A stretch of DNA of 42,228 bases from Coriobacteriales bacterium. GTDB lineage: Bacteria; Actinomycetota; Coriobacteriia; Coriobacteriales; UMGS124. Positions within the stretch are counted from its first letter, which is position 1, and each line of letters begins with the position of its first letter. The notes under the pieces are model-generated. The model made no database searches. It was not told the origin of the DNA and saw nothing but the letters and a program-made list of their open reading frames with translations. The position numbers were made by a program, and so were the translations under genes. Below are positions 1 through 42,228 of this stretch, piece by piece. The DNA lies in assembly GCA_017515595.1 (NCBI GenBank), contig JAFWFL010000064.1, positions 1 through 42,228 of the forward strand, read 5' to 3'.

Positions 1-101
1 AAGCGTTTTTATGAGGCTAAAGCGGAGGATGACATGTGTACTCGGCCCCCTTCTCACATACTCACAAGGTATCGCAAGAGCCAGCCTCCTGAGACATCCC
101 C
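1..101. repeat. Core-palindrome family, copy A (right half only)
   Basis: The first 41 bases carry the core and inner right arm of the repeat family: positions 2-41 are identical to 22623-22662 in copy B. The right arm then diverges from copy B but ends in GAGACATCCCC (91-101), the same 11-mer that ends copy D at 28760-28770. The left arm lies outside the window. It sits just 3' of the argH stop, as expected for a transcription-unit end. Confidence 0.75.
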
Positions 102-112
102 TTTGGCACAAT

Positions 113-1549
113 CTACCAGGCGCAATCCTTTGTGAGACGTTCCTTTGCAAGGTTTAGTTGTTCTTGTACGGGCTCGTGGCCGGTGCCGCCTTGGGTAGTA
201 CGCTTGGCCACGACCTTCTCGACGTCAACTGCCTCAAGGGCATCGTCATCAAAGAACTCGCTGAATGTACGAAGCTCATCTGCGCTGAGCGATTGCAGAA
301 TTCTGCCGTTCTTCTCGCACCACAAAACCATGGCGCCCACTACGCTATGAGCCTCTCTAAAGGGCATTCCTTTGCCTACCAGGTAATCAGCCAGGTCAGT
401 CGCGCACATAAAGCCGCCCTCAGCGCCGGTGCGCATACGGTCTTTGTTCACGCGCATGGTTTGAATCATTCCGGTTACTGCATAAAGCGCATTGGCTACG
501 GTATCCACCGCATCAAACGTGGGCTCTTTGTCTTCCTGCATGTCTTTGTTATACGCAAGAGGCAAGCCCTTGAGCACCGTAAGCAGTGTTACAAGATCAC
601 CGTAAACCCGGCCGGTCTTGCCACGGGTCAGCTCGGCAAAGTCGGGATTCTTCTTTTGCGGCATGATGCTCGAACCGGTTGAATAGGTATCATCCATGGT
701 AATAAAGCCAAACTCGCCGCTGCTCCACAGCACAAGCTCCTCACAAAGACGCGAAAGGTGCATTTGTGTCATGGCGCATGCATATACAAGATCGCACATA
801 AAATCGCGATCACTCACTGAGTCCATTGAGTTAGGTGTTACAGCACTCAGTCCCAGGAGCTGAGCTGTTAAGGAGCGGTCAAGAGGGTAAGTAGTACCTG
901 CTAAAGCGGCAGAACCAAGCGGGCAAACGTCTGCCGCTTCATAAGCTGTGCGCAGACGTTTGCAATCCCGCTCAAACATCCAGTAATAAGCAAGCATATG
1001 GTGCGAAAACAGCACGGGCTGAGCGCGCTGCAGGTGCGTATAACCGGGCATTACAACGCCAAATTCCTGCTCGGCACGCCCAAGCAAAGCTTCGCGAAGC
1101 TTGAGTACTTTTGCATGCAGCTCGCGGGCCATTTTGCGAGCAATAAGGTGGGCGTCAAGAGCTACCTGGTCATTGCGTGAGCGGCCTGTATGGAGACGTC
1201 CTCCTGCAGCGCCAATACGCGCAGTCAGAGACTTCTCGACACTCATATGAATGTCTTCATCATTGATATCAAACACAAAGTTGCCCGCAGCGATATCAGC
1301 CGCTACGGCGTTGAGACCGTCAATAATTGCGGCTTTATCATCTTCGCTCAAAACCCCAACTTGTGCAAGCATGGTGGCATGAGCTTGAGAACCTTGGATA
1401 TCCTCCTGCCACATGCGCTTATCTATGGGAAGCGACGCTCCGTATTCCTGCAAAAACTCAGAGGGACGGCCTTCGAACCTTCCGCCCCAGAGCGCACCGT
1501 TTGGAGCTGCAAAGCTTGTGGGATTATTGTTTTGCAAGTCAGCTGCCAT
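113..1549 (-). CDS. argH: Argininosuccinate lyase
   Basis: 478 residues, the normal length for ArgH. It splits argininosuccinate into arginine and fumarate, the last step of arginine synthesis, in the cytoplasm as a homotetramer. The fumarase/aspartase-superfamily signature GSSIMPQKKNPD is present at about residues 292-303, and the N-terminal LWGGRF motif at about 20-25 is typical. The ATG is preceded by AGGAG at good spacing. The Shine-Dalgarno overlaps the stop of the small ORF at 1554-1673, so ArgH translation is probably coupled to it. It is the last gene of an argF-argR-argG-smORF-argH unit, and repeat copy A lies immediately downstream. Confidence 0.97.
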   Translation of the reverse strand: MAADLQNNNPTSFAAPNGALWGGRFEGRPSEFLQEYGASLPIDKRMWQEDIQGSQAHATMLAQVGVLSEDDKAAIIDGLNAVAADIAAGNFVFDINDEDIHMSVEKSLTARIGAAGGRLHTGRSRNDQVALDAHLIARKMARELHAKVLKLREALLGRAEQEFGVVMPGYTHLQRAQPVLFSHHMLAYYWMFERDCKRLRTAYEAADVCPLGSAALAGTTYPLDRSLTAQLLGLSAVTPNSMDSVSDRDFMCDLVYACAMTQMHLSRLCEELVLWSSGEFGFITMDDTYSTGSSIMPQKKNPDFAELTRGKTGRVYGDLVTLLTVLKGLPLAYNKDMQEDKEPTFDAVDTVANALYAVTGMIQTMRVNKDRMRTGAEGGFMCATDLADYLVGKGMPFREAHSVVGAMVLWCEKNGRILQSLSADELRTFSEFFDDDALEAVDVEKVVAKRTTQGGTGHEPVQEQLNLAKERLTKDCAW

Positions 1550-1553
1550 GCTT

Positions 1554-1673
1554 TTACTCCTGCTTATCTTTGCTGGGCCAATAGGTGCGCTTATACTTTA
1601 CGAGCAAATAAATAAGAGCTATAAGCGATGCAGGTAAAAGCACAAAGTCAGCCATTAACAATGTCATTGCCAT
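1554..1673 (-). CDS. Small membrane protein ORF (39 aa) between argG and argH
   Basis: A 39-codon ORF starts with ATG two bases after the argG stop and ends with TAA inside the argH Shine-Dalgarno region (CAG GAG TAA AAGC ATG). The peptide begins MAMTLLMADFVLLP, continues with a hydrophobic stretch (about residues 3-24, ending IALIYLLV), then KYKRTYW and a charged tail ending KDKQE. That is a single-pass membrane peptide with a positively charged flank. A GAAGGA sequence in the last argG codons stands 10-11 bases upstream of the ATG. I do not recognise a family. The fit between two genes with no spare bases is the main argument that it is translated; it could instead be a coupling device. Confidence 0.6.
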   Translation of the reverse strand: MAMTLLMADFVLLPASLIALIYLLVKYKRTYWPSKDKQE

Positions 1674-1675
1674 AC

Positions 1676-2899
1676 TTAGATTTGTCCTTCAACGCCGCTT
1701 GCCTTGCGCGAACGTGCCCAAACCTTTGAAGGCAGACCCCACTGCTCAATAAAGCCGGCAGCAGAGTCGCGGTTAAAGGTATCGCCTTCTTCATAAGTGG
1801 CGAGGTTATAGTCATAAAGCGACGTCTCGCTCCTGCGGCCAATAACGGTGCAGGTACCCTTAAGGAAGCGCAGCCTGACCTCGCCGTTTACTGACTTCTG
1901 TGAAGCGGCAAAGAACTCGTCGAGGGCCATCTTAAGCGGCGAATACCAGAGACCGTAATACACAAGCTCGGCCCACTTATGCTCGGCATAGAGCTTAAAG
2001 TGCAGAAGATCGCGCTCTACACAGAGGTCTTCCAAAGCCTTGTGTGCGGTAATAAGAGCCAGACCGCCGGGAACCTCGTAGCACTCGCGCGACTTGATGC
2101 CCACAAGACGGTTCTCAATTTGATCAAGGCGGCCATAACCATTGCTGCCTGCGATTTCGTCGAGTTTCTCAATAATCTCACGGACACTCAGAGCTTCTCC
2201 GTCAATGGATACCGGCTTGCCGCCCGCAAATCCAACAATAACGTCAGTGGGAGTATCAGGGCAGTCTGCGGCATCAGAGGTCATGCGCCAAATGTCTGCC
2301 GGAGGCTCGTTCCAGGGATCCTCGAGCATACCGCATTCGATTGCGCGGCCCCAGAGGTTATCATCAATTGAATAAAGCTTACCCTTCTTGGCCTCTACGG
2401 GAATACCGTGAGCTTCTGCAAAAGCAATTTCCTCGGGACGTGTGTGGAGATCCCATACGCGAACCGGAGCGATAACCTTGAGCTCGGGGTCAAGCGCCTG
2501 TACCGCAACCTCAAAACGCACCTGGTCATTGCCCTTGCCCGTGCAACCGTGCGCAACATACTTGGCGCCGTATTCCTGAGCAACGCGCACCAGATGCCTC
2601 GAAATAAGCGGACGTGACAATGCCGAGAGAAGCGGATATTTATTCTCGTACAAACCGTTTGCGGCAATCGCTTTGACGCACATGTCATCTGCAAACTCGT
2701 CGCGAACGTCAAGCACTATTGACTCAATAGCTCCGCAGTTAAGCGCCTTTTTACGCGAAAACTCAAGGTCAGCATCCTCCTGACCAACGTTTACCAGGAG
2801 CGTAATAACATCAAGATTCTTTTGGGTAATAAGCCATTGGATACACACAGAGGTGTCAAGTCCGCCGGAATACGCCAATACACATTTTTCACGAGCCAT
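1676..2899 (-). CDS. argG: Argininosuccinate synthase
   Basis: 407 residues. It joins citrulline and aspartate using ATP to give argininosuccinate. The N-terminal PP-loop AYSGGLDTS at residues 9-17 is the ATP-pyrophosphatase signature of the family, and the length matches bacterial ArgG of the standard type. AAAGGA lies at good spacing before the ATG. The 35-base gap after argR holds a possible ArgR operator at 2936-2949. A 39-aa ORF and then argH follow on the same strand. Confidence 0.97.
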   Translation of the reverse strand: MAREKCVLAYSGGLDTSVCIQWLITQKNLDVITLLVNVGQEDADLEFSRKKALNCGAIESIVLDVRDEFADDMCVKAIAANGLYENKYPLLSALSRPLISRHLVRVAQEYGAKYVAHGCTGKGNDQVRFEVAVQALDPELKVIAPVRVWDLHTRPEEIAFAEAHGIPVEAKKGKLYSIDDNLWGRAIECGMLEDPWNEPPADIWRMTSDAADCPDTPTDVIVGFAGGKPVSIDGEALSVREIIEKLDEIAGSNGYGRLDQIENRLVGIKSRECYEVPGGLALITAHKALEDLCVERDLLHFKLYAEHKWAELVYYGLWYSPLKMALDEFFAASQKSVNGEVRLRFLKGTCTVIGRRSETSLYDYNLATYEEGDTFNRDSAAGFIEQWGLPSKVWARSRKASGVEGQI

Positions 2900-2934
2900 A
2901 CATGTTCCTTTCTTATTAACACTACAAAACTTTG

Positions 2935-3402
2935 TTATTCATTATTATTATCACGGAAAATCATCGTGTTATTGTCTGCATTCATAAGGTCAAGAAGACG
3001 CTTTTCAAATGCCTGCGCGCTTTGATCATCTGCAGCAACAGCCATAATGGTGTCATCGCCCGCAACACAGCCCAAAATTTCCGAGCTGCCCGCTTCATCA
3101 AGAGCTGCAGCAACACCCTGGGCAGCTCCGCTCATGGCATGAATCACCACAATGTTGCCGGCACGGGCTACCTTGGTCACAAGATCGCCCACCATGCGGT
3201 GCACCCTGTGATCCACTGCAAGAATATAACTCCCATCAGGCAGTTTGCCCAGTTCAAGCTCAGCCACATCGCGCGAAACGGTAGCCTGGGTGCACTCCAC
3301 ACCCATCTCATGCAAACGCCTTACAAGATCCTTTTGCGTTTTTATGCGCTCGGTTCGCACAAGCTGGCAAATTGCTTCCTGACGGCTGTCGCGTGCCCTC
3401 AT
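2935..3402 (-). CDS. argR: Arginine repressor ArgR/AhrC
   Basis: 155 residues from the ATG that overlaps the argF stop (ATGA), with GGAGA upstream; an upstream in-frame ATG at 3438 lies inside argF and is unlikely. The N-terminal winged helix includes TQATVSRD (about 38-45), the family DNA-recognition motif. The C-terminal oligomerisation and arginine-binding domain has GCVAGDDTIM (111-120), where the acidic pair binds arginine. ArgR represses biosynthetic arg genes when arginine is bound. It is embedded in the operon it probably controls; candidate operators are at 2936, 4517 and 17025. Confidence 0.95.
   Translation of the reverse strand: MRARDSRQEAICQLVRTERIKTQKDLVRRLHEMGVECTQATVSRDVAELELGKLPDGSYILAVDHRVHRMVGDLVTKVARAGNIVVIHAMSGAAQGVAAALDEAGSSEILGCVAGDDTIMAVAADDQSAQAFEKRLLDLMNADNNTMIFRDNNNE
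2936..2949. promoter_or_regulatory. Candidate ARG box upstream of argG
   Basis: TATTCATTATTATT matches 12 of 14 bases of the element shared by the argF and argJ upstream regions (TATTCACTATTATG). It overlaps the argR stop codon and lies about 37 bases before argG. AT-rich composition makes this weaker than the other two sites. Confidence 0.35.
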
Positions 3403-4424
3403 AAAACATCTCCCCACAAACTGCGCGCATATTCGCATGCGGCGTCGCTTGCCGGTACGCCCATTACAAGCGACATAACGGCTTTTTGCGCATGCAAGCG
3501 GTTCTCGGCTTCATCATAAATTGCCGAGTAAGGAGCGCCCATAACTTCATCAGTCACTTCTTCGCCGCGGTGTGCGGGCAGACAATGCATAAAAATTGCG
3601 TCCTTCGCTGCATGTTTCATAAGCTCATCAGTTACCTGGAAACCCCCAAAGGCTTTAAGACGGGCATCATGCTCGGCTTCGCTGCCCATAGAAGTCCAGG
3701 TATCGGTCACTACAATATTCGCGCCTTTTACCACCTCAAGCGGGTCATGGAGCTGGGTAAGCTCAGCGCCGGTACCGTACTTTTGTGCAGCCGCAACGCA
3801 CTCATCAAAAAGGGCAGCAGAAACTTCATACCCCGCAGGGGTGCATACCTTCACGTTCATACCGGTTAGTGCGCCGGCTTCAAGATAGGTATTTGACATG
3901 TTGTTGCCATCGCCCACATAGGCCATTGTGAGATTCCTCACATCACCAAGGTGTTCCTGGATAGTGAGCAAATCAGCCAAGACCTGGCAGGGATGGTAGT
4001 CATCTGTAAGCGCGTTAATAACGGGAACATCTGCCCATTGCGCGAGTTCCTCAACCTTTGACTGTTCAAAAGTACGCAGAACAATACACTCGCAAAAACG
4101 GCTGAGAATACAGGCAGTATCCTTTACCGGTTCACCGCGCGAGAAGGCCGAGTGGTCATCTGCCATTACAAGCGGGTGCGCACCCAAACGTGCGGCGCCA
4201 ATCTCAAAGGACGAGCGCGTGCGGAACGAGGGCTTCTCCAAAATAATGGCAACCGAGGTACCCGTCAGCGGAGACTCGTGTATACCACTCTTCCAGGCAG
4301 CCTTTTGCTCAGCCGCCGTCTTAAGTATCAGAGCAACCTCCTGAGGGGTCAAATCAAGCAAACGCAAAAGATCTCTGCCTGCCAAAACAGTATTCAAATC
4401 AATCGCCTCATTTCTCTTAAACAC
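3399..4424 (-). CDS. argF: Ornithine carbamoyltransferase
   Basis: 341 residues. It carbamoylates ornithine to citrulline. The carbamoyl-phosphate motif is SFRTR (66-70; STRTR in many homologues), HPCQ is at 144-147, the ornithine-side DTWTSMG at 241-247 and HCLPAHRG at 280-287, so all active-site blocks are present. The start codon is GTG with AAGGTG upstream. The stop overlaps argR by 4 bases. A catabolic role in the arginine deiminase pathway cannot be excluded from sequence alone, but linkage to argR, argG and argH favours biosynthesis. Confidence 0.95.
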   Translation of the reverse strand: MFKRNEAIDLNTVLAGRDLLRLLDLTPQEVALILKTAAEQKAAWKSGIHESPLTGTSVAIILEKPSFRTRSSFEIGAARLGAHPLVMADDHSAFSRGEPVKDTACILSRFCECIVLRTFEQSKVEELAQWADVPVINALTDDYHPCQVLADLLTIQEHLGDVRNLTMAYVGDGNNMSNTYLEAGALTGMNVKVCTPAGYEVSAALFDECVAAAQKYGTGAELTQLHDPLEVVKGANIVVTDTWTSMGSEAEHDARLKAFGGFQVTDELMKHAAKDAIFMHCLPAHRGEEVTDEVMGAPYSAIYDEAENRLHAQKAVMSLVMGVPASDAACEYARSLWGDVL

Positions 4425-4468
4425 ATAAACACCTTGTGTTGATATCCGTAAAGTTTACCGTGCACATA

Positions 4469-4480
4469 GTAACGTGTTAC
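4469..4480. promoter_or_regulatory. Palindrome in the argF upstream region
   Basis: GTAACGTGTTAC is a perfect 5+5 bp palindrome with a 2-bp spacer, 45-56 bases before the argF start. A weaker outer repeat (ACCGT at 4457-4461, ACGGT at 4479-4483) surrounds it. It could be an operator or a leader hairpin; there is no further evidence. Confidence 0.3.
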
Positions 4481-4496
4481 GGTGAGAATATTTAGA

Positions 4497-7379
4497 TTAT
4501 TGTATATTTTTCCTTGTATATTCACTATTATGTGTAATTCTTGGCACAATGACGCAGAAAACAAGGAAGAAAACGAGACCGGCAGCGCTCAGTATAAGAC
4601 CTTCTGTAAACCAGGGGGTGCAGAAGGTGAGAACTACCTCGTGAGAACCGGCTTCAAGAGGAACGCCCATAAATGCGATATTGGCCTTCACGAGAGAAGC
4701 CTCTTTACCGTCTACCGTAGCTGTCCAGCCGTCATCATACGCAACCGGCAGATATAAGAGGCCTGCTTTTTGTGCATTTACAGAGCAGGTTATAGTGTTG
4801 GTATCAAACGTAATGTCAGGGACGGCGTTTTGAGCCAGCTCCTCGTACCAGCCGTCAAATTTATCCATCGGAACAGCAGTAATCAAAAGCCTGTCGAATA
4901 TAACAAAACCTTCCTTGTCAAACAGAATTGTAACCGTTTGGCTGCTTTCTTCAGCAAAATAACCTGCATTATAAAGCCAATCGGCATAGCCAATGAACTG
5001 CTCTTGTAACTCGTTATCAATATCTGTTATATCATACCGGTTACGGCTTACAACACCAACGCCAATAACTCCATGTTCCCGTCTCATATGATGCAGCAGC
5101 CATTGCTTACCACGCTGAAAAAGACTGTTGTCCGCCTCAGAGTCAATGCTGAGATTTTTACGCTCATCTGCATACACGGGATCAATAAAGCATATTGATA
5201 CTTCTGAATTAGCGGGTACGCGATAGCTGAGGGTAATTGAACCACCGCCTTTACCGACAACAATACCCGTATCAGTAATCTCACACCCCTCAATTTGAGC
5301 ATACTCCCATGCAAGTTCTTTACTATTAAGCTCAAGTTGCGAGGCAGCTGTCAAACCACACTCGGCAATAACTTCTTTGTCCGCAAGGACAGCAGACTGC
5401 ATGAGAGCCATCTCGCGTTTTTCTATGGGAATTTTAACAAACTCATCTTCAGTTATAGCCTGACGGTAAAAATAAGCCAAAGGCAGCGACTTATCTGTTT
5501 GGTAAAGCCCATATTCGACTCCATGTTCCAAGGTTTGCGATGCAAGCGGGTTCCTCGCATCATAAAAGGCAGGCAGCGCTGATGTTTCGTGTGACGGCAC
5601 CGCATAATATTTTACTCCCATAAGGGTACTCAACATAGTGCGGCTGTTAAGAGATGCATACCTGAACGCGGTAGTCTGCAATCCCATGAGTGAATGAAAA
5701 CGGGCTACATTACTTGAATACATACTGTTATAGAAATTTGGTGACATGTAATCTGTAATAAGTCCGGTATTCTGTACCTCAAAACCTTTTATAATAGTTG
5801 TGTCATAACGCTGATTGGTATCAAACGTACCGTTCAAAACAGCCTTTTCAACAATGCCTGAAACACCTTCTGATAAATGGTCCGAGAGCAAATGACCGCT
5901 TTTAATCTCAACTGCCATTTGATTATCGCCAATAGGAAGTAAAAACCCGGCTCCGCTGAATCCGCATGACACCACCATGAATAGTGCCGCTACACCCAGT
6001 AAACACTCCGGTTTTGCAAACCATTTAATATAAACAGCGAACAGAAAAACAAAAATTGCAGCTATAAGATAAATTACGAGCCAACCGGAGAAAAAAAGAC
6101 TCACACAGTATAAAACATAAAGAGCACCTAAAACAACACCTATAATCCGCTGTCTTGATGTCAACTGCGAAAGCTCCGGCAATAACCGCGCAGTCGCAAA
6201 GGCCATAACAGCATCGTAACCATAGACCCATCTGTCAGCCGGATACTGGAATCCGTTCATAATTTGCCCAAAAACCGGGAGAGTCATCATGATTGTTGTT
6301 CCGATTACAATTGCCAAAAGCATGCGGTTTTTACGCCAAAATGCAAACAGAGCTACCAAAATAAGCGGAAGAACCGCATTAAACCCGCTCCAGGCATCTG
6401 CCCCCAGCCACGCGTGGCTTGCAAAACCCGCTATAAAACGAATATACCAAGTACCGCTATATAAAAGATCAATCTCTCGCTCTACCGAGAGTCTCTCCAT
6501 GCCCAAAACGCCTCTCAGCTGAGGTAAAAACAAAAACATGCTCATCAATATTGTAATTACTAGACAAACTATGAACAATAAAAACCACTTGCTCAAGGCA
6601 AGCATACGGCGCTTTTCCAAAACGCCGTACTTGCCAAAATATACGGCAAGGCAGTAAAGCAAAAGCATGATGCATACCATGTAAGCATCATAATATGAGT
6701 ATGCAAACAGCCAAGTCATACACAAAACAAACGGGACAACACTCTTGTGTTCAAAAATGCGGTCAGCCGTCCACAGTATAAGCGGAAACACTGCCAGCAT
6801 AATCACAAAAGAAGGCTGGACATACATCACTAAAACATTGCCGGCAAATACATAGCCCACGCTCGCAACAAGTGTTGCACCTCTGCTGGTATTCCAATGG
6901 AGACACCACAAAGAAAACGCCGGTCCGGCCATAAAAATAGTAAGAATAATACCTAGGTGAAAGACAGCTTCAGACCAGCTGAGTGGCGTCAGCAATCCCA
7001 AAAAGTACAAAGGGTTTAAAAACATGGGCACAATCGAAAACAAAACATCGACACCATACCCGCTCCCCATATCCCACATGGGAATTACCAAAGAACCGGC
7101 CTCGGCACTCGCATCAACCAAATCGCGCAGCCATTCCTGCGCGTAAGCAAACCACAAATACTGCTGGGAAAGGCCGTCAACCTGCCAAACCATAGATGTG
7201 CCGCTTATAATACACACCAAAGCCTGAGGCAGCAAAGTAGCTATAAACAGCAGCGTATACACCAATAGGTACCCAAGACGCGATTCAATAAAAACGTGTA
7301 TGTTATGCATCAACCGAGAAAACCTCGCTGTCTTCTCAGATAATGTATCCCCTGTACCCAGTGCTATTGCCTGGTCCAT
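4497..7379 (-). CDS. YfhO-family polytopic membrane protein, likely GT-C glycosyltransferase
   Basis: 960 residues. After a short cytosolic N-terminus there are about a dozen hydrophobic segments over residues 35-480, a large extracytoplasmic domain (about 490-920) and a last membrane segment near 930-950. The early loop WQVDGLSQQYLWFAYAQEW matches the YfhO style, where an acidic residue after the first helix is thought catalytic. Family members such as B. subtilis YfhO are proposed to move a sugar from a polyprenyl-phosphate carrier to a wall polymer, acting with a CsbB-type transferase. Here an ArnC-like transferase and flippase-type genes are encoded divergently, which fits that role. The start has AAGG upstream. 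The 3' end overlaps an argF operator candidate. Confidence 0.8.
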   Translation of the reverse strand: MDQAIALGTGDTLSEKTARFSRLMHNIHVFIESRLGYLLVYTLLFIATLLPQALVCIISGTSMVWQVDGLSQQYLWFAYAQEWLRDLVDASAEAGSLVIPMWDMGSGYGVDVLFSIVPMFLNPLYFLGLLTPLSWSEAVFHLGIILTIFMAGPAFSLWCLHWNTSRGATLVASVGYVFAGNVLVMYVQPSFVIMLAVFPLILWTADRIFEHKSVVPFVLCMTWLFAYSYYDAYMVCIMLLLYCLAVYFGKYGVLEKRRMLALSKWFLLFIVCLVITILMSMFLFLPQLRGVLGMERLSVEREIDLLYSGTWYIRFIAGFASHAWLGADAWSGFNAVLPLILVALFAFWRKNRMLLAIVIGTTIMMTLPVFGQIMNGFQYPADRWVYGYDAVMAFATARLLPELSQLTSRQRIIGVVLGALYVLYCVSLFFSGWLVIYLIAAIFVFLFAVYIKWFAKPECLLGVAALFMVVSCGFSGAGFLLPIGDNQMAVEIKSGHLLSDHLSEGVSGIVEKAVLNGTFDTNQRYDTTIIKGFEVQNTGLITDYMSPNFYNSMYSSNVARFHSLMGLQTTAFRYASLNSRTMLSTLMGVKYYAVPSHETSALPAFYDARNPLASQTLEHGVEYGLYQTDKSLPLAYFYRQAITEDEFVKIPIEKREMALMQSAVLADKEVIAECGLTAASQLELNSKELAWEYAQIEGCEITDTGIVVGKGGGSITLSYRVPANSEVSICFIDPVYADERKNLSIDSEADNSLFQRGKQWLLHHMRREHGVIGVGVVSRNRYDITDIDNELQEQFIGYADWLYNAGYFAEESSQTVTILFDKEGFVIFDRLLITAVPMDKFDGWYEELAQNAVPDITFDTNTITCSVNAQKAGLLYLPVAYDDGWTATVDGKEASLVKANIAFMGVPLEAGSHEVVLTFCTPWFTEGLILSAAGLVFFLVFCVIVPRITHNSEYTRKNIQ
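4517..4532. promoter_or_regulatory. Candidate ARG box upstream of argF
   Basis: TATATTCACTATTATG is identical over 16 bases to the reverse complement of 17025-17040 in front of argJ. It lies about 93 bases upstream of argF, inside the 3' end of the YfhO gene, and is followed directly by TGTGTAATTC, which also occurs next to the argJ site (17001-17010). A possible -10 (TACAAT, minus strand) lies just downstream, so bound ArgR would cover the -35 region. Confidence 0.6.
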
Positions 7380-7707
7380 AACCTTACCCCAACACCTTTC
7401 CCGACCTGAACCCTGCCAAAAGCGGAGTCCTCAGCATTATCAGTCTTTTTGATTTTATCAATTGGTCCTTTTTGAGTTTTTGAGATGGAACAAATACACA
7501 TTTAGTTCAGAGCGTTTTTTGTTTGTATCAAAGGGCGGTATACCGTCCAAAGAGCCTTCATGACCCCGGTCCTCATCTAACCCCGTCGTCTGAACTCGTT
7601 ACGGATCAATTAATAATATGTTCTATAATGAGCTTTAACAATATTCTAACCTGAAAGGAGTATTATATACAAGTTTAACGTACAGTGTTTTTTATGAGGG
7701 GCAGCCA
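7380..7707. other. Divergent intergenic region between yfhO and the sugar cassette
   Basis: This 328-bp AT-rich stretch holds a decayed half copy of the palindrome family (7468-7520), a 16-bp near-palindrome GGGCGGTATACCGTCC (7533-7548) that could be an operator, a plus-strand -10 TATAAT at 7624-7629 with no good -35, and AAAGGAG near 7660 with no convincing ORF behind it. It must contain start signals for both flanking transcription units. Confidence 0.5.
7468..7520 (+). repeat. Decayed left half of the core-palindrome family
   Basis: CTTTTTGAGT...ATACACATTTAGTTC followed by AGAGCGTTTTTT aligns with the left arm and core start of copy B (CTTTTTGAGTATGTG...GTACACATTTCGTCC, GGAGCGTTTTTAT). 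No right arm follows, so it looks like a truncated or eroded element. Confidence 0.5.
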
Positions 7708-8835
7708 ATGATTTCATTTAATGTACCACCTTATGTTGGTTCCGAACTTTCATATGTTAAAGAAGCAGCAGAAGCCCATAAGATTTGCGGCGACGGACCT
7801 TTTACCAAAAAGTGTTCCAAATGGTTCGAAGACCGCTTTAATACACCAAAGTGCCTGCTTACAACCAGCGGAACCACCGCAATAGAAATGGCGGCGCTTA
7901 TGTGCGGTATCGAGCGCGGCGATGAAGTCATTCTGCCAAGCTTTACCTTCTCGTCAACCGCAAACGCGTTTGTACTTGCGGGAGCGAAGCTTGTCTTTGT
8001 AGATATACGCCCTGATACCTTGAATATTGACGAGAAACTTATTGAGGCCGCGATCACTCCCAGGACAAAGGCCATTTGCGTTGTGCACTATGCGGGTGTA
8101 GGCTGTGAGATGGACGCTATTCTTGATATCGCGCAAAAATATGGACTCAAGGTAGTAGAAGACGCAGCTCATGCACCGCTCGCAACCTATAAGGGACGCG
8201 CTTTGGGCAGTATTGGCGATTTTGGTTGTCTCTCCTTCCACGAGACCAAAAACTACTCGATGGGCGAAGGCGGAGCCATTCTCATCAACAATCCCCAGTA
8301 TACCGAACAAGCCGAGATTATGCGTGAAAAAGGCACTGACCGCTCACGCTTTATGCGCGGACAGGTAGATAAGTATACCTGGGTAGATTACGGTTCAAGC
8401 TATCTGCCAAGCGATATGCTCGCAGCCTACCTTTGGGCCCAGCTCGAAGTCGCAGACCAAATCAATAATAACCGCCTTGCAACGTGGAATGCTTATTACG
8501 AGGCGTTTTCGCCGCTCGCACAGGAGGGTAAACTCACTCTTCCGTATGTGCCCGAGCATTGTATGCACAACGCCCACATGTTCTATGTAAAACTGCGTGA
8601 TCTTGAAGAGCGAACGGCGTTTATTTCTTACCTTAAAGATCATGACGTACAGAGCGTCTTCCACTATATTCCGCTCCACTCAGCCCCTGCCGGCCTGAAG
8701 TTTGGCAGGTTTGCCGGTACAGACACTTTTACCACGCGCGAAAGCGAGCGTTTGGCCCGTCTCCCCATGTACTATGGTATGACAGAAGAAGAGCGTATTA
8801 CCGTTATTGATGCAGTGAAGGGATTCTTTGCATAA
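7708..8835 (+). CDS. WecE/RffA-like dTDP-4-keto-6-deoxyglucose aminotransferase
   Basis: 375 residues of the DegT/DnrJ/EryC1 PLP-dependent family, with line-by-line resemblance to E. coli WecE: GDGPFTKKC (28-36), LPSFTFSSTANAFV (76-89), FVDIRPDTLNID (97-108), EDAAH (151-155) and the PLP lysine K181 in SFHETKN. WecE makes dTDP-4-amino-4,6-dideoxygalactose (dTDP-Fuc4N) in the cytosol. GAGGGG precedes the ATG. The stop and the next ATG overlap (TAATG), so it is coupled to the ATP-grasp gene. The dTDP-sugar feeder genes rmlA/rmlB are not in the window. The exact keto-sugar substrate is an inference. Confidence 0.85.
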   Translation: MISFNVPPYVGSELSYVKEAAEAHKICGDGPFTKKCSKWFEDRFNTPKCLLTTSGTTAIEMAALMCGIERGDEVILPSFTFSSTANAFVLAGAKLVFVDIRPDTLNIDEKLIEAAITPRTKAICVVHYAGVGCEMDAILDIAQKYGLKVVEDAAHAPLATYKGRALGSIGDFGCLSFHETKNYSMGEGGAILINNPQYTEQAEIMREKGTDRSRFMRGQVDKYTWVDYGSSYLPSDMLAAYLWAQLEVADQINNNRLATWNAYYEAFSPLAQEGKLTLPYVPEHCMHNAHMFYVKLRDLEERTAFISYLKDHDVQSVFHYIPLHSAPAGLKFGRFAGTDTFTTRESERLARLPMYYGMTEEERITVIDAVKGFFA

Positions 8836-9977
8836 TGACAATCACAACCCAGCGTCCGCGGCTTGCAATTATTGGCGCAAGCTATTTACAGATGCCTCTC
8901 ATTGAAAAGGCAAAAGAGCGCGGCTTTGAGACTCATGCATTTGCGTGGGCAGCCAATGATGTGGGCGAAGCCGCCGCAGATGTATTTCATCCCATTAGCA
9001 TTATTGAGGTCGATAAGATTATTGATGTCTGCCGCGACCTTAATATTGTGGGTATTTGCTCCATCGCTTCTGATGTAGCTACGCTTGCGGTCAACCATGT
9101 TGCAAACGCATTGGGTTTGCCGGGCAATTCTTTGGAATGCACAGTAAAAAGCACCAATAAACATGCCATGCGCGAAGCTTTTGAGCAGTGCGGCGACCCG
9201 AGTCCCAAAAGTTTTTTGGTAGACAGTGAAACGAATCTCGACGTCATTCTCGAGAACATTAGCTGGCCTATTATTGTAAAACCCACTGATCGCAGCGGAA
9301 GCCGCGGTATTACCAAGCTCTATGATACAAATGGACTTGAGCAGGCGCTCGATGAAGCATATGGACAGAGTTTTGAACACAAAGCTCTCATTGAGGAATT
9401 TGCCGAGGGCGAAGAGTTCAGCGTTGAGTACATAAGCCAGGGCGGAGTGCACCACTTCCTCGCAATTACCCGTAAGTTCACCACCGGTGCGCCTCACTTT
9501 ATTGAGACCGGACACGAGGAGCCAGCAGATCTTGACGAGGCAACATATGACCGGGTCAAAGCAGTGGTTGAGCATGCTCTCAACAGCTTGGGCGTCACAG
9601 ACTCGGCTTCGCATAGCGAGGTTATGATCAACAGTGACGGCAGTATCAAACTCATTGAGATTGGCGCCCGCATGGGCGGAGACTTTATTGGAAGCGACCT
9701 CGTGTACCTCTCAACCGGATATGATTACGTTGATATGGTTATTGATGTTGCCTGCGGTAACCCTCTTGTCTTTAAGCCGGCCCGCAAACCGCATAAAGCC
9801 TCGGCTCATTTTATCTTTAATCAAGAGGATGTCGAGAAATTCGAAACCATTAAACGCGAGCATCCCGAGACCATTTGGAAAGCCGGAGACGTGGACTATT
9901 CCCTCTTAGGAAACGCTCATGACTCGAGTACCCGTGCCGGATGGTATGTGCTTATTGGAGAAGCACTCGACGCATAA
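8835..9977 (+). CDS. ATP-grasp family ligase in the sugar cassette
   Basis: 380 residues: N-terminal preATP-grasp Rossmann-like part (LAIIGASYLQMPLIEKAK, about 10-27), then ATP-grasp lobes with IIVKPTDRSGSRGI (about 146-159), EEFAEGEEFSVEYI (about 190-203) and the metal-binding end KLIEIGARMGGDF (about 272-284). Such enzymes activate a carboxylate as acyl-phosphate and join it to an amine or thiol. Lying between two sugar-aminotransferase homologues, it may acylate the amino sugar with an amino acid, but neither partner is shown by sequence. Related carboxylate ligases also serve peptide and cofactor synthesis. Confidence 0.75.
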   Translation: MTITTQRPRLAIIGASYLQMPLIEKAKERGFETHAFAWAANDVGEAAADVFHPISIIEVDKIIDVCRDLNIVGICSIASDVATLAVNHVANALGLPGNSLECTVKSTNKHAMREAFEQCGDPSPKSFLVDSETNLDVILENISWPIIVKPTDRSGSRGITKLYDTNGLEQALDEAYGQSFEHKALIEEFAEGEEFSVEYISQGGVHHFLAITRKFTTGAPHFIETGHEEPADLDEATYDRVKAVVEHALNSLGVTDSASHSEVMINSDGSIKLIEIGARMGGDFIGSDLVYLSTGYDYVDMVIDVACGNPLVFKPARKPHKASAHFIFNQEDVEKFETIKREHPETIWKAGDVDYSLLGNAHDSSTRAGWYVLIGEALDA

Positions 9978-9996
9978 GTAAAGGATTCATTTCATC

Positions 9997-11049
9997 ATGC
10001 CGTTCTCCCCTACCTACTGCGCCATAACCGGACGTGCAGCTACTGCCCTGTATGCGCTCTTTAGGCACCTCGGCACAAAAGGTACGCTGCTCGCCCCCGC
10101 CAATGTGTGTTACGCTGCTCTTTATCCGGCGCTCTATGCCGGATGGAACATTACATTCTGCGACGTTAACCCGCACGACGGAAACATTACGCTGCCCATC
10201 ATAGAAGAGGCAGTATCAGAAACAAATCCGCAGGCAGTGCTTGTTCCGCATATGTACGGAGAACCGGTAAGCGATTTTGAAGGTATTGTTTCTCTTTGCA
10301 AAGACAAAAATATAGTACTTATAGAAGACGCCGCGAGCGCCATGGGCGCCTCGGCTGCGTATCCTGTAGGTTCTCTGAGCGATTATTGTATTTATAGCAC
10401 CGGTTATGCAAAACCGGTTGACGCCGGTTTTGGCGGCATGCTTACCAGTGAGCATGACCCACTTAACTGGTTTGAAGACCAGGTTAGGGACCTGCCACTG
10501 CTGAACAGCCAAATTGAGCAAACCGAGACACTTTTTAGCAGACTTTACCGCGTACTGCGTAACAATCCTGACCGCAAGCTTGATGTTGAAATCTACCGGG
10601 CATTCTACCGGGGATCGCGCGATGCTTTTTTGTACAACCTTGCGCCGCACCAAAAAGAAACCGTTCTTGAGGCTGTATCGCATCTTGACGAGGTGGTTGC
10701 ACAGCGCAGGAGTATTCTGCACAGCTGCGAAAAAGTACTCACAACTTCGGGTTTTATGGATGCTCCGTTCTTTGAAGGTATGTATCCTTATTCGCCCGGA
10801 GCCGTACCGTGGCGTCTTACCTTCTTTGTGGCCCCTCAGGCTCACGAGGCTTTTATTAAAGCCTGCCTTGGCAAGGGGCTTCCGGTTAGCGATTGGTATC
10901 CTTGTGTGACGCCTATGTTCGAAAACTATAATCAGTACCCTGGAGCGCTCTCTATGGACCAACGTATAGTAAACTTCCCTCTGACACAAAAAACCGCAGA
11001 ATGTGTATGTCCTCAACTCAGTGACATTCTGCGCAGCATTAAGTTATAA
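9997..11049 (+). CDS. Second DegT/DnrJ/EryC1-type PLP enzyme
   Basis: 350 residues, clearly diverged from the first aminotransferase. Visible landmarks are EDAAS at 110-114 (the acidic residue that contacts the PLP ring nitrogen) and a lysine at 139 in YSTGYAKPVDAGFGG, the expected Schiff-base position. The segment between is shorter than in WecE. It starts 19 bases after the ATP-grasp gene. It could be a sugar aminotransferase, or a relative that has changed reaction. The substrate is not predictable from what I see. Confidence 0.7.
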   Translation: MPFSPTYCAITGRAATALYALFRHLGTKGTLLAPANVCYAALYPALYAGWNITFCDVNPHDGNITLPIIEEAVSETNPQAVLVPHMYGEPVSDFEGIVSLCKDKNIVLIEDAASAMGASAAYPVGSLSDYCIYSTGYAKPVDAGFGGMLTSEHDPLNWFEDQVRDLPLLNSQIEQTETLFSRLYRVLRNNPDRKLDVEIYRAFYRGSRDAFLYNLAPHQKETVLEAVSHLDEVVAQRRSILHSCEKVLTTSGFMDAPFFEGMYPYSPGAVPWRLTFFVAPQAHEAFIKACLGKGLPVSDWYPCVTPMFENYNQYPGALSMDQRIVNFPLTQKTAECVCPQLSDILRSIKL

Positions 11050-11089
11050 TTTCATGCGCGAACCGGTTTTAAAGAATCGAGAAGGTTTC

Positions 11090-12127
11090 ATGGCATCAAT
11101 GCTCAGCTTTGTTATACCGTGCTACCACAGCGAACAAACACTCGCTGCGGTTGTTCAGGAGATATTTACAACCGTTGAACAGGACGGGCGCTATACCTGC
11201 GAGATTGTTCTGGTAAACGACAATCCCCCGGATGCCACCTGGTATCTTATAGAAGAGCTTTGCTCTCATGACGCGCGCGTTAAAGGCATTTGCCTCATGC
11301 ACAATTTTGGTCAGCACGCTGCCCTTATGGCCGGCTTTAACCATGTGAGCGGAGATATTGTAATCTGTCTTGATGACGACGGCCAGACTCCTCCGCATGA
11401 AACTTTTAAACTGGTAGACGCTTTGAGTGATACGGTAGACTGCGTTTATGCCGATTATCCCCATGACAAGTTTGCAAATGGCTTTAGGCGCATTGGCAGC
11501 TACCTGAATGACCTTATGGCCCGCGTTCTTTTGCGCAAGCCAAAAGGTCTTTATCTCTCGAGCTATATTGCCGCAAAGCGTCAAGTTATAGATCACGTTA
11601 TTAAATACTCGGGACCGTTCCCCTATGTAGACGGTCTTATGCTCAGAAGCGCCGGCTGCATTATAAACGTCCCGGTTGAGCATAAAGCCCGCGAGCAGGG
11701 CGAAAGCGGGTATACTCTCCATAAGCTCTTGGGCTTATGGCTCAACGGCTTCACAGCTTTTTCTATTAAACCGCTGCGTCTGGCTACTGCTCTTGGTATC
11801 TTTTGCGCTGTTGTGGGCTTTATCATTACCATTGCCGTCACTATTAAAAAGCTTCTGGGAGGAGCAGACGTCGAGTCAGGCTGGACGAGTATCATTTGTC
11901 TCCAGCTCATTATTGGCGGCCTCATTATGAGCATGCTCGGCCTTATTGGCGAATACATTGGCCGTGCCTACCTGAGTCTCAACGGAGCGCCCCAATATCT
12001 CGTAAGAACTGAGCTCAATTATGCCGAGAAGCCCGCAGAAGCCGCTCCTCTTAAGCAAGCCGAGACAAGCCGCACCGCCAAAGAAAGCTTGCTCGATAAT
12101 ATTGATGCATCAGCACCGGTTTCATAG
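11090..12127 (+). CDS. ArnC/CsbB-like polyprenyl-phosphate glycosyltransferase (GT2)
   Basis: 345 residues from an ATG preceded by AGAAGG; in-frame ATGs further upstream (11003, 11054) lack such a site and the first lies inside the previous gene. N-terminal GT-A fold: FVIPCYHSEQTL (7-18), VNDNPPD (42-48), MHNFGQHAALMAGFNH (70-85) and the metal-binding LDDDGQ (94-99). Two transmembrane helices follow at about 235-258 and 268-292, the ArnC/DPM1/GtrB layout. The family loads a sugar from a nucleotide donor onto undecaprenyl phosphate on the cytosolic face. A hydrophilic tail rich in A, E and K ends the protein. Confidence 0.88.
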   Translation: MASMLSFVIPCYHSEQTLAAVVQEIFTTVEQDGRYTCEIVLVNDNPPDATWYLIEELCSHDARVKGICLMHNFGQHAALMAGFNHVSGDIVICLDDDGQTPPHETFKLVDALSDTVDCVYADYPHDKFANGFRRIGSYLNDLMARVLLRKPKGLYLSSYIAAKRQVIDHVIKYSGPFPYVDGLMLRSAGCIINVPVEHKAREQGESGYTLHKLLGLWLNGFTAFSIKPLRLATALGIFCAVVGFIITIAVTIKKLLGGADVESGWTSIICLQLIIGGLIMSMLGLIGEYIGRAYLSLNGAPQYLVRTELNYAEKPAEAAPLKQAETSRTAKESLLDNIDASAPVS

Positions 12128-12141
12128 GCACCGGAACCAAC

Positions 12142-12603
12142 ATGAAGTCTTCTGTAAAAGTCCTGCTTGCACTGCATCTGCTGCTTGCCTTTTATTCGTT
12201 GAGCAACGTCGCAAGTAAATATGCTGCTCAAGTTGAGTTTTTGAGCCCTGCGTTCATAGCTCTTTATGGAGCGGTTCTTTTTATTCTCGCAATATATGCC
12301 CTGGGATGGCAGCAGATCATCAAGCGTATGCCTCTTACCACCGCATATGCCAATAAAGCCGTCACAATAATTTGGGGAATTATCTTTGGTCTCATCTTCT
12401 TTGGCGAAGGCGTAACGTTACCCATGCTCATTGGCGCTGTTGTCATCATGGCAGGGATTGTGCTCTTTGCCATAGAAGACGGCCGCATGCAGGAAGAAGC
12501 AGAAGCCTCTTTATCAAAAGCAGAAGCCGCACCTCTACCTTTGAATTCTCCTGCCTCAGATGAAGACACGCTGAGCAGCGATTCCTCAAATGAGGTGAGC
12601 TAA
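12142..12603 (+). CDS. Small EamA/SMR-type membrane protein, ArnE/ArnF-like flippase subunit 1
   Basis: 153 residues: four hydrophobic segments in the first 113, then a cytosolic low-complexity tail rich in E, S, A and P. AYANKAVTIIWGIIFGLIFFGEGVT is the SMR/DMT helix 3-4 region. Paired small proteins of this type (ArnE/ArnF) flip undecaprenyl-phosphate-linked amino sugars in Gram-negatives. Its stop overlaps the ATG of the next, homologous gene, so a heterodimer is likely. A drug exporter of the SMR family is the alternative; the genetic context argues against it. Confidence 0.78.
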   Translation: MKSSVKVLLALHLLLAFYSLSNVASKYAAQVEFLSPAFIALYGAVLFILAIYALGWQQIIKRMPLTTAYANKAVTIIWGIIFGLIFFGEGVTLPMLIGAVVIMAGIVLFAIEDGRMQEEAEASLSKAEAAPLPLNSPASDEDTLSSDSSNEVS

Positions 12604-12956
12604 TGGCTGAGATATCCTGGGGCTATGTAGCTTTACTTCTCATCAGTGTTTTTATTGGCTCTGTTTCGCAAGTACTTCTCAAAAAGAGCGCCAACAAAAC
12701 GTATGACTCCCCCATCAAAGAGTACTTAAATCCACTCGTTATCTTTGCATACATTCTCTTTTTTGGAACCACGCTTCTCGCCGTCTTTGCCTACCGGGGC
12801 ATCCCCCTTTCTTTGGGCCCGGTCCTCGAAGCAACCGGTTATATCTACGTCACTTTCTTTGGTGTGTATATCTTTAAAGAGCGTATGACCAAAAAGAAGC
12901 TTCTTGCCCTTGCATTGATTATTGGCGGCATCGTGATATATGCCTTTGGACTGTAG
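12603..12956 (+). CDS. Small EamA/SMR-type membrane protein, flippase subunit 2
   Basis: 117 residues with four hydrophobic segments (about 7-20, 45-65, 72-90, 98-115) and the SMR-like LSLGPVLEATGYIYVTFFGVYIFKERMT segment. Coupled by TAATG overlap to subunit 1. Likely partner in moving the lipid-linked sugar across the membrane to the YfhO-type transferase. It is the last gene of the cassette; about 50 bases later rnpB begins on the same strand. Confidence 0.78.
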   Translation: MAEISWGYVALLLISVFIGSVSQVLLKKSANKTYDSPIKEYLNPLVIFAYILFFGTTLLAVFAYRGIPLSLGPVLEATGYIYVTFFGVYIFKERMTKKKLLALALIIGGIVIYAFGL

Positions 12957-12992
12957 TTTTTAGAAATAAGTTCCCTTCCGTCATTTTTTGAG

Positions 12993-12998
12993 TACAAT
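12993..12998 (+). promoter_or_regulatory. Probable -10 box of rnpB
   Basis: TACAAT lies 8 bases before the 5' end inferred for RNase P RNA. No good -35 sequence is seen 16-18 bases upstream. Confidence 0.4.
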
Positions 12999-13005
12999 GA
13001 CACCT

Positions 13006-13366
13006 CGCAGTAAAGCGGGCTCGGTGATCGCGCTGGGAGGCAGCAGCCTCCGGTGAGGAAAGTCCGGGCTCCACAGGGCAGGATGCCGGCTAACGGCCGG
13101 GCGGGGTGACCCGACGGATAGCGCCACAGAAAAGAAGACTCCCGGCAATTCTTTGTCGAGAAAAGCTGAAACGGTGCGGTAAGAGCGCACCAGCGTATTG
13201 GTAACAATACGGCTTGGCAAGCCCCATCCGGAGAAAGGGCAAATAGGGATACTATAGGTTGGCCCGACCTGTATCCGGGTTGCCTGAGAAGAGACGTGCG
13301 GCAACGTACGTCCAAGATAAATGACCACCCACGACAGAACCCGGCTTATAGGCCCACTTTACTGCT
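13006..13366 (+). ncRNA. rnpB: RNase P RNA, A-type
   Basis: Catalytic RNA that trims tRNA 5' ends. Signature segments are in order: GAGGAAAGTCCGGGCTCC at about 13055-13072, the CACAGGGCAGGATGCC block, and the 3' conserved ACAGAACCCGGCTTATAGG at about 13334-13352. Helix P1 defines the ends: GCAGTAAAGCGGGC (13007-13020) pairs with GCCCACTTTACTGC (13352-13365), 13 of 14 positions. About 360 nt, normal for the class. It separates the sugar cassette from the argD end, and repeat copy C follows. Confidence 0.96.
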
Positions 13367-13380
13367 TACCCACTCCTTTA

Positions 13381-13491
13381 GAAAATTCTAAAAAACTTAA
13401 AGGGGCAGGGATACATAACGTTCATCGCTCTCGCCTTATAAAAACGCTCTGAACGTTATGTATCCCTGCCCCTTTAAGTTTAAAAATTTTC
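13381..13491. repeat. Core-palindrome family, copy C
   Basis: Perfect 30-bp arms (13394-13423 and 13451-13480) enclose a 27-bp core (13424-13450) that is the exact reverse complement of the copy D core. The arms run outward imperfectly to 13381 and 13491. It sits between the convergent rnpB and argD, so it may act as a transcription barrier. Confidence 0.9.
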
Positions 13492-13498
13492 TTGTTTG

Positions 13499-13549
13499 TG
13501 CCAGGGGGGTGAGCGAGTCAGGAGACAGGTCATTTGACTCGCTCTGGCA
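13499..13549. terminator. Hairpin downstream of argD
   Basis: GAGCGAGTCA (13511-13520) pairs with TGACTCGCTC (13535-13544), and the flanking TGCCA and TGGCA extend the stem with a bulge. It lies 15 bases after the argD stop. There is no clear U-run, so intrinsic termination is uncertain. Confidence 0.4.
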
Positions 13550-13563
13550 AAAAGGGCTGTTTA

Positions 13564-14757
13564 TTAGGCCAGACTCTTGAGACAGGCTATCATGGCGTCT
13601 ATCTGAGCCGGCTCAATTATGAGGGGTGGTAAGAAGCGCAATACGGTAGCGTTGCAGGCGTTGATTACAAAACCTTTGTCGAGCATGGCATTTACGATGT
13701 CGTGGGCGTCATGGCCCTCGATTGTTGCGCCTACCATGAGGCCTTTGCCGCGGACTTCTTTGACGTAAGAAACAGTTGCGAGCTGTTCGCGCAGGTATGC
13801 GCCTTTCTCGGCCGCGAGCTCGTCTGCTTTTATGCTTTCGAGATTGGTGAGGGTTGCACGGCTTGCTGCCATGGCTAGTTGCATGCCGCCAAAGGTTGAG
13901 CCTTGCATACCGGGTTTGAGCATGTTGGCTGCTTCGCCGCGGGCCATGCAGGCACCGCAGGGAACACCGTTGGCGATACCCTTTGCGAGCGTCATGATAT
14001 CAGGCACACAAGCTTCTCCTACGGTTTGGAAGCAGAACGGCTTTCCGCAGCGGAAGAGACCGGTTTGTACCTCGTCAAAAATGACGAGAATATCATTGGC
14101 ATCTGCCACCTGGCGAATATGGGCCAGGTACTCGTCTTCCATGGGCCATACACCTGATTCACCCTGGATGGGCTCGAGCATAATGGCGCAGACTGTCTCA
14201 TCAATTGCGGCGTCAAGAGCGGCGCAATCATTGCGCGGGACCGATACAAAGCCTTGAGGCATTGGTTTAAACGGGTCCTGGAGCCAGTCCTGCGCGGTTG
14301 CGGCAAGGGTCTCCATGGTGCGGCCGTGGAAGGAGCCTTTGAGTGTGATAATTGTTTGACAGTCGGGACCTTTATGCTCAATACCGTAGCGACGGGCAAT
14401 CTTCATGGCACACTCGTTTGCCTCAGCGCCAGAATTGCCAAAGAAGGTCTTCCAACCATATGATTCACCGGCAAGGCAGGCCAGTTTTTGAGCAACCTCG
14501 GCGCGGTTCTGCGCATAGAAGTAGTTTGAAGTTGTTAAAAGCTTTGCGGCTTGCTCTTGAATGGCGGCAGTTACTGCCGGATGCACATGTCCCAGGGGGC
14601 ACACCGCAATTCCGGCGAGAAAGTCAATGTATTCTTTACCGGACGTATCATAGAGCTTGGCGCCTTCACCATGCTCAAACAGTACAGGCGAACGGCCGTA
14701 TGTGTGCATGACATATTGGTCTTCGAGGGCTTGGGCCGTCTTAAATTCGTTGTCCAT
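13564..14757 (-). CDS. argD: Acetylornithine aminotransferase
   Basis: 397 residues from the ATG that stands 8 bases after AAGGAG; the ATG two codons earlier (14763) is too close to that site. Class-III PLP aminotransferase: FFGNSGAEANECAMKIAR (about 104-121), SFHGRTMETLAATA (about 140-153), FDEVQTGLFRCG (about 222-233) and the PLP lysine in LAKGIANGVPCG (about 254-265). It converts N-acetylglutamate semialdehyde to N-acetylornithine and may also serve lysine synthesis. Last gene of argJ-argB-argD; argC is not in the window. Confidence 0.93.
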   Translation of the reverse strand: MDNEFKTAQALEDQYVMHTYGRSPVLFEHGEGAKLYDTSGKEYIDFLAGIAVCPLGHVHPAVTAAIQEQAAKLLTTSNYFYAQNRAEVAQKLACLAGESYGWKTFFGNSGAEANECAMKIARRYGIEHKGPDCQTIITLKGSFHGRTMETLAATAQDWLQDPFKPMPQGFVSVPRNDCAALDAAIDETVCAIMLEPIQGESGVWPMEDEYLAHIRQVADANDILVIFDEVQTGLFRCGKPFCFQTVGEACVPDIMTLAKGIANGVPCGACMARGEAANMLKPGMQGSTFGGMQLAMAASRATLTNLESIKADELAAEKGAYLREQLATVSYVKEVRGKGLMVGATIEGHDAHDIVNAMLDKGFVINACNATVLRFLPPLIIEPAQIDAMIACLKSLA

Positions 14758-14776
14758 CTTCATAGCTCCTTAGTTC

Positions 14777-15733
14777 TTAATTCAATGCGCTGCGCGATAC
14801 ACGTGCCGCTACATCATGACGGTACAGGTCATCTGCAGACCCGGTAATCATGGTACCAATGCCACAATCAGTAAACAGCTCGAGCACAAGTGCGTGCTCC
14901 ATGGTCCCGTTCAAAATATGTGCACGGCTTACTCCGCCATCCAAAGCATCCACTGCGGCACGTACTTTGGGGATCATACCCTTGGCAAGGATTCCGGAGT
15001 CAATAAGCTCATGTGCCTCAGCAGCCGTAAGACGGCTGATAAGCGTTGATTTGTCGGAGAAATCCCGATACAGGCCGTCGACATCAGTCATAAAGACAAT
15101 TTTAGAAGCGTTACAGGTGCGGGCCAGCGCTGCAGCAAAGGTGTCGGCATTTACATTAACTGCCTGTCCGTCAGGCCCTACGCCAACGCTTGCGACAACC
15201 GGAATGTAACCTTCTTTTTGGAGTGTTGTAATGGGATCAGTATCAACCATCACAACTTTGCCCACACGGCCCAGCTCAGGATCAGGAATCTCGCAGTGCA
15301 CCATAGACCCGTCAACACCCGAGAGGCCAATAGCCAAAGGTCCGTGCGCATTGAGCGCAAGCACGAGTTCCTCGTTTACCTTACCTGCAAGCACCATGGT
15401 TACAATACGCATGACCTCGGGAGTTGTAACACGCAGACCATCTTTGAACTCGGACGGCAGATTAAGTGCGGTTACGAGAGCCGAGATATCTTTGCCACCG
15501 CCGTGAACAATAATGGGGTTAACGCCCACAGCTTTCATGAGCATGATATCTTCCATAACGGCAGCACGCAAAGATGCGTCAACCATGGCTGCTCCGCCGT
15601 ACTTGATTACAACGGTAGTGCCGGCCATAGCCTTTACCCAGGGAAGAGCTTCAGTCAAAATACGTGCATGCTCGGCTGCGACCGCTACATCAGCGCGCTG
15701 CATCTCATTGAGAGAATTGTTTTCTGTGGTCAT
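14777..15733 (-). CDS. argB: Acetylglutamate kinase
   Basis: 318 residues. The start is chosen at MTTENNSL because GAAGGA precedes it and 10 bases separate it from the argJ stop; longer versions would run into argJ. Amino-acid kinase fold: VVIKYGGAAM (about 41-50), IIVHGGGKDIS (about 74-84), VNVNADTFAAALA (about 192-204) and FMTDVDGLYRD (about 213-223). It phosphorylates N-acetylglutamate. An N-terminal extension of about 25 residues before the core is often linked with arginine-feedback-sensitive enzymes, but that is an inference. Confidence 0.94.
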   Translation of the reverse strand: MTTENNSLNEMQRADVAVAAEHARILTEALPWVKAMAGTTVVIKYGGAAMVDASLRAAVMEDIMLMKAVGVNPIIVHGGGKDISALVTALNLPSEFKDGLRVTTPEVMRIVTMVLAGKVNEELVLALNAHGPLAIGLSGVDGSMVHCEIPDPELGRVGKVVMVDTDPITTLQKEGYIPVVASVGVGPDGQAVNVNADTFAAALARTCNASKIVFMTDVDGLYRDFSDKSTLISRLTAAEAHELIDSGILAKGMIPKVRAAVDALDGGVSRAHILNGTMEHALVLELFTDCGIGTMITGSADDLYRHDVAARVSRSALN

Positions 15734-15743
15734 GTTTCCTTCT

Positions 15744-17012
15744 TTAGCTACGGTAATCTGCGTTAATAGAAATGTATTCATGCGTAAAATCGCAAGTCCA
15801 CATATGTGCTCCATAAGCGCCCGCGCCAAGGTCGCAGGCAATCAAAATCTCGGGATCCTCAAACCGGGCAAGAGCTTCTTGCTCATCAAAAGGTACCGGG
15901 AGTCCCTGTCTCAAAACCGGCATCCTCATAATATCAATATTGACATTATTCTGGTCAAATGCGGCACCCGAGCGTCCCAAGGCAGCGGCAATCCTGCCCC
16001 AGTTGGCATCATGGCCTGCAATCGCGGTCTTAACAAGCGGAGAATTTGCAACGGTGCGTGCAGCAATATCTGCATCTTCCTGGCTTGCGGCGCCCGTAAC
16101 ATAAATATTTACGAGCTTTGTTGCTCCCTCTCCGTCTGCAGCTATTTGACGTGCAAGGTTTTCGCATACATAAATAAGCGCTCTTTCGAACTCGGCATAG
16201 GCTTCATCATGCGTTCCGATAATTAGATCTGAACCCGAATCGCCCGAGGCAAGAATAACACAGGTATCATTTGTGGAAGTGTCGGAGTCAACGGTAACAA
16301 GGTTGAATGATCTGTTAACCGCCTTATGCAAAGCGTTGTTCAAAGGGCCGGCTTCAATGGCAGCATCAGTTGTAAGAACACAAATCATAGTTGCCATATT
16401 GGGACTGATCATGCCTGAACCTTTGCACATACCTCCGAGTGTACACAGAACACCTTTGGGGTCGCGCCATTGAATCGCACAGCGTTTTGGCACGGTATCG
16501 GTTGTCATAATAGCACGGGCAGATGCAAGATCATGCTCCTGGGCGTCATTGCCCAACTTAGCAAAAGCATTGGGCAGCCCTGCTTTCATAACATCAAGCG
16601 GCAAATGCACTCCAATAACACCTGTGCTTGCAACCAGCACCTCGGATTCCAAACAACCCGCCAAAACTGCAGCTTCTGCTGCTGTATCCTGTGCTGCTTT
16701 GAGACCTACCGTACCCGTTGCGGCATTTGCAATTCCCGCATTAATAACAACTGCCCGTATTTGACCGCCCGCAGCAAGCTGTTCGCGGTCAAACTGTACC
16801 AGTGCGGCACAGAATATATTCTGGGTAAATACTCCCGCAGCGGTTGCGCCGTGATCACAACAAACTACCGCAAGATCACAGCGATCAGTATTCTTTTTGA
16901 ACCCGGCATGCACGCTGCCTGCCTTAAACCCGCGCGCCGCACAGACACCACCGTCAATCGTTTCGCAGACAAACGGATCATCAGAAGGAATATTCATTGG
17001 TGTGTAATTCAT
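15744..17012 (-). CDS. argJ: Bifunctional glutamate N-acetyltransferase / ornithine acetyltransferase
   Basis: 422 residues from the ATG preceded by AAGGAA; in-frame upstream ATGs fall in the promoter. ArgJ recycles the acetyl group from N-acetylornithine to glutamate. The self-cleavage region [17 protein letters not shown] is present; in the family the precursor is cut before the Thr of this motif, which becomes the nucleophile. The C-terminal [17 protein letters not shown] block is also intact. The operon argJ-argB-argD lacks the usual argC before argJ. Promoter and ARG box lie just upstream. Confidence 0.95.
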
Positions 17013-17024
17013 AAGCGTTCCTTG

Positions 17025-17040
17025 CATAATAGTGAATATA
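17025..17040. promoter_or_regulatory. Candidate ARG box upstream of argJ
   Basis: CATAATAGTGAATATA is the exact reverse complement of 4517-4532 upstream of argF. It lies 13-28 bases before the argJ start, between the probable transcription start and the ribosome-binding site, a position suited to ArgR repression. TGTGTAATTC at 17001-17010 is a second sequence shared with the argF site. Confidence 0.6.
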
Positions 17041-17057
17041 ATGGGCGATAATATACA

Positions 17058-17086
17058 TCTATAATCATGCTTCAATGAAGCTGCAA
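17058..17086 (-). promoter_or_regulatory. Sigma-70-type promoter of argJBD
   Basis: TTGCAG (-35, 17081-17086) and TATAGA (-10, 17058-17063) are 17 bases apart. A palindrome GCTTCA-A-TGAAGC (17069-17081) fills most of the spacer and could be another operator. Confidence 0.6.
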
Positions 17087-17122
17087 CAAGAAACCCCTTA
17101 AGTTCGCACAATATGCACGCAT

Positions 17123-18286
17123 TTATTTCTCGGCTGATTCTTCTTCTTTAAATACCGGGCTATCTGCCGGAAGGATTTCGTCAGTTTGGGTATCCTTGTT
17201 ATAGTGATGCCTGAGAACGGGCTCAAAAAGGTGGAGCTTGTGCACAAACAAGAACGAGGCCAGAAGTAAAATAATGAAAATTACAATACGCGCGATTACA
17301 TCTACCTGAGTAATGAGAATTGCTCCTATCGACAAAAATGCGCTCCAGGCATACACAAACATAGCGGCTTTGCGCTGGTCATACCCTCTTTGCATAAGCC
17401 TGTGCTGAATGTGCCCTTTATCGCGCTGGGCAATGCTCATGTGTCCGCGCGTGCGTCTTACAATAGCTGCAAACGTATCTATTATGGGCACGCCCGCAAA
17501 AATCAGAGGGACAAGAATCGTAGTTAATGCCGCGGTCCTCGATACGTTCAAAAGCGAAACTATACCCAGCAAAAATCCCAACGTATTCGAGCCACAATCG
17601 CCCATAAAAATACTAGCAGGATGAAAGTTATACCGCAAAAAGCCCAGACAACAGCCAGCTAGGGCGATCGAAAGCGCCGCGGCATCAGGACGTCCAAACA
17701 TAATGGCAATCACAAAAAGCGAAAGCGAAACGATTCCGCTGATACCCGCAGCAAGGCCGTCGAGACCGTCAATTAAATTGACAATATTTGCAAATGCAAC
17801 CAGATAGAGCACGGTTATTGGGTAAGCAATCCATCCAATGTTAAGAGCTGCTTCTGATCCAAAAGGATCCACAATTTCATAAATCACAAGTCCGCTTGCT
17901 ACCGCAATAATGGCGGCAACAGTTTGACCGGCAAACTTCACTAAAGGTTTAAGTGAGAATACATCATCCAAAAATCCAACCATAAACATCACAAGTACCG
18001 ATACAGCCAGCATGCGATATTCGATAACCATGGACGGATGCGGAATAAAAACAACGGGCCAATCAAAATATACCGTACCCACGTATTGCGTAATTAAGGC
18101 TCCGGCAAGCCCCAGAAAAATAGCGATACCTCCCACGCGAGGTGTCGCCTGTTTATTAATGCGCCATGCGCTTGGATAATCTACTGCGTTTACCTTCCAT
18201 GCGATACGCTTAGCAAGCGGGGTGGTCAGTATTGTGACCAATAATCCCACCAAAAAGAGGATAAGGTACGTATACCAGTCGTTCAT
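17123..18286 (-). CDS. WecA/TagO-like undecaprenyl-phosphate N-acetylhexosamine-1-phosphate transferase
   Basis: 387 residues with about ten hydrophobic segments. MraY/WecA superfamily landmarks: FLDDVF (about 104-109), NIVNLIDGLDGLAAG (about 167-181), FMGDCGSNTLGFLLG (about 227-241) and RRTRGHMSIAQRDKGHIQHRLMQRG (about 286-310). The HIQHRL element is typical of WecA/TagO rather than MraY. It starts wall-polymer or O-antigen-like glycans by moving sugar-1-phosphate onto undecaprenyl phosphate. It may build the polymer that the 4.5-13 kb cassette decorates. AGGA precedes the ATG. The protein has a hydrophilic acidic tail. Confidence 0.9.
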   Translation of the reverse strand: MNDWYTYLILFLVGLLVTILTTPLAKRIAWKVNAVDYPSAWRINKQATPRVGGIAIFLGLAGALITQYVGTVYFDWPVVFIPHPSMVIEYRMLAVSVLVMFMVGFLDDVFSLKPLVKFAGQTVAAIIAVASGLVIYEIVDPFGSEAALNIGWIAYPITVLYLVAFANIVNLIDGLDGLAAGISGIVSLSLFVIAIMFGRPDAAALSIALAGCCLGFLRYNFHPASIFMGDCGSNTLGFLLGIVSLLNVSRTAALTTILVPLIFAGVPIIDTFAAIVRRTRGHMSIAQRDKGHIQHRLMQRGYDQRKAAMFVYAWSAFLSIGAILITQVDVIARIVIFIILLLASFLFVHKLHLFEPVLRHHYNKDTQTDEILPADSPVFKEEESAEK

Positions 18287-18392
18287 GCCAATCCTGTCAT
18301 AGCGTCGTCGCGTTCTAACTCATAAATGTATATGATACTACATATTGACATTTGTAATACCGCAAACACAAGAAAAGCCCAAGGAGCTTATC

Positions 18393-18431
18393 AAACAGGG
18401 GGACGCAGCGCTTGCTTACGTCCCCCTGTTT
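18393..18431. terminator. Hairpin terminator after the LPXTG gene
   Basis: A 13-bp perfect stem, AAACAGGGGGACG (18393-18405) with CGTCCCCCTGTTT (18419-18431), lies 37 bases past the stop of the wall protein. T-tracts on either side are short (TTTT on plus). It differs from the core-palindrome family: no AGAGCG core. Confidence 0.7.
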
Positions 18432-18467
18432 TAAAATACTTTGGGCAATACAAATCCTTATTTTGCC

Positions 18468-21400
18468 TTACTTATTGCGCTTTTTGCGATTATAAATTAC
18501 CAAACCGGTTCCTGCGCCAATTAAGACAACGCCTGCTGCAATACCGCCAATTATCAAAGCGGGATTTGTGTCGTCGCCAGTCTGAGGTAATGTCTGCGTA
18601 TTGCCTGCATTGGGGCTTGTACCGCCACCCTGCTGTTGTTGTACAACCTTCCAGTTGGCAACCTTGGCACCGGTGAAGTTACCCTTGCCCTGGAGCGTAA
18701 CCTGAGCATCGCCCGGCTGGACGTTATTACCGTAACCTACAATGTCATAGTCCACGCCTTCCTGAAGAACCATGTTGCCCACAGTTACTGACTCAGGATG
18801 CGGGTACAGAGGATTGCCGGTATAAATCATGTTGGGCATGATAACGGTGGCGCTTCTCATCTCAACCTTGTTAATAACAAAGGTGGTCTCCAAGCTGTCA
18901 CGATAATTACCCATACCGGTAATGATGACATGAGCGGTTCCAGCATTTACATTATTGTTATAAGCTACCGTATAGTCCTGGTCGAGCATCAAAACCTTTG
19001 TACCGTCGGTAACGGTAAATGAAGGTGTCTGAGGTATTCCATTATAAACCATTGCAGCAATGGGGCTTGTTTGAGAACCCTTAATGCTCTTGGGCATAAT
19101 GGTGAAATTAATGGTAACTTCGCCATAGTACAAACCGGTACCGGTGACCGTTGCCTGAGCAATGCCGGCATTCACGTTGTTGCTGTATTTAACAGTATAA
19201 TCAGAGTTAACCGTGAGGAGTGTGTTACCTACAAGACGTACCTCGGGAACGGGAACACGTGGTTCTCCGTTATAAGTAAGGTCATAGGTACCGGGAAGCG
19301 ATACGCTTGCCTGGGCGAGATTGCCCTTGATGGTAAATGTCGCGGTCAAAGTACCGGAGTAAGCGCCTTTACCGGTAACAATAGCGCGGGCAGTATTGAG
19401 ACCAATTGCTACATTGTTCTCATAAGCAACCGTATAGTCTGTGCCCTCAACAAGGCGGGTCTGGCTGTCAGCCACGCTCAGCGCAGGCCTGATCTCAGAA
19501 CCGGTATAGGTTTGATCAGAGATAGGTGCGATAGTAAATGAGCTCTTTGAGATATCAATGGTCTTATTCTCAACCTGAGGCGTGGTATTCTCGGCATCTG
19601 TGTTTGTTTGTGTGGCATCAGCCGGAGTAGTCGTTTGCTGCTCAGTTGTTTGCTGCTCAGAGGTTTGTTGCTCAGTTGTTTGCTGCTCGGTTGTTTGCTG
19701 CTCAGAGTTATCATTAGGAACATTAGTGTCGTCGCTTTGTGGCGTCTCACTGTTGTCAGGATCTGTCGGAGGAACATCAGAAGGTTCCTGGGTGTTGTTG
19801 TCTGTAGAATCCGGAGTTGTGACTGGCTCAGGCGTATCAGAAGAGCCATCGGAAACCTGCTGATTCTGATCATCGGCAGGAGTTGGTTCAGAGTCTACAG
19901 GTTCTTGTGTACCAGGCTGCGGCTCACCTTCTACCGTCATATTGGTATTATCAACTTCATCCTGGATATCTGTCTCTGTACCCTGGTTCTCATCAACCGG
20001 AGGCTGATTCTCCTCTGGCTGGTCTGTAGTTTCAGGAACTACTACCGGTACAGGCTGGCCATATACGGTGACCATAACCGCTGTTACGGACGGGTCAACC
20101 TCAGTACCTTCAGCAGGATTTGTAGCATATGCAAGGCCTACTTCTTCTTCTGTAGGAGCAGGCTCGCCCTCAATAACATCAGATGCATTAAAACCCGCCG
20201 CTCTCAAGGTTTCAACCGCAGACTCACCGTCAAGACCCATAACGCTCGGAACCAAGACTGTAAGGACCGGCGCTTCTGCAATTTGGAAAGTAACGGCCTT
20301 TGACCCGGTTATGACAGTAGAACCTTCCTGTGCAAACACTACAAGAGTGGCTTCGCCGGGTTCTACATTGTTATAGAGTTCAAAATAATACTCGCCGGGG
20401 TCAATCTCAGTATAACTTGCATCCTGAATCTTAAATGACGGAACAATTTGATCACCGGTATAAGCGTATTCTTTCTCAATACCGGTAATTACGCAGTCTT
20501 CAAGCGAAATCAGCTCGCCCATAACCGTAACAGGAAATTCAACAGAACCCAGCACCGAATGAGAAGCAACAATTGTTGCGCTGCCGGCTGCTGTACCGGT
20601 TACTGTGGCATCTGCCTGAACCTGAGCCGCTGCGGAGTTGCTCGATGCCCAGCTCAGCATTGAGGCATTAAACAGAACGTCAATGTTATTGTATTCAAGC
20701 TTATTCGCTTCATTGAATTCATTCATTCCATTGAGTTCTATTGAACCATATGTATAGCCTGCTACCTGGAGTATCGTTGATGTCTTGACATCGAGCACGG
20801 TTTCATCTTGATCCGTATAAAGACCAGCGTTTTGCGCCGCTAATGAGACAACCGGTTGCGGAATTTGGTTTTGCTGATTCTGATCTGGGTTAGCAGGCGG
20901 CAGAGGCTCGGTTGTGGCTGTTGCAAGCACTACCCAGTGATATTGGCCCATAGCGTCAATAACACAAGATACGCCTACTCCGGTAAGCTGGGCATTGTTG
21001 ACAAGCGTCAAAAGACCTGCAGCAACTTCATTGGCATCGCGGGCCGAGCCGTTCTCGCCAATAACAACCCATTCATACTGAGCCCTGTGAGAGGTATCTG
21101 CCGTGTTAAACACACTGCCGTCAGGACGGATATCTGACTCTGCAATTATGCTTTCATAAGCACGGATATATGCAGCCTTGTCGAGAGCATCTTCGCGCGA
21201 AAGAGCACTGTTGCCAACTTGCGCACGGGCATTGTTAATTGCCGAGAATAACGTGTTTGCATTCTCGATCTTATTCTCTGAAGGAACAACTACCTGAACG
21301 GTTTGCGTAACAGCCTTAGCCTTGTCCTGGAGTTCCTGTGCACTTGCAGCTAAAACGAGAGCTTCGTTTACGCTGTCGGTAATCTTTACAGGCTCAGGTG

Positions 21401-21821
21401 TGGGCTCCGGTTCCGGTTCAGGTTCGGGCTCAGGTGTCCAAACAACCTCAGGCTCTGGTTCCGGTTCAGGTTCGGGCTCGGGTTCAGGCTCGGGCTCAGG
21501 TTCAGGCTCGGGCTCAGGTTCCGGTTCTGGCTCAGGCTCCCCTTCAGGGTCTTCACCAACTCCCGGTGTTTCATCCCCAAGTTGGCCATCTTCGCCATTC
21601 TCCTGGCCATCATTTTGGTTGTCGTCTGATTCTCCCGGTGTTCCTTCGCCATCTTGCGGATTCTCTGGAGATTCGCCGTCTACCTGACCAACTGCATCAG
21701 GAGAAGGCTCTTCAGACCAAGAGGTTACCGGCACCATGCCTAACCCTGCAACCGCAAGGGCAAACGAAACTCCCAACGTTGTAACTAGCGAACGTACACG
21801 AACTGATTTGTTGTTGCTCAT
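18468..21821 (-). CDS. Large LPXTG cell-wall-anchored protein with CAP, Ig-like and PASTA-like domains
   Basis: 1117 residues from the ATG 6 bases after GGAG (an earlier ATG at 21833 is less well placed). N-terminal signal peptide (hydrophobic to about residue 30), an acidic Pro/Glu-rich stretch with a (Glu-Pro)n run near 90-135, then a CAP/SCP-like domain ([15 protein letters not shown]..., about 190-310), a BIG2-type Ig repeat, and a PASTA-like segment ([21 protein letters not shown]). A Thr/Gln/Glu linker (TTEQQ repeats) and about four MBG/Ig-like repeats (YTG/YNG...[10 protein letters not shown]...G) lead to the sortase signal LPQTG (1078-1082), membrane helix and RKKRNK. Role: surface adhesin or wall-interacting protein, inferred. 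Confidence 0.88.
21405..21545 (-). repeat. (Glu-Pro)n-coding low-complexity tract
   Basis: Short tandem GGTTCN/GGCTCN hexamers (on the plus strand) encode the Glu-Pro run of the LPXTG protein. Such tracts expand and contract readily, so its length probably varies between strains. The long plus-strand SGSGSG reading frame here is only its antisense shadow. Confidence 0.8.
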
Positions 21822-21833
21822 AAAAAGCTCCAT

Positions 21834-22147
21834 TCTATATACGAGTTCGGAAGAAAAACCGAAACATCTCGCTTTAGACTCATTAGTTTACCCGGGAGAT
21901 CGTTAAATAAAGTGTTTACATTGTGACGTTTGCCCTTTTGCAACCGTATCGACACATGCTTGAACGTTCTATGTAGGAATACAGGCTATGAATGGTTAAT
22001 TTTGAGCTCAAACGGCAGCTCTTTGCTCAAGAGCCGGAAGAAAGAAAGATAAGGTTGAAGATGCGAAACGGGTTATTCGGCAAATTCACATTGCAAAAAG
22101 TTAAAATCCTCGTGCATGTTAGTATATAAGAGCGCTATACTTGTGTA
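21834..22147. other. Intergenic region upstream of the LPXTG gene
   Basis: Divergent control region. On the minus strand the LPXTG leader contains a small hairpin (TTCGG...CCGAA, about 21848-21865). No convincing -10/-35 pair for that gene was found. The right edge holds the possible promoter of the structured RNA described at 22148: TATACT at 22136-22141, with a weak -35 (TGCATG). Confidence 0.4.
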
Positions 22148-22336
22148 TGTCTCAACCCTCGCTTTCTTGCTGCGGTGGGCCGACACATTGTTGCAGGGAG
22201 CCTCTGCTAGTTGCGGGATATGGGGATCGGTAGCTGTTGCTACAGAAGCCAGAATACGCACTGCGGGCACCCACCTTTTAAGGTGGGCCATTCCTAGCAC
22301 TCGCGGGGGTTGGGCTTCACTCTGCATGGCGTTTTT
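22148..22336 (+). ncRNA. Candidate structured non-coding RNA, unassigned
   Basis: No credible ORF, but strong pairing potential: CAACCCTCGC (22152-22161) can close with GCGGGGGTTG (about 22304-22314) around a region of roughly 150 nt. Inside are GTAGC-TGTT-GCTAC and a strong CCCACC-TTTTAA-GGTGGG hairpin near 22267-22288. GGTGGGCC also occurs at about 22174, giving an alternative partner for CCCACC. A TATACT -10 just upstream and a T-run at about 22330 would frame a transcript near 190 nt. Size and long closing stem are reminiscent of 6S RNA, but I see no decisive signature; it is not tmRNA or SRP RNA by their known conserved segments. Confidence 0.35.
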
Positions 22337-22410
22337 TTGAACAAGAGTCATCTTGCGGTTTTTCACATTGACATTGTTCTGACGTCCTGCAAGAATAACA
22401 CAGCTCTTTT

Positions 22411-22486
22411 GGGGATGTGGCTCAGTTGGGAGAGCGCTGCCTTCGCAAGGCAGAGGCCGGGGGTTCGAATCCCCTCATCTCCACCA
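22411..22486 (+). tRNA. tRNA-Ala (anticodon CGC)
   Basis: 76 nt with encoded CCA. Acceptor strands GGGGATG and CATCTCC pair with a G3-U70 wobble, the identity mark of alanine tRNA. The anticodon arm CTGCC-TTCGCAA-GGCAG gives anticodon CGC, and the T arm contains GGTTCGAATCC. An intrinsic terminator follows after 13 bases. Confidence 0.97.
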
Positions 22487-22499
22487 TTTACCTCATCAT

Positions 22500-22532
22500 G
22501 CCCGTTGGTACTCAGCCCAACGGGCGTTTTTT
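22500..22532 (+). terminator. Intrinsic terminator of tRNA-Ala
   Basis: Stem GCCCGTTGG (22500-22508) with CCAACGGGC (22517-22525), followed by GTTTTTTG. The T-run is at the same time the outer edge of repeat copy B. Confidence 0.9.
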
Positions 22533-22740
22533 GTTTCGGGGTATCAGGAAGGTCTTAGGAGAACAGCTCTTACGATACTTTTTGAGTATGTGAAAAGGGG
22601 GGCGGGTACACATTTCGTCCGGAGCGTTTTTATGAGGCTAAAGCGGAGGATGACATGTGTACCCGGTCCCCTTTTCACATACTCAAAAAGTATCGTAAGA
22701 GCTGTTCTCCTAAGACCTTCCTGATACCCCGAAACAAAAA
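22528..22740. repeat. Core-palindrome family, copy B (longest)
   Basis: 86-bp arms (22528-22613 and 22655-22740) are complementary except for two adjacent positions near 22600. The 41-bp centre contains the core variant GGAGCGTTTTTATGAGGC. The outer ends coincide with the T-runs of two convergent terminators (tRNA-Ala on plus, rplT on minus), so the element fills the whole space between them. Confidence 0.95.
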
Positions 22741-22763
22741 TACCCGCCACGGGGGCGGGTATT
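22733..22763 (-). terminator. Intrinsic terminator of infC-rpmI-rplT
   Basis: On the minus strand AATACCCGCC (22763-22754) pairs with GGCGGGTATT (22748-22739), followed by TTTTTG. It stands about 30 bases after the rplT stop. Confidence 0.9.
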
Positions 22764-22792
22764 GGAAGTTATGCAATCAAACGTTGCAGTGC

Positions 22793-23161
22793 TTATGCGC
22801 GAGCCTTGGCAACAGCGTCTTTGGCAATGCCGCAGAGGTCGGCGAATGACTGGGGATCCTCAATAGCCATCTGAGAAAGAACTTTGCGATCAAGCTTGAT
22901 GCCGGCAAGGTTCAGGCCATAGATGAACTGTGAGTAGCTCATGCTATTGATGCGGCAACCGGCGTTAATGCGGGTAATCCAGAGACGACGGATGTCGCGC
23001 TTCTTGTTGCGACGGTCGCGATACATGTACATGAGCGAGTGGCGTACCTGCTCTTTAGCTACACGATAATGGCGTGAACGCGCACCATAATAACCCTTAG
23101 CAAGTTTGAGAATACGACGACGCTTTTTCTTTGCGTTAGCTGAGCGCTTAATACGTGCCAT
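22793..23161 (-). CDS. rplT: Ribosomal protein bL20
   Basis: 122 residues, close to full family length. The basic N-terminus [28 protein letters not shown] and the [16 protein letters not shown] block are bL20 hallmarks. It binds 23S rRNA early in large-subunit assembly, and in many Gram-positives free bL20 represses its own operon through the leader. Third gene of infC-rpmI-rplT, followed by a clear terminator. Confidence 0.98.
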
Positions 23162-23226
23162 AAATGGTCACTCCTTACTTTAAAATCAAATCGCACACAA
23201 AAGACTTATACAACTCGCGGCGATAA

Positions 23227-23424
23227 TTATTTATCGATTACTGAATTTACGTACTGAATCTGCTTGGCGCTCTTGAGTGAGCCAAGGCCGCGCAGCTGAC
23301 GCTTGCGTTTGCGGGTCATCTTGGTAAGGATGTGACGCTTGTTTGGCTGGATATGCATAAGCTTTCCTGTGCCAGATTTGCGGAAGCGCTTTGCTACCGT
23401 CTTGTTAGTCTTCATCTTGGGCAT
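23227..23424 (-). CDS. rpmI: Ribosomal protein bL35
   Basis: 65 residues, the standard length. [21 protein letters not shown] and the [18 protein letters not shown] segment are typical of bL35. It lies between infC and rplT in the conserved order, with AAAGGAG before the start codon. Confidence 0.97.
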
Positions 23425-23483
23425 TACTAATCTCCTTTAGGTCTTTTAACCAAGCAGTACGAGGCTTAAAGCCTCAATTGTAC

Positions 23484-24065
23484 TCACTCTTCTTCAGATG
23501 CTTCATCAATATCGTCATCTGCGATATCAGACAAAGCAATTTTTGGACGATCACGCAAAGGCGCAACGAGCATATGCATGTTGCGGCCTTCGAGCTTAGG
23601 CTGCTGCTCAACCGTGCATACATCTTTGAGATCCTCGGCGAGTTTCTCAAGCATGTTCAGACCAAGCTCGGGATGTGCCATCTCGCGACCACGGAACATA
23701 ATGGTAATCTTAACCTTTGCTCCTTGTGCCAAAAAGCGCATAACGTGGCGCTTCTTTGTCTCGTAATCGCCGGTATCGATCTTAGGACGAAACTTCATCT
23801 CTTTAACATCGATCTTTACCTGGTTCTTACGAGCGGCCTTTGCCTTAATTTCCTGCTCATACTTGTACTTGCCATAATTCATGACGCGGCACACAGGCGG
23901 CTCTGCATTTGGAGCAATCTCAACCAGGTCAAGACCCTGCTCCTCGGCAATGCGCAGGGCATCTTTAATATCAAAGATACCAAACTGTGTTCCGTCGACC
24001 CCAATGAGCCGGCACTGCGTTGCACGGATGTCCTCGTTTACGCGAGGTTCTTCGGGCTTAGCTAT
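23484..24065 (-). CDS. infC: Translation initiation factor IF-3
   Basis: 193 residues if the start is ATA at 24063-24065. GGAGG stands 8 bases before this ATA, whereas the first in-frame GTG (24078-24080) is itself part of the GTGGAGGTG Shine-Dalgarno stretch and lacks a site of its own. IF-3 genes often use non-standard starts such as AUU because IF-3 rejects them, which gives autoregulation. N-domain: EPRVNEDIRATQCRLIG; C-domain: KEMKFRPKIDTGDYETKKRHVMRFL and VKITIMFRGREMAHPELG. An acidic tail (DDDIDEASEEE) ends the protein. A leader attenuator and promoter lie upstream. Confidence 0.95.
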   Translation of the reverse strand: MAKPEEPRVNEDIRATQCRLIGVDGTQFGIFDIKDALRIAEEQGLDLVEIAPNAEPPVCRVMNYGKYKYEQEIKAKAARKNQVKIDVKEMKFRPKIDTGDYETKKRHVMRFLAQGAKVKITIMFRGREMAHPELGLNMLEKLAEDLKDVCTVEQQPKLEGRNMHMLVAPLRDRPKIALSDIADDDIDEASEEE

Positions 24066-24114
24066 GCGTAACACCTCCACTCAAACCAAAAAACTCTTTG
24101 GAAGAATCCATCCA

Positions 24115-24147
24115 CAAAAAACTCCCGGCACGTAAGCATGCCGGGAG
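24115..24147 (-). terminator. Attenuator-type terminator in the infC leader
   Basis: On the minus strand CTCCCGGCA pairs with TGCCGGGAG and is followed by TTTTTTG, ending about 50 bases before the infC start and well after the promoter at 24268-24296. It is therefore inside the leader. An L20/IF-3-type leader control is likely; the sensed ligand cannot be read from the sequence. Confidence 0.75.
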
Positions 24148-24267
24148 AATAATGAGACAACATAAAGCATATCATGAGTTATCATATTCTACCAGACAGC
24201 TACTTAAAAGCGCCGCAAGGTGGGGATCCAATCCCGCTTCATGCCACGTGGGCACATTGACTTGTGA

Positions 24268-24296
24268 ATATTACGCTCTCTAGCCTTTGATTGCAA
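24268..24296 (-). promoter_or_regulatory. Promoter of infC-rpmI-rplT
   Basis: TTGCAA (24291-24296) and TAATAT (24268-24273) with a 17-base spacer. The predicted transcript has a leader of about 200 nt that includes hairpins near 24220-24255 and the attenuator at 24115-24147. Confidence 0.7.
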
Positions 24297-24329
24297 GAAG
24301 AGATTTCTCAAACACAGAGGCTCCATGAT

Positions 24330-26927
24330 TTACAACACTTGTGCTGCTATGCGAACGGTCTCTGAAGCATCTTTGGCGTAATAATCTGCTCCAACCATTG
24401 CCGCGTACTCAGGGTTCAAAACAGCGCCTCCCACTACTACCTTGCATTCAGGTACTTCTTTGTGCAGAAGGGCTATAGTTTGTTCCATGGCAGGAATGGT
24501 TGTTGTCATAAGCGCCGAGAGACCCGCGAGCTTGGCTTGATGCTTGATTACGGCATCAACAACGGTTTGCGGCGCGACATCGCGGCCAAGGTCAATAACC
24601 TCGTAGCCATAGTTCTCAAGCAGCATCTTTACGATATTCTTACCAATATCGTGCACATCTCCCTGGACAACCGCCAAAACAAACTTTCCTTTAGCGGCAG
24701 AAACGCTCTGGGTCGTGTTTTCACGAATAGTCTCAAAACCGGCTTTTGCTGCCTCGGCGCTTGCCATTAGCTGGGGCAAAAAGAATACGCCTTTCTCAAA
24801 GCGCTCTCCTACGGTATCAAGCGCAGGTATGAGCATGCTGTTCACAATATCGAGCGGATCATGATCCTGCAAAAGCGTTTTAACCACTTGAGAAACCGGG
24901 TCTTTGCGACCGGTCAAAATATAATCGCGGAGAAGCCCGGCTGCATCTTGGGGCGTTCCGGCGGTTTCTCTCGCAGAAGAATCAGAACCTGCAGACACTG
25001 TACCCTGCGGGTTTTCTTTTAAGGCACTGCCTGTTACACCCTGTGCTGCGGCTGCTTTTTCGCGGGCTTCTCGGGGAGCATATATCTCTATATATGAGCT
25101 TGACATAGCGTCTTCTCCGCTGAGGGCACGCCAGCTTGAGACGACATCCATGTAACGCTGCGAAAGCGGGTTAATAATTGCAAGATCAAGTCCCGCGGCA
25201 AAAGCAGCGCTCAAGAAAGTTGCATTGAGCAGTTCTCGGTAGGGCAGGCCAAAGCTGATATTACTCACACCCAAAACCGTGCGTACACCGGACAGGCCGT
25301 TTTTCACAAGGCTGATTGCTTTGAGAATTTCGTGCGGAGCCCGCTGGTCTGTTGAGGCAGCCATCGCAAGACAATCTATAACGATATCCTGCCGCGGTAT
25401 TTGTGCTGCATCGGTCGCAGCAACAATCTTCTGGGCTATGGCAAAACGTTCCTGAGCTGTTTGAGGAATGCCGTTTTCATCTATAGTAAGGCCTACCAAT
25501 GCGCAGCCATAATGCTTTGCAAGCGGCACTACGGTATTCAGTACCTCAGTTTTAGCATTTGTTGAATTAATGATAGGCTTGCCGGGATACAGGCGAATGG
25601 CAGCTTCAAGCGCTTCGGGAGTCGCTGAGTCTATTTGCAAAGGACAGGTAGCTATACCCTGAAGCTCTGTCACCATTCTTACCAGACTTGTCTTCTCGTC
25701 AATCTCGGGAAGACCGGCATTAACGTCGAGAATTTGTGCTCCTGCTGCGGTTTGGTTAATCGCTTCCTGCATTATGAAATCATAGTTGCCTGAACGCAGA
25801 GCTTCTTTCATGCGCTTTTTGCCGGTGGGGTTAATGCGTTCACCAATGACGCCCACAAAACCCATGGGCAATGATACCAATTCCTGAGCGCTTGTTACGC
25901 AAAAGTCACTCCGCACAAGACGAGGCAAATCAGGAGCACCTTCCCCCTCGGGGTCATCATCTTTATTAAAAACTTTCTTAAGATCCTTCTCATATGCCCA
26001 CTTACGCGGCGTTCTCTGAGCAAGAATATCGCGAAGTTCAGAAATGTATTCAGGAGAAGTGCCGCAACAACCTCCCACTACCGTCACGCCGGCGTCAACC
26101 ATATGAGCAACCGCTTCGCAGTATTCCCGGGGCAATACTGAATAAACAGTGGCTCCGTTCTCTACGTGCGGCAAGCCTGCATTGGCCTGGACCATAACCG
26201 GGCAATTTGCGTAGGGCAGCATTTGCTCTACCAAAGGAGCGATGTCTGCAGGACCCAGCGAGCAGTTTGCACCGATGCAATCTGCTCCCAAAGCGCTGAG
26301 GGTCGTTGCCGCTACCTGCGGCGTCGTTCCCAAAAACGTACGGCCGTCTTCTCCAAAAGTCATGGTTGCAAAAATGGGGAGATCGCTTTGCTCCTTTGCT
26401 GCAAGAATGGCGGCTTTAGTTTCGAGAAGGTCAGCCATTGTCTCGATAATAAACATGTCGGCCCCGGCGCGCGTTGCAGCACGAACCTGCTGGGCAAACA
26501 ACTCGTAGGCTTCATCAAAACTCATGGTCCCCATGGGCTGGAGCAAAGCTCCGGTTGGACCAATATCCGCGGCAACATAGCGGGCGCCTGAGGCCTTTGC
26601 GCAGGATACCGCTGCCGTAAATATATCTTCGACACACGCTTTGTCTCCTAATTTATAGGCATTGGCGCCAAAGGTATTGGTAGAAACCACCTGAGAACCG
26701 GCTTGAACATATAAAGAATGGATTGAGGTCACAACCTGGGGATCTGTGATGCAGAGCAGCTCTGGCAAGGCTCCCGCTTTAAGACCGTGGGCTTGGAGCT
26801 GCGTACCCATGGCTCCGTCAAAGAGCAAAAACTCCTCGCCCCGGAACACCCGCGCGAGATAGTCGTCTTTTAAACGCACATGCCTGGCAGAGACATATGT
26901 TTTAGGTGATACTGACATACTATCCAC
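24330..26927 (-). CDS. metH: Cobalamin-dependent methionine synthase, without the reactivation domain
   Basis: 865 residues from a GTG 6 bases after GGAAGGA, overlapping the stop of the preceding gene by 8 bases; ATG at 26916-26918 is the alternative. Modules in order: homocysteine-binding barrel (LFDGAMGTQLQAHG near 20-33; zinc ligands in GANCSLGP and the VVGGCCGTSPEYI block), pterin-binding barrel (GVIGERINPTGKKRMKEAL, DVNAGLPEIDE), a low-complexity linker (about 640-690), then the B12 cap and Rossmann domain with the cobalt-ligand motif DVHDIGKN. It ends there: the AdoMet-binding reactivation domain of long MetH is encoded by the adjacent gene. Confidence 0.95.
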   Translation of the reverse strand: MDSMSVSPKTYVSARHVRLKDDYLARVFRGEEFLLFDGAMGTQLQAHGLKAGALPELLCITDPQVVTSIHSLYVQAGSQVVSTNTFGANAYKLGDKACVEDIFTAAVSCAKASGARYVAADIGPTGALLQPMGTMSFDEAYELFAQQVRAATRAGADMFIIETMADLLETKAAILAAKEQSDLPIFATMTFGEDGRTFLGTTPQVAATTLSALGADCIGANCSLGPADIAPLVEQMLPYANCPVMVQANAGLPHVENGATVYSVLPREYCEAVAHMVDAGVTVVGGCCGTSPEYISELRDILAQRTPRKWAYEKDLKKVFNKDDDPEGEGAPDLPRLVRSDFCVTSAQELVSLPMGFVGVIGERINPTGKKRMKEALRSGNYDFIMQEAINQTAAGAQILDVNAGLPEIDEKTSLVRMVTELQGIATCPLQIDSATPEALEAAIRLYPGKPIINSTNAKTEVLNTVVPLAKHYGCALVGLTIDENGIPQTAQERFAIAQKIVAATDAAQIPRQDIVIDCLAMAASTDQRAPHEILKAISLVKNGLSGVRTVLGVSNISFGLPYRELLNATFLSAAFAAGLDLAIINPLSQRYMDVVSSWRALSGEDAMSSSYIEIYAPREAREKAAAAQGVTGSALKENPQGTVSAGSDSSARETAGTPQDAAGLLRDYILTGRKDPVSQVVKTLLQDHDPLDIVNSMLIPALDTVGERFEKGVFFLPQLMASAEAAKAGFETIRENTTQSVSAAKGKFVLAVVQGDVHDIGKNIVKMLLENYGYEVIDLGRDVAPQTVVDAVIKHQAKLAGLSALMTTTIPAMEQTIALLHKEVPECKVVVGGAVLNPEYAAMVGADYYAKDASETVRIAAQVL

Positions 26928-27612
26928 GGCAAGTCCTTCCGGTTTTACGAATAGTGCAGTAATCATAACACCCGCACTCGCTGCAAAGCGATACCCTTGT
27001 GGGCTGGGGTGTCTCAAAAAATCCCAAAAGGGCTGTTACACTTTTGGTAGGTATAAGCAGTGAAGAAACAGATGCTGTGAGTCCAATGGAGCGAGGAGCA
27101 TCGAGCACCTGCAAAAAACGCTGTTGTACGGTAATATCAAAATCTCCGTATCCCGGGCTAAAACGCCAGTTGGGGAACAGGCTCTGTGCAGCTCCCTGTG
27201 CAACAAGCGACGCTTCGGCAGCATTGGCCGCTTCTTCAGCCAAAACCGTAGCACATGCGTCAAACACAATTTGATTGAGCGGGCTTGTATATCCCAGCTG
27301 CTTGAGCTCCCGGTCTATACCGGCTCCAAGCGTAACGGCTAAAAGACCAACACTTTTGGCTCCCTTGACATGCTGTGCGATGCTCTTGCTCTCAAATACC
27401 AGATCGCAGTCTTTCAGAGCCACGCGGTTCCCATTGTTTGACACAAGTGTAAACAGCCTGGTTACTCCCCTTGGCACAGCAATCTCGCAACACTTCTGCG
27501 CCTGCTCGTCAAGGCAGCTCTCAAGCTCGGCAGTGATGCTTTGCCCCATATAACCAAGGTATTTGAGAACACTCTCCCGGGATATGTTTGGTATATGATA
27601 TTGCTCAGACAC
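26920..27612 (-). CDS. Stand-alone MetH reactivation (AdoMet-binding) domain protein
   Basis: 230 residues. RFSPGYGDFDITVQQRFLQVLDAPRSIGLT matches the conserved AdoMet-binding core of the MetH activation domain (the family of Thermotoga TM0269), and a Cys-rich end (CSECGCYDYCTIRKTGRTC) is present. The role is to remethylate cob(II)alamin formed by accidental oxidation in the partner MetH. It sits between metF and metH with a short gap and an overlap, so all three are probably cotranscribed. Confidence 0.85.
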   Translation of the reverse strand: MSEQYHIPNISRESVLKYLGYMGQSITAELESCLDEQAQKCCEIAVPRGVTRLFTLVSNNGNRVALKDCDLVFESKSIAQHVKGAKSVGLLAVTLGAGIDRELKQLGYTSPLNQIVFDACATVLAEEAANAAEASLVAQGAAQSLFPNWRFSPGYGDFDITVQQRFLQVLDAPRSIGLTASVSSLLIPTKSVTALLGFFETPQPTRVSLCSECGCYDYCTIRKTGRTCRG

Positions 27613-27632
27613 AGAGATACTCCGCCAAATGA

Positions 27633-28502
27633 TTACGCATGAATATAACCGCAGTCAACCAGCGTATCATAAGCTGCCTGGGCAACATCGGGACGGTTCA
27701 TGGTATAAATATGTAAACCGTCAACACCGTTCGCAGCAAGATCACGTAACTGCTCGCACATAAATTCAATGCCGGCACGCCTGGTTGCCTCGGCATCGTT
27801 GCCTGCTGCTACCAGGCGCTTAATAACCTGAGACGGAATGGACGCACCGCAGGTGAAGGCCATACGCTGAATTTGTGCCACACTCGTAAAAGGCATCACG
27901 CCAACAGTCACGGGAATCTTAATACGGGCACGGTCACATGCCTCGCGGAAGCGATAGAAGTATTCATTATCAAAGAAAAGCTGTGTTACCAAGAAATCAG
28001 TGCCGGAATCCTGCTTTGCTTTGAGACGCCCAATTGAAGTCGAAAAATCAAGGCACTCAACGTGTCCCTCAGGATAACAGGCTCCGCCAACGCAGAATCC
28101 TGCCTCTTTAAGCTGAGGAACCAAATCTGCCGCATACCTAAAATCAACAATTTCGTGCCCCGGCATGCGGTCGCCCCTCAGCGCCAGAACATTCTGAACA
28201 CCGGCTGCCTTGAGCTCAGCAATACGTTCTGCAATTTCTTCTTTAGAAGCGCCCATGCAGGTAAGATGAGCAAGCGACGTAACGCCATATTGTTCCTGCA
28301 TTTCTCCTGCTATTGCTACGGTAGATCCGCTGTTGCCCGACCCTCCTGCCGAGAAGGTCACGCTAATCCAATCAGGAGCAAACTTTGCGAGCTCACCCAC
28401 AAGCGTACGGGCGGTTTCTATAGACAGCTCCCCTTTGGGAGGAAAAATCTCAAAAGAAAACGTCTGCTTGTTTGTAAAGTAGCTACTAATGAAGTTACTC
28501 AT
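27633..28502 (-). CDS. metF: Methylenetetrahydrofolate reductase
   Basis: 289 residues, normal for bacterial MetF. It reduces 5,10-methylene-THF to 5-methyl-THF, the methyl donor of MetH, using FAD. FSFEIFPPKGE (about 15-25), SVTFSAGGSG (about 47-56), LALRGD (about 106-111), the FLVTQLFFD block and PVTVGVMPF are family signatures. First gene of the metF-activator-metH unit. The proposed promoter leaves a leader of only about 35 nt, too short for a SAM or cobalamin riboswitch. Confidence 0.95.
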   Translation of the reverse strand: MSNFISSYFTNKQTFSFEIFPPKGELSIETARTLVGELAKFAPDWISVTFSAGGSGNSGSTVAIAGEMQEQYGVTSLAHLTCMGASKEEIAERIAELKAAGVQNVLALRGDRMPGHEIVDFRYAADLVPQLKEAGFCVGGACYPEGHVECLDFSTSIGRLKAKQDSGTDFLVTQLFFDNEYFYRFREACDRARIKIPVTVGVMPFTSVAQIQRMAFTCGASIPSQVIKRLVAAGNDAEATRRAGIEFMCEQLRDLAANGVDGLHIYTMNRPDVAQAAYDTLVDCGYIHA

Positions 28503-28542
28503 ACTATCGCCGCCCTCTCCCGATGCGAGCCCTTTAAACCAT

Positions 28543-28571
28543 TACATAGCATATCAAGAACAAAAGCACAA
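28543..28571 (-). promoter_or_regulatory. Probable promoter of metF
   Basis: TTGTGC (28566-28571) and TATGTA (28543-28548), 17 bases apart, about 40 bases before the metF start. Confidence 0.5.
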
Positions 28572-28664
28572 TACTAAGTGCAATCAGCGTCTCCATGTCT
28601 TATACGTTGGATTTTTAGAAAAGCCGGCTATCGGTTATATCTATAAGATAGTTTCAGAATAACA

Positions 28665-28769
28665 GGGATGTCTCTGTAAAAGGGGCTGTGATACATTCTC
28701 TTCAGAGCGTTTTTATAAGGCGAGAGCGATGAAGAGAATGTATCACAGCCCCTTTTACAGAGACATCCC
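28665..28769. repeat. Core-palindrome family, copy D
   Basis: Perfect 39-bp arms (28665-28703 and 28731-28769) around the 27-bp core (28704-28730: AGAGCG, TTTTTATAAGGCG, AGAGCG, AT). It lies between the end of the amidohydrolase gene and the metF promoter. Confidence 0.95.
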
Positions 28770-28786
28770 CCATATCAGATAATCAA

Positions 28787-29593
28787 TTACCTGATATCCA
28801 TCTGTAAGAACTTCTCGGCATTATGCCAGGTCATTTGTTCCACTTCTGCTTGGGTAAAGTCACCGCCGGCAAGCGAATCTAAGAATATCTGCAGCTCGCT
28901 TACGGGATTCCACATGGGGTAGTCGCTGCCAAAGAGAATGCGGTCACAACCGTAGGCGCGCACCAGCTCACGGGTTCTGCGGGGGCCAATGTATGTAAGG
29001 GCGCTTGAGACATCTACAAAGCAGTTCTCGTTTTCCAAGAATTCAAGCGCGAGGTCAGGAATCGACCAGCCGCCAAAATGTGCCGCATCCATCATAAGCT
29101 TGGGGAATGTCTGCAGAATATGCTTAATGCGCCTGGGATGCGACAAGTCTTCACGGTAATCACCGCAATGAACAATCATGGGGACGCCCTTGGCCTCGGC
29201 GATTTCGAACACTTTCATAAAGCGCGGGTCATCAACAGCTACGCCCTGCATGTCGGGGTGAATCTTGATGCCCTTGAGCCCCATTGCGAGCGCGCGGTCA
29301 ATCTCTTTTGCGGGGTCTTCATAGTCCTGATGAAGCGTCATAAACCCAATAAAACTCGGGTTCTCTTCGCAGGCGCCGGCAATAAAGTTGTTGATACTCT
29401 CCACGTTGGACGGCTTAACGGCCACCGAGTGAACTACCTGGTGCGTAATGGGACTGCCCTCCGTCATGGCAAAATACCCGTCCACCGAACCGTCTCCCGG
29501 CATGTCCACACCATAAAACGCGCCAACACTTTGGGCGGCTTTAAGGGCGATTTTTTGCGGGTATACATGGACATGAATATCAACAATGGGCAT
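28787..29593 (-). CDS. Amidohydrolase-2 family metal-dependent hydrolase
   Basis: 268 residues; the start is set at MPIVDIHVHV because GAGGAGAA precedes it. TIM-barrel amidohydrolase with VDIHVHV at the N-terminus (metal HxH), GIKIHPDM (about 123-130), IVHCGDY (about 153-159), AAHFGGW (about 188-194) and FGSDYPMWNP (about 230-239), the metal-binding set of the family. Related proteins are decarboxylases or hydrolases of small aromatic or cyclic acids. The substrate is unknown and neighbours give no hint. Confidence 0.85.
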   Translation of the reverse strand: MPIVDIHVHVYPQKIALKAAQSVGAFYGVDMPGDGSVDGYFAMTEGSPITHQVVHSVAVKPSNVESINNFIAGACEENPSFIGFMTLHQDYEDPAKEIDRALAMGLKGIKIHPDMQGVAVDDPRFMKVFEIAEAKGVPMIVHCGDYREDLSHPRRIKHILQTFPKLMMDAAHFGGWSIPDLALEFLENENCFVDVSSALTYIGPRRTRELVRAYGCDRILFGSDYPMWNPVSELQIFLDSLAGGDFTQAEVEQMTWHNAEKFLQMDIR

Positions 29594-29762
29594 GAACTTC
29601 TCCTCAAACACAAATAAGTTTCTCAAACTGTTGAGCTTACCTCAAGACAGGGGCCAAGCGCTTCTCAGTAATCAATCTCAAGCAATCAACAGAAGGTCTT
29701 TCACGGCTTGTAATGTGTTAACAAGAATGATAATAGGTCATGAGGACGGTTTTCTTGACCCA

Positions 29763-31118
29763 TTACGGTAGTGCAGGTGCAAAAGTGAAACTGCTTTCTC
29801 TTTGCTCGGTTAGCTGATTAAGGCAGAAGGATGTATAAAAGGGCAAATACAGCACTGCTCCTTCTCGTTGAATATTAGTGTGAGAGATTACAACTGCATT
29901 GTTTATTCTGTATTCCCGAACAGCGAGTAGTCTGTCGAGTGCAGCGTGAGATCTTGTCTTCTTGCCTGATTTAACCTCTATAGGAACAATGTGTCCATGA
30001 GTTCCTTCAATGAGAAAATCTACCTCGCCAATGTCTTGTGTCATAAAATACCAGGCATCAATACCTTGTGCTGCCAGTTCTTGAGCTACAACATTCTCAT
30101 ATATACCACCTAAGTTGGGCGTTTTTTGATCAAGGTAAACTGCCCGGGCTGTACTTTGAGGATATCTTGATACCAGCATGCCGGTATCTGACTGATATAG
30201 TTTAAAGCGAGCAACATCTTCGGTACGTTTCAGCGGACTTTTTGCCTCGGTTGCTTGTAAAACCATAATTCCAACACCGGCATTAACCAACCAGAGAAAA
30301 TCATGGTCATACGTTTCAAAACGTGCTCCTTTATGAAGAGAAGCAAAATTAAATCTCTTGGATTCAGATTCAAGCTCAAAAGGAATACGGTCAAATATCG
30401 CGCGCACTTCAAACGCACGCTCTCCCGCATATTTTGATATATCCTGAGCGTATTGCTTTACCAGCTCAGACTGCAAAGACTGAGTTTCGATGAGCGTGAA
30501 TGCGTTATCAATATATTTCTGCACAACCTCGGGCATGCCTCCTGCGACCACATATGTCCGGAAGTTCTTAAGCATAATCTCATGAAGATACTGTTCTACA
30601 GGTTGCTCGTTTTGCATGTGTAAACGGATATCATCAAGATACTGCTGCTGAATGCCTATAGCCCAGCAAAACTCTTCAAAATCCATAGGCCGCATAACAA
30701 TATGCTCAACAAACCCCACAGGAAACGAAGTAACTCCCTTAAACTCTGTTCCGAGCATGGACCCCGAGAATGCATACGAAAATCTCCCGTCTTCTACAAG
30801 TCCCTTTATCATGGTCACGATATCAGGATACTCCTGGATTTCATCAATAAAAATCAAGGTATGCCCCGGAATCAACGTCCGGTGAGAAAGAAGGACCACG
30901 CGGTTGATAAAATCTGTTGGATTCTGAGCGGTAGTTAATGATGCTCGTGCCTCTTTGTCGAGCAAAAGGTTCGCCTCAAAATATACCTCGTAATTCTCTT
31001 TGCCAAATTCGCGAATCGCATAGCTTTTCCCAATTTGACGCGCTCCGGTTACAAGAAGCGCTTTTTTTGATTTATTTTTCCATTTGAGAAGCTCTTTTGT
31101 TATTTTTCTCTGAAGCAT
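29763..31118 (-). CDS. AAA-family ATPase with DUF4143 domain
   Basis: 451 residues from the ATG with AGAGGT upstream. P-loop GARQIGKS (25-32), Walker B LIFIDEIQ (88-95), sensor-like AFSGSMLG, and a C-terminal DUF4143 region with a nuclease-like half (GEVDFLIEGTHGHIVPIEVKSGKKTRSH). These proteins are common, strain-variable and of unknown function in gut bacteria. It lies at the start of an AT-rich accessory stretch with a broken antitoxin-like gene just upstream. Confidence 0.88.
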   Translation of the reverse strand: MLQRKITKELLKWKNKSKKALLVTGARQIGKSYAIREFGKENYEVYFEANLLLDKEARASLTTAQNPTDFINRVVLLSHRTLIPGHTLIFIDEIQEYPDIVTMIKGLVEDGRFSYAFSGSMLGTEFKGVTSFPVGFVEHIVMRPMDFEEFCWAIGIQQQYLDDIRLHMQNEQPVEQYLHEIMLKNFRTYVVAGGMPEVVQKYIDNAFTLIETQSLQSELVKQYAQDISKYAGERAFEVRAIFDRIPFELESESKRFNFASLHKGARFETYDHDFLWLVNAGVGIMVLQATEAKSPLKRTEDVARFKLYQSDTGMLVSRYPQSTARAVYLDQKTPNLGGIYENVVAQELAAQGIDAWYFMTQDIGEVDFLIEGTHGHIVPIEVKSGKKTRSHAALDRLLAVREYRINNAVVISHTNIQREGAVLYLPFYTSFCLNQLTEQRESSFTFAPALP

Positions 31119-31158
31119 GGTTACCTCTGAATACACAATTTAGCAAATAATATTCTCT

Positions 31159-31187
31159 AGTATACCACACAAATTGGCAAATAGCTA
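31159..31187 (-). promoter_or_regulatory. Probable extended -10 promoter of the DUF4143 ATPase
   Basis: TATACT preceded by TG-G (TGGTATACT, -10 at 31159-31164) and a weak TAGCTA 17 bases upstream; about 40 bases before the start codon. Confidence 0.4.
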
Positions 31188-31230
31188 CTGAGAATTGATC
31201 TGTTGTTTTACACTTGTCTACACTTGTCAA

Positions 31231-31397
31231 GCTTCGTAGAACATGGAGTATATTAAGTATATTATTATCCCTTTTCATACGAGATAAAACAGCATCTGTA
31301 TTGTCGACGCTAGCAATATCATAAAGTCAGATGATATAAAAACTGCTCCTGATTCCATTGCTGCAATACGTTCTTCCATCTCCTTGGCAACAGACAT
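31231..31397 (-). pseudogene. Remnant of an AbiEi/DUF6088-type antitoxin gene
   Basis: With GGAGGAATA before its ATG, the reading frame begins MSVAKEMEERIAAMESGAVF and continues ISSDF, the characteristic N-terminus of DUF6088/AbiEi-like proteins (type IV antitoxin, winged helix). After codon 25 it leaves the expected pattern and stops at 40 codons. Shifting frame at that point restores DIASVDNTDAVLSRMKRDN, matching the family's DxxS...LSRL helix. A single-base deletion near 31321 therefore explains the break. Beyond about 31231 similarity fades. No toxin partner (AbiEii) is present. Confidence 0.65.
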
Positions 31398-31633
31398 TAT
31401 TCCTCCATGTTGAGTCAGAAACAGTTCATATATGCTGACATTTTGCAAAGGGAAAGCTAAGTATTATTACGCCTCAAAGCATTAATTGCTTCCGTTACAA
31501 TAATTATTTAGTAATCTTTTAGAGATCTGGAATGAATTAATCATCGTTTCCCTAGGTATTCTTTCAGAAAAATGAATACTATCAAACCATAATTGGTAAA
31601 AGAAATTACAGATGAGTTAACATTAGTAATATA
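31398..31633. other. AT-rich gap between antitoxin remnant and IS
   Basis: No ORF, RNA or repeat could be supported in this stretch. It is very A+T rich compared with flanking core genes, like the rest of 31.1-33.3 kb. Confidence 0.4.
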
Positions 31634-31860
31634 TAAATATAAAATCCCCTATTGCAGAAGTGGGATAATTCTATAATTGATTTATACGAATAACATGTAT
31701 GTTACGATATTAAAAGATGATATAAGTATAAATTTGGGTTACACATAATCCAAATTATATTTAAGATGTGTTATTAAAATAGTAGTGCAAATTCATGTTC
31801 TATATCCTCAACATAAGAAGATGGTATATGATAGTCCTCGCAATTTTATAAACCGCAAGA

Positions 31861-31939
31861 GCAATGCATCGGGCGGTGACATTCTTGCGATGTGGTAGTC
31901 CTTGGTGTCACCTCCCAATGCATTGGCAAGGACTACCAC
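31861..31939 (+). promoter_or_regulatory. Structured leader masking the transposase ribosome-binding site
   Basis: Two interleaved inverted repeats. A: 31861-31881 can pair with 31906-31927 (about 18 of 21 positions). B: GTGGTAGTCCTTG (31892-31904) is perfectly complementary to CAAGGACTACCAC (31927-31939). The order is A, B, A', B', so both helices together form a pseudoknot. AAGGA, the likely Shine-Dalgarno of the ATG at 31941, is inside B'. Confidence 0.65.
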
Positions 31940-31940
31940 C

Positions 31941-32963
31941 ATGAGCGGAACAAAGAAGAGATGGCCTGCGCCATCTGCTACACCCTGGGATGGTCTTGAT
32001 CCAAAAGACTTGTCAGCGCAGCAAAGAATTGTTATGGAAAGCCATAGAAGTATATATGGCTTTAGGCATGACTCTTATCAAGGTGATATTGATTTCTTAA
32101 ACAGCTACATACGTACGAAATGTCCAAGATGTGATAGTACATCCATTTGTTTTAACGGCAAGTACAAAAACGGTCTTACGCGCTGTGCCTGTAAGGATTG
32201 TGGTAAAACTTTTGGCCCTACCACAGGTACAATCTTTGAAGACAAAAAGCTGCCAATACCTGCTTGGGTTGACTTTTTACTTCAGGCTCTGTCATTTGAA
32301 AGTTTATCTTCCATGATAAGAGAAGACAGACGTGCTGTAACAACAACGCCTTATTGGATGGAGAAGATATTTTTGGTGCTGAAAGACATACAAACTCATG
32401 TTGTTTTATCCGGGGAGGTGCAAATAGATGAAACTTATTATCCGGTTCCTCAAAAAGATGAACGTCTAACTCCCAATGGAAAGAAACTGCGCGGACTATC
32501 TCGCAATAAACTTTGCATAGCAATAGGATGCGATACTAATCACAGAAGCGTTTTCATATACGAAGGACATGGTAAAACAAACAGAAAACGAACCTGGAAT
32601 GCGCTGGGTAACCATATTGCTGAGAAATCAAAGCTTATTCATGACATGGAGCATGCTCATGATATCTTGGTAGAGCGGCTGTCTCTTGAAAGTGAAGCTC
32701 ATAATTCGAAGCTTATCTCGAAACTCGACGATAGTAAGAATCCGCTCTGTGAAGTCAATCACTTATGCTTTCTTCTAAAGCAATTTCTACATATGCATTC
32801 AGGATTTAATAGGAACAATCTTCAGGATTATCTTAATTTGTTCTTTGTCGCCATGAACCCTCCCTACCATAAAATGGAGAAGGTGGCAATGATATTAGAC
32901 CTCGCTATGCAAAAACAGGTAACTTATAGATATAGGGACTATGCAAGCAGGTTTATGATTTGA
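31941..32963 (+). CDS. IS1595-family (ISXO2-like) transposase
   Basis: 340 residues from ATG 31941, which has AAGGA 8 bases upstream; the longer frame from 31902 begins inside the leader hairpin. N-terminal zinc ribbon CPRCDSTSICFNGKYKN...CACKDCGKTF, then the catalytic domain with QIDETYYPV (first Asp), IGCDTNHRSVFIYEGHGKTN, LIHDMEHAHDIL (second Asp) and NRNNLQDYLNLFF near the end, matching the ISXO2-like DDE fold. All expected blocks are present, so it may be active. Confidence 0.92.
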   Translation: MSGTKKRWPAPSATPWDGLDPKDLSAQQRIVMESHRSIYGFRHDSYQGDIDFLNSYIRTKCPRCDSTSICFNGKYKNGLTRCACKDCGKTFGPTTGTIFEDKKLPIPAWVDFLLQALSFESLSSMIREDRRAVTTTPYWMEKIFLVLKDIQTHVVLSGEVQIDETYYPVPQKDERLTPNGKKLRGLSRNKLCIAIGCDTNHRSVFIYEGHGKTNRKRTWNALGNHIAEKSKLIHDMEHAHDILVERLSLESEAHNSKLISKLDDSKNPLCEVNHLCFLLKQFLHMHSGFNRNNLQDYLNLFFVAMNPPYHKMEKVAMILDLAMQKQVTYRYRDYASRFMI

Positions 32964-33074
32964 TAATATTGCAATTGTTAGCTATCCCACTTCTGCAATA
33001 GGGGATTTCTAAATATATATTTACGATACACAATTTTTTATAAATTATGCATACATGGTGATCATGCGTCATAT

Positions 33075-33266
33075 ATGATAATAACGTTAGTTTTTGGAAA
33101 AAAAGAACGTTGTTTTGATCTTGAGAGCACATATAGGCTACAAAAGACAATTCGAACGAAGTGTAGTGACAATGAAGAATTCTTATCATGGTTGGTGATA
33201 CACTTTGCATTCGAAACTACGAGTTTTGTTGGAATGCTTTCAAAAGAAGGGATCGTGATATGCTAA
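33075..33266 (+). CDS. Small hypothetical ORF coupled to the FIVAR protein
   Basis: 63 codons, overlapping the next start (ATGCTAA). No recognised family; the product is hydrophilic in the first half with a hydrophobic patch (FLSWLVIHFAFETTSFVGML). GGTGAT upstream is a poor ribosome-binding site. It lies 65 bases from the IS end and may be a remnant. The close fit to the next start is the only support. Confidence 0.25.
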   Translation: MIITLVFGKKERCFDLESTYRLQKTIRTKCSDNEEFLSWLVIHFAFETTSFVGMLSKEGIVIC

Positions 33267-34336
33267 GTATCTCAAGGAGAAAATTCGTTGCGATGGCCGG
33301 TATAGCATTCATTGCTCAACTTTTTGCGGTTGATCCTGCATTAGCTGCTGAAAAGCTTGATTCGACACTGACTGTTGGAGAAATCGAGTTTGGTTACCCA
33401 AGTACATGGCTAGTTAATACAACAGGTGATAAAACATCGTTGAAGTGCTCTCATGGCGATGCAGAAATTCAATTCACTTATACTAAAGATTCGAATATTG
33501 ATTTATCCAGCAGATCCGCTAAGGATCGAAAGTCATCTGCGCAGGCATTCTTTTTGACCTTGCTTGAAGCGTTTGACATTGAAGGGGAGATTATCCAAGT
33601 AAGCACCGAAAATACTGCAGCGAGTGCATTTGCGGAAGGATCATTCGAACAAGCAGGTTCCCGCAGGTTTGTATTAGCATATATGTCATCAGACCAGATA
33701 GCTACATATACCATGATGCTCATAGGCGAAGCCTCATCTGTACTCGATAATTATTCTACTGCAGAAGCTATTTGGGATTCTCGCCGCGCTTTGCGGGAAG
33801 TGGCTGACAAATCAAAGCTTGAACAAGCAATCAGTGAAGCGTGGGCTGTCAATGAAGTAAACTATACACCCGAAAGCTATGCAGTTTTAAGAGCCCTAAT
33901 CAACGAGGGCGGAAACGCCCCAACAGTATTCAATGACCCTGATGCAAGCCAGGAACAGGTTGATGCAGCTGAAAAAGAGTTACGTAATGCCATTGCCAGT
34001 CTTGTTGAGGCATTCAATCCGGCAGCGTACGAAACACTTGACTATACGAGTATCGCCCGTAGGCCTAGCGATTATGAGCAAAAGAAGTGGGTATTCTGGG
34101 GCAAGGTAGTGCAAGTCAGTGAAGGTAAAAGCCAGGTCATTTTACGTGTAGCAATAAACGATGATTATGACGAAATCGTCTACGTTGTTTATGATTCATC
34201 TATTACAACACAACGAGTTCTCGAAGATGATCATATCACGTTGTATGGCATTTGCGTTGGTGTCTATACTTATACAGCTGTTCGAGGTAATTCAGTTACA
34301 ATTCCAGCAATGTATTGTGAGCACATTGAGTTTTAG
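33260..34336 (+). CDS. Secreted FIVAR-domain protein with Tat-type signal
   Basis: 358 residues from the ATG preceded by AAGAAGGG; the 33188 start would put 24 residues before the signal peptide. N-terminus SRRKFVAMAG followed by a hydrophobic stretch and ALAAE is a twin-arginine signal with a cleavage site near residue 30. Middle: a beta-rich domain of unknown type (about 35-195). Then a FIVAR-like three-helix segment (KLEQAISEAWAVNEVNYTPESYAVLRALI...EKELRNAIASL, about 195-255) and a C-terminal beta domain (WVFWGKVVQVSEGKSQVILRV). Function unknown, likely surface-exposed. More AT-rich than the core genes. Confidence 0.75.
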   Translation: MLSISRRKFVAMAGIAFIAQLFAVDPALAAEKLDSTLTVGEIEFGYPSTWLVNTTGDKTSLKCSHGDAEIQFTYTKDSNIDLSSRSAKDRKSSAQAFFLTLLEAFDIEGEIIQVSTENTAASAFAEGSFEQAGSRRFVLAYMSSDQIATYTMMLIGEASSVLDNYSTAEAIWDSRRALREVADKSKLEQAISEAWAVNEVNYTPESYAVLRALINEGGNAPTVFNDPDASQEQVDAAEKELRNAIASLVEAFNPAAYETLDYTSIARRPSDYEQKKWVFWGKVVQVSEGKSQVILRVAINDDYDEIVYVVYDSSITTQRVLEDDHITLYGICVGVYTYTAVRGNSVTIPAMYCEHIEF

Positions 34337-34434
34337 TTTTAAAATCTATATAACCTCTCTTTGCAATTCTCGAATCGTGTTCCGAAGAGGTGGTTTTGAG
34401 AATTACATTTGTTGTTATCAAACCATTTGGTAGT

Positions 34435-34468
34435 TTGTACTAAGCCGCTGCACAGCGGCTTAGTACAA
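34435..34468. terminator. Bidirectional terminator between the FIVAR gene and tcdA
   Basis: A perfect 16-bp stem, TTGTACTAAGCCGCTG and CAGCGGCTTAGTACAA, with a 2-base centre lies between two convergent genes. It lacks the AGAGCG core, so it is not part of the repeat family. Confidence 0.75.
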
Positions 34469-34535
34469 TTATAATCGTGTTATCATGAAACAGCGAATGT
34501 CGTACACTTGGCATTTACAGATGGTCTGCTGTAAA

Positions 34536-35249
34536 TTACAGAAGGTCTTTCACTACTTCCGAGGCGATGATGAGTCCCATCACTGAGGGGACATAGGGCA
34601 CTGAGCCCGGTGTTGTGCGTTTGCCCGGCGCGGGAGCCGCATCGCTTTGGGGCACAAGCGGAGGCTCGAGCGAATAGACTACTTTTAGTGCAGGAATGCC
34701 GCGTTTTTTGCACTCTTTGCGCATGATTCGTGCAAGAGGGTCAATGCTTGTCTCGTAAATATCGGCCACACGCAAGGCGATAGGGTCAAGCTTATTCCCT
34801 GCTCCTAAAGCGCTTATAACCGGCGTTCGCGCTTTTTGGGCATGCTCAATTACGGCAAGCTTTGCGGTTACGGTGTCTACCGCATCAACACAGTAATCAT
34901 AGGCAGAAAAATCGAACTCAGAGGCCGTCTCCGGTAAAAAGAAGCACTTATGTGCTGTCACGCAGCATGCGGGGTTAATGCTTAGAATACGTTCTTTTGC
35001 CACATCAACTTTTGGAATACCCACAGTAGCCGTTGTCGCTATGATCTGGCGGTTTATGTTGGTTATGTCTACAGTATCCTTATCTACCACGTCAAGAGCG
35101 CCAACGCCTGACCGCGCGAGCGCCTCAACCACATAACCACCCACACCTCCTATGCCAAACACAATAACCCGTGAGTTTGCAAGCTTTTTGAGTGCATCTT
35201 CGCCTAAAAGCATCTCTGTCCGAGAAAATCGCGGATCTGTCTGAGACAT
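34536..35249 (-). CDS. tcdA: tRNA threonylcarbamoyladenosine dehydratase (TcdA/CsdL)
   Basis: 237 residues from the ATG with AGAGGA upstream; the longer frame to 35525 runs over the divergent gene and is not credible. E1-like fold: nucleotide motif FGIGGVGGYVVEALARSG (31-48), DKDTVDITNINRQI (about 54-67) and YCVDAVDTV (about 109-117). It cyclises t6A37 of ANN-decoding tRNAs with ATP. A generic ThiF/MoeB/HesA protein is the alternative, but no sulphur-carrier partner is nearby and the length fits TcdA. Confidence 0.88.
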   Translation of the reverse strand: MSQTDPRFSRTEMLLGEDALKKLANSRVIVFGIGGVGGYVVEALARSGVGALDVVDKDTVDITNINRQIIATTATVGIPKVDVAKERILSINPACCVTAHKCFFLPETASEFDFSAYDYCVDAVDTVTAKLAVIEHAQKARTPVISALGAGNKLDPIALRVADIYETSIDPLARIMRKECKKRGIPALKVVYSLEPPLVPQSDAAPAPGKRTTPGSVPYVPSVMGLIIASEVVKDLL

Positions 35250-35273
35250 GCGAATCCTCTTCTTTCGTATATC

Positions 35274-35304
35274 TTTTAACCCTGACAACGTTGTATTATA
35301 ATAC
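35274..35304 (+). promoter_or_regulatory. Promoter region of the adenine deaminase gene
   Basis: TATAAT (35297-35302) with TTTTAA 17 bases upstream. The -10 is in a perfect 12-bp palindrome GTATTATAATAC (35293-35304), which also gives a TATAAT on the minus strand facing tcdA. It could serve divergent start sites or bind a regulator. Confidence 0.45.
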
Positions 35305-35339
35305 GACTTTGTTCGCAAGGTATCATATGGGACGGTCTT

Positions 35340-37073
35340 ATGAAAAAACTGCTTGCCAATTGTCAGGTTGTCAATGTTTTTACTGATAGGATTGATGCCA
35401 CAAACGTACTCATTGAGGATGACCGCATTATTGGGGTTGGCCCATATTCCCAGGAAAGTGCGCATGTGGTAGAAGACCTCAAAGGCGCTTTTGTATGTCC
35501 CGGTTTTATTGACGGACACATTCATATTGAGAGTACTATGCTAACGCCTGCCGAGCTTGCACGCATTTGTATTCCGCACGGTACAAGCGCGATTGTTGCC
35601 GACCCGCATGAAATCGCCAATGTTTGCGGGAATGATGGTATTGAGTTTATGCTGCGCGCAAGCGAAGGTATCCCTCTGGATACCTATATTATGCTGCCCT
35701 CATGCGTCCCCTCGACTTCGTTTGACGAGAGCGGCGCCCGCCTTTTAGCGAGTGATCTGCGTCCTTTCTACAGACATCCGCGGGTGCTGGGCCTTGCCGA
35801 GGTTATGAGCTACCCTGATGTTGTTGCGCGTGAACGCACTGTCATGAAAAAGATCTCCGATGCAACCAAACGGGGTTTTCCTGTTGACGGACATGCACCT
35901 TTACTCTCGGGTTCCAGTCTTGATGCTTATATTTGCGCAGGTATTAAAACTGATCATGAGTGTTCTACATTTGGTGAAGCTGTTGAACGTATACGCAAGG
36001 GCCAATGGGTTATGATTCGCCAAGGTTCAGCGGCGTGTAACCTTGAAGCTCTTTTACCGCTTTTTGATGAGCCGTATTCGCGCAGATGCCTGCTTGTGAC
36101 TGATGACCGGCATCCGGCAGATATTTTATGGGACGGACATATTGACAGCATCATACGGCTCGCCGTACAAAAGGGCAAGTCTCCAATTACGGCGATACGC
36201 ATGGCAACGCTCCAGGCTGCACAGTGCTTTGGACTTCATGATATAGGAGCAATCGCTCCGGGATATACCGCAAATATTCTTGTGCTTGACAATCTTGAAA
36301 CCGTCCGGATTCGTGATGTGTACTACCGGGGATCCAAGGTTTTCTCGGCAGGGGTTGTAAAAGAATTCGAAGAGCCGGCCGTGCCTCAGGAATTATGGAA
36401 CAACGTTTGCAATACCGTGCATATTGGTGATGTTTCTCCTCAAGACCTGCTGGTAGAAGGGTCGCAAACACTTACTGACAACGCCGTGGTATCTTCGAGC
36501 TATGGTTCAAACCGTACCTGTCGCATCATTCAATGTGAGCTTGGCGAGCTGATTACTAAAGAACTGTATGCTGATATCAATCTTGCACAGAACGATGGCA
36601 TTGACATCAAACGTGATATTCTCAAAATCGCTGTTTTGGAACGCCATAAAAACACCGGGCATATTGGGTTGGGATACATCTCGGGCTTAGGAATCAAACG
36701 CGGAGCAATTGCCTCGACTATTTCGCATGATTCTCATAATCTTGTCGTAGCCGGTGCTGATATAACCAGTATGGCCATAGCGGCCAACCGTTTGCGCGAG
36801 ATTGGAGGCGGCTGCACCGTAGTTGACGGAACCCGTGTTGTTGCTGACCTGCCGCTCCCCATTGGCGGCCTTATGTCACAAAAACCGGCGCTTGAAGTCG
36901 CAGCTCAAAACAAGTGGCTGAGGGAATCTGCACAAAACCTTGGCGCCTGGAAAGATGGAGCGCCGTTTATGGCGCTCGCATTCATGTGTCTCCCGGTTAT
37001 TCCCGCACTTAAGCTCACCACCCGCGGCCTCGTAGACGTAACCAAACAAGAGCTTGTCTCCCTGTTTGTATAG
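35340..37073 (+). CDS. ade: Adenine deaminase
   Basis: 577 residues, the usual length. It converts adenine to hypoxanthine and ammonia in purine salvage. GFIDGHIHIESTM (55-67) gives the metal HxH, followed by HGTSAIVADPHEIANVCG (about 79-96), VDGHAPLLSG (about 184-193), TDHECST (about 204-210) and TDDRHPADI; the C-terminal beta part with GLGIKRGAIASTISHDSHNLVVAG is typical of bacterial AdeC. GGGACGG upstream is a modest ribosome-binding site. Confidence 0.95.
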   Translation: MKKLLANCQVVNVFTDRIDATNVLIEDDRIIGVGPYSQESAHVVEDLKGAFVCPGFIDGHIHIESTMLTPAELARICIPHGTSAIVADPHEIANVCGNDGIEFMLRASEGIPLDTYIMLPSCVPSTSFDESGARLLASDLRPFYRHPRVLGLAEVMSYPDVVARERTVMKKISDATKRGFPVDGHAPLLSGSSLDAYICAGIKTDHECSTFGEAVERIRKGQWVMIRQGSAACNLEALLPLFDEPYSRRCLLVTDDRHPADILWDGHIDSIIRLAVQKGKSPITAIRMATLQAAQCFGLHDIGAIAPGYTANILVLDNLETVRIRDVYYRGSKVFSAGVVKEFEEPAVPQELWNNVCNTVHIGDVSPQDLLVEGSQTLTDNAVVSSSYGSNRTCRIIQCELGELITKELYADINLAQNDGIDIKRDILKIAVLERHKNTGHIGLGYISGLGIKRGAIASTISHDSHNLVVAGADITSMAIAANRLREIGGGCTVVDGTRVVADLPLPIGGLMSQKPALEVAAQNKWLRESAQNLGAWKDGAPFMALAFMCLPVIPALKLTTRGLVDVTKQELVSLFV

Positions 37074-37128
37074 CGCAAACGGGTTCATATTGGCATTGAT
37101 GCGGCATTTAATGGCAAGCTGCACCCGG

Positions 37129-37824
37129 TTAGTTTACGGGTACTACTTCTAATGCTTCATTTGACAGGTTCTGCCAAAAAGAAAAATCGCTTATTTTTGC
37201 ATCTTTTAGAGATGCTCCGTCATCATCAGTAGCGCTTTCCGGAACAGAAACGTCAAACATGAAATCATAGCTAAAGAAACCATAGTCATAACTCGCCATG
37301 GTTTGTTCGCTGCCATACATTATGTAACGTTCGAAGACAAAACCCGCATCGAGAAGATCCTGACCGGTTTTACCAATATACTTTTTGAGCTCATCCTGAG
37401 TCAAAGCGCTCAATGTCAAATCCTCCGCACTCACAAGCTCAGAGTCACCGACGATTTCTGTCGCCTTTTTGGTGAAATCGTCATCAAAGAAACTCAACTC
37501 ATAGAATTCATCAGATAAAGCGGGATCAATCTTGGCTATCACGCGAATAATAGACTCATTAACCTTCAATACAATTACATCAGAGTCCTCTAGCTGACTT
37601 ACGCCAATTACCTTAGATGCCGCCGAGAGCGCATCGCCCAGTGTATTCCAGGTAGAAATGTCTACCGCGCCGCTTGTCTCCTGAGGCGTATCGCCGGCAT
37701 AAGGCTGCTCCATAACTGCCGGCGAAGAAGTCGTGGCGGTGGTTACATACGTGTACGCACCAAAAAGAAGCGTGGATAACAAAAGCGTTGCCAAAAGTGC
37801 AATTATGAAATCTAAAGCGTTCAT
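37129..37824 (-). CDS. Membrane-anchored hypothetical protein
   Basis: 231 residues from the ATG 6 bases after AAGGTG. One N-terminal hydrophobic helix (about residues 5-25, FIIALLATLLLSTLLFGAY), a Thr/Ser/Pro linker, then an acidic extracytoplasmic domain with no family I recognise (ends SFWQNLSNEALEVVPVN). Single gene, convergent to adenine deaminase. Possibly a surface lipoprotein-like sensor; no functional claim. Confidence 0.65.
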   Translation of the reverse strand: MNALDFIIALLATLLLSTLLFGAYTYVTTATTSSPAVMEQPYAGDTPQETSGAVDISTWNTLGDALSAASKVIGVSQLEDSDVIVLKVNESIIRVIAKIDPALSDEFYELSFFDDDFTKKATEIVGDSELVSAEDLTLSALTQDELKKYIGKTGQDLLDAGFVFERYIMYGSEQTMASYDYGFFSYDFMFDVSVPESATDDDGASLKDAKISDFSFWQNLSNEALEVVPVN

Positions 37825-37833
37825 TGTGTTCAC

Positions 37834-38171
37834 CTTTTCTTTTGATACGAATCAGGTATTTTGATTATACACCCCTCAATGAAACTATTCTGTTGCAACA
37901 CATTAGTTACATGGTTTATCAAAACCGTTGCTGTTCACAGGTAGATACAAACCCTTGCTTATGAGGCAAAATACCAGACCTATACAAACCTAACAGGTTG
38001 CTTGAGCATGCCAAAAAGGATAAACCGTTAACTTTGACAGTTGTCAGAGACGCTGGGATGATGATTAAATAACCGGTTAACGGTTGCATCTCCTCCAATG
38101 CCTCATAGATAATAGACATTCCCCCACACCCGGATGCAACCGTTAGTTATTCTAACGGAGAGGGCAACTGC
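37834..38171. other. Divergent control region before the radical SAM/ABC operon
   Basis: 338 bp without a credible gene. It contains the four-motif region and promoter listed separately. Two looser relatives of the motif (AACCGTTG near 37925; AACCTAACAGGTT near 37987) lie further upstream. A 66-codon minus-strand frame across it has no usable ribosome-binding site. Confidence 0.5.
38023..38163 (+). promoter_or_regulatory. Four alternating AACCGTTA motifs and promoter before the radical SAM gene
   Basis: S: AACCGTTAAC 38023-38032. P: GTTAACGGTT 38076-38085, extending as TAACGGTTGCATC 38078-38090. Q: GATGCAACCGTTA 38133-38145. R: CTAACGG 38152-38158, touching the GGAGAGG ribosome-binding site (38157-38163). 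S-P is a 10-bp, P-Q a 13-bp and Q-R a 7-bp perfect inverted repeat. TTGACA (38034-38039) and an extended -10 TGGGATGAT (38055-38062) form a promoter between S and P. If it is used, P, Q and R are in the RNA and S only in DNA. Both a repressor operator array and an RNA switch fit. Confidence 0.55.
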
Positions 38172-39176
38172 ATGAAAATTGTATCTTGGATGACAACAAA
38201 CAAGTGTAACCTGCGCTGTAAACACTGCTATCAGGATGCAAGTCCCGAGGCTTATGCGCACGAGTTATCAACCTCTGAGGCTAAAACGCTCATTGACCAA
38301 ATTTATGCTGCCGGTTTTGATATCATGATTTTCTCGGGCGGAGAACCGCTTTTAAGGCATGATATTTATGAACTCGTATCATATGCGGCCGAGAAAGGCT
38401 TGCGTCCGGTTTTTGGAACAAACGCAACCTTTATTACGCTTGATGTGGCAAAACGTCTCAAAGAAGCAGGCGCAGTCTCAATGGGCATCAGCCTCGACAG
38501 CCTCGACGCCACAAAGCACGACGAGTTCAGAGGGCTTCCCGGCGCTTGGCAGGCCACGGTCAACGGCATGAAAGCATGCCGAGAAGCAGGACTTATGTTC
38601 CAAATCCACACCACAGCTCTCGATTGGAACGAAGAAGAAATTACTGATATCACCGACTTTGCCGTTAAAATGGGCGCCGTTGGACACTATGTGTTCTTTT
38701 TAATCCCGGTAGGACGCGGCAAATACATTCAGGACACATCGCTCGAGGTCATTGCCAATGAGCGTCTTCTCCGCCGTCTTATGCAAAAGCAGCGCGAAGT
38801 TCCCATTCCCATTAAACCTACCTGCGCTCCTCAGTTCACCCGCGTTGCTAAGCAACTCGAAGTCCCCACGCGCTTTAGCCGGGGATGTCTTGCCGGACTC
38901 ACCTACTGCATCATCAGCCCCGAGGGGGTTGTCCGCCCGTGTGCGTATATGGTTGAAGAAGTAGGCAATGTGCGCGAAACACCGTTTGACGAGCTTTGGG
39001 CTACGAGCGAAGTCTTTGAACGCCTTCGTACCAGAGCTTATGGCGGCAGCTGCGGCACCTGCGACTATCGCGAGGGTTGCGGAGGCTGCAGGGCCCGCGC
39101 CGCTTATTATCATGACGGAGATTATATGGCCCAGGATGATTACTGTGCCCACGGCCGGGAACTCATAGTTGAGTAA
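38172..39176 (+). CDS. Radical SAM/SPASM protein, AhbD/NirJ2-like
   Basis: 334 residues. N-terminal CX3CX2C (C12, C16, C19: NKCNLRCKHC) binds the SAM [4Fe-4S] cluster, with FSGGEPLLRHD (about 55-65) following. The C-terminal SPASM region (GCLAGLTYCIISPEGVVRPC...CGTCDYREGCGGC...DDYC) binds an auxiliary cluster. Layout and wording resemble AhbD/NirJ2 of the siroheme-dependent haem route. With a BtuFCD-type importer in the same unit, haem or corrinoid/iron handling is plausible. A peptide-modifying role is the alternative, but no precursor peptide is seen nearby. GGAGAGG precedes the ATG. Confidence 0.82.
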   Translation: MKIVSWMTTNKCNLRCKHCYQDASPEAYAHELSTSEAKTLIDQIYAAGFDIMIFSGGEPLLRHDIYELVSYAAEKGLRPVFGTNATFITLDVAKRLKEAGAVSMGISLDSLDATKHDEFRGLPGAWQATVNGMKACREAGLMFQIHTTALDWNEEEITDITDFAVKMGAVGHYVFFLIPVGRGKYIQDTSLEVIANERLLRRLMQKQREVPIPIKPTCAPQFTRVAKQLEVPTRFSRGCLAGLTYCIISPEGVVRPCAYMVEEVGNVRETPFDELWATSEVFERLRTRAYGGSCGTCDYREGCGGCRARAAYYHDGDYMAQDDYCAHGRELIVE

Positions 39177-39187
39177 AGGAGATTAGT

Positions 39188-40249
39188 ATGTCACAACAGA
39201 TTGGTTTGTCTTTATCGCGCCGCATGTTTTGCGCAGCCGGCCTTATGGGCGGGCTTGCTCTCGCAACAGTACCGCTGACCGCAACTTTTGCTTCTGAAGC
39301 CGGCCGTCCCGCCGCAACACAACCAGCAAAAGCAAAAGCGCCAGAAAAAATTGAGGCTCTCGAGCTTCCTGCCACAATCAAGGATGATATGGGCCGCGAG
39401 GTAACCATCACAGCAGTTGACCGTGTTGTTGCCTGCATGGGCAGCTATGCGCGTATGTGGCAGCTCGCAGGCGGCGCTCCTTTGATTGGCGTAACCGACG
39501 ACGCCACACAAAGCTATGATGACCTGGTACTTGACCCTGACTGCGTAAGTGTTGGAGCATTTACCGCCCCCAATGCCGAGCAAATCATGGCATTGGCTCC
39601 TGACCTGGTTATAATGAGCGGCTCAACCCGCGGCATGGGAGGCAAATCAACCGCTACAGATATTATTGACCCGCTCACTGATGCCGGAATTCCTGTTGCT
39701 TGCTTTAGCGTTACCACATTTGAAGACTATGCCCGCACCATGGCTCTTCTCTGCAGCCTCACCGGAGACAATGAGGCGTATCAAGCAAACGTTATCGCTA
39801 CACGTAAGCGTATTGACGCCATTGTGGATGCATGCCTGACTTCCAAGACCGAGCCCGTGCCGAGCCTCATTGGCCTTACCACTTACTCGGGAGGCACCAC
39901 AGTTATGAGGTCAACCACCCAGGTTGGCTCCATAGTTAAGGACCTCGGCGCCATCAATCTTGCAGATGAAAACCCGAGTTTGCTCGATGATTATTCGCTC
40001 GAATCATTGGTCGCACTTGATCCCCAGTACATCCTTTTGATGCCCACCGGCAACAGTGATGAAGCCACTGCCAAATCATTGGCAGACCAAACCGAGTCGA
40101 ATCCCGTCTGGAGCGAACTTACCGCTGTTAAAGAGGGTCGTTGTGCGATGCTCACCACTGATGTCTTTCAGTCAAAACCGCTTGAAGCATGGGATAAAAC
40201 TTACCGCACCATTGCAGAGATCATTTACCCTGAGGTTAAGCTTCCCTAA
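39188..40249 (+). CDS. ABC transporter substrate-binding protein (BtuF/FhuD class), Tat signal
   Basis: 353 residues, 11 bases after the radical SAM gene with AAGGAG. N-terminal SRRMFCAAG (RR at 11-12) plus hydrophobic stretch is a twin-arginine signal, unusual for this class and suggestive of cofactor-dependent folding. Two-lobed class III binding protein: RVVACMGSYARMWQLAGG (lobe 1), DLVIMSG (about 138-144) and YILLMPTGNSD (lobe 2). Ligand may be haem, corrinoid or ferric siderophore; sequence alone does not decide. Confidence 0.85.
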   Translation: MSQQIGLSLSRRMFCAAGLMGGLALATVPLTATFASEAGRPAATQPAKAKAPEKIEALELPATIKDDMGREVTITAVDRVVACMGSYARMWQLAGGAPLIGVTDDATQSYDDLVLDPDCVSVGAFTAPNAEQIMALAPDLVIMSGSTRGMGGKSTATDIIDPLTDAGIPVACFSVTTFEDYARTMALLCSLTGDNEAYQANVIATRKRIDAIVDACLTSKTEPVPSLIGLTTYSGGTTVMRSTTQVGSIVKDLGAINLADENPSLLDDYSLESLVALDPQYILLMPTGNSDEATAKSLADQTESNPVWSELTAVKEGRCAMLTTDVFQSKPLEAWDKTYRTIAEIIYPEVKLP

Positions 40250-40253
40250 AACT

Positions 40254-40268
40254 GGAGAATGATTCTCA
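40254..40268. promoter_or_regulatory. Fur-like 7-1-7 palindrome overlapping the permease ribosome-binding site
   Basis: GGAGAATGATTCTCA is a perfect 6-1-6 palindrome (GAGAAT-G-ATTCTC) close to the Fur/Zur/PerR pattern TGATAATNATTATCA (11 of 14 defined positions). It sits between the binding-protein stop and the permease ATG and contains its GGAG. Internal operator or coincidence. Confidence 0.35.
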
Positions 40269-41324
40269 ATGGTCAATGCTTGTTCCCAGCAACCTAACTT
40301 AGAACGCGGGGCCGGTTTGGCAAAGCACCGTGCATATAAAGCATGCGCGGTGCTTTGCATTGCTTTTGTACTCACGGTAACCGCCGCGATTTTGGGCATC
40401 ATGCTCGGCTCTACCAACGTCTCGTTTTCTGACGTTATTGCCGTACTCACCGGCGGTAACCCCTCAAGTACACCGGTCGCCAATATTGTAAAACACATCA
40501 GACTTCCTCGCGTAGAAGCAGCGCTTCTTGCGGGAGCAGCCCTTGCGACTTCAGGCTGCATCATTCAAACCGTCCTCGCCAACCCGCTTGCTTCGCCCAA
40601 TGTGATTGGTGTAAACGCAGGCTCGGGCTGTGCGGTTTTGCTCGTAAGCTCATTTTTGCCGGGCGTAGCGTTTGTGCTCCCCTTTGCGGCGTTTGGCGGC
40701 GCGCTCCTTGTGGCATTGATTATCTTTGCGGTGGCCTCTTATACCGGAGCCTCGCGCATGACAATCGTCCTCGTAGGTATGGCCATGACTGCCATTTGCA
40801 CCGCCGGTATGAACACCATTCTTATTATCAATCCTGATGCTTATGTAGGAGCTTCTACGTTTTTGGTTGGTGGTCTTGCGGGCGTTAAAATCCAAGATCT
40901 TGTTTGGCCTGCAATGCTCATCATTCCCGGAATCATTATTGCACTTTTGGGAACCCATGCTCTGAACATTGTCACTGCGGGTGACAATGTTGCCGCAAGT
41001 GTGGGCATGAATGTGCGCGCCGTACGTCTGGGCATGCTTGCTCTCGCTGCGCTTCTTGCCGGCGCTGCCGTGAGCTTTGCTGGCATGCTTGGTTTTGTGG
41101 GACTCATAATTCCTCACGTGGTAAGGCTTGCAAGTGGCAACGACGCACGCTTTTTGATTCCCACGAGCATATTCTTAGGCGCAGCATTTGTAACCTTTTG
41201 TGATTTGGCGGCCCGCACCATGTTTGCTCCTTATGAAATTCCCGTTGGCATCCTTATGGCATTTGTTGGCGGCCCCTTCTTTATTTGGCTCGTCATTCGC
41301 AAGCGGGGTGGGAACTGTGCATAA
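40269..41324 (+). CDS. FecCD/BtuC-type ABC permease
   Basis: 351 residues with about ten hydrophobic segments. Signature blocks: IRLPRVEAALLAGAALATSGCIIQTVLANPLASPNVIGVNAGSG (about 77-120), the coupling-helix region LGMNVRAVRL and FVGLIIPHVVRLASGNDARFLIP (about 275-297). Permeases of this family import vitamin B12, haem or iron siderophores as homodimers. It overlaps the ATPase gene by 8 bases. Confidence 0.92.
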   Translation: MVNACSQQPNLERGAGLAKHRAYKACAVLCIAFVLTVTAAILGIMLGSTNVSFSDVIAVLTGGNPSSTPVANIVKHIRLPRVEAALLAGAALATSGCIIQTVLANPLASPNVIGVNAGSGCAVLLVSSFLPGVAFVLPFAAFGGALLVALIIFAVASYTGASRMTIVLVGMAMTAICTAGMNTILIINPDAYVGASTFLVGGLAGVKIQDLVWPAMLIIPGIIIALLGTHALNIVTAGDNVAASVGMNVRAVRLGMLALAALLAGAAVSFAGMLGFVGLIIPHVVRLASGNDARFLIPTSIFLGAAFVTFCDLAARTMFAPYEIPVGILMAFVGGPFFIWLVIRKRGGNCA

Positions 41325-42138
41325 TCCCATGCCTGTTCCCTCGCAAACAACTTCACCCGACTCCCCTGCTGTTGAGTTGCGCAACGTAAGCTTTTCTTAC
41401 GCTTCGCGCCAAATTCTCAACGGTGTAAATCTTACTTTTAATACCTGCGAACTGAACGCTCTTATTGGTCCCAACGGCTGCGGTAAATCCACAACCGTCA
41501 AGCTCATCACAAATCTTCTCAAACCCGCTGCCGGAGAAATCCTTGTAGAAGGCAGTTCAACCATAAGTCTCCCCCGCAAAGAACTTGCCCGCCGCGTTGC
41601 CGTTTTAGCGCAAGGTGCCGAGACGCCCGACATGCTCGTAGAGCATCTTGTCATGAGCGGGAGATACCCTCACAGAGGAGCGCTTGTTCCCCCATCTGCT
41701 CTCGACAAAACCATTGTCACAGAGTCAATGGAGCGCGCAGGATGTCTTGAGTTCGCGGGAGAAAGCATGCGCAACCTCTCGGGCGGAGAACGTCAGCGGG
41801 TGTATTTGGCGCTTGTTCTTGCCCAGCAAACCAATATAGTCATCATGGACGAACCCACCGCGTTTCTTGATGCAAGCGCCTGCTTTGACCTCATGAATCT
41901 TGCCCGCGATCTTACCAACAGCGGGAAAACGGTCATTATGGTACTTCATGATTTAAATCTCGCGCTCTCGTATTGTGACCGTATTGCTGTTTTAAAATCC
42001 GGAAGCATTAAGGCGTTTGGAACACCACACGAAGTTGCGGCAAGCGGGACCATAGAAGACGTATTTGGGGTGCGCTTGCGCTCGGTGCAGGACGTTAACT
42101 CGGGTACGGATTATTATTGTTTGCTGCCGGCTTTATGA
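41317..42138 (+). CDS. ABC transporter ATP-binding protein (BtuD/FhuC class)
   Basis: 273 residues from GTG 41317, which follows GGGGTGGG and overlaps the permease end; ATG 41329 is an alternative, and the frame upstream of this is permease shadow. Walker A GPNGCGKST (51-59), Q-loop Q99, signature LSGGERQ (154-160), Walker B IVIMDEP (174-180) and switch His 211 (VLHDLN) are all intact. Energises the importer. The region around 108-130 resembles the FhuC-type GRYPH segment. Confidence 0.93.
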   Translation: MHNPMPVPSQTTSPDSPAVELRNVSFSYASRQILNGVNLTFNTCELNALIGPNGCGKSTTVKLITNLLKPAAGEILVEGSSTISLPRKELARRVAVLAQGAETPDMLVEHLVMSGRYPHRGALVPPSALDKTIVTESMERAGCLEFAGESMRNLSGGERQRVYLALVLAQQTNIVIMDEPTAFLDASACFDLMNLARDLTNSGKTVIMVLHDLNLALSYCDRIAVLKSGSIKAFGTPHEVAASGTIEDVFGVRLRSVQDVNSGTDYYCLLPAL

Positions 42139-42165
42139 TCTTAAATCAATAAGTCTAAGCAGGGG

Positions 42166-42228
42166 CATCGCCACATATTCTTCATCGCTCTCGCCTTATA
42201 ATAACGCTCTGAAGAATATGTGGCGATG
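42166..42228. repeat. Core-palindrome family, copy E (cut by window end)
   Basis: 18-bp perfect arms visible (42166-42183 and 42211-42228) around a 27-bp core (42184-42210) that differs from copy C at one base (ATAATAACG against ATAAAAACG). The preceding AGGGG suggests the left arm continues, so the right arm probably runs past the window. It lies 28 bases after the ATPase stop. Confidence 0.9.

Follow-up and report, generated by a model that had tools for sequence, protein, structure and literature searches.

Hairpin D lies at positions 28665 to 28769 of the window, by which we mean the whole 42,228-nt stretch of DNA that was analysed. It is one of five copies of a hairpin in that stretch, each of which carries the loop core, either as GAGCGTTTTTATAAGGCGAGAGCG or in a closely similar form, and two of which (hairpins A and E) are truncated at contig ends. 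The copies and their neighbours are as follows.

28665-28704, + strand: left arm of hairpin D, 40 nt, perfect
28705-28729, + strand: conserved loop of hairpin D, 25 nt, with the core GAGCGTTTTTATAAGGCGAGAGCG at 28705-28728
28730-28769, + strand: right arm of hairpin D, 40 nt, perfect; the amidohydrolase gene has its 3' end 18 nt farther on
28787-29626, - strand: amidohydrolase gene, neighbour of hairpin D
13012-13364, + strand: RNase P RNA gene, with hairpin C directly downstream
13393-13481, - strand: hairpin C, 32-nt perfect arms, with the same loop on the - strand at 13426-13449
22411-22486, + strand: tRNA-Ala, neighbour of hairpin B
22528-22740, + strand: hairpin B, 93-nt arms with 4 mismatches, loop core at 22622-22645
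22793-23161, - strand: gene for ribosomal protein L20, neighbour of hairpin B
1-101, + strand: hairpin A, loop core (1-24) and right arm, the copy being cut by the contig end
42166-42228, - strand: hairpin E, loop core at 42186-42209, cut by the contig end, with arms visible over 19 nt

The left arm of hairpin A is found on contig C94 (L034), and the two arms mirror one another over ~75 nt. When treated as single-stranded DNA, hairpin D has a folding z of -15 relative to dinucleotide shuffles, and it folds far better than shuffled sequence on either strand. Rfam covariance models run on the window matched only the RNase P RNA and one tRNA, with none of the hairpins above gathering score. Two unlike terminator-like stems flank hairpin B, one on the tRNA-Ala side and one on the L20 side (22500-22765); both carry the tail TTTTTGTTTCGGGGTATCAGG because that tail sits within the mirrored arms, and one copy of the tail may have been derived from the other. 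Elsewhere in the window, at 18388-18436 between two gene ends, two 18-nt arms in inverted orientation (AACAGGGGGACG...CGTCCCCCTGTT) enclose a 13-nt loop.

The family was gathered through pattern and model searches of the draft genome (3.3 Mb, 134 contigs). The pattern search placed the loop core at 48 sites, compared with 0 matches for the reversed control, and a covariance model built from 33 copies found 50 places, a few of which are the two contig ends of one hairpin. Most copies are intergenic. The same covariance model gave 0 matches in 59 related genomes, none of which belongs to the same genus, and the exact loop pattern gave 0 in GTDB species genomes and viral contigs, a collection from which records very near this genome may be missing. 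As judged by MetF, the nearest named relatives are uncultured rumen actinobacteria and Atopobiaceae (60-69% identity), which makes an uncultured lineage of Coriobacteriales the probable host; an empty-site comparison at metF found that synteny upstream of this gene is absent in them.

A conserved tip with variable, co-varying arms

What the copies share is a tip, consisting of the 24-nt loop and a stem of ~12 bp, together with a GCCCC/TTTT box farther out. Read outward from the loop, the right arm begins with ~12 bp such as GGATGGTATGT or TGAACTCAATGT, passes through variable positions 13-18 to GCCCC at 19-23 and a T-rich stretch, and then continues as the outer arm, the total arm length being ~40-90 nt. 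Copies of the TGAACTA class are 92% identical to one another in the loop and 94% at positions 1-12; identity drops to 44% at positions 13-18, reaches 64% at positions 19-23 and lies near 30% beyond about position 24; from position 29 outward, the arms of different copies resemble one another no more than shuffled sequence does. Hairpins C and D are of the TGAAC type. When the outer arms of TGAAC-type copies were compared with the genome, the only significant matches were between a copy's own two arms (the outer stretch of hairpin D being too short to score). The inner stem carries fixed, oriented mismatches: among the 35 complete copies, arm position 5 is G-T in 17, with the G always on the left, and arm position 8 is T-T or T-C in 19, with a T always on the left.

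Two unusual loci were seen. At L005 (contig C43, core 8903-8926) the tip is intact and the arms are unrelated beyond ~12 bp, which looks like the replacement of one side. At L082:383-607 (contig C56) a palindrome with 103-nt arms has outer arms of the GGACG type, with the tip swapped for a hairpin with the loop aataggagaagattcgatc.

The initial annotation, which was made from hairpins A to D, had proposed that the arms co-vary, and this proved correct, in a family that is larger than it described and occupies 50 places. In the 35 complete copies, the median number of differences between the two arms of a copy is 1 in 30 positions, and copies differ from one another at a mean of 15.4 of 30. At positions 13-36, Watson-Crick pairing is found in 31-35 of the 35 copies, and it falls to 27-79% when arms are swapped between copies. 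Across the 33 aligned copies, changes on both sides number 156 cells as compared with 41.5 in shuffles (none of 500 shuffles reached 156), and only 16-26 when the partners are slid by 1-3 columns. Thus, the co-variation is far beyond chance. The divergence between copies does not explain how alike the two arms of a copy are, a feature expected of a quasipalindrome template-switch product. The inner arms that the annotation had quoted for hairpins B, C and D are all present, as is the outer end shared by A and D (GAGACATCCCC, at 91-101 and 28760-28770, respectively). Its statement that every differing base is answered by a matching change in the opposite arm holds for C and D but not for B, in which 4 of 93 positions are mismatched; two of these four lie within the part that it quoted (AAAAGGGGGGCGGG on the left, CCCGGTCCCCTTTT on the right).

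Arm rewriting or selection on pairing as possible causes

Co-variation of this kind could arise because pairing is selected, the hairpin acting as RNA (a bidirectional terminator, for example) or as a folded site in the DNA, with a mutation in one arm being compensated in the other, or because one arm serves as template for rewriting the other. Four tests bear on these two readings, both of which the initial annotation had offered. In five pairs of close paralogs there were 49 mirrored and 13 unmirrored substitutions beyond position 12. Eighteen of the 49 mirrored substitutions were transversions, and with a sixth pair added the mirrored changes comprised 37 transitions and 26 transversions, so that the transversion share is 37-41%. 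Transversions have no route through a G-U intermediate. Indels are mirrored too in some pairs, as with one base in L033/L024. Residual mismatches beyond position 12 (39 of 1671) consist of 12 G-T, 7 A-C and 20 others, half of them being of transversion types, and show no clear wobble bias; note that this mismatch count is a lower bound, as a draft assembly may merge small differences between arms. Outside arm position 5, only 7 one-sided standard-pair cells were found in the main stem. Taken together, the mirrored transversions, the mirrored indels, the lack of a clear wobble bias and the scarcity of one-sided G-U cells favour copying from arm to arm, and beyond ~12 bp from the loop the comparisons favour rewriting over compensatory selection.

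Selection on pairing, which we consider an improbable explanation for the arms as a whole, does draw support from several other features. The GCCCC/TTTT box is conserved at arm positions 19-28 and is present on both sides; the arms end near gene 3' ends (a median of 18 nt, compared with 82 nt to 5' starts, distances that come from simple ORF-based gene calls); and inner mismatches read in loop orientation are G-T rather than A-C by 23 to 1. Proximity to 3' ends together with the box suggests either a role in termination or that arms are tolerated up to stop codons. The slight excess of G-T over A-C among the residual mismatches (12 versus 7) makes some selection on pairing possible. Pairing stays high, however, out to 60-90 nt from the loop, which is more than a terminator needs, and a scan for short-loop terminators returned nothing at hairpin D, whose loop is 25 nt. 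The choice between the two readings divides along the stem: rewriting is favoured beyond ~12 bp, and the loop and first 12 bp, with their fixed oriented mismatches, suggest either selection or a segment that rewriting never reaches.

The mirrored changes showed no excess of clustering over chance (p = 0.31 in the close pairs), and so they give no evidence of long conversion tracts; single mutations that were copied across later would fit this distribution. Duplication of flanking DNA was rejected as the sole cause, because the GCCCC box at 19-23 is common to the copies and positions 13-18, which lie on the tip side of the box, vary and are mirrored, but duplication may apply to the outermost arms.

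Short-read assemblers can collapse arms or fold contigs back, and part of the arm identity might in principle be an artefact of this kind. Many contigs do terminate inside family hairpins, and contig C114 opens with 111 nt that perfectly mirror its own arm, the same arm being found at the start of C9, where it diverges after ~60 nt; the outer part of the C114 mirror is probably a fold-back artefact. As a general explanation we regard assembly error as very unlikely indeed, given that copies in the interior of contigs, flanked on either side by unique sequence (B, C and D among them), show the same pattern, that differences between copies are large and mirrored, and that the 39 arm mismatches survived assembly.

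A proposed route through fold-back copying

We put at roughly 0.6 the probability that hairpin D belongs to a lineage-specific family of REPIN-like intergenic hairpins in which one arm is repeatedly rewritten from the other; this would explain why stems differ so much between copies and are near-perfectly complementary within each. The route is probably intramolecular template switching, in which a nascent strand at the replication fork would fold back on the tip. The loop-proximal stem would serve as primer, and a polymerase would copy the first arm outward to give the second. Mutations in a single arm would in this way be erased or mirrored, with the primer zone left alone, and fold-back copying may also extend the arms into the flank.

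The fixed asymmetry of the inner stem indicates that the tip has not been traversed by copying, and no inversion of the loop relative to the tip was seen; homogenisation through to the loop would have erased the asymmetry at positions 5 and 8. In fold-back copying the primer zone escapes rewriting and the orientation of the spacer is preserved, so the tip would be spared. Intermolecular template switching, by comparison, can invert spacers (PMC8604942). Purifying selection, for example on a tip that is bound by a transposase, could equally give the same picture and is compatible with the tip being a primer zone.

A bolder version of arm rewriting, which we entertain as a conjecture that is unlikely to be right, holds that the inherited unit is the tip alone and that each site grows and renews private outer arms by fold-back copying of adjacent DNA. 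If this were true, the outer stem of each copy would exist nowhere else in the genome.

In this genome (97.7% complete), SbcD, MutS and NucS were not detected, and the search for SbcC gave nothing convincing, its one weak match being a 1194-aa frame far below the cut-off; such a background is in keeping with arm rewriting. Because SbcD is undetected in some hairpin-free relatives as well, its absence would be permissive at best. MutS- or NucS-dependent repair of mismatches in a folded cruciform was discarded as a candidate, neither gene having been detected. A genome in which both SbcCD and MutS/NucS mismatch repair are undetected might provide a system for measuring arm rewriting at the fork.

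One arm is known to template the other, with repeats perfected and changes mirrored, in the correction of quasipalindromes by template switching in E. coli (PMC7202029), in the homogenisation of inverted-repeat arms (PMC8604942) and in the maintenance of hairpins by template switching (PMC8794818). Those systems involve single sites or short stems, whereas here there are ~50 dispersed copies with arms of ~40-90 nt, which appear, from comparison of their sequences, to have been rewritten. Co-variation in a stem is usually read as proof of a selected RNA structure; ~50 hairpins whose co-variation seems to derive from copying are a natural warning case for that inference.

REP motifs, transposases and related palindromes

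Many copies of the GGACG type carry REP motifs such as GGTGACGCGAGAACCGTCCCCCTGTCACC in their outer arms, and in many of them (e.g. L040, L037 and L029) an inverted pair of REPs forms one hairpin. No recognisable REP was found in TGAAC-type copies, C and D included. A lone REP-like element, GGTCATGAGGACGGTTTTCTTGACC, with the stem GGTCA/TGACC, is present in the window at 29736-29762. Six genes for Y1 transposases scored above the Pfam Y1_Tnp cut-off; for all six the best NCBIfam model was REP_Tyr_transpos, each match being below the cut-off of that model. Three of these six RAYT-like genes are flanked by REPs in which the loop motif is the same and the stems are others, and the loop core was absent from the RAYT loci examined.

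We think that a REP-associated transposase may have helped the past spread of the family. It is decidedly unlikely that transposition also accounts for the arms, as it would if the element moved as single-stranded DNA and the second arm was regenerated at each move, with only decay thereafter. The RAYT-like genes, three of them with these flanking REPs, the REP motifs with which GGACG-type copies end and arm identities that range from perfect to ~80-88% (L002, L046) are all in keeping with such remaking. The outer arms of TGAAC-type copies, however, match nothing else significantly in the genome and resemble one another no more than shuffled sequence does, so they did not arrive with a recent parent copy.

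Like the REPINs mobilised by RAYT (Bertels and Rainey 2011, PMC3116915), the family consists of intergenic hairpins apparently formed by inverted pairs, with REP outer ends in many copies, though not in those of the TGAAC type, and RAYT-like genes in the genome. In the REPINs of SBW25 the REP ends are conserved and the spacer is variable (PMC3116915), whereas here the tip is conserved and the arms are variable, identity between the outer arms of different copies being near random. The family is best filed, putatively, as one that works like a REPIN with a conserved tip.

Some REP dimers of the GTAG and CGTC super-families likewise lie inside longer palindromes (PMC3733652). The REP motif here, AGAACCGTCC, includes CGTC. 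The palindromes that enclose those dimers fit a shared consensus (PMC3733652), whereas here the outer arms vary from copy to copy.

The genome also contains REPINs whose arms are mirrored and whose loops are of other kinds (L096-L099 and L101). At L101:265-505 (contig C66), several REPs cluster into a single large palindrome, whose arms are 64 nt long and whose 113-nt middle is also palindromic in part.
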